From Spirochaetota bacterium (GTDB lineage Bacteria > Spirochaetota > Spirochaetia > ARS1246), in assembly GCA_024275515.1 (NCBI GenBank), contig JAJRYZ010000006.1, forward strand, positions 1-33,419: DNA of 33,419 bases, written 5' to 3'. The notes beneath the pieces are model-generated. The model had not been told where the DNA came from and ran no database searches. It saw only the letters and a list, made by a program, of their open reading frames with translations. Of the stretch, positions 1-33,419 are shown piece after piece. Within the stretch, counting starts at the first letter, position 1. Every line of letters begins with the position of its first letter. The translations under genes and the position numbers were made by a program.

Positions 1-102
1 CGGTGCGGGCGCCGAGCCCGGCGAAATAGCCGCACGGGTGGCGCCGTGTGGGGAGCGATCGAAGTCTCATGCGCGGCGCCGCACGCACGGAGAGGAGGCC
101 GG

Positions 103-132
103 TTGACGCCTCGGCCGGCTACGCCCTATAAA
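103..132 (+). promoter_or_regulatory. Predicted sigma70-type promoter of pfp
   Basis: TTGACG at 103-108 and TATAAA at 127-132 are separated by 18 bases, close to the sigma70 consensus. Transcription would start near 139, about 45 bases before the pfp ATG. A G-rich run at 171-176 lies 8 bases before that ATG and could act as ribosome binding site. Bases 1-102 hold no gene I can recognise. This is prediction by eye only. Confidence 0.5.
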
Positions 133-184
133 CGTCAACAGATCGACGATCACGCGACGACAATCCACTCGGGGGGCACTGGAC

Positions 185-1840
185 ATGGATATCTCAGTAT
201 TGCAGAAGGCACGATACGCGTACAGACCGGGACTGCCGGCGATCCTCACGGCGCCGATATCGTCGATCGGCGTCGAGGCGGGGAACGAGACCGAAGCGGT
301 CGACGATCAAACCGCATTGCGCAAGCGCTTCGAACACACCTACGGCAAACCGGTGGTCCGTTTCGTGCCCGGCGGGAACACGATCACGGAACGACCCAGG
401 CAGGTGGGCGTCGTACTTTCGGGCGGACAGGCGCCCGGGGGGCACAACGTCATCGCAGGTCTGTTCGACGCGCTCAAGAAGGCGAACGCCGACTCTCGCC
501 TGTTCGGTTTTCTCGGCGGACCTCAGGGGATTCTCGACGACGACGCGATCGAGATCACCGGCGTCTACGTCGATGAGTTTCGAAACACCGGCGGATTCGA
601 CATTATCGGCTCGGGGCGAACGAAAATCGAGAGCGACGATCAGTTCACAAAAGCGCTCGACGTGTGTCGATCCCGCGCGCTCGATGCGCTCGTTGTGATC
701 GGAGGAGACGACTCGAACACGAACGCAGCGCTGCTCGCCGAGTATTTCATCTCGCGCGGCGCCGAGATATCCGTCGTCGGAGTACCGAAAACGATCGACG
801 GGGACCTCAAGAACGATCAGATCGAAGTCTCTTTCGGGTTCGACACGGCGACCAAAACATACGCCGAGCTGATCGGAAACATCGAACGCGATGCGAACTC
901 GGCGAAGAAGTATTGGCACTTCATCAAGCTGATGGGACGATCGGCCTCGCACATCTGTCTCGAGTGCGCACTACAAACCCACCCCAACATCGCCGTCGTC
1001 TCCGAGGAGGTCGAAGCCCACCGGAAAACTCTCGGAGAAGTGGTCGATGAGATCGTATCGGTGATCGTGCAGCGCGCCGAAAACGGCGACAACTTCGGCG
1101 TGGTTCTCGTTCCCGAGGGACTGATCGAGTTTATTCCCGAAATGAAGACTCTGATCTCCGAGCTCAACCGTCTGCTCGCCGAGCATACCGCCTACTACGC
1201 CTCGCTACACACCTTCGAGGACCAGAGCGAATGGATCAACAAGAACCTGAGCCGTGATTCTTCCTACGTTTTTTCGTCCTTGCCCAACAACATTCAGCGG
1301 CAGTTGTTGATGGATCGCGACCCGCACGGAAACGTCCAGGTATCCCGAATCGAAACCGAGAAACTTCTGATAGAAATGTGTGAAGATCGGCTTGCCGAGC
1401 TGAAGAGCGAAGGGAAATACTCGGGGAGATTCAGCTCGCAGAGCCACTTCCTCGGTTACGAGGGACGTTGCGCGTTTCCGTCGAACTTCGATGCGGACTA
1501 CTGCTATTCGCTCGGCTACAACGCGTTTCTTCTCTCCGCCTTCGGCCTTACCGGATACATCTCATCGATTCGACGGCTCTCGCGGCCGGCTTCCGAATGG
1601 GAAGCCGGCGGCTGTCCGCTGACGATGATGATGAACATGGAGCAACGACACGGAGCGCTCAAGCCGGTCATCCGCAAAGCGCTTGTCGACCTCGAAGGCG
1701 CTCCGTTTCGAATGTTCGCCCGACATCGACAGGAGTGGGCGATAAACACCCGCTATCACTATCCGGGCGCCATCCAGTACTACGGTCCCGATGAGGTGTG
1801 CAACCTTCCGACGGCTACTCTCAGGCTCGAGCATTCTTGA
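185..1840 (+). CDS. pfp: Diphosphate--fructose-6-phosphate 1-phosphotransferase (PPi-dependent phosphofructokinase)
   Basis: This cytoplasmic enzyme phosphorylates fructose 6-phosphate with pyrophosphate instead of ATP and works reversibly in glycolysis and gluconeogenesis. At 551 aa it matches the long clade found in spirochaetes and plant beta subunits, not the ~320-aa [19 protein letters not shown] at about residues 78-90 is the phosphate-binding loop. GGDDSNTNA at 173-181 has the second Asp that marks PPi use; ATP enzymes have [14 protein letters not shown] at 201-210 carries the Lys typical of PPi-PFKs. A third conserved block, around [10 protein letters not shown], follows. The ATG at 185 has a predicted promoter upstream. 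A PfkB-family sugar kinase follows 18 bases downstream on the same strand, so the two are probably cotranscribed. Confidence 0.96.
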
Positions 1841-1858
1841 ACGGAATCGGGCGATAGG

Positions 1859-2803
1859 ATGATACTGGTAGTCGGCGAGAACAGCGCCTGGCAGAAGACC
1901 TATCTCGCCGATACGGTCCGTCGGGGAGCGGTCAATCGAATGAGGCGGTCTTACGCCTCGGCCGCGGGCAAGGGAGCGAACGTCTGCCGGGTGCTCGGGT
2001 TCCTCGGTGTTGAATCGAAGCTCATCGCGTACGCGGGAGGAGCGACGGGAAGCCGTTTTCGCGACGCGTGCGAAGCGGACGGGATCGAAGCGGTTTTCGT
2101 ACGCATCGAGGCGGAAACCCGGTTCTGCACGACGATCATCGAGAACGACCGCACGACCACCGAAATCATCGAACCGCCCCCTGCGGTGACCGAGACGGAA
2201 AGCTCAATGTTTCATTCGGTCGTCGAGTCCTCGCTCGCCGAGGCGTCTCTGCTGGTCGTTTCGGGGACCGCCGTCGGAGCGGAGCCCGCCGACCGGTACC
2301 GCGAGTTCATCGAGGCCGCTCACGGCCTCTCGATTCCTGTCCTTCTCGATTCCTACCGCGTTCACGGGAAGGCGGCCCTCGCCGCTTCTCCGGAAGTAGT
2401 CAAGATAAACGAAGTGGAGCTTGCCGAGTTGACCGGGCTTCCCGCCGACTCGCTGGACAACCGCGCCAGGGCCTCCGCGTTTCTCCGCAAACGTTACCGC
2501 GTGCGCTGGGTAATCGTGACGCGCGGTGGTCGGGGCGCGGAGGGGTTTTGCGCCGGACGGGCCCTTCGCGCGACCGCGCCCCGGGTGGAAATCGTCAACA
2601 GCATCGGAAGCGGAGACGCGTTTACCGCCGGCGTGGCCGCGACCGTCAAAGCCGCCGGGGTGGTCGATGCGGCCGACATCGCCGAGGCGGTTCGCATCGG
2701 AGCGGCGCTCGGCACGGCGAACTGCCTCGACATCAAACCCGGTCGGATCGATCGCGATCTCTACGAGCGGATTCTGTCCGAGGTGCGGGTCGTCGAAGCA
2801 TAG
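1859..2803 (+). CDS. PfkB-family sugar kinase, 1-phosphofructokinase/tagatose-6-phosphate kinase-like
   Basis: This is a 314-aa ribokinase-superfamily kinase that transfers phosphate from ATP to a sugar or sugar phosphate. The N-terminal PfkB signature around GKGANVCRVLGFLG (residues 38-50) and the C-terminal signature GSGDAF (250-255, catalytic base D253) are both intact. TRGGRGAEGF (221-230) is the ATP-site strand and turn. The GKGxNVxRxL form of the first motif is that of the 1-phosphofructokinase/LacC branch, so the substrate is probably a hexose phosphate, but it cannot be fixed from sequence. The start is the ATG at 1859, 18 bases after pfp, with only a weak ribosome binding site, which suggests translational coupling. 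Its stop lies 7 bases from the stop of the convergent gene. Confidence 0.85.
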   Translation: MILVVGENSAWQKTYLADTVRRGAVNRMRRSYASAAGKGANVCRVLGFLGVESKLIAYAGGATGSRFRDACEADGIEAVFVRIEAETRFCTTIIENDRTTTEIIEPPPAVTETESSMFHSVVESSLAEASLLVVSGTAVGAEPADRYREFIEAAHGLSIPVLLDSYRVHGKAALAASPEVVKINEVELAELTGLPADSLDNRARASAFLRKRYRVRWVIVTRGGRGAEGFCAGRALRATAPRVEIVNSIGSGDAFTAGVAATVKAAGVVDAADIAEAVRIGAALGTANCLDIKPGRIDRDLYERILSEVRVVEA

Positions 2804-2810
2804 CGGCGCG

Positions 2811-4133
2811 TCAACCGAAATAGTCGGACGAGCTCACGATTTCGGTCGCCGCCGATTCGAGCCGCCCGGATTCGTAGGCGAGATCGAGAATCGTATACCT
2901 GCTTCGGAGCATCCCCGCCGCAGGGAAAGTCGCCGCGAGAGTCGCGGCGTCGATTCCTATCTCCTCAGGCCTCGAAGGGCAGCCGGCTTCGGCGAAACGT
3001 CTGCGGAGCTCGGCGAAAGGAAGCAGCCTTTCTTCCACACGTCCGCGAAGACGATCCCACTCGAGCTCGGCAAGTCTTCGCTCAAGCGCGTCGACCGTAA
3101 CGTACTTTTTCCGGCATTCGGAGATTATCCTTTCAACCCCGCCGGCGGCGCCGAAAAGACCGCGTATTTCTCTTTCGCGCTCTTCCCACCGAGGCCAGTC
3201 CGCGAGCCGTTCTTCCCGCTCGCGTTTCGAAGGCGGACGCCGAAGCACGATCTCCATCAACGCCGTGCACGCCAGCGTGGCGACCGCCACCTTGAATCCA
3301 TGAGAGACCGGTCTTCCCTCGTGCCGATGATGGTTCATCTCCCAGACGTGACTCATCAAGTGCTCGGCGCCCGAAGCGGGCCTCGATCGCCGCAGGTACT
3401 GCATTCCTATTCCGGTCAACGTAAGCCCGTACATAACCCGATCGAGCGAATCGACCTCTCCTCGCGCCACGTGTTTCGGTCCGGAAAGCCAATCGAGAAG
3501 GTCGAGTTGAATCATCCGCCAACAAACCGGATCGATCGGGTCGACCCCCACTTCCTCGGCGATGATCCAATCGGCGCCGGCGGTGATTTTGCTCGATAGA
3601 TCGGCATACCCGGAGCGAAGCATCTGCGGAGGCGCCGATGCGAGCACGCGGCCGTCGGCAAGGACCGTCGCCGGAGCTCTGCAGTAGAGGCTTTCTTTGA
3701 ACCCGTCGACGACCATCGATGCGCCCGGCGACGTGTAGCCGTCTACCGACGCCGCAGTCGCCACGATCATGTACCGGATCTTCTCCTCGTACGCGGCGAC
3801 CTTGACGATATCGTTGAGCGTCCCGGAACCGACCGCGACGAGTCCGCAGAGATCGGCGTCGATTCTCGCGCGTAGGTCCGCTACATACGCATAGTCGGGC
3901 TCGAGCACTCCGGCGCCGGAGAAAACGTACGGTTCGTCGACCTCGACACCGGCCGAGCGCAGAATGTCGGCAAGACGGGCGCCGGCGGCGCGCCAGGTGT
4001 TTTCGTCGGCAACGATCAGCGCCCGGCGCCCGGGGAACAGGCTGCGAAACAGCGCGGGTGCGTTCGTTTCAAGCGCTCCGGAGACGAAAGCCTCCGTGTC
4101 GGTCGCGTACGACAGTGCTTCTTCTCGGGTCAT
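2811..4133 (-). CDS. egsA: sn-glycerol-1-phosphate dehydrogenase (AraM/EgsA type)
   Basis: Members interconvert dihydroxyacetone phosphate and sn-glycerol 1-phosphate with NAD(P)H. In archaea this makes the ether-lipid backbone; in Bacillus the AraM/EgsA enzyme feeds heptaprenylglyceryl phosphate. The 440-aa protein has the glycine-rich cofactor loop VGSGTLNDIVK (101-111). It also has the TAASVDGYTS substrate block (126-135). The metal ligands expected for the family are present: D178 in GYADLSSK, H258 in GAEHLMSH and H278 in VSHGF. The ATG overlaps the stop of the upstream alcohol dehydrogenase by 4 bases (4130-4133), so the two are translated together. I see no geranylgeranylglyceryl phosphate synthase (PcrB) gene nearby, so whether the product goes to lipids or to polyol metabolism is open. 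Confidence 0.88.
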   Translation of the reverse strand: MTREEALSYATDTEAFVSGALETNAPALFRSLFPGRRALIVADENTWRAAGARLADILRSAGVEVDEPYVFSGAGVLEPDYAYVADLRARIDADLCGLVAVGSGTLNDIVKVAAYEEKIRYMIVATAASVDGYTSPGASMVVDGFKESLYCRAPATVLADGRVLASAPPQMLRSGYADLSSKITAGADWIIAEEVGVDPIDPVCWRMIQLDLLDWLSGPKHVARGEVDSLDRVMYGLTLTGIGMQYLRRSRPASGAEHLMSHVWEMNHHRHEGRPVSHGFKVAVATLACTALMEIVLRRPPSKREREERLADWPRWEEREREIRGLFGAAGGVERIISECRKKYVTVDALERRLAELEWDRLRGRVEERLLPFAELRRRFAEAGCPSRPEEIGIDAATLAATFPAAGMLRSRYTILDLAYESGRLESAATEIVSSSDYFG

Positions 4134-5332
4134 CCTTCCTCCCGCCGGGCCGCTTCGAGTATCGCCGCAACATCGCTCGAATCAAGCCGACAAGGCGTGT
4201 TCTTCGGCGACGCGCTTCGAGCGACCGTGTCGAGCATCGCGCTCCGGTAACCCAACGAGTCGAGCGATCGAAGACGCGTCGCGACTCTCCATTCCGACAG
4301 CGCGTCGGCAAGACGGGCCGAAGCGTCCGCATCACACGCCTCGGCGACGGCCGGGTCCGTGGCGCGCAGGAGTATTCGCGCCGCCTCCGCGTACCGTGCA
4401 AGCGAGGCGCGCGCCTCGCGGCCGTCTGTGGCGGCGAGCTTCTCCGCGACGAGGCGAACCGCCGGGCCGACAAGCGCTGCGCACAGCGCCCCGTGTGGCG
4501 CCGCGACGAGCGAGCCGAGCGGCGAAGCGAGCCCGTGTACGATCCCAAGACCCGCGTTCGCCAGAGCTATCCCCGAAAGGTACGCCGCGTACGCCATACC
4601 GAATCTCGCTTCGACATCGTCGGGCCGGTCCACGACTCGCGCGAACGACGATCCCGCCGCCGCAAGTCCCTCGCGGCACAGCGCATCGGAAAGCGGCGTC
4701 GCGCCGGTTGAGACGAAAGCTTCGACAAGCTGCGTAATCGCGTCGAGTCCCGAGGCGGCGGTCACCGCGGGCGGGCAGCTGAGTTGAAGCACGGGGTCGA
4801 GGACCGCGACATCCGGTACATAGGCGTCGTGACGCAACGATTTCTTGTAAGACCCGACCCTGGTGACGACGGCGTTCTTCGTCGCTTCGGACCCCGTCCC
4901 GGCGGTGGTGGGGACGGCGAACAACGGAGCGCGCGCAGGTGGGGGCGGGCGCGTTCCGACCCCTTCAAGGAACTCCTCGATCGACCCGCCGTCGTCGGCG
5001 CGCAACATCGCCGCGACCGCTTTACCGGTGTCGAGCACGCTCCCGCCCCCGACGGCGAGAACCAGACTCGGCGGGTCGGGTTTTAGCTCCGCCGAGATCG
5101 AATCGATCAGCGAGGGCGACGGCTCGCCTTTCACCGTAAAATGACGCACCCGCCCGCCGCCGGATGCATACTCCTCGACGGCGATGTGGAACTTCGAACC
5201 CGGGAACCAGCCGGCGCCGCTCAAGAGTGCAATGTCGGTCGGACTCTCCGATTCCATCCGCGTGAACAATTCGTCAAAGCTCCCGGGCCCGGCCAGCAAC
5301 TCCGGCGTGCGAGAGAAAGAGAACGGTTTCAT
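4130..5332 (-). CDS. Iron-containing (group III) alcohol dehydrogenase
   Basis: This is a 400-aa NAD(P)-dependent alcohol/aldehyde oxidoreductase. The cofactor loop GGGSVLDTGKA and the PTTAGTGSEATKNAVV block are classic for the family. Metal positions, compared with E. coli FucO, read D197, Q201, H266 (GIVHGLASPLG) and H280 (PHG). The second ligand, normally His in DAxTHAxE, is Gln here (DAITQLVE), a substitution I believe occurs in some subfamilies. I chose the ATG at 5332, giving MKPFSFSRTP, a family-like N-terminus. A GTG at 5380 would add 16 atypical residues. The gene overlaps the glycerol-1-phosphate dehydrogenase start by 4 bases. Lactaldehyde, butanol-like or polyol substrates are all possible; the sequence does not decide. 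Confidence 0.88.
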   Translation of the reverse strand: MKPFSFSRTPELLAGPGSFDELFTRMESESPTDIALLSGAGWFPGSKFHIAVEEYASGGGRVRHFTVKGEPSPSLIDSISAELKPDPPSLVLAVGGGSVLDTGKAVAAMLRADDGGSIEEFLEGVGTRPPPPARAPLFAVPTTAGTGSEATKNAVVTRVGSYKKSLRHDAYVPDVAVLDPVLQLSCPPAVTAASGLDAITQLVEAFVSTGATPLSDALCREGLAAAGSSFARVVDRPDDVEARFGMAYAAYLSGIALANAGLGIVHGLASPLGSLVAAPHGALCAALVGPAVRLVAEKLAATDGREARASLARYAEAARILLRATDPAVAEACDADASARLADALSEWRVATRLRSLDSLGYRSAMLDTVARSASPKNTPCRLDSSDVAAILEAARREEG

Positions 5333-5433
5333 CGCTACAGAGTATCGATTCGGGAATCGCGTTTCCACCCCGGCGCACACACCGAGTCCGCCGCGGTGAA
5401 GCCCCCGGCGATGTGGTGTATCATCGACCGATC

Positions 5434-5925
5434 ATGTCGAAACGAAGCTACGCTCGTCCCACGTGGGACGAGTATTTCATGGAAGTCGCCGACGCCATTT
5501 CCAAGCGAGCCACCTGCGACCGCGGCAGAAGCGGGTGCGTTATCGCGAAGGACAAGCAGCTGCTCGTAACCGGGTACGTCGGGTCTCCGCAGGGACTTCC
5601 CCATTGCGACGACGTCGGCCACCAGATGAAGAGAATCATCCACGAGGACGGCGCGATCACCCGGCATTGCGTACGAACGGTGCACGCCGAACAGAACGCG
5701 ATCTGCCAGGCCGCCAAGCGTGGGATCGCGATCGACGGAGCCACGCTCTACTGCAGGATGACGCCGTGCCGGACCTGCGCCATGCTCATTATCAACTGCG
5801 GCATCGTACGCGTCGTATGCGAAAAAAAGTACCACGCCGGAGCGGAGTCGGAGCGAATGTTCGAAGAAGCCGGAATTGAGCTCGAGTTCCGATCCGATGA
5901 AACGGTTTCCTACCAAAACCAGTGA
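5434..5925 (+). CDS. comEB: Deoxycytidylate (dCMP) deaminase
   Basis: This 163-aa cytoplasmic zinc enzyme converts dCMP to dUMP, the precursor for thymidylate synthesis. It belongs to the CDA/ComEB family. The zinc and proton-shuttle motif HAEQNAI (H84, E86) is followed by TPCRTCAMLI with ligands C112 and C115. Further N-terminal, GYVGSPQGLPHC (48-58) and the H in RHCVRTVHAE match ComEB enzymes. Length is typical. The ATG at 5434 (MSKRSYARPTWDEYF) is preferred over an in-frame GTG at 5413. No strong ribosome binding site is visible before either. It is divergent from the alcohol dehydrogenase; the 101-base gap includes a perfect 6-base stem at 5346-5359. Confidence 0.93.
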   Translation: MSKRSYARPTWDEYFMEVADAISKRATCDRGRSGCVIAKDKQLLVTGYVGSPQGLPHCDDVGHQMKRIIHEDGAITRHCVRTVHAEQNAICQAAKRGIAIDGATLYCRMTPCRTCAMLIINCGIVRVVCEKKYHAGAESERMFEEAGIELEFRSDETVSYQNQ

Positions 5926-5960
5926 TCCGGCCCGACCGCGCATGTCGCCGGCGAACGATC

Positions 5961-5989
5961 TTGCGTCGGTGGATAGGCGCGCTTACAAT
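5961..5989 (+). promoter_or_regulatory. Predicted promoter of the secreted 229-aa protein
   Basis: TTGCGT at 5961-5966, a 17-base spacer and TACAAT at 5984-5989 give a reasonable sigma70-like promoter. Transcription would begin near 5996, just ahead of the AAGGAG ribosome binding site at 6009-6014 that serves the ATG at 6021. This suggests the secreted protein has its own promoter despite the dCMP deaminase gene immediately upstream. Confidence 0.45.
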
Positions 5990-6020
5990 AAGACATTCAG
6001 ACGGAACGAAGGAGTTGGAC

Positions 6021-6710
6021 ATGATCATGAAAAGAGTCGCCACGCCATGTATCGTCGTGCTGCTGCTCGCGGTCGCGACGGGAACTTCCGCCCAAACCGC
6101 CGTCTATCGCCATTCCTTCTCAACCTCGGCGGAACTTCCCAAAGCCGCCGGAGTATGGCAGATACGCGGCGGACGACTTCACCAGAGCGACGTGACGGAG
6201 CGCCTCGCCAAGATAAACGTCCCGGTCCCGCAATCCGGCGAGATGCAATACGCATTCGACGTGCGCTATGAAGGCGGCGGAATCGAAGACATGATGGGCG
6301 GCTTCGGAATCCACGTCTTCGTCGACGAGGCATACGACGGTAGAAGCTGGGGTAACGGAAACTCGTATCTTCTCTGGCTGAACTACGATCCGAACGCGTC
6401 CTACGGATCGAAAGGCTTTATGGCCCAGATCTACCGGAGCTACTCGCCCACCGGGATGGAGCTTGTCGCCGAGTACGATCTGAACGCCTTCGCGCGCTAT
6501 CTGTCGACCGACAACGCGAAAACGATCGTCAGGGCCCGCATAAAGGTCGACGCACAAACGGGGTCGGTATGGGTCGAGGACCCGACGCTGCGCGGTTACG
6601 GATACAGGTTCGACCTCGGGGAACCGCTCGGGTCGGGCAACTACGTCTCGCTCAGAACGAACAGCCTGGCGCTCAGCTTCGACAACATAGAGATCACCAA
6701 ACTGCGCTGA
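6021..6710 (+). CDS. Secreted protein of unknown function, lectin/LamG-like fold likely
   Basis: This 229-aa protein has a clear export signal: Lys-Arg, a hydrophobic core (IVVLLLAVATG) and a probable cleavage after TSAQ near residue 25. The mature part is rich in aromatic beta-strand segments, such as VWQIRGGRLHQ, MQYAFDVRYEGGG and YLLWLNYDP, and ends with LALSFDNIEITKLR. That ending is typical of concanavalin-like sandwich domains, in which a final strand reports a small difference in a buried ligand-binding sheet. I do not recognise a family with certainty. AAGGAG at 6009-6014 sits 6 bases before the ATG at 6021 and decides this start over longer in-frame options. A role in binding a carbohydrate or in the periplasm is a guess from fold only. 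Confidence 0.75.
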   Translation: MIMKRVATPCIVVLLLAVATGTSAQTAVYRHSFSTSAELPKAAGVWQIRGGRLHQSDVTERLAKINVPVPQSGEMQYAFDVRYEGGGIEDMMGGFGIHVFVDEAYDGRSWGNGNSYLLWLNYDPNASYGSKGFMAQIYRSYSPTGMELVAEYDLNAFARYLSTDNAKTIVRARIKVDAQTGSVWVEDPTLRGYGYRFDLGEPLGSGNYVSLRTNSLALSFDNIEITKLR

Positions 6711-6770
6711 GCCGGCGACTCGACGCCACGGCGTATATCGAAGAGGCGTCCTACCGGGCGATCGGCGCGC

Positions 6771-6971
6771 TCACGAGGAGATTACCGCGATCTCTTCCTG
6801 CTTTTTCCCGTGAGCTATCGCCGCCTTGCACTGTTTGCACACCTCGTGCTTCTTGTCGCCGACCTGCACCTCGTAGAGCAGTTTGACCCCCGTACGTTTG
6901 CAGACCGGGCACGTGCCTCTTCCTTTTTTCGTCAGTTCGTCTATTCCGTGGCCTCGATGCGCTTTCGACAT
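6771..6971 (-). CDS. Small zinc-ribbon-like protein, 66 aa
   Basis: This is a short basic protein starting MSKAHRGHGI. It has two knuckles, CPVC at 21-24 and CKQC at 45-48, separated by 20 residues including the strand VKLLYEVQV, so it very likely folds as a single zinc ribbon. I associate similar small proteins with spirochaetes, but no function is known to me; nucleic-acid or ribosome binding would suit the basic character. The ATG at 6971 has an AAGGGG ribosome binding site 5 bases upstream and is preferred over an in-frame GTG two codons earlier. A promoter is visible at 7008-7036. The gene faces the secreted protein gene convergently. Confidence 0.8.
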   Translation of the reverse strand: MSKAHRGHGIDELTKKGRGTCPVCKRTGVKLLYEVQVGDKKHEVCKQCKAAIAHGKKQEEIAVISS

Positions 6972-7007
6972 TCCCACCCCTTCGTTTTCGTTGAGTTAAG
7001 ACACTAC

Positions 7008-7036
7008 TATATAACGCCGCCGCGCCGCGAGGTCAA
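7008..7036 (-). promoter_or_regulatory. Predicted promoter of the 66-aa zinc-ribbon gene
   Basis: On the minus strand TTGACC (7036-7031) and TATATA (7013-7008) are spaced by 17 bases, close to the sigma70 consensus. Transcription would start near 7001 and give a leader of about 30 bases ending in an AAGGGG ribosome binding site before the ATG at 6971. Confidence 0.5.
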
Positions 7037-7372
7037 TACGAACGACCCGACCGGAAGCAAATTCGAAATCTTGCCTGCCGGATGCCGAATTGCCGCCTAC
7101 GGCAACCGAAAAGACGCCGTTTTCGTGACGATTCGGCGATTCTTCCGCCTAAACGGTCGGAAAACGGGCCGGCGAGCGATGCTCGCAGCGTCACATTTCG
7201 AATTCCTGAGGCGACCTCCGGAACCAAATCGGGACGGATCGTGGGGCGCCGCGAGCGGCACGTGGCGACACACCCCGGTGATATAAGCCGCTCCCCGGCG
7301 AGGTCGGGCGTCGCCGTTTCACCGCACCGGCCGCACTTCGCCGGCGATTGTCGAGGAGAAGCGGTTGCGGAA
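7037..7372. other. Non-coding gap with clustered inverted repeats
   Basis: No convincing coding sequence is seen here. The stretch contains TTGCCG/CGGCAA (7090-7095 with 7100-7105), CGAAAA/TTTTCG (7107-7112 with 7120-7125) and CCGTTTTC/GAAAACGG (7117-7124 with 7160-7167). GCGAGC/GCTCGC (7172-7177 with 7181-7186) lies next to these. The second and third pairs share bases and exclude each other. On the minus strand, which is the transcript direction of both flanking genes, the last stem is followed by a short GTTTT. It may include a weak terminator for the nucleosidase gene or a small structured RNA. I match no known RNA family. Confidence 0.35.
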
Positions 7373-8062
7373 TCACACGCGCGCGGCCAGATAGCTCACG
7401 AATTCGGCGATTCGTTCGGCGGCGACCGGAAGAAAAGTCGCGAAATCCCGCGGCGCGGTCCCGTCGGCCTTGTCCGATATCACGCGGGCGAGCAGGAACG
7501 GCACCGCGCCGAAGGATGCGGCGATCGCGGCGCCGGCGCCTTCCATTTCCACCGCAACGCCGCCGAGCTCTCCGGTCAGATAGTCGCGCTCGCGCCTGTC
7601 GGCGGCCGAGAAAAAACGATCTCCCGTCAAAACACGACCGGTCACGCAGCGACCCGTCGAAGGGCGGTAACCACGCGCGACTTTGAAAAGACGCGGGTCC
7701 GAAGCGATCCATCGTATCCGGTCGTAAGGCACCTCGCCCCGGGCAAAACCGAAGACGGTCGCGTCCAGATCGTGCTGAAGACATTCGGTCGCGACGACGA
7801 GGTCGCCGATTTCGAGCGCCGGATCGAGCGCCCCGGCGATACCGACGTAAACCACCGATTCGGGTCGGTACCTGTCGATCACATGCGTCGTTACCGCGGC
7901 GGCGCACGCTTTCCCGACGCCCGACCGCGCGCAGCAGAGCCGCCTCTCGCCGAGCCGCCCCTCGCGAACTACGATCAAGCCCCACCGATGTTCCGACTCG
8001 ACGCGCATCCGTCTGCGAACACCGTCGATTTCACTTTCCATCGCTCCGACAACGGCAATCAT
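7373..8062 (-). CDS. mtnN: 5'-methylthioadenosine/S-adenosylhomocysteine nucleosidase
   Basis: This cytoplasmic hydrolase removes adenine from methylthioadenosine and S-adenosylhomocysteine, by-products of polyamine synthesis and methylation. The 229-aa length is typical. GAMESEI (6-12, with E11 at the E12 position of E. coli), the [11 protein letters not shown] block (71-81), VEMEGAG (171-177, E174) and ISDKAD (195-200, catalytic D197) are all present. A closely related futalosine hydrolase is the main alternative. The ATG at 8062 gives the canonical N-terminus [11 protein letters not shown] and is preceded by GGGAG at a good distance. The gene is divergent from dapL across 87 bases; TATA-like boxes occur there, but no good -35 is seen for either side. 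Confidence 0.92.
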
Positions 8063-8149
8063 GGCGGCTCTCCCGGGTTCACTATACACGGCGCCGAATC
8101 GTCCCGTATACTCGATTCGACAACCTTTATCGATCGACCAGGGATACGG

Positions 8150-9388
8150 ATGATACGCATCAACGCCAACTATCAAAAACTTCACGCGAGCTACCTCTTT
8201 TCGGACATCGCCACAAGGGTCGCCGCTTTTCAGGCCGAGCATCCCGGCGCGCGGATCATCAAAATGGGAATCGGAGACATTACCCGGGCGTTGCCTTCGG
8301 CGTGCGTCGCGGCCTTTCACTCGGCCGTCGACGAAATGGCTTCGGACGAGACGTTTCGAGGATACGGTCCCGAACAGGGATACGAGTTTCTTCGCACGGC
8401 GATTGCGACCGCCGAGTTCCGTTCGCGCGGCGTCGACATATCGGCCGACGAGGTGTTCATCTCCGACGGCGCAAAATGTGATACGGGGAACATCCAGGAA
8501 CTGTTCTCAACCGACGTGGTCGTCGCGGTTCAGGACCCGGTCTATCCGGTCTATGTCGACACGAACGTCATGGCGGGACGCACCGGCGAATGGAGGCGGG
8601 GTCGATACGAGGGCATGGTCTATCTGGAGTCGACCGAGAAAAACGGGTTCGTCCCGGAACCGCCGGTCGACCTGGTCGATCCGATCGACCTGGTGTATTT
8701 GTGCTTTCCGAACAATCCGACCGGAAGCGTTGCCACCAAGGAACAACTGCAGCGATGGGTGGACTACGCGATCGAACACAAGGCGTTGCTCCTCTTCGAC
8801 GCCGCATACGTCGCCTTTATCCGCGACGATTCGATTCCGCACTCCATTTTCGAGATTCCGGGAGCGCGCGAGGTGGCGATCGAGTTTCGAAGCTTCTCCA
8901 AATCCGCGGGGTTCACCGGCACACGCTGCGCCTATACGATCATCCCGAAGAGCTGCAGGGCCTTTTCATCCGACGGCGCTTCGGTAGCGATTCATGAGCT
9001 GTGGAATCGTCGCCACACCACCAAGTTCAACGGTGTTTCTTATCCGGTTCAGCGCGCGGCGGAGGCGGTTTTCTCGCCTGAAGGCGCAAAACAGACGCGG
9101 GAGCTTATCGACTACTACCTGGAGAACGCGAGCGTTATCCGCGAAAGGCTTTCCGAACTCGGTTTTCGGGTTTACGGCGGCCTTCACTCGCCCTATATCT
9201 GGGCCGGCGCCGAATCGAGACGGACCGACTCGTGGGAGTTCTTCGATCGTCTCCTCCACAAGGCCCATGTGGTATGTACTCCGGGAAGCGGGTTCGGCGC
9301 GTGCGGAGAAGGGTATGTGAGATTCTCCGCCTTCAACGACCGGGCGTCGGTTGACGAGGCGATGTCGAGGATGAGCGGCGATCTGTAG
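8150..9388 (+). CDS. dapL: LL-diaminopimelate aminotransferase
   Basis: DapL converts tetrahydrodipicolinate directly to LL-diaminopimelate with glutamate as amino donor, a short route to lysine and peptidoglycan precursors used by plants, chlamydiae and spirochaetes. It is a 412-aa class I/II PLP aminotransferase. The start [51 protein letters not shown] and CFPNNPTG are signature blocks. The PLP lysine is K251 in [13 protein letters not shown]. The open frame extends far upstream, but homology begins at the ATG at 8150, with GGGATACGG just before it. The cyclase gene starts 12 bases after its stop, so they are probably cotranscribed. No other lysine-pathway gene is in the window. Confidence 0.95.
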
Positions 9389-9399
9389 CGGAGGTCCGA

Positions 9400-10854
9400 A
9401 TGAAAAAAAAGCGGCGGTCGTCGATCACGGCGAAGATCAACATCATCATCGTCATTACGTTGATCGTCGGAATCGGCGCTATATCCTTTTTCTTTTTCCG
9501 GACTATCACGGGGACCATAGAAGATTCGATATTCCAGAACTTTGAGCAACAGGCCGATATACTTCAAGCCGCGATCGAGAATTTCATGTTGCCCGGTCGC
9601 GCCGAGCTCGCGGTGGGTTTTTTCGACGATTTGAAGAACACGACCTTCAGAGACCTTCTCGGGGAATACTCGGTGCGACTCATTCGCACGAACGGCGTAC
9701 TCGCCTTCTCCGATCTCGCGACGATCAACGACGTGGTGGGACGCGTTCCGGAGTTGGAAGAAGTGTTCGCCGATCCGGTCGAGCGGCTTGTCGACGACAT
9801 GTCGGTGATGAACGCCGAGCTCAACTCCGCGCTGGGACCGCCGCCGCGTGCGATCCGTTTCGAGCTTGCCGACGGCGACCAACACTACATCGGTTCGTAT
9901 GTTCCGCTTCTCAACCTGCCGCAGTGCACGAAGTGCCACGGGGCGGACCACACCGTCCGCGGGGTGGTCGACATCCGGCACAATATCACGCGGCAGCGGC
10001 GCCGGCAGTTCGACGCCGGGGTGCTTTCCGGAGCTTTGTTCGTTTCTATCGTTCTGCTTTTGACCGTCGTTTTGTCGTTGTTTCTCAGACGGACCATCGT
10101 TCGTCCGGTCAAGACGATCGGCGTGGTGTGCGCCGATGTTACCAACGGAGATTTCAGCCGACGCGTGCCGGTACGGTCACGTGATGAGATCGGCCGGCTC
10201 GGCGAAACGGTCAATACGATGGTCGAAGGACTTCACGAGCGGTTCGAGCTCCAGAAGTACGTCTCTTCGACGACCCTCGAATCGTTGCTCGGCGACAAGA
10301 CCGGCAGCACCTGTTCGTTGACGATGCTTTTTTCCGACATTCGCGGATTCACCAGTTACACCGAAAAACGCTCGGCGGCGGAAGTCGTATCGCACCTGAA
10401 TGCGGTGCTCAACGCGCAGAGCGAGATCATTCAGGCGAAGAACGGCGATATCGACAAGTATGTGGGAGACGAGATCGTTGCGATGTTCAGCGAAGAAACG
10501 CAGGCGATCGACGCCATATCGGCGGCGCTCGCGATTCAGCAAGAATTGACGCGAAACGACGATCCAGCGTACGACGGGTTGCAGGTGGGCATCGGTATCA
10601 ACACCGGGGAAGTCATTCTCGGCATGATCGGCTCGGAACGACGGGCCGACTATACGGTGATCGGAGACAACGTCAACACCGCCTCACGGCTGTGCGACGC
10701 CGCCGAACCCGGCGGGATTCTCATCGCCGAGTCGACCTACCGGGCGGCCGCCGACCGGATCGAGACCGACGGTCCGTACCGGCTCAAAGCGAAAGGCAAA
10801 GGCGAATACGTCAAAGTCTACCGCGTGATCGGTCTGAAAGAACGTCGACGGTGA
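9400..10854 (+). CDS. Membrane class III adenylyl cyclase with periplasmic haem-c (CxxCH) sensor and HAMP domain
   Basis: This 484-aa inner-membrane protein would make cAMP. Order: TM1 at about 11-33, a periplasmic sensor at about 34-206, TM2 at about 207-230, HAMP to about 285, then a class III cyclase domain from about 305. The sensor ends with C176-T-K-C179-H180 in PQCTKCHGADHTVRGVVDI, a covalent haem-c attachment motif like that of DUF3365/Tll0287-type sensors. Cyclase metal ligands D313 (FSDIRGFT) and D357 (YVGDEI), adenine-selecting K353 and D417, and transition-state N426 and R430 (NVNTASR) are all present, so it should be active and ATP-specific. GGAGG lies 5 bases before the ATG, which begins with an A8 run. 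A P460 lipoprotein gene follows. Confidence 0.92.
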   Translation: MKKKRRSSITAKINIIIVITLIVGIGAISFFFFRTITGTIEDSIFQNFEQQADILQAAIENFMLPGRAELAVGFFDDLKNTTFRDLLGEYSVRLIRTNGVLAFSDLATINDVVGRVPELEEVFADPVERLVDDMSVMNAELNSALGPPPRAIRFELADGDQHYIGSYVPLLNLPQCTKCHGADHTVRGVVDIRHNITRQRRRQFDAGVLSGALFVSIVLLLTVVLSLFLRRTIVRPVKTIGVVCADVTNGDFSRRVPVRSRDEIGRLGETVNTMVEGLHERFELQKYVSSTTLESLLGDKTGSTCSLTMLFSDIRGFTSYTEKRSAAEVVSHLNAVLNAQSEIIQAKNGDIDKYVGDEIVAMFSEETQAIDAISAALAIQQELTRNDDPAYDGLQVGIGINTGEVILGMIGSERRADYTVIGDNVNTASRLCDAAEPGGILIAESTYRAAADRIETDGPYRLKAKGKGEYVKVYRVIGLKERRR

Positions 10855-10978
10855 AGCGTCGCAGTAGTTTCCGCCGGAGCACGACCACAACCCGCGCCGA
10901 CCGGAGCGGCGCCGGCCGACGAACCGCCGGCCGGCGTCTGCAGGCTCCGCTCGCGGAGTTCGTCAAGGAGGCAATCGG

Positions 10979-11506
10979 ATGAAAAAACAGCTTTCGGCCG
11001 GTTTGCTCGTGCTGCTCGCCGGCGCGCTCCTTTCGTCGTGCGACGGAAAGGAAACGAAACCGGTATTCGACGAGGACTACAAAACGTGGGAACGCACCGT
11101 CGAAGGGCCTTTGACCTACCCGATTCCGGGACACGGCGCCAAGCGACGCGGCATATTCATCAACGAGATCGGAACGACGGTCACCGTCGCGGACGTCGGC
11201 GGTGTCCGCCGGTACGATTACCCCGTCGGAACGATCATCGCAAAGGAGAATTACGCCGATCTCGAAGGCACGAAGCTCGATAACCTGACGATCATGATCA
11301 AAGCGCCCGACGATCCCAGATCGGTGGGCGGGTGGATCTGGGTCAATAAAAACGTCGATACCGGAGAGGAGATGATATTCAGCGACGGCGAGTTCTGTTT
11401 GACCTGCCATATCACCGCAAATAAAGATCATCCCTACGGCGAGGGAAACCCCGACAACGAGTTCCGCGACTACGTGTTCTTTCCCTATCGGTCCCGGTCG
11501 GAGTAA
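10979..11506 (+). CDS. Cytochrome P460-family haem-c lipoprotein
   Basis: This 175-aa exported lipoprotein has a lipobox LLSSC with acylated C21. The mature part follows the P460 domain pattern: a YKTWERT start, GIFINEIG, the YPVGTIIAKE strand with K89, IMIKAPDD, GGWIWVN, the haem-c site C140-L-T-C143-H144, and a DYVFFPY end. Known P460 proteins oxidise hydroxylamine or NO; the related cytochromes c'-beta bind NO. Nitrosomonas P460 has a lysine cross-linked to haem; whether K89 plays that part here is unknown. AAGGAG at 10965-10970 is 8 bases before the ATG. The gene lies 124 bases after a cyclase that also has a periplasmic CxxCH motif. Cytochrome c maturation genes must lie elsewhere. Confidence 0.87.
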   Translation: MKKQLSAGLLVLLAGALLSSCDGKETKPVFDEDYKTWERTVEGPLTYPIPGHGAKRRGIFINEIGTTVTVADVGGVRRYDYPVGTIIAKENYADLEGTKLDNLTIMIKAPDDPRSVGGWIWVNKNVDTGEEMIFSDGEFCLTCHITANKDHPYGEGNPDNEFRDYVFFPYRSRSE

Positions 11507-11597
11507 GGCCGCCTCCCTCCGAGCCGACGCGTTCGATCGAGAATCGCTCCGTTTCCTTGACCGAGGTCGATCTTCGTAAGTAGCTTACCTGTTACAT

Positions 11598-12554
11598 ATG
11601 GATACCATCGACACCGCCGCCGTCTCGCGTACCGTCCGGGAATTGAAATCGAGAATCCACACGGTCTTCGTGGGCAAGGAAAGGGCCGTGCATAACCTCC
11701 TGATCGGATTTCTGTCCGGGCTGCACGTTCTGATAGAAGACATCCCCGGGCTCGGCAAAACGACCCTGGCGATGACGCTCGCCCGCGCTTCGGGTCTGGA
11801 CTTCGGCCGAATCCAGTTTACGCCCGACATCCTTCCCGGCGACATACTCGGGATGACCGTGTGGAGCGCGGAGAAGCGCGAGTTCGTTTTCAAGGAAGGG
11901 GCGATCATGCATCAGTTCGTCCTTGCCGACGAGATAAATCGCGCCTCGGCGCGGACGCAATCGAGCCTGCTCGAAGCGATGCAAGAACGGACCGTTACGG
12001 TGGACGGACGAACCGTCTCGCTGCCCGAGCCGTTTTTCGTCGTTGCAACGCAGAACCCGAGCAGTTTCACCGGCACCTTTTTGCTGCCCGAATCGCAGAC
12101 CGACCGGTTCGGTGTGTCGCTCTCGATCGGGTATCCGGCGTCCGGCGAAGAAGTGACGATTCTCAAGCGATTCAAGACCGACAACCCCATCGACGACGTG
12201 GTCCCGGTCGTCTCCGGCGAAGAGGTGATGCGCATGCGCGTCGCCGCGCGGCTCGTGCGCACCGACTCAAGGATCGATCAGCTTCTCGTCGCCATAGCCG
12301 AGAATACACGCAAGAGCCCGAAGATACGGCTCGGTATGAGCCCCCGCGCCACTCAGCATCTGATGCTCGCCTCACAAACTCAGGCGCTGTTCGAAGGGCG
12401 TGACTACGTGATTCCCGAAGACGTGCTTGCCGTCGTCCACGGAGTTTTAGCGCACAGGCTCGTGCTTTCCGCCGAAGCGAAAGTCGGAAATCAGAACGTT
12501 CACAACGTTATCGACGAAGTCGTTCGTAAGACCCCGCTTCCGACGGGAATATGA
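11598..12554 (+). CDS. MoxR-family AAA+ ATPase
   Basis: This 318-aa cytoplasmic ATPase is of the MoxR branch, thought to act as a chaperone that matures or controls VWA/DUF58 partner proteins. Walker A is GLGKTT (51-56) and Walker B is VLADE (107-111) followed by INRASARTQSSLLEAMQE, the MoxR hallmark. The sensor strand VVATQNPSS and the arginine finger region (PESQTDRF) are present, with the C-terminal lid after about 200. The ATG at 11598 lacks a strong ribosome binding site. The last four bases overlap the start of the DUF58 gene (ATGA at 12551-12554). The operon MoxR, DUF58, transglutaminase is widespread and usually linked to envelope or stress functions. Confidence 0.93.
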   Translation: MDTIDTAAVSRTVRELKSRIHTVFVGKERAVHNLLIGFLSGLHVLIEDIPGLGKTTLAMTLARASGLDFGRIQFTPDILPGDILGMTVWSAEKREFVFKEGAIMHQFVLADEINRASARTQSSLLEAMQERTVTVDGRTVSLPEPFFVVATQNPSSFTGTFLLPESQTDRFGVSLSIGYPASGEEVTILKRFKTDNPIDDVVPVVSGEEVMRMRVAARLVRTDSRIDQLLVAIAENTRKSPKIRLGMSPRATQHLMLASQTQALFEGRDYVIPEDVLAVVHGVLAHRLVLSAEAKVGNQNVHNVIDEVVRKTPLPTGI

Positions 12555-13786
12555 AGCGACGTCTCCCGTTCTCCGTCCGCTGGGGCGGTGTCGCGGTCTA
12601 CCTCTTTCTGCTCTTGCTCGTGCAGCTCGGGCGGTTCCACATCGGGCAGATGTTCAACTACGCGTTCTTCCTTCTCCTCGCGACGCCGATCGTGAGCCTC
12701 GTGCATCTTATCGTTTCGATCAACAGTCTCAAGTATCACCAGGAGTTCGATACCGATCATCCGGTAAAGGGCGAAGATCTCACTTATACGCTTTTACTCG
12801 CGAACGAATCGCATCTGGGCTCGGCGCCCATGAACATCGGTTTTCGTACCGTTCAGCCCGGTTCGCCGTCGCACATCGAAGATCTCCGTTTGTCTCTTCG
12901 CCGCGGGGAACGTACCGAGAGGACGTATACGATCAGCTGCCCGTACCGCGGCATCTACACCGTCGGGCTGGAGCGGATGGAGCTTACCGATATGCTCGGA
13001 TGGATCACCATATCACGCCCGGTCTGGCATCGCACCTTCTACGTCTACCCGAGAATCATCGATACCGAGTATCCGTTCGCCGTCGGAGACGTAAGCGATC
13101 TGAGCACCGGCCCCAACCCCGGCGCCTCGCAGGACTACTCGCTTTTCGAGAGTCTGGTGCGATATCGAGAGGGTGAAAGCGTCAGACATATGGCGTGGAA
13201 AAAGTTTTTCGCCTTGGGCGAACCCTTTTTAAAGACATACGCGCGCACCTCGCAGCCGGGCATTTCGATATATCTCGATCTGCGACGCGAGGAGGATCCG
13301 GTTCCCGACGTGCTCGAGCGCGAGGACTGCTCGATCGAGATACTCGTTTCGCTCGTCAAGTACTTTCTCGATCGATCGGTTCCCGTGTCGGTGCACGCGA
13401 TGGGACAGAGCAGGTACGGATTCGCCGCGGAGACTCCCGACGATTTCGGATTGTTCCATAAAGACACGGTTAATCTTCTGTTTACGCGGACCGTTTCGCC
13501 GGCGGCGCTCTACCGCGGCGATGCGCACGAAGCGTCGCAGCGAAGGTCGGTGCTCTTTGTCACGCACCTCGTCGACCCGGAAATCGTCGAAATCATGGAG
13601 GACACGATCGAATCCGCCGCAACGGAAGCGCCGGAAATCGCCTGCATACTCAACCAGACGGGGATGGACGAGGCGGGTGTCCGCAAGAGTCGAGACCTGT
13701 TCGACGATTTGCGTGAACGGGGCGGAAAGACGCTCCTCATACGAGGCGCCGAGTCGCTCTCGGGCGACATGAGAGGGGCGCCGTGA
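12551..13786 (+). CDS. DUF58 domain membrane protein
   Basis: This 411-aa protein has two N-terminal membrane segments (about residues 10-29 and 36-57) and then a large cytoplasmic or periplasmic region. The DUF58 core is recognisable from RYREGESVRHMAWKKF followed by LGEPFLKTYAR and the strand ISIYLDLR. DUF58 is related to von Willebrand A-like folds and is the usual partner of MoxR ATPases; its biochemical job is not established. Both ends overlap neighbours by 4 bases, with the MoxR stop at 12554 and the transglutaminase GTG at 13783, which indicates translational coupling and fixed stoichiometry. Confidence 0.9.
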   Translation: MKRRLPFSVRWGGVAVYLFLLLLVQLGRFHIGQMFNYAFFLLLATPIVSLVHLIVSINSLKYHQEFDTDHPVKGEDLTYTLLLANESHLGSAPMNIGFRTVQPGSPSHIEDLRLSLRRGERTERTYTISCPYRGIYTVGLERMELTDMLGWITISRPVWHRTFYVYPRIIDTEYPFAVGDVSDLSTGPNPGASQDYSLFESLVRYREGESVRHMAWKKFFALGEPFLKTYARTSQPGISIYLDLRREEDPVPDVLEREDCSIEILVSLVKYFLDRSVPVSVHAMGQSRYGFAAETPDDFGLFHKDTVNLLFTRTVSPAALYRGDAHEASQRRSVLFVTHLVDPEIVEIMEDTIESAATEAPEIACILNQTGMDEAGVRKSRDLFDDLRERGGKTLLIRGAESLSGDMRGAP

Positions 13787-15828
13787 CGGGGCGGATTGTT
13801 CGGGTCGCGACGGGGTACGTCGTGGCGCTTGTTCCGACGATCGTAGTGTACTTTCTGCTGAACGCCGGTGAGAGCCTCGCGGTCCCGCTTGTTTATTCGA
13901 CAATCGTCGTGACGACCGCTTCGGCCCGACTGTTTCTCTCGCCCGGCCGTCCGAGCAGAGCGCTCCTCGGGCTGGAAACGGCGGTCCAGCTCCTCGGCGC
14001 CGCGGCGATCATTATCAGCCTGAACCTGACTCCCTCATCGGCATATATGGCGTGGTTTCGCCTGGTACAGGACGGCGAGGCGTCGGGCGTACTCTCCTAT
14101 ATGTTTTCGCTCAAGGTCTGCTTTTTCTCGACCGCCGCGGCGACCGCGGTCCTCAAAAGGAACCCGATCGCCACGATGCTTGTGGCGCTTTCGGTCACCT
14201 TGCTGATACTCTACGCGATCTTTCAGTCCGCCGACCTATTCGTCGGCTCGCTCGCCGCGGCGGTCGCCGCAGCATTCGTCGCCGTGTGGACCGGCGCCGG
14301 GGGCACGGCGCGCCGGGCCGTGACGCTTTTTCAGCTCGGCGCGGTTGCCGCTCTCGCGGCATACCCGCTTTCGCGCACTTCACCCGGCGTGTTCAATCCG
14401 CTGGTGAGCGTCGTCCCCGAGCCTGCGATCACCGGATTGGTCGTCGGCGTCTACCCGGAGTTTCCGTTCCTCTACAATATGCCCGGATACGGACATCAGC
14501 TCGGCGAAAGCGACATCGGCGGAAGACCGACTCTCACCGAGCGGCCGGTGTTTTCGGTTACCGGGCGAGCGGGCGAAACGGTCTACCTCCGGACCGCCGT
14601 GTACGAGCTCTACACCGGACGGGGATGGGTACAGCGAACATCGAGATCGACCGGCGCCGGAACGCGCGGCGACGTGTTTACGATGGACGATCCTTCGGGC
14701 TACGACGATCCTCTGCGAGTCGAGGTTCTCATCGACTTCTTTTCAAGCGTTCCCCACACGCTCGACACTCGCGCGATCAACTTCTACCGGGGCGATTTCC
14801 CGCCGCTTCGTTTCGGTAACTTCGACGCCGGTTTTCTCTTCGAAGTTCCCGTCGTGTCGGAAACCGTTTTCTATCTCGACAGAGGGAAACCCGAGCTTCC
14901 GGACAATCCGACCAATCTCGGCGGGTACCTGCAACTTCCCGACGACATCCCCGCGGAGGTGCGCACGCTCGCCGGGCAGCTGGCCGGCGACGATGCTCTG
15001 GAAACCGCCGAGAACATCAAGCGCTTTCTCGCGACGAACTATCTCTACTCGCTCAATACGTCGAAGCCCGCGTCGGGCCGCGACCCGGCGTGGCACTTTC
15101 TACTCGTCGACGGCCGTGGCTATTGCGTGCAATTCGCGACCGCCTTCGCGCTACTCGCGCGGCTAAACGGCATACCGGCCCGCTACGTGTCCGGTTTCCT
15201 GGTGAATATCCCCTACGACTCCGACACGGCCGTCGTCCCCGGCTACGCCTCGCACGCGTGGGTCGAGATATGGTCGCCGAAGAGCGGTTGGACGGTGGCC
15301 GAAGCGACTCCTCCGATGCGACCCGAGTTCTACGACGATCCGACCTACTACGAGACCTACAATCCGTTCGGGAACTCTTACACGGGAAGACAGTTGGAGT
15401 TGATCATGGGAGACAGGATCGCCCCGCGTCCGCCGCGCCTCGGGCGGACCGAAAAGAGCGTCGATCCTCTATCCGTCGTCGCCGCGGTCTTCGGCTCGGG
15501 CGGTGCGGCCGCACTCGTCTGGTTCCTGCTCACCTCAAGCCGTGCGCCCGGAAGCCGGCGGCGCAAGCTCCGACTTGCCGCCCGAAGGTTGCTGCGGCGC
15601 AGCTACCGCGTCGGCGCGACCGATCCGGCGCGTACCGGCTGGAGTGGATGGGGAGAATCCATTCGCGACGAGGCGCCGGAGGCCGCACGGTCCGTCGAGG
15701 TGCTCCATCGCGGTTTTTTTTCCGACGACCCTGTATCGCGCGAAGATATCCGGCGGGTTCGCGAGGCGTGCGGCGCCCTCCCACGGTGGTGGGCCGTCCT
15801 GTTCACGCGCCGCGCGCGTGTCGGGTAG
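13783..15828 (+). CDS. Membrane transglutaminase-like protein (TgpA-type, DUF3488/transglutaminase core)
   Basis: This 681-aa protein has about five or six N-terminal membrane helices in residues 1-210. An extracytoplasmic part holds a transglutaminase-like cysteine-protease fold. A late helix at about 565-585 and a basic C-terminal tail follow. The catalytic triad reads C448 (GRGYCVQFATAF), H491 (SHAWVEIW) and acidic E507 (VAEATPP), the last replacing the usual Asp. The start is the GTG at 13783, preceded by GAGAGGGG and overlapping the DUF58 stop. A T8 run at 15714-15721 near the 3' end could be prone to slippage. It forms the third part of the MoxR-DUF58-TgpA unit and may process peptides or crosslink proteins in the envelope; the substrate is unknown. 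Confidence 0.9.
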   Translation: MTGRIVRVATGYVVALVPTIVVYFLLNAGESLAVPLVYSTIVVTTASARLFLSPGRPSRALLGLETAVQLLGAAAIIISLNLTPSSAYMAWFRLVQDGEASGVLSYMFSLKVCFFSTAAATAVLKRNPIATMLVALSVTLLILYAIFQSADLFVGSLAAAVAAAFVAVWTGAGGTARRAVTLFQLGAVAALAAYPLSRTSPGVFNPLVSVVPEPAITGLVVGVYPEFPFLYNMPGYGHQLGESDIGGRPTLTERPVFSVTGRAGETVYLRTAVYELYTGRGWVQRTSRSTGAGTRGDVFTMDDPSGYDDPLRVEVLIDFFSSVPHTLDTRAINFYRGDFPPLRFGNFDAGFLFEVPVVSETVFYLDRGKPELPDNPTNLGGYLQLPDDIPAEVRTLAGQLAGDDALETAENIKRFLATNYLYSLNTSKPASGRDPAWHFLLVDGRGYCVQFATAFALLARLNGIPARYVSGFLVNIPYDSDTAVVPGYASHAWVEIWSPKSGWTVAEATPPMRPEFYDDPTYYETYNPFGNSYTGRQLELIMGDRIAPRPPRLGRTEKSVDPLSVVAAVFGSGGAAALVWFLLTSSRAPGSRRRKLRLAARRLLRRSYRVGATDPARTGWSGWGESIRDEAPEAARSVEVLHRGFFSDDPVSREDIRRVREACGALPRWWAVLFTRRARVG

Positions 15829-15838
15829 ACTCGTTCGC

Positions 15839-17725
15839 ATGAAAGTGTACCGACACGGGCTCCTCGTGACCGACCTCGCGCGCGATCCTCTCGACTTCCG
15901 CCGCCCGGGACCCGAAGAGGTCCGCAGTGCCCTGCGAGGAATGATTCTCTCCGCTTCCGGCTGGCGCGGCGTCTTTGCGGTCGACGGAAACGAAGAGAGC
16001 CGGACCGCCGAAATCGCCGACGTTCACCGGTTTTTGATCTTTGCCGCCGGACTCGCCTTTTGCTCGTGGCTTAAGGAACGGAGGGGCCGGTCTCCGACGA
16101 TCCTCATCGCCGTCGACACCCGACCAACCGGACCGGAAATCGCCGACGCGCTGGTCTCGACGGCTCTTGGATCGAGATGCAAAGTGCGCTACCTCTTCAT
16201 CGCCGCTGCGCCGGAGATGATGGCCTACGTTAAGACAAGCTCCGATGTCGACGGGTTCGTCTACGTTTCCGCATCGCACAATCCGATTGGTCACAACGGA
16301 CTCAAGTTCGGCGCCGACGACGGGGGTGTCCTGGGCGGAGGAGAGGCCGGGGAGCTGCGCGCCCGGTTTCTCGCGCTGCTCGAACAGGGATCGCTTAACG
16401 CCACGGCGCGGCGCGCGGCATCCTGTGCGACCGGCGCGCGGGAGGCACGACCGGCGGTCTACGCGAAGATCGAGGAGGAAAAGCATCGAGCCCTGGATTC
16501 GTATGCCCGCTTTATGGAAACGGTCGTCGCCGGTCCTTTCGACCACGACGCGGCGGTTCGGCGGATCGACGAAACGCGCCGTCGATGCGAACGGCGTGCA
16601 CTGGGAATCGTCGGCGAGCTCAACGGCAGCGCCCGGTCGGTCAGCATCGATGGGGAGTTCCTTCGCCGGCTCGGAATGACCGTTGCTCTCTACAACAACG
16701 AACCCGGCGCCGTCGTCCACCGGATCGTTCCCGAGGGAGAATCGCTCGACCCGTGCCGCCGGGCGCTCGAGAACACGCGTCGCGAACGGCCGTGTTTCGA
16801 AATCGGATACGTGCCGGACAACGACGGCGACCGGGGAAACCTGGTCTATATCGACGGAACCGGGCGCGCCGTCGTGCTGCATGCGCAGGCGGTTTTCGCG
16901 CTCTCCTGTGTTGCCGAGCTCGCCTATCTGGCGTCGATGGACGACGGGCGGGAAGCGATGGAGCGCACCGCCGTGGTTGTCAACGGCCCGACGTCGATGC
17001 GGATCGATCGTATAGCCGAGCGCTTCGGCGCCCGTGTCTTTCGGACCGAGGTGGGCGAGTCTCAGGTAGTCGGACGCGCGGCCGAGCTCCGGGCCGCAGG
17101 ACTGCGGGTGAGAGTCTTCGGCGAAGGCTCGAACGGCGGAACGATCATCCATCCGTCGAGCGTACGAGACCCGTTGAGCACGATCGCTGCGCTGCTCAAG
17201 CTTCTGCGCATGCCGCCGAGCGCGAATCGGCCTTCGCCTCTCGACGAATGGCGCAGAGTCTGCGGGCTGCGCGGAGCCGATGAAACGACCGTCGCCGAGC
17301 TACTCGCGTCGCTTCCCACGTTTTCAACGACCGGCGCCTACGAGAAACGGGCCGTCATGACGATCGACATCCACGATCACGGAGAGATGAAAAAGCGCTA
17401 CGAAGCGCTCCTTCGGCACGAATGGAGAACGAACGAAGAAACGCTTCGCCGCCGGTTCGGATTCGCCGCGTGGAGAGTAATCAACTACGAAGGGACCCGG
17501 GAGTTGCCCGGCATCGGTAACCGCGACCCGTCCGGCTCGCATCGCGGAGGACTCAAGGTCGTTTTTTCAGATTCGCGGGGACGCGACACGGCTTTCATCT
17601 GGATGCGGGGGTCGGGAACCGAGCCGGTTTTCCGGGTGCTCGCGGACATCGAGGGAGACGACGCCGAAGGAGAAGCGTGGCTCCTCGAGTGGCAGAAACG
17701 GATGATCCGCAGCGCGGCGAAATGA
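15839..17725 (+). CDS. Phosphoglucomutase/phosphomannomutase-family phosphohexomutase
   Basis: This 628-aa alpha-D-phosphohexomutase moves phosphate between C1 and C6 of a hexose, supplying glucose 1-phosphate or mannose 1-phosphate for polysaccharides. The active serine is S146 in VSASHNPIGHNGLKF. The Mg-binding loop is DNDGDR (327-332, usually DGDGDR), the sugar-recognition loop GEGSNGG follows, and the phosphate-binding loop is RGSGTEP. It is longer than the 450-550 aa of most homologues, with extra helical sequence after the serine loop (about residues 165-230). The ATG at 15839 lies 10 bases after the transglutaminase stop. Glucose or mannose specificity cannot be called; the Asn in the metal loop is unusual for the well-studied enzymes. 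Confidence 0.85.
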   Translation: MKVYRHGLLVTDLARDPLDFRRPGPEEVRSALRGMILSASGWRGVFAVDGNEESRTAEIADVHRFLIFAAGLAFCSWLKERRGRSPTILIAVDTRPTGPEIADALVSTALGSRCKVRYLFIAAAPEMMAYVKTSSDVDGFVYVSASHNPIGHNGLKFGADDGGVLGGGEAGELRARFLALLEQGSLNATARRAASCATGAREARPAVYAKIEEEKHRALDSYARFMETVVAGPFDHDAAVRRIDETRRRCERRALGIVGELNGSARSVSIDGEFLRRLGMTVALYNNEPGAVVHRIVPEGESLDPCRRALENTRRERPCFEIGYVPDNDGDRGNLVYIDGTGRAVVLHAQAVFALSCVAELAYLASMDDGREAMERTAVVVNGPTSMRIDRIAERFGARVFRTEVGESQVVGRAAELRAAGLRVRVFGEGSNGGTIIHPSSVRDPLSTIAALLKLLRMPPSANRPSPLDEWRRVCGLRGADETTVAELLASLPTFSTTGAYEKRAVMTIDIHDHGEMKKRYEALLRHEWRTNEETLRRRFGFAAWRVINYEGTRELPGIGNRDPSGSHRGGLKVVFSDSRGRDTAFIWMRGSGTEPVFRVLADIEGDDAEGEAWLLEWQKRMIRSAAK

Positions 17726-17752
17726 TCGCGGCCGCGTCGAACGAGCGGGCGA

Positions 17753-18961
17753 CTACCGCATCGCCTCGGCGAGTCCGCTCGTAAGCTTGTCGATCGCCCA
17801 ATCTGCTTCTTCTTCGCGAATGGTCAACGGAGGGGTAAAGCGAAGCACCGTCGCCGACGCCGGATTGCACAGCAGACCGTGTCGAAGAAGCGACCGGCTC
17901 AGGTCGGCCGCCGACGGCGCGCCGGGCCGAAGCTCGAAGCCGAGCATCAGCCCACGACCCTTGATCCGTTCGATCAGCGAACCCAGCAACGGCTCGAGGC
18001 CCCGACGAATGTGGGCGCCCATCCGGCGGGCGTTCTCCGCGAGACGTTCCTCTTCGAGCACCCTCAACGCGGTTCTCCCGACCGCACACGCGAGCGGGTT
18101 TCCACCAAAGGTCGACCCATGCTCACCGGGAGCGAAAACATCGAGGACGTCACCCCGGGCGAGGACCGCAGATACGGGGCAAAAGCCGCCGCCGAGCGAC
18201 TTCCCGATGATCAGCACGTCCGAACGAACGTTTTCGAAATCTTCGGCGAAAAGCGTTCCGGCCCGCCCAAGGCCGCACTGTATCTCGTCGAAAACCAGAC
18301 ATATGTCGCGTTCCCGGGCGATGCGGCGAATATCGGCGAGGTATCCGTCGGCGGGAACGTTCATCCCGCCCTCGCCCTGGATCGGCTCGACCATGAAGCC
18401 GACCGTGTATTCGGTGACGGCGTCCTCGAGCGCCCGCGCGTCGCCGAAAGGTATGACCTTGAATCCGGACGGAAACGGACCGAACCCCTTTTTGTATTTC
18501 TCCACCGTGCTAAAGGAGATGATAGCGATGGTGCGCCCGTGGAAGTTACCGTCGCAAACGATGATCTCCGCACGATCCTCGGGAACACCCCGCTTCGTGT
18601 ACCCCCACTTTCGAACCGCTTTGAGCGCCGTCTCGACCGCCTCGGCGCCCGAGTTCATAAAGAGCACCTTTCGCGAATGAGACAGCGTGCAAATCTCTTC
18701 GGAAAACGGTCCGATCTGATCGGTACGAAAAGCGCGGGAAATGAGCGAGAGCTTTCCGGCCTGCTCGGTAAGTGTCGCGAGGATGCTCGGATGACGGTGG
18801 CCGTGATTGACGGCGCTGTAGGCTGAAACACAATCGAGGTACCTTCTCCCCTCCACGTCCCACACCCATACGCCTTCCGCACGCGAGGCGACCATATCGA
18901 GCGGCTTGTAGTTCGAAGCGCCGTAGGTGTCTTCCAGCCGGATATACTCGTCGGTAGTCAT
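17753..18961 (-). CDS. rocD: Ornithine--oxo-acid aminotransferase (class III)
   Basis: This 402-aa PLP enzyme most likely converts ornithine and 2-oxoglutarate to glutamate semialdehyde and glutamate in arginine/ornithine and proline metabolism. Class III blocks are intact: NSGAEAVETALKAVRKWG (103-120), DGNFHGRT (137-143), VEPIQGEGG (191-199), VFDEIQCGLGR (223-233, D225) and the PLP lysine K254 in IIGKSLGGGF. NYKPLDMVASRAEGVWVWD at the N-terminus matches ornithine rather than acetylornithine aminotransferases. The ATG at 18961 has AGAGGTG 5 bases upstream, which decides the start over a further 26 in-frame codons. A promoter at 19006-19035 fits. Confidence 0.92.
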   Translation of the reverse strand: MTTDEYIRLEDTYGASNYKPLDMVASRAEGVWVWDVEGRRYLDCVSAYSAVNHGHRHPSILATLTEQAGKLSLISRAFRTDQIGPFSEEICTLSHSRKVLFMNSGAEAVETALKAVRKWGYTKRGVPEDRAEIIVCDGNFHGRTIAIISFSTVEKYKKGFGPFPSGFKVIPFGDARALEDAVTEYTVGFMVEPIQGEGGMNVPADGYLADIRRIARERDICLVFDEIQCGLGRAGTLFAEDFENVRSDVLIIGKSLGGGFCPVSAVLARGDVLDVFAPGEHGSTFGGNPLACAVGRTALRVLEEERLAENARRMGAHIRRGLEPLLGSLIERIKGRGLMLGFELRPGAPSAADLSRSLLRHGLLCNPASATVLRFTPPLTIREEEADWAIDKLTSGLAEAMR

Positions 18962-19005
18962 GCACGCACCTCTGTTGTGTGAAATCGGTCTCCCGAGGTC
19001 GCCCA

Positions 19006-19035
19006 AGTATAGTATCCGGCTCGGCGACGGGTCAA
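19006..19035 (-). promoter_or_regulatory. Predicted rocD promoter
   Basis: On the minus strand TTGACC (19035-19030) and TATACT (19011-19006) are separated by 18 bases. Transcription would begin close to 18999, giving a leader of about 40 bases before the rocD ATG at 18961. It lies between the stop of the MutY-like gene and rocD, so rocD is probably transcribed independently of it. Confidence 0.5.
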
Positions 19036-19078
19036 TCAACGACGAATCCCGGCCACGACTCCGGAGGAGAGCGGGTCT

Positions 19079-19960
19079 CTACTCGGCGATGCGGTATCGA
19101 TCGGAACGTTCCGCGATCAACCCCTCCGCGGCGAGGCGGCGCGCGCAGGTCTCGATCCGTGATCGCTCGAAAGGCAGATCGCGCACGAGCAGATCGATCC
19201 GGCATTCGCCGTTCTCGATCAGGCGCGCGAGTATCCGCCCGCGTACCTGGCGATCGGACCCTTCGTACGGACGCTGCCGAGCGTGGCCGGCGCTCCGCCT
19301 CCCCGGGTTCGCGACTCGCCGCTTGAGCATGGCCCCGTAGTCCATCAGCGCGTAGTGCCAGCCCCGCGGGTCGTCGCGATCGAGCGCGGCCTCGGCGATC
19401 GATTTGATCCGACGGTCGGGAACGAGAACTCGATCATGAAAGAAGAAATAGATATAAACGCCGCGTATGTTGGTCTCGAGATAGAGGACCGGAACGGAAT
19501 AGGCGAACGACATGACCGCGGCCGCGGTCGCATCGCCGACCGACGGGAATGTTTTCAACTCCGTCTCGGTTCGTGGGATCCTCCCGCCGTACCGGTCGAC
19601 GACCCGCCGTGCGATATCGAGCAACGCTCTTCCTCGTCGGTAATAGCCCAGTCCTCGCCACGCATCGAGAACCTCGCGAAGCGATGCCGCCGCAAGCGAC
19701 TCGACGTCGGGCCACCGTTCGAGAAACCGACGGTACTTGGGCAGCACGCGCGCGACCGGGGTTTGTTGAAGCATGATCTCCGAAACGAGAATCCGATACG
19801 GATCCGAAGTATCGCGCCACGGCATCGGGCGACCGTGCGCGCGGTAAAAATCACGGACGATTCGTCGGAACCGTGCGATGAGAGACGACGAAGGAAGCGC
19901 TCCGGCGAAATCCCCGAACGGCGCAGGCGGTTGATATGAGCGGTCGTCGGCCGATTTCAC
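19079..19960 (-). CDS. MutY-like HhH-GPD DNA glycosylase lacking the Fe-S cluster
   Basis: This 293-aa base-excision repair glycosylase is closest to A/G-specific adenine glycosylase. PMPWRDTSDPYRILVSEIMLQQTPV (from residue 45, with E61 at the catalytic Glu position) and WRGLGYYRRGR are typical MutY blocks. Three departures stand out. The helix-hairpin-helix catalytic Asp (LDGNV in E. coli MutY) is E162 in YLETNIRG. The conserved Ser in the hairpin is A144. After MDYGAMLK no cysteines of a 4Fe-4S motif occur. There is also no NUDIX-like C-terminal 8-oxoG recognition domain; a short helix-turn-helix-like tail (about 240-290) replaces it. The start is the GTG at 19960. Whether it removes adenine opposite 8-oxoG is not certain. 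Confidence 0.83.
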   Translation of the reverse strand: MKSADDRSYQPPAPFGDFAGALPSSSLIARFRRIVRDFYRAHGRPMPWRDTSDPYRILVSEIMLQQTPVARVLPKYRRFLERWPDVESLAAASLREVLDAWRGLGYYRRGRALLDIARRVVDRYGGRIPRTETELKTFPSVGDATAAAVMSFAYSVPVLYLETNIRGVYIYFFFHDRVLVPDRRIKSIAEAALDRDDPRGWHYALMDYGAMLKRRVANPGRRSAGHARQRPYEGSDRQVRGRILARLIENGECRIDLLVRDLPFERSRIETCARRLAAEGLIAERSDRYRIAE

Positions 19961-20004
19961 GACGGGAAGTGCCCCATGAGAGCGATTCGCGGTAAGATGG
20001 AAAG

Positions 20005-21054
20005 ATGAGACGCATCGGAATCGTGGCGGACCCGCTCTTCAGACGGCACGATAACGGGCCCGGCCATCCCGAATCGCCGGAGAGGCTCGACGCGGTCGAA
20101 CGCGGAATAGCGAGGTTTGCGGAGAACGCCGCGTATACGCTCCTCGGTCGTCGTCCCGCGACGACCGAGGAACTCGCGAAGGTCCACTCGCTTGACTACA
20201 TCGCGACCGTCGAGCGGACCGCCGCGCGGAACATCACCGTTCTGGACGGCGATACGCGCGCGAATCGCTTTAGCTACGAAGTCGCCGTCAACGCCGTCGG
20301 CGGCGCGATCGACGCGGTCGACTCGCTCCTCGCCGGCAACGTACAAGCGGCTTTCTGCGCGATTCGCCCTCCGGGGCATCACGCCGAGTTCGACCGCGCC
20401 ATGGGGTTCTGCATTTTCAACACGGCGGCCGTCGTCGCGCTCCACGCACTTGCGAAACACCGACTCACGCGAATCGTCATTTTCGACTGGGACGTGCATC
20501 ACGGAAACGGAACGATGCATTGTTTCTACGATGACGACCGGGTGCTGTACGTTTCGCTGCATCAGTCTCCGCACTATCCGGGTACCGGAGCGATCGACGA
20601 GGTCGGTCGAGGCGCCGGCGCCGGATACACGGTGAACGTCCCGCTCCCGCCCGGGTGCGGCGACGCCGACTACCTCGCGAGCGTCGACGAGATAGTCGCG
20701 CCGCTCCTCGCCGGCTGGGCGCCGGAGCTGTTGATTATTTCCGCCGGATACGATGCCCATCACCTCGACCCCCTTGCGTCGATGAATCTCTCAAGCGCCG
20801 CGTACGGGGCCGTCACATCGCGGACGACCGGCGCCGTTCCGGCGAGCACGCCCGTACTCGTCGTCCTCGAGGGCGGCTACGATCTCACCGCGCTCGAGGA
20901 GGGAACGCTGCAAACGCTCACCGCGCTGTCCGGGTCGTTCAACGAATATGAGACGTCGGGCCGCCCGGGGAGATCGTGTCGTTTTGTTATCGAATCGGTC
21001 CGCACGGCGCTCGCCCCCTATCACCACGATTTCGACCGCTCGTCGGCGCGATAG
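20005..21054 (+). CDS. Histone deacetylase/acetoin utilisation (AcuC)-like zinc amidohydrolase
   Basis: This is a 349-aa member of the arginase/deacetylase fold that removes acetyl groups from lysine, polyamines or similar amides. The His pair H125-H126 in RPPGHHAE is the catalytic charge relay. Zinc ligands are D163 and H165 in DWDVHHGNGT and D250 in SAGYDAHHLDPL. EGGYD near residue 293 carries the catalytic Tyr. The GNGT run and the DPL segment match bacterial AcuC/HDAC-like enzymes. The start is the ATG at 20005, 44 bases from the divergent glycosylase start, with only a weak GGAAAG before it. The substrate (acetylated protein or acetylpolyamine) cannot be read from sequence. Confidence 0.92.
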   Translation: MRRIGIVADPLFRRHDNGPGHPESPERLDAVERGIARFAENAAYTLLGRRPATTEELAKVHSLDYIATVERTAARNITVLDGDTRANRFSYEVAVNAVGGAIDAVDSLLAGNVQAAFCAIRPPGHHAEFDRAMGFCIFNTAAVVALHALAKHRLTRIVIFDWDVHHGNGTMHCFYDDDRVLYVSLHQSPHYPGTGAIDEVGRGAGAGYTVNVPLPPGCGDADYLASVDEIVAPLLAGWAPELLIISAGYDAHHLDPLASMNLSSAAYGAVTSRTTGAVPASTPVLVVLEGGYDLTALEEGTLQTLTALSGSFNEYETSGRPGRSCRFVIESVRTALAPYHHDFDRSSAR

Positions 21055-21066
21055 GCGGCGACCGCG

Positions 21067-22131
21067 CTACGCTTTCCCGCCGCGTTCCGAACGCTTTCGG
21101 GCCTGCTCGGCCTTTCGGCTGATCCGGTTCCAGATTCCCGTGATTCCCATCGCCTTTTTCATGTCGACGAGCGTTTGCCGGGCGACTTCTCTCATTCGAA
21201 CCGTTCCGTCGAAAAGCACCTCGTCCACGTAGCCGCTTTTCGCCTCGATCATCGCCCTACGTTCGCGTATCGGGTTCAGAAACTCGTTGATCGCGTCGGT
21301 GAGTTTTCGCTTGACCTCGACGTCGCCGACGGCGCCCTCGCGGTATCGCCTTTTCAGGTCCGCAACCTCCTCGACGTCGCGGTTAAACGCGTCGTGGTAG
21401 ATGAAAACCGGATTGCCCTCCACACGACCGGGAATGTCGGCGCGAATACGATTCGGATCGGTGTACATGCCTTTCACCTTCTTGGCGACCGTTCGTTCGT
21501 CGTCGGAAAGCAGGATCGCGTTACCGAGAGATTTGGACATCTTCGCGTCGCCGTCGGTTCCGACCAGCGTAGGCACGTCCCCCACCATGACATCGGGAAT
21601 CGGAAAAACCTCCCCGTAGAGGTTGTTGAAACGCCTCGCGATTTCCCTGGTCAGTTCGACATGCGCCTCGTTGTCTTTTCCCACCGGCACGAGGTGCGCC
21701 CGGGGCATGAGGATGTCGGCCGCCTGCAAAACCGGATATCCGAGCAGCCCGAACGGCATCTCGGCGAGATTCGCCGACTTCGCCATATCTTTCAGACTGG
21801 GAAGACGCTGAAGACGCGGGACGGTGATGAGCATTTCGAAGAAAAGATTCATCTCATACACCTCGTGTACCGCCGACTGGAGATAGATGACCGCCTTCGA
21901 CGGATCTATTCCGCAGGCGAGATAGTCGGCAACCATCTGCCGCGCGTTCTCACAGATCGCCTCGATGGAGTCCTTCTCCGCCTTCGTCGTCAGAGTATGC
22001 AAATCGGCGATAATGAAATAACACTCGTAGGAATCCTGAAGTCGGACACGATTGGCGAGAGAACCGACGTAATGTCCGAGGTGAAGCCTGCCGGTAGGGC
22101 GATCGCCGGTGAGGATGCGTTTCTTTTCCAT
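21067..22131 (-). CDS. trpS: Tryptophanyl-tRNA synthetase
   Basis: This 354-aa class I aminoacyl-tRNA synthetase charges tRNA-Trp. The HIGH motif appears as HLGH (17-20) after TGDRPTGRL, and KMSKS is at 197-201 in [23 protein letters not shown] (131-142) and [18 protein letters not shown] (148-165) are typical TrpRS blocks. The AAGGA ribosome binding site ends 4 bases before the ATG at 22131. The gene sits 80 bases after the AI-2E/PerM family gene on the same strand and converges with the deacetylase gene across 12 bases. Confidence 0.96.
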
Positions 22132-22211
22132 GCTTTCCTTCTGTATGTCCTATATGTCGGACGAATCGAGTTGATCGGGACTCGCCCCGCCGGTCGGTAG
22201 CGGAAGAACGG

Positions 22212-23294
22212 TCAATCGCCCGACCCGGCGCGGTTCGCGCGACCGCGAAGCGCCGGCGGCCTGCGCCCGTATCCTTTTCCCATTAGAACGCCGAGGGGGC
22301 GTAGCGCCGGAACGTTCTCGCACACTATTTTTACCGCGACCGTCATCGGCGTAGCAAGCAGCATACCGACCGCTCCCCACAGCCACCCCCAGAATATCAG
22401 GCTGAAGAGTACGAGAAACGGGGAGAGATCGAGCCTGTGCCCCTGCAACCGCGGATCGAGAATGTTTCCGATCAGCGTCTGGATGGCGAGCATCGCGACC
22501 ATCACCGCAACCGCTTTGCCGGATTCGTCCGGAACGAACTGCACCACCCCTATCACCGAGGTAACAACGAAATGCACGGTCGAACCGACGCTGGGGATGA
22601 AGTTCAAGACGAATCCCAGAAAACCCCAGATGACCGGAAAATCCATGCCGATGATCCGCAACGAGATCCAGATGAAGAATCCCGTCGCCGCGCTTATGAG
22701 AAGCTTGAGCGTGAGATAGCGGCCGATCTGCTGGTTGATATGCTCGATCACAAGACCGATCCTCTCGCTCGTCTGCTCCTCGAAAGCCAACTCGAGCTTG
22801 CGTTTCATGTAGGGCCGTTCGAGCAGGAGGAAGATCAGAAAGATAGTGACGATAAAAAGCGTCGTTACGAAGTCGATAAAGCCCCCGGACAGCGAGATAA
22901 GATATCCCCGAATCATGTGCGACCAATCGAAACCGCCGAGCAGGTCCGTCGGCACGCCGAAACGTTCGTTCAAGCCCTGCGTAACCGAATCGAGCAACTC
23001 CTGCAAACGCTGCTGATATCGTGGGAATATCCGGACGAAGGACTGAATGCTGTTGAAGAAAAACAGCCCGACCAGAAAAAACACGCCGAGGATCATGAGG
23101 ATTAGAAGGATGATCGCCACGACCTTCGGTATCTTGAACCTGCTGAGAAACTCGACGGCCGGGGCGAGCACGAACGAAACGAGAACCGCGATCACCAGCG
23201 GCATCAGCACGGGTTGCGCATAGTCGATTGCTACGCTGAATAGTCCCACGGCGATAGCGGCGAGAAGGAAAAGAGAGACGCGCTGGGTATTCAT
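22212..23294 (-). CDS. AI-2E/PerM family (UPF0118) membrane protein
   Basis: This 360-aa integral membrane protein is of the AI-2E transporter family, whose members have been linked to autoinducer-2 export, Na+/H+ exchange or permease roles. It has about eight helices: two near residues 8-45 (FLLAAIAVGLFSV, LMPLVIAVLVSFVLAP), one at about 62-85 (VVAIILLILMILGVFFLVGLF), one around FIDFVTTLFIVTIFLIFLLL, and a C-terminal set around SAATGFFIWISL and FLVLFSLIFWGWLWG. PSVGSTVHF is a family-typical re-entrant segment. The ATG at 23294 (MNTQRVSLFLL) begins right at the first helix. Only a distant AGGA is visible upstream. Substrate unknown. Confidence 0.87.
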   Translation of the reverse strand: MNTQRVSLFLLAAIAVGLFSVAIDYAQPVLMPLVIAVLVSFVLAPAVEFLSRFKIPKVVAIILLILMILGVFFLVGLFFFNSIQSFVRIFPRYQQRLQELLDSVTQGLNERFGVPTDLLGGFDWSHMIRGYLISLSGGFIDFVTTLFIVTIFLIFLLLERPYMKRKLELAFEEQTSERIGLVIEHINQQIGRYLTLKLLISAATGFFIWISLRIIGMDFPVIWGFLGFVLNFIPSVGSTVHFVVTSVIGVVQFVPDESGKAVAVMVAMLAIQTLIGNILDPRLQGHRLDLSPFLVLFSLIFWGWLWGAVGMLLATPMTVAVKIVCENVPALRPLGVLMGKGYGRRPPALRGRANRAGSGD

Positions 23295-23441
23295 TTCGGC
23301 GGAACGTCCTGCGGGCGGTCGACGGCGCCCGTGTCGAGTGCTCCGGTCGCGAATTGCCGCGCGCGCCACAATCGGCGATAGTCCATGCGCTTGAACATAG
23401 CAGTTAGAAGGCGCACGGCCAACCCATCCAACGCACCCAGA

Positions 23442-23477
23442 GCAACTCTCGATATGGCAAGCCATGTCGAGAATTGC
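23442..23477. repeat. Long imperfect hairpin, 17-base arms
   Basis: Arms 23442-23458 and 23461-23477 pair with one mismatch (46/73) and one wobble (53/66) around a two-base centre. It lies in the 432-base gap between the PerM-type gene and fucI and is followed directly by the 10-base palindrome CTGCCGGCAG at 23478-23487. There is no T-run on either strand, and neither neighbour ends here, so it is not a normal terminator. Confidence 0.7.
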
Positions 23478-23500
23478 CTGCCGGCAGTACACGAATGAGA

Positions 23501-23549
23501 CTTTCTCGTGGCGTTTCGCCGGTCGGTACCGGCGAAACGTCACAGAAAG
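23501..23549. repeat. Second long hairpin, 22 base pairs with one bulge
   Basis: The arms are 23501-23523 and 23528-23549 with the loop CGGT (23524-23527). The inner 16 pairs are unbroken apart from a G/T wobble (11/40). A single bulged C at 23507 then separates six more pairs (CTTTCT with AGAAAG). No T-run follows. It lies about 113 bases before the fucI -35 box and 24 bases from the first hairpin, so the two look like one structured element. Confidence 0.75.
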
Positions 23550-23661
23550 ACGAAGCGAACAGTAGTTTCAGTTTCAAAATGAGAATCCCTGACACAGCCA
23601 CGATCGGAGGCGCCGGCGCCCGATTTCCGTCCGGGACGTCGTGCCGGAATCGCCGCCTCGG

Positions 23662-23690
23662 TTGCCAACGTCATGGTGTTGAGAGATAAT
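23662..23690 (+). promoter_or_regulatory. Predicted fucI promoter
   Basis: TTGCCA at 23662-23667 and GATAAT at 23685-23690 are separated by exactly 17 bases, five of six matches to consensus in each box. Transcription would start near 23697, giving a leader of about 30 bases that contains the GGAGG ribosome binding site before the fucI ATG at 23727. Confidence 0.65.
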
Positions 23691-23726
23691 GGGCCGCAAA
23701 CTAAGGAGCTTTCGGAGGTACAGTTT

Positions 23727-25532
23727 ATGCCGGATTCGATAAAGCGCAGACCGCCGGTCAACCGACTCGGACGGTCTCTCCCCAAAGTGGGCATACGCCC
23801 CACGATCGACGGTCGTCTCGGCGGAGTCCGAGAATCGCTCGAAGCCCAGACCATGGACATGGCCAAATCGGTGGCCCGATTGATCACCGAGACGATAAAG
23901 CACGCCAACGGAATGTCCGTGGAATGTGTCGTCGCCGACACGACCATAGGCGGCGTCGCCGAAGCGGCCGCGTGCGCGGAGAAGTTCATCCGCGAAGGCG
24001 TCGGCGTTTCGCTTACCGTTACTCCGTGCTGGTGTTACGGGTCGGAGACCATGGACATGGATCCCTTCGTTCCGAAAGCGATCTGGGGGTTTAACGGCAC
24101 CGAGCGTCCGGGCGCCGTCTACCTCGCCGCGGTACTCGCGGCGCATAGCCAGAAGGGTCTTCCGGCCTTCAGTATCTACGGACGCGACGTTCAGGACGCC
24201 GACGACACCTCGATTCCCGCCGACGTCCGCGGGAAGATTCTCTCCTTTGTTCGTGCGGGGCTTTCGGCGGCAAGGATGCGGGGAAACTCCTATCTCTCGA
24301 TGGGTTCGGTTTCGATGGGTATCGCCGGCTCGATCGTCAATGAAGAACTTTTTCAAGACTACCTCGGTATGAGAAACGAGTACGTCGACATGGCGGAGTT
24401 CGTTCGAAGGTTCGACGAGAAGATCTACGACCCCGACGAGTTCGAACGGGCGCTGAGGTGGGTCGAGAAAAACTGCAAGGAGGGACCCGATCCGAATCCC
24501 CCGGCGATCCAACGGAGCGCGGAGCAGAAAAAGGCCGATTGGGAGACGGTCGTTAGGATGACGCTTATCGCCCGGGATCTGATGGTCGGCAATCCGAGGC
24601 TCGCCGATATGGGCTTCGGCGAAGAGGCGATGGGACACAACGCGATCGCCGCGGGTTTCCAGGGGCAGCGTCACTGGACCGATCACTTCCCCAACGGCGA
24701 CTTCATGGAAGCGATCCTCAACAGCTCCTTCGACTGGGACGGCATTCGGCAGCCGTATATCGTCGCAACCGAGAACGACGCGCTCAACGGTGTGGCCATG
24801 CTGTTCGGTCACCTCCTGACGGGAACCGCCCAGGTGTTCGCCGACGTCCGGACCTACTGGAGCCCCGAAGCGGTTAAGCGGGTGACCGGAATGACGCTCA
24901 CCGGAGAGGCGGCCGGCGGGCTTATCCACCTGATCAACTCGGGTCCCGCCGCGCTCGACGGCACCGGCCGGCAGACCATCGACGGGAAGCCCGCGATCAA
25001 GCCGTTCTGGGAGATAACCGAAGAGGAAGTCCGCGCATGCCTCGAAGCCACCGAGTTTCGGCCGGCCGACGGGGGCTACTTCCGGGGCGGCGGCTACTCG
25101 ACCGACTTCCTCACCCGCGGAGAGATGCCGGTGACGATGTCGCGCATCAATCTGATCAAGGGGCTCGGTCCCGTGCTGCAGATCGCCGAAGGTCATACCG
25201 CGGAGATTCCGCTCGAAGTCCACGACGCGCTCGACGGTCGCACAAACCCGACGTGGCCGACCACGTGGTTCGTTCCGAGGACGACCGGGACCGGCGCCTT
25301 TCGTGACGTTTACTCGGTAATGGCGAACTGGGGCGCCAACCACGGCGTCATCACCTACGGTCACATCGGAGGCGACCTGATCACGCTCGCCTCGATGCTC
25401 CGTATTCCGGTATGTATGCACAACGTCCCCGATGATAGAATCTTCCGCCCCAGTATGTGGAGCGCCTTCGGGACGGATCCGGAGGGCGCCGACTACAGGG
25501 CTTGCGCGACGCTCGGGCCGCTGTACGGCTGA
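23727..25532 (+). CDS. fucI: L-fucose isomerase
   Basis: This 601-aa cytoplasmic Mn-dependent isomerase converts L-fucose to L-fuculose, the first committed step of fucose breakdown; it also accepts D-arabinose. Length fits the E. coli enzyme (591 aa). The metal and catalytic residues are E349 in ATENDALNG and D373 in VFADVRTYW, 24 residues apart as in E. coli (E337, D361). The third ligand is the His in TYGHIGGDL near residue 546. [14 protein letters not shown] at the N-terminus and [16 protein letters not shown] near the C-terminus are family blocks. The ATG at 23727 with CGGAGG upstream is the start; an earlier in-frame codon adds 18 residues before the ribosome binding site. Confidence 0.96.
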
Positions 25533-25647
25533 CCGGAACGCGCGGGGAGCAGTCGCTTTCGGCGCCGAGACGACGCGACCGGTGATCCGAAAGCCGTAAA
25601 TCACGACCGACCGGTTCGTACCGAATCGGCGTCGGGGGAGCAAACAT

Positions 25648-26073
25648 ATGCTAAAGGGAATACCTGAGATTCTTTCGCCTGAGATTCTCGAAACGCTCGC
25701 ATCGATGGGGCACGGCGATGAGATCGTTATCGCCGACGGGAACTTCCCCGCCGCCGCGACCGCACGGAGACTCCTGCGCTGCGACGGGCATTCCGTTCCT
25801 CCACTGCTCGACGCGGTGCTTTCGCTCTTCCCTCTCGATCGATACGTCGAAAAGCCGGCGGCTCTGATGTCGGTTGTGCCCGGCGACGACACGCGGCCTG
25901 AGATTTGGGAAACCTATCGCGAAATCGTTTCTCGGCATGAAGCGGATTTCGCCGATTTCGAGTTCGTCGAGCGGTTTGCGTTTTATGAACGCGCGCGGGC
26001 GGCTTTCGCGATCGTTGCGACGAGCGAACGCGCTTTGTACGCCAACATCATCCTCAAAAAAGGCGTGCTCTGA
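25648..26073 (+). CDS. fucU: L-fucose mutarotase
   Basis: FucU interconverts alpha and beta anomers of L-fucose so that FucI receives the usable form. The 141-aa protein has the RbsD/FucU signature GHGDEIVIADGNFPA with H22, and the end LYANIILKKGVL carries the Tyr and Asn of the active site. The fit is to FucU rather than RbsD, given adjacent fucI. GGGGGAG lies 7 bases before the ATG. The 115-base gap after fucI has no clear promoter or terminator, so the two are probably one transcript. Confidence 0.93.
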   Translation: MLKGIPEILSPEILETLASMGHGDEIVIADGNFPAAATARRLLRCDGHSVPPLLDAVLSLFPLDRYVEKPAALMSVVPGDDTRPEIWETYREIVSRHEADFADFEFVERFAFYERARAAFAIVATSERALYANIILKKGVL

Positions 26074-26077
26074 TTCG

Positions 26078-26818
26078 ATGTCGGGCCACTCGCCGCTCGC
26101 CGGGAAGACGGCGCTCATCACCGGCGCCGGTCGCGGAATCGGTCGCGCGATCGCCGTGGAGCTCGCCCGCTGCGGAGCGCGGCTCTTCCTCACAGCACGC
26201 AGCAGGCAGGCGTTGGCCGAGACCGCCGATCGCGCCCGCGAAGTGAGCGCCGGAGCGCAGACGGAAATCTACACGGCCGATCTCATGGAGGAGGAGGCGC
26301 CGCGTGAGATTGTCGGCGAGCTCGACCGGCGGTTCGGCGCGCTGGATATCCTGGTAAGCAACGCCGGCGCCGCGCTCAAGAAGAATCTCGAGCACACGAG
26401 CCGGGCCGAGTGGGACGCGATCATGCGACTCAACGCGCGGGCGCCGTTTTTTCTTTTTCAGGCCGCTCTCCCGCTGCTGCGCCGATCGCAGGCGGCGTCG
26501 GTCGTCGTCGTCTCCTCGGTGGTCGGGCGCGTCGGATACGCCGGGCAGGCGGCCTATTCGGCGTCGAAGCACGCTCTTTCAGGCTTCACGAAAGCCTTCG
26601 CGAGGGAAGTTCAGACCGATGGGATCAGAGTGCATCTCGTCTCTCCGGGAGGTGTAGCGACGGAGATGATTCGGGCGGTTCGTCCGGACATCGACGAATC
26701 GCAGCTCATCGCCCCCGAGGAGGTCGCGCGAGCGGTCGCTTTTCTCGTCACGCAACGCGGGAACGGCGTGATAGACGAGATCAACCTCCGCCGGTCGGTC
26801 GGTGCGCCGTGGGGTTAG
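26078..26818 (+). CDS. Short-chain dehydrogenase/reductase
   Basis: This 246-aa NAD(P)-dependent Rossmann oxidoreductase has the cofactor loop TGAGRGIG, the SNAG turn, the active Ser in VVVSSVVG and the YSASK pair (Tyr and Lys spaced by three). PGGVATEM after the active site is typical of classical SDRs. The ATG at 26078 lies 4 bases after the fucU stop, so it should be translated with the fucose genes. L-fucose dehydrogenase, aldehyde reduction or a general beta-ketoacyl reductase-like activity are all possible. The C-terminal DEINLRRSVGAPWG ends in the usual SDR way. Confidence 0.85.
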   Translation: MSGHSPLAGKTALITGAGRGIGRAIAVELARCGARLFLTARSRQALAETADRAREVSAGAQTEIYTADLMEEEAPREIVGELDRRFGALDILVSNAGAALKKNLEHTSRAEWDAIMRLNARAPFFLFQAALPLLRRSQAASVVVVSSVVGRVGYAGQAAYSASKHALSGFTKAFAREVQTDGIRVHLVSPGGVATEMIRAVRPDIDESQLIAPEEVARAVAFLVTQRGNGVIDEINLRRSVGAPWG

Positions 26819-26902
26819 AGCGCCGCGGCACGTTCGTTCCGGATCGCCGCGAGCCTCGAAAATCGGAATATGCGGTAGCATCGCGCGCCGGCGTGCTTCG
26901 GA

Positions 26903-29581
26903 TCAGCCTCCCGGACCGACCGAAACCGCGGAGCGCTTACGAATGAATCCCGGAAAACGGACGATCGTCGCCGGCAGAAACATCAGAGTCGCGATCGTGG
27001 CATTGACCATGGTCAGCGCAACCAGCACGGCGAAGTATCGTATGGGCATAAAAGACGAAAACCCCACGACGGTGAAACCGGCGGCCAACGCCAGCGATGT
27101 GAAAACGATCGCTTTGCTCGTGTGACGCAATGCTTGGTACACGACGCGCTTGCGGGTTTCGGTATCGGATAGATCCGAGTTTTCCGCCTTGGCCAACTCT
27201 CTGCGGAGATTCAGGAGATAGTGGATGGTGTCGTCGATACCGATCCCGATGGCGAAGGACGCGATAAGCGCGGTGGCGATGTCGAGCTTGATGCCGAAGA
27301 TTCCCATGACGCCGAAGTTGATGAGCACGGCCATGCCCAGAGGCATGATCGAAAGCAGCCCGACGCGTATTGACGTGAAGAGGACCGAAGTAATGACGGC
27401 AATTGCCACGAGAGAAAAAAAGATAGAGATGATCTGGCCCGAGACGATGTAGTTCTGGATCGTCAGGAAAGCGATGGAGCCGCCGGAGATGACGTAGTAT
27501 ATCTCGTTCGTGTCGAAGTTATTCTCGATGTAGGAAATTAGCGCTTCGCGGATCCGCCGACCGTCACCGGTAGTGAGATCACGGTCGCCGATGTTTTTCA
27601 GCTTGAGAGTAATCTTGAGAATATTCAGCGTCGGATCGATAAAGCTCTCGAAGGCGTCGGGCAACCCGTCGAAGTTGTCGTCCGCTCCGCCGAAAGAGCT
27701 CGCATAATCGACAACCAGCTGATCCGTTGCCGGCAGAGTCATAAAAGCGGGATCATCGTTGTTCATAATGTAGTTAAACCGTTCCAGAAGATTCACGATC
27801 GAGTAGGCCTTCCCCACCCCGTCGAGACTCTCCGCGTAGGTTGCAAGCCCGTCGATCTTACGAAGCATGTCCAGCCTCATCGCCCTTCCCCGTTTCGGGT
27901 CGGTAAAACCGGCTACGTCGATCGACGCGAGATCCGCACCCGTGGAATCGAAAACCGTTGCGGAGAAGGGGTCGTCCGTGGAGTTCGCGGCTTCCTTCTG
28001 TGGCGCCGGAGAAGCGTTCATCTCGCCGGAAAAGCTTTCATCCTTTTCGGCGAGTTCCCGCGTCCGATGTACGATCTCGTTTTTCGCCGAGGTTTTCGCG
28101 TCGGGGTAGGTATCGATGACGACGGACATTGTCTCTACTCCGTCGAAGTTTTCAGAAAAATAGTCGGTCAGAAAGCGAATGCGATGATCCTTGGCGAAAT
28201 AGTCCGTGTTGGCGATCTCGTTCGACACGAAAAAAGAGCCGGCTATGGCGATTCCCACAACGGCCGCGCCGACTACCGGAATCGAACGGGAGTGGTTTAC
28301 CGTGAAAAGATTGATCCTGTCGATAATTCTGTCGAAAAAGCCGTCGTTGAAACTGCGACGGCGCCTCCGGCCCGGAATTCGCATAAGCGCCAGCAGGGCG
28401 GGCACGTAGGTGATCGCGACGACGACGCTAAAAAGAACCCCGATACCCGCAAACACCCCGAAGGTCCGAAGGTGTACCAACTTGTTTGCCGTATTGGAGG
28501 CGAGCCCGATCATGGTGGTCAGCCCGGCCAGGGTGATTGTCGTCAGAATGTGCTTGATCGTCAGACCGATTTGCGCGCGCTTGTTCTCCCGCGTGTAACT
28601 TTCGGCTTCGCGATAGTATTGATTCAGGAGATGGATCGCGTACGAGGAGCCCAACGCGATCAGCAACGGCAGCAGCAGCAGGTGGATGAAGGCCAACTTC
28701 ATACCCACGTAGCCGATAACACCGTATGTCATGAGAACCGCGATAAGGTTGCCCGTGATGGGGACGACGACACCGGCGAAGGTGCCGAAGTTCAAAAAGT
28801 AGATCAGGCAGATAACGAGTACGATAAGCGGAACCTGCCGGATCAGATCGTTGACGCCCGAGTTGTCGACTTCCCGCGAAAGCACGTCGCCGCCGAACAG
28901 GTAAGTGGAGAACCTTTTATCGTCGAGACCGGCCAGTTCCTCTTGAATGAAATTCACGAAATCTGTTGAGCGCTCGTCAGTTTTTTCGATGCTGATGGAG
29001 ATATTCCAGGCCAGGGGAAGTCCCTGATCGTTTCTCTTCTTGGAGAATACGATCGACTCGAAAATGTTGTTGCCTTCCACGCGATCACGAAGATCTTCGA
29101 GTTCCTCGAGGGTCCGGGGCAAAACGGGTGAGTCGTTTTCGTCCCGACGGATCAGATCGTACGTATGAATCTCGTCCCCGCGCCCCGTGACGTCTTGCAG
29201 ATTGATGACCGAGTTCACCTCGGAGACGCCCGGAATCCGCTCCATACGTTCGTGTATCAGACGGACGTACTCGAGAGTATCGTAGGTGTAGATGTTCGGA
29301 CTCTCCACGGCCACAAAAACGGTGGTGTCGGTTTCGTTGAACGTCTGCTCGACGTAGTCGTCTTCGATCTGAAAACGGCTGAAGGATCCAAGGTATCCGT
29401 CGTTGGAATTATCCTGCTCGATCCCGCCGACATCGCGCAGCGCCTGAATCCGTTTGAGCCCCGGAATGTTCCGGAAACCGATGATCCCGGGAAGAGAGAA
29501 CAAGGCGACGAGGAGAACGGCAACCAACGTGATCCAGGGTCTCCTGGTCGAAAAAGTGATTGCATTACTGAATCTGTTCAT
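26903..29581 (-). CDS. RND-superfamily (MMPL-type) exporter
   Basis: This large inner-membrane protein of 892 aa is built as two repeats, each with one helix, a large periplasmic loop and five helices. The second repeat has GIGIDDTIHYLLNLRRE, the hallmark MMPL/HpnN-like segment in which paired Asp residues relay protons; in the first repeat GSSYAIHLLNQYY stands in the equivalent place. Such proteins export lipids, hopanoids or other hydrophobic compounds by proton motive force. I prefer the ATG at 29581 (MNRFSN), a typical RND start. An ATG at 29605 would add 8 residues and overlap the upstream gene by 11 bases. It ends the operon of LolA-like, beta-barrel and RND genes. Confidence 0.9.
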   Translation of the reverse strand: MNRFSNAITFSTRRPWITLVAVLLVALFSLPGIIGFRNIPGLKRIQALRDVGGIEQDNSNDGYLGSFSRFQIEDDYVEQTFNETDTTVFVAVESPNIYTYDTLEYVRLIHERMERIPGVSEVNSVINLQDVTGRGDEIHTYDLIRRDENDSPVLPRTLEELEDLRDRVEGNNIFESIVFSKKRNDQGLPLAWNISISIEKTDERSTDFVNFIQEELAGLDDKRFSTYLFGGDVLSREVDNSGVNDLIRQVPLIVLVICLIYFLNFGTFAGVVVPITGNLIAVLMTYGVIGYVGMKLAFIHLLLLPLLIALGSSYAIHLLNQYYREAESYTRENKRAQIGLTIKHILTTITLAGLTTMIGLASNTANKLVHLRTFGVFAGIGVLFSVVVAITYVPALLALMRIPGRRRRRSFNDGFFDRIIDRINLFTVNHSRSIPVVGAAVVGIAIAGSFFVSNEIANTDYFAKDHRIRFLTDYFSENFDGVETMSVVIDTYPDAKTSAKNEIVHRTRELAEKDESFSGEMNASPAPQKEAANSTDDPFSATVFDSTGADLASIDVAGFTDPKRGRAMRLDMLRKIDGLATYAESLDGVGKAYSIVNLLERFNYIMNNDDPAFMTLPATDQLVVDYASSFGGADDNFDGLPDAFESFIDPTLNILKITLKLKNIGDRDLTTGDGRRIREALISYIENNFDTNEIYYVISGGSIAFLTIQNYIVSGQIISIFFSLVAIAVITSVLFTSIRVGLLSIMPLGMAVLINFGVMGIFGIKLDIATALIASFAIGIGIDDTIHYLLNLRRELAKAENSDLSDTETRKRVVYQALRHTSKAIVFTSLALAAGFTVVGFSSFMPIRYFAVLVALTMVNATIATLMFLPATIVRFPGFIRKRSAVSVGPGG

Positions 29582-29594
29582 TCGTGACGCTCGA

Positions 29595-30968
29595 TCAGAA
29601 GTCATACGTAGCAGTCAGGCTGAAGATGAGGCTATTGTCGAGCTGCGCGTACACCGATACCGTATCGCCGGTCGTTCCGAGAACGGAAAAGTAGATCCCC
29701 GACGCTTCGACGGTCACACCGTTCAGGAAATCGGATTTCAGGGTCGCGACGGCCGTAAGGCCGCCGCCGGACCAATCGTAGAACGCGCCTGCGGTGAGCG
29801 ATTGTTCCGACGGCCCGACGGGCAATCGGACGTCGAGCGCTCCGAAGACCTTGTTGCCGCCGAGCAGCGCTTGATTGACTTCGGGTACGTTTTCAAGGAC
29901 TTCTACGTCCGCGTATTCGAAGATAAGGCGCACATCCTTCGCCATTTCCCACTCGAATCCCGCGCTCCACCGGGCAAGCGGGGCGCTTTTCAACACCGTG
30001 TTCGTTACCGGACCGATCGGCAGTTCGACCTCTTCGGTCACGTGAACGGGGGCGCCAAGGGTCAGAACGGCTTCGGCGTTGACAATAAAACCCAGGACGT
30101 CGAGCGTCGCGGTCAAGCCGAATCGGTCGACGATTCTATGGACGTTCTCGACCACGAGGGTTACCGTGGCCGGCGGTTCGAACTCGGTACGACTGGTCGT
30201 AAGCGTCTGATTCATGAATCCGTGGAAATAGTAGAAGTAGGTATCGAGAAACGGAATGTCGAGTCCGAGACGAACCGCCCCCTGCGGATTCCCAAGGCTC
30301 AAACCGGGTCGTGAGTCGGTGAGCACAACCGGAATATCGTCCGGGTAGAGGTCGATCCCCAGGGCGCCGAAGTAATCCGTCATTGCGGTGGGCGCGTAGT
30401 AGAGAGGAACGAATACTCCCTCCAGAGTGAGCGGTCCGACGTACGCGACGGCGCGCAGACCGGTCGCGGGCTCCTCCGCGACATCTCCGCCCGGCGCCGG
30501 CATTCCGGCCGGGCTGAAGAAATCCGAAAGCGGAAAAACACTCATGGGAGACCACTCGATCGCGAATCGGCCGATCGTGAGGTCCAACACATCCGCCCGG
30601 TAGTTGAAATAGAGCCGGCGAGCGCCGATGTCGAAGACGGGATTGTTGTCGCCGTCGATGTCGACTCCGACGGAAAACTCGGCACTGAAGCGTGTTCGCC
30701 CGAATTCCGAGCCGACGGTCAGCACCGTTTCGACCGCGTTGGACAGAAAAACAGGATTCTCACGCTTCTTGTCGGCGTAAGCGGCAAAAAACACCGGCTT
30801 GTAGGACAATCTGCCGGAGAGATCCACGACGCCCGCCTCGTCGTGTTCCGGCAGACTCTGATCTCCGCTGAAAGGATCGCCGAAAGCGTCGTCTCCCTCG
30901 CCCCACATGAAAACGGCGGTCAGCATGAGCGAGACGCAGAACATTCGCCGAAAGACGGACACGATCAC
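29595..30968 (-). CDS. Exported beta-barrel outer-membrane-type protein
   Basis: This 457-aa protein has a signal peptide (hydrophobic core about residues 11-22, cleavage near residue 30). The rest is dominated by alternating aromatic/hydrophobic beta-strands (YFNYRADVLDLTIGRF, LRAVAYVGPLTLEGVFVPLYY). It ends in a terminal Phe (LTATYDF), the sorting signal of many outer-membrane barrels. I do not recognise a precise family; DUF1302-like barrels that accompany RND proteins are the nearest idea. It begins at a GTG in a 4-base GTGA overlap with the LolA-like gene and ends 13 bases before the RND start. It probably supplies the outer-membrane end of the export module. Confidence 0.78.
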   Translation of the reverse strand: MIVSVFRRMFCVSLMLTAVFMWGEGDDAFGDPFSGDQSLPEHDEAGVVDLSGRLSYKPVFFAAYADKKRENPVFLSNAVETVLTVGSEFGRTRFSAEFSVGVDIDGDNNPVFDIGARRLYFNYRADVLDLTIGRFAIEWSPMSVFPLSDFFSPAGMPAPGGDVAEEPATGLRAVAYVGPLTLEGVFVPLYYAPTAMTDYFGALGIDLYPDDIPVVLTDSRPGLSLGNPQGAVRLGLDIPFLDTYFYYFHGFMNQTLTTSRTEFEPPATVTLVVENVHRIVDRFGLTATLDVLGFIVNAEAVLTLGAPVHVTEEVELPIGPVTNTVLKSAPLARWSAGFEWEMAKDVRLIFEYADVEVLENVPEVNQALLGGNKVFGALDVRLPVGPSEQSLTAGAFYDWSGGGLTAVATLKSDFLNGVTVEASGIYFSVLGTTGDTVSVYAQLDNSLIFSLTATYDF

Positions 30969-31813
30969 AGGGATTCCTTGCGGAAAAGGGTCTCGTCCAT
31001 CCGAGCGGCATCATCCACTCTAATTCCCGACATTTCCATGATCGTATATTGATTCCTGCCTTCGTCCGTGCTGGGCGTCGTCGGGTCGTCGACGAGGCCG
31101 ACTCCGACCTTCACGGCTATCGTGTAGGTTTCGCGGCCGCGAATCGGAGCGGTCTGCAAGACGCGTTGGGTCTTGTGCGGGTTGCCGTTTTCGTCCCACA
31201 TGTCCCTCCGAACAACGAACAGATCCTCCTTGCGGACGTAGATCTGACTTTTGGAATACCGCGATTCCTCGCCCCGGATCTTTCTGCTTTCTATTCTGTA
31301 GCACGGTGTGTCGCGCCCCTCGACGCTTATGCTCACCTCGCCCAGATACCGGTACTCGTACTCGTCGCGATCCTCCGACTCCATGTCTTCGTAGGTAAAA
31401 TGCGAGTTTTGAACGTACCCTTGCTTCTCGGAACCGGATATGCGTTTCGGAGAGCCGGAGGAGAGCTTGAGCCAAATCTCGTCGCTCCTGTCCGAATACG
31501 AATAGCGCAGAATCTTCAGCCGTGAAGGATAGACCATCTCCGAGAGTGTTTTGGTGACGCCGTCGGGATACTCTCTCCAGAACGTTTTGAAGCGCTTGAC
31601 GATCGGATTGTCGCGATCGCCCTTGACGATCAGCATGGTGGTTTCCGAGATCATGGCGTCCGGTGAGGCGACGTAATCGTCGACGGCCTCCATGATTTTG
31701 CGTCCCTTTACGAGATCCGAGTCGGACGCGAGAAAAAGCGGCGCGGCCTGAGCCGACGCCGCGTAGGTCGTCGAGAAAAGAACGATTGCAGAAAGTGCGG
31801 GCCGGATACGCAT
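30965..31813 (-). CDS. LolA-like outer-membrane lipoprotein-sorting family protein
   Basis: This is a 282-aa exported protein. The signal peptide MRIRPALSAIVLFSTTY is cleaved after about residue 23 (ASAQA). The mature region has the LolA/PF17131-like features: MEAVDDYVASPDA, the hydrophobic/charged beta sheet around LKILRYSYSDRSDEIWLKL, and SQIYVRKEDLFVVRRDMW. Such proteins bind a lipid or lipoprotein in a half-barrel and pair with RND/MMPL exporters, as in spirochaetal TP0789-type proteins. GGAGG 6 bases before the ATG at 31813 decides the start against an ATG at 31843. It is first in the operon under the promoter at 31875-31903. Transfer of a hydrophobic ligand between membranes is likely but unproven. 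Confidence 0.85.
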   Translation of the reverse strand: MRIRPALSAIVLFSTTYAASAQAAPLFLASDSDLVKGRKIMEAVDDYVASPDAMISETTMLIVKGDRDNPIVKRFKTFWREYPDGVTKTLSEMVYPSRLKILRYSYSDRSDEIWLKLSSGSPKRISGSEKQGYVQNSHFTYEDMESEDRDEYEYRYLGEVSISVEGRDTPCYRIESRKIRGEESRYSKSQIYVRKEDLFVVRRDMWDENGNPHKTQRVLQTAPIRGRETYTIAVKVGVGLVDDPTTPSTDEGRNQYTIMEMSGIRVDDAARMDETLFRKESL

Positions 31814-31874
31814 GAAAGACCTCCGTGGTTTCAGAACCGACAAGTCTCGATTCGTCTTGATGGTTCCGCCATAA

Positions 31875-31903
31875 ATAATAGCGCGGCGTCGTCATTGTGT
31901 CAA
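31875..31903 (-). promoter_or_regulatory. Strong predicted promoter of the LolA-like/barrel/RND operon
   Basis: On the minus strand TTGACA (31903-31898), a 17-base spacer and TATTAT (31880-31875) form a near-perfect sigma70 promoter, the best in the window. Its -35 box overlaps the end of the inverted repeat at 31902-31932 by two bases, as expected for a TetR-controlled promoter. The leader to the LolA-like ATG would be about 55 bases. Confidence 0.8.
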
Positions 31904-31932
31904 CTTTCAGAACGCGATTCGTTCAGAAAGTT
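31902..31932. promoter_or_regulatory. Probable TetR operator
   Basis: Two 13-base arms, AACTTTCAGAACG (31902-31914) and CGTTCAGAAAGTT (31920-31932), are reverse complements with one mismatch and are separated by CGATT. The site lies in the divergent region between the TetR gene and the operon it faces, against the operon's -35 box and just before a TATACT box at 31956-31961 for the TetR gene. Binding there would shut off both directions. Confidence 0.75.
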
Positions 31933-31990
31933 CTGCGCAGGTCTCCCGAATCGGGTATACTGGCCACACACGTCGACAGCAGGAGGAACA

Positions 31991-32641
31991 ATGCCGGTCA
32001 ACATCGAGGTTCGTGGTCGCATTCTCGCCGTCGCCAGGAGGATGTTTTTCAGTTTCGGTATCAAGAAAGTAACGATAGAGGAAATCGCCGCCGATCTCGG
32101 CATCGGAAAGGCGACCCTCTATGAACACTTTCCCAGCAAAAACACTTTGGTTCAGGCGGTAATCGAGGAGAAGCGCACGGAGATGGAGTCGTATCTGGAC
32201 GAGATTCATCGTCGGATCACGATGCAGAGCGAGTTGAACGTCATCCAACTCATCAAGGAGTTGATAGTCTTCGGGAGCAGGGAGCTCTCGGAGATGAAGG
32301 AACCCTTTCTCCGCGAGGTGAAGCGATCCTCAGGCACGTTTTCAATCGAAACGGACTACTACGATCATCTCAAGAGAATCATCGACGCGATGCTGGCGCG
32401 CGGAATTCAGAAAAAAGTGATTCGGAACGACTTCAACACCGAGGTTTTCACGGAAATGCTCTTCGGCATCGTCAACATGACCATATCGAACGAAGAGTTC
32501 GTCGACCGCTTCGATGTTACCCGCGCCGAGGTGTTGGACACGGTTGTAAAGGTGATTGTCGGCGGGCTGCTCACCGACGCGGGCCGACGCGAGTACGGAA
32601 CCGAGATGCACGGAGACGACCAGGTCCACGTTCTGCAGTAG
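31991..32641 (+). CDS. TetR-family transcriptional regulator
   Basis: This is a 216-aa one-component repressor. The N-terminal helix-turn-helix is VTIEEIAADLGIGKATLYEHF at residues 27-47 and matches the TetR_N pattern well. The rest is a helical ligand-binding domain with no family I can name. AGGAGG at 31981-31986 precedes the ATG at 31991. The gene is divergent from the LolA-like/barrel/RND operon, and the 31-base inverted repeat at 31902-31932 is its likely target, so it probably represses that operon and itself until a hydrophobic inducer is bound. Confidence 0.92.
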   Translation: MPVNIEVRGRILAVARRMFFSFGIKKVTIEEIAADLGIGKATLYEHFPSKNTLVQAVIEEKRTEMESYLDEIHRRITMQSELNVIQLIKELIVFGSRELSEMKEPFLREVKRSSGTFSIETDYYDHLKRIIDAMLARGIQKKVIRNDFNTEVFTEMLFGIVNMTISNEEFVDRFDVTRAEVLDTVVKVIVGGLLTDAGRREYGTEMHGDDQVHVLQ

Positions 32642-32716
32642 AAAAATCGCGGCGCCCGCCGTTCCGCCCCCCCCGTGGACAAATGTCGTTCTGCGCGCAC
32701 CCGAGAAGCGACACCG

Positions 32717-33419
32717 TTACGGATTATAGTCGATGATGTCGTACGCTTCGCGGATTGCGGCCCGTCCCGCGTTGAAAGACGCGATTTCGCCGGTCGCGAC
32801 CGCCTGGATCAGAATGTTACCGATCGCGGTGGCTTCTTTCGGCCCGGCGTGCACGGGAATTTTCGCCGCCCGGGCGGTGAGACGCGACAGATACTCGTCC
32901 CTGCTTCCGCCGCCGACGATGTACAGCTCGCGTATGCGCGAACCGGTAATCTCCTCGATTTTACCGATGTTTTCGGCGTACTTCGCGGCGAGTCCTTCGT
33001 AGATTCCGCGAACGGTCTCGGACCTGCTCCCCGGAGCGCTCTGCCCGGTCTCGCGGCAGTAGGCGGCGATTCTGTCGGGCATACTGTCTTCGATGACGCT
33101 CGGTTTGAGAAACCGCGGATCGTCGACATCCATTCGGAATCGCGCCGGTCCATTTTCTTCAGCCTCCCGACTCAACTCGTCGTAACTCAAGGCGCCGCCG
33201 GCGCCGTCCCAATGCCGCTTGCATTCCTGGAGTATCCACAGCCCCATGATGTTTTTGAGGAATCGAATGCCCCCGTTGGCCGCGCCTTCGTTGGTAAAAT
33301 TATACTCGCGACTCAGATCGCTGATAATCGGCCGAGGCACCTCGACGCCCACCAGCGACCAGGTCCCCGAACTCAGATAGGCGTAGTCGCTCGCCTCCAC
33401 CGCGGGAACGGCGGCGACG
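32717..33419 (-). CDS. rhaB: Rhamnulokinase, C-terminal part (cut by window edge)
   Basis: About 234 residues of an FGGY-family kinase lie here; the 5' part is beyond the window end. The enzyme phosphorylates L-rhamnulose (and related ketoses) with ATP to the 1-phosphate that rhamnulose-1-phosphate aldolase splits. The second FGGY domain is clear: YLSSGTWSLVGVE, NFTNEGAANGGIRFLKNIMGLW followed by LQECKR, and the ATP site IVGGGSRDEYLSRLTA with EATAIGN. The match to RhaB is better than to fuculokinase FucK. It converges with the TetR gene. With fucI and fucU nearby but no fucK in view, it might also serve fuculose. Confidence 0.9.
   Translation of the reverse strand, partial: VAAVPAVEASDYAYLSSGTWSLVGVEVPRPIISDLSREYNFTNEGAANGGIRFLKNIMGLWILQECKRHWDGAGGALSYDELSREAEENGPARFRMDVDDPRFLKPSVIEDSMPDRIAAYCRETGQSAPGSRSETVRGIYEGLAAKYAENIGKIEEITGSRIRELYIVGGGSRDEYLSRLTARAAKIPVHAGPKEATAIGNILIQAVATGEIASFNAGRAAIREAYDIIDYNP

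Follow-up and report, generated by a model that had tools for sequence, protein, structure and literature searches.

A periplasmic haem-c adenylyl cyclase and its P460-family lipoprotein neighbour are a conserved gene pair in Spirochaetota

Two adjacent genes of a Spirochaetota bacterium each encode a protein with a CxxCH motif, one a membrane adenylyl cyclase and the other a P460-family lipoprotein, and the locus raises the question of whether the two belong together and, if so, what they sense. The window analyzed here, a stretch of 33,419 nucleotides, is one entire contig of a 4.2-Mb draft genome (94.8% complete, 6.5% contamination), and claims on single genomes rest on family searches. A first-pass annotation had proposed a nitrogen-oxide or redox sensing unit that makes cAMP; when the sequence was re-read, both open reading frames, their coordinates and both CxxCH motifs were as it had described (Table 1).

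Table 1. Features of the cyclase-P460 locus, in window coordinates
Feature	Position	Strand	Basis
Membrane adenylyl cyclase, class III, 484 aa	9400..10854	+	ORF call, domain profiles
Periplasmic sensor domain, ~residues 35-207	9502..10020	+	alignment, model, profile
Met63, predicted distal haem ligand	9586-9588	+	alignment with GSU0935
Haem c attachment motif C176-T-K-C179-H180	9925..9939	+	sequence, alignment, model
Cyclase active-site residues D313, K353, D357, T419, N426, R430	10336..10689	+	alignment
GGAGG ribosome-binding site of P460 gene	10967..10971	+	sequence
P460-family haem c lipoprotein, 175 aa, lipobox LSSC21	10979..11506	+	profile, model
Lys89, aligned with cross-link lysine (NsP460 Lys106, McP460 Lys78)	11243..11245	+	PMC11928373 Table 2
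Thr104, at catalytic carboxylate position (NeP460 Glu96, McP460 Asp102)	11288..11290	+	PMC11928373 Table 2
Haem c attachment motif C140-L-T-C143-H144	11396..11410	+	sequence, alignment

For the cyclase, the domain order is a first transmembrane helix (TM1), a periplasmic haem-c Cache-like domain, a second helix (TM2), a HAMP domain (residues 228-280, 54.9 bits) and the cyclase domain (Guanylate_cyc, residues 306-468, 85.7 bits), the last two being Pfam matches. Positive charge at the N terminus (MKKKRRSS) and just after TM2 predicts a periplasmic location for the loop that joins the helices. Alignment revealed the class III residues in place, namely the metal Asp residues D313/D357, the transition-state residues N426/R430 and the specificity pair K353/T419, and the enzyme is predicted to make cAMP, with a preference for ATP that these residues suggest. 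Twelve cNMP-binding matches were identified in the window genome, 11 of them above the cut-off, so that possible cAMP receptors are present. The cyclase gene is preceded by a GGAGG site and starts 11 nt past the end of a class I/II aminotransferase gene (window 8192-9388); similar ORFs precede the cyclase at L051 and L055. At one other locus (L066 of G202, 6244-7797) the cyclase keeps the haem motif and the P460 neighbor and has lost its catalytic residues, with S, A, Y, A and D at the D, K, D, T and N positions, and is possibly a sensor with a different output or a decaying gene.

Profile and model comparison relate the periplasmic domain to the Geobacter haem-c domains GSU0582 and GSU0935 (the sCache_heme group). 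A profile of 33 such domains matches the structures 3b47 (GSU0582, E=6.3e-6) and 3b42 (GSU0935, E=2.7e-5); 3b42 is also matched by the AlphaFold model (pLDDT 88). The CxxCH motif, kept in 33/33 aligned cyclases, lies in a short helix (model residues 170-176, equivalent to 174-180 of the window protein) flanked by strands 157-167 and 182-191, the final two of the Cache-like domain; this is the position reported for sCache_heme (PMC12889525). The window sensor itself scores under the Pfam cut-offs for PF11845 (12.8 bits, cut-off 24.1) and PF21563 (13.7, cut-off 27), and is thus named here a relative of the sCache_heme group and not a curated member; family-wide, matches at E<=0.1 were obtained for PF21563 in 29/33 domains (best 9e-9) and for PF11845 in 19/33. 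Met63 is invariant (33/33) and aligns with Met60 of GSU0935, a distal haem ligand that is replaced by NO or CO (PMC8396549), and from this alignment His180/Met63 ligation of the sensor haem is predicted.

For the lipoprotein, a direct scan with PF16694 gave 27.2 bits, just over the cut-off of 27 and marginal on its own, and the whole-genome search with the same profile matched nothing even though the direct scan reaches the cut-off, reflecting a limit of sensitivity. Assignment to the P460 family comes from the P460 fold together with the CxxCH motif: a profile of 29 family members matches solved P460 and cytochrome c'-beta structures (E=4e-13 to 1e-7), the AlphaFold model (pLDDT 91) matches 7ead, 6hiu and 6hih, and CxxCH is kept in all 29 aligned proteins. 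Conservation of this extent in both families rules out chance motifs, and the earlier claim that both proteins need haem c is supported. The cross-link lysine is kept in 28/29 proteins (K89 was aligned with NsP460 K106 and, by way of L068, with McP460 K78), with Glu in its place at L075, and Arg57, aligned with the McP460 Arg cap, has its counterpart in 25/25 proteins outside the type encoded upstream of the cyclase. In proteins encoded downstream of the cyclase, the haem motif is followed by an additional segment, HPYxDGN...FRD, that the upstream type lacks. At the carboxylate position the window protein has Thr104, and Asp occurs only at L057, L091 and L075, leaving 26/29 proteins without it. 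As the catalytic carboxylate is missing, hydroxylamine oxidation is unlikely, and a hydroxylamine oxidase partner is disfavored. The retention of the lysine without the carboxylate is the 'halfway house' pattern, the function of which is described as unresolved in a review (PMC11928373).

The pair was then followed across 345 Spirochaetota genomes, among which the nearest relative of the window genome is G001, of the same family. The sensor was identified in 23 genomes and is adjoined by a P460 gene in 20 of them, including G322, where the contig ends within the P460 gene; the expectation that the two genes should recur together is thereby borne out. No P460 gene was found near three sensor cyclases of this sample. 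In a second collection, sharing several records with the first, the cyclase lies directly upstream at 19 of 21 P460 loci and the other two are at contig ends; pairs in UASB270 and one SAR324 MAG are included, and the distribution beyond Spirochaetota rests on these two records. Where the P460 gene is downstream, 24/26 pairs overlap or are <=13 nt apart, with a 4-nt overlap in 15/26, and the 124-nt gap of the window pair contains no terminator-like site on the + strand. The two gene orders, P460 after or before the cyclase, fall into separate deep clades of the cyclase tree (support 100/100). The P460 genes upstream of the cyclase (L067, L073, L074, L075) are divergent, and the cyclases of this second arrangement form a clade of their own. 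On these comparisons of sequence and gene order, the cyclase-P460 pairing is real and ancient. That the genes are coincidental operon neighbors with no functional link was already disfavored and is very improbable: adjacency alone is no proof of interaction, but here it spans many families, two gene orders and the SAR324 and UASB270 records.

The tight operon linkage would also suit an arrangement in which the P460 protein serves to clear NO, hydroxylamine or peroxide while the cyclase merely senses the stress, the two sharing regulation and haem c supply without contact. P460 and c'-beta proteins do oxidize hydroxylamine or bind gases (PMC11928373). We consider such detoxification unlikely, since the carboxylate needed for hydroxylamine oxidation is absent in most of the aligned proteins, and a plain detoxifier would be expected apart from the cyclase more often than is seen, the only two clear P460 genes of the phylum sample without an adjoining cyclase being L068 and L070 (cut by contig end). 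The former (1757-2263) is a second, solitary P460 gene of G257; its product has no lipobox and is nearer to canonical P460 (65.7 bits). Downstream of the pair, on the same strand of the window (11598-15828), lie genes for a MoxR-type ATPase, for a 411-aa product that no Pfam family matches and for a protein with a transglutaminase core.

Attachment of haem c depends on a maturation system, and the first-pass annotation had asked for one in the same genome. Cytochrome c assembly genes (PF01578) were detected in 23/23 sensor genomes and in 107/322 others (p=4.8e-11, the related genomes not being independent). The window genome encodes ResB-CcsA on contig C60, most similar to the one encoded near the pair at L086 (66% for CcsA), as well as more Cytochrom_C_asm genes that are system I-like, and absence of haem c maturation is therefore rejected. 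In four genomes (G007, G050, G143, G257) the sole cytochrome c assembly match adjoins the pair, and neither a PF13442 cytochrome nor NrfA nor COX1 was found there. CcsA, in some cases with ResB, is also encoded beside or near the pair at L052, L053, L054, L056 and L086.

It is plausible, at about an even chance in our estimate, that the two genes are a conserved module in which a haem-c cyclase gated by NO or redox state works with a dedicated P460 lipoprotein partner. The inner-membrane cyclase would hold one covalent haem c in its Cache-like domain, ligated by His180/Met63; displacement of Met63, by a ligand (NO being the likeliest) or through a change in haem oxidation, would send a signal via TM2 and HAMP and alter cAMP synthesis. 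The P460 lipoprotein would be a dedicated periplasmic partner of the cyclase with a probably Lys-modified haem, most likely binding NO or a related small molecule, or passing electrons, and may thereby present, buffer or remove the signal at the sensor haem. The sequences themselves show the two haem c motifs, the family assignments, an intact cyclase active site, the old linkage and the co-occurrence with assembly genes; haem loading, the ligand, direct contact between the proteins and the sign of the cAMP response are inferred. A bolder and more tentative version is a two-haem periplasmic receptor, in which the P460 protein, as a dedicated co-receptor with a lysine-modified haem, would capture the ligand or convert it and then pass ligand or electron on to the cyclase haem, and the sole detected assembly gene may serve the pair in some spirochaetes.

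The nitrogen-oxide part of the original proposal fared unevenly: haem c and the linkage stood, Thr104 speaks against the hydroxylamine role, and the genome counts do not favor a tie to NrfA, COX1 or NorB. NrfA was found in 2/20 pair genomes and 50/325 others, and COX1, of the haem-copper oxidase family with NorB, in 3/20 and 72/325; neither was enriched, and neither NrfA nor COX1/NorB was found in the window genome. On these counts a link to ammonifying nitrite reductase or to haem-copper oxidase/NorB is rejected. This pattern is compatible with NO of outside origin but lends no weight to a connection with nitrogen-oxide respiration. Also counting against the proposed module are the sensor scores under the Pfam cut-offs, the three sensors without P460 and the catalytic loss at L066. 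The presence of the pair without NrfA or COX1/NorB suits a redox sensor whose P460 partner transfers electrons and determines whether the sensor haem is oxidized or reduced; Met63 would leave on oxidation, and cAMP would report on oxygen or redox potential in the periplasm, not on NO. A redox-linked Met on/off switch was proposed for GSU0582 and GSU0935 (-156 and -251 mV; PMC8396549), and at L063 (939-6169), in one family, the pair lies near genes for a Fur-family regulator, rubrerythrin and cytochrome bd subunits, neighbors that would also fit oxygen or redox. We regard this redox reading as rather doubtful, since P460-fold proteins are known as ligand binders and enzymes, not carriers (PMC11928373), and the single HAMP-linked domain tested in PMC12889525 acts as an NO sensor, with tight NO binding and no stable O2 complex. 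At L063 a multihaem cytochrome (4850-6169) is encoded directly upstream of the cyclase.

The NO- or redox-gated module, if correct, would tie cAMP signaling to periplasmic haem chemistry in a phylum with poorly known cyclase inputs, and offers a testable role for P460 proteins that have the lysine and lack the catalytic carboxylate; the two-haem receptor, if true, would give 'halfway house' P460 proteins a role in signaling. Judging by the assembly-gene pattern, some spirochaetes may retain haem c maturation for sensing, not respiration.

Among known systems, H-NOX-gated cyclases such as soluble guanylyl cyclase share the logic of a haem-gated class III cyclase, whereas the protein described here is membrane-spanning, with haem c, a periplasmic location, a predicted cAMP product and another sensor fold. 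With cytochrome P460 (McP460, NeP460, NsP460) the partner has in common the fold, CxxCH and the position of the cross-link lysine, and the Arg cap position is as in McP460; it differs in being a lipoprotein, in its gene pairing with a cyclase and in having no catalytic carboxylate, as in inactive NsP460. Cytochrome c'-beta (McCP, TtCP), for which a gas-binding role is proposed, shares the fold, and its residue at the lysine position is Phe or Met (PMC11928373), whereas nearly all P460 partners here keep the lysine. With sCache_heme / DUF3365-Tll0287 (PF11845), GSU0582 and GSU0935, the sensor shares a periplasmic domain, a short CxxCH helix between the last strands and a HAMP-linked output; the window domain is longer before the motif, falls under the Pfam cut-offs and is linked to a P460 lipoprotein. 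The claim that the pairing had not been described agrees with the open-access literature searched, where no description was found, and the novelty lies in the partner: the architecture figure of a 2026 preprint on sCache_heme includes Guanylate_cyc outputs, so that the haem-c-Cache-HAMP-cyclase arrangement is already listed, and its text makes no mention of a P460 lipoprotein (PMC12889525). The cyclase thus belongs among haem-c Cache sensors of known architecture, and its conserved, dedicated P460-type partner appears to be new.
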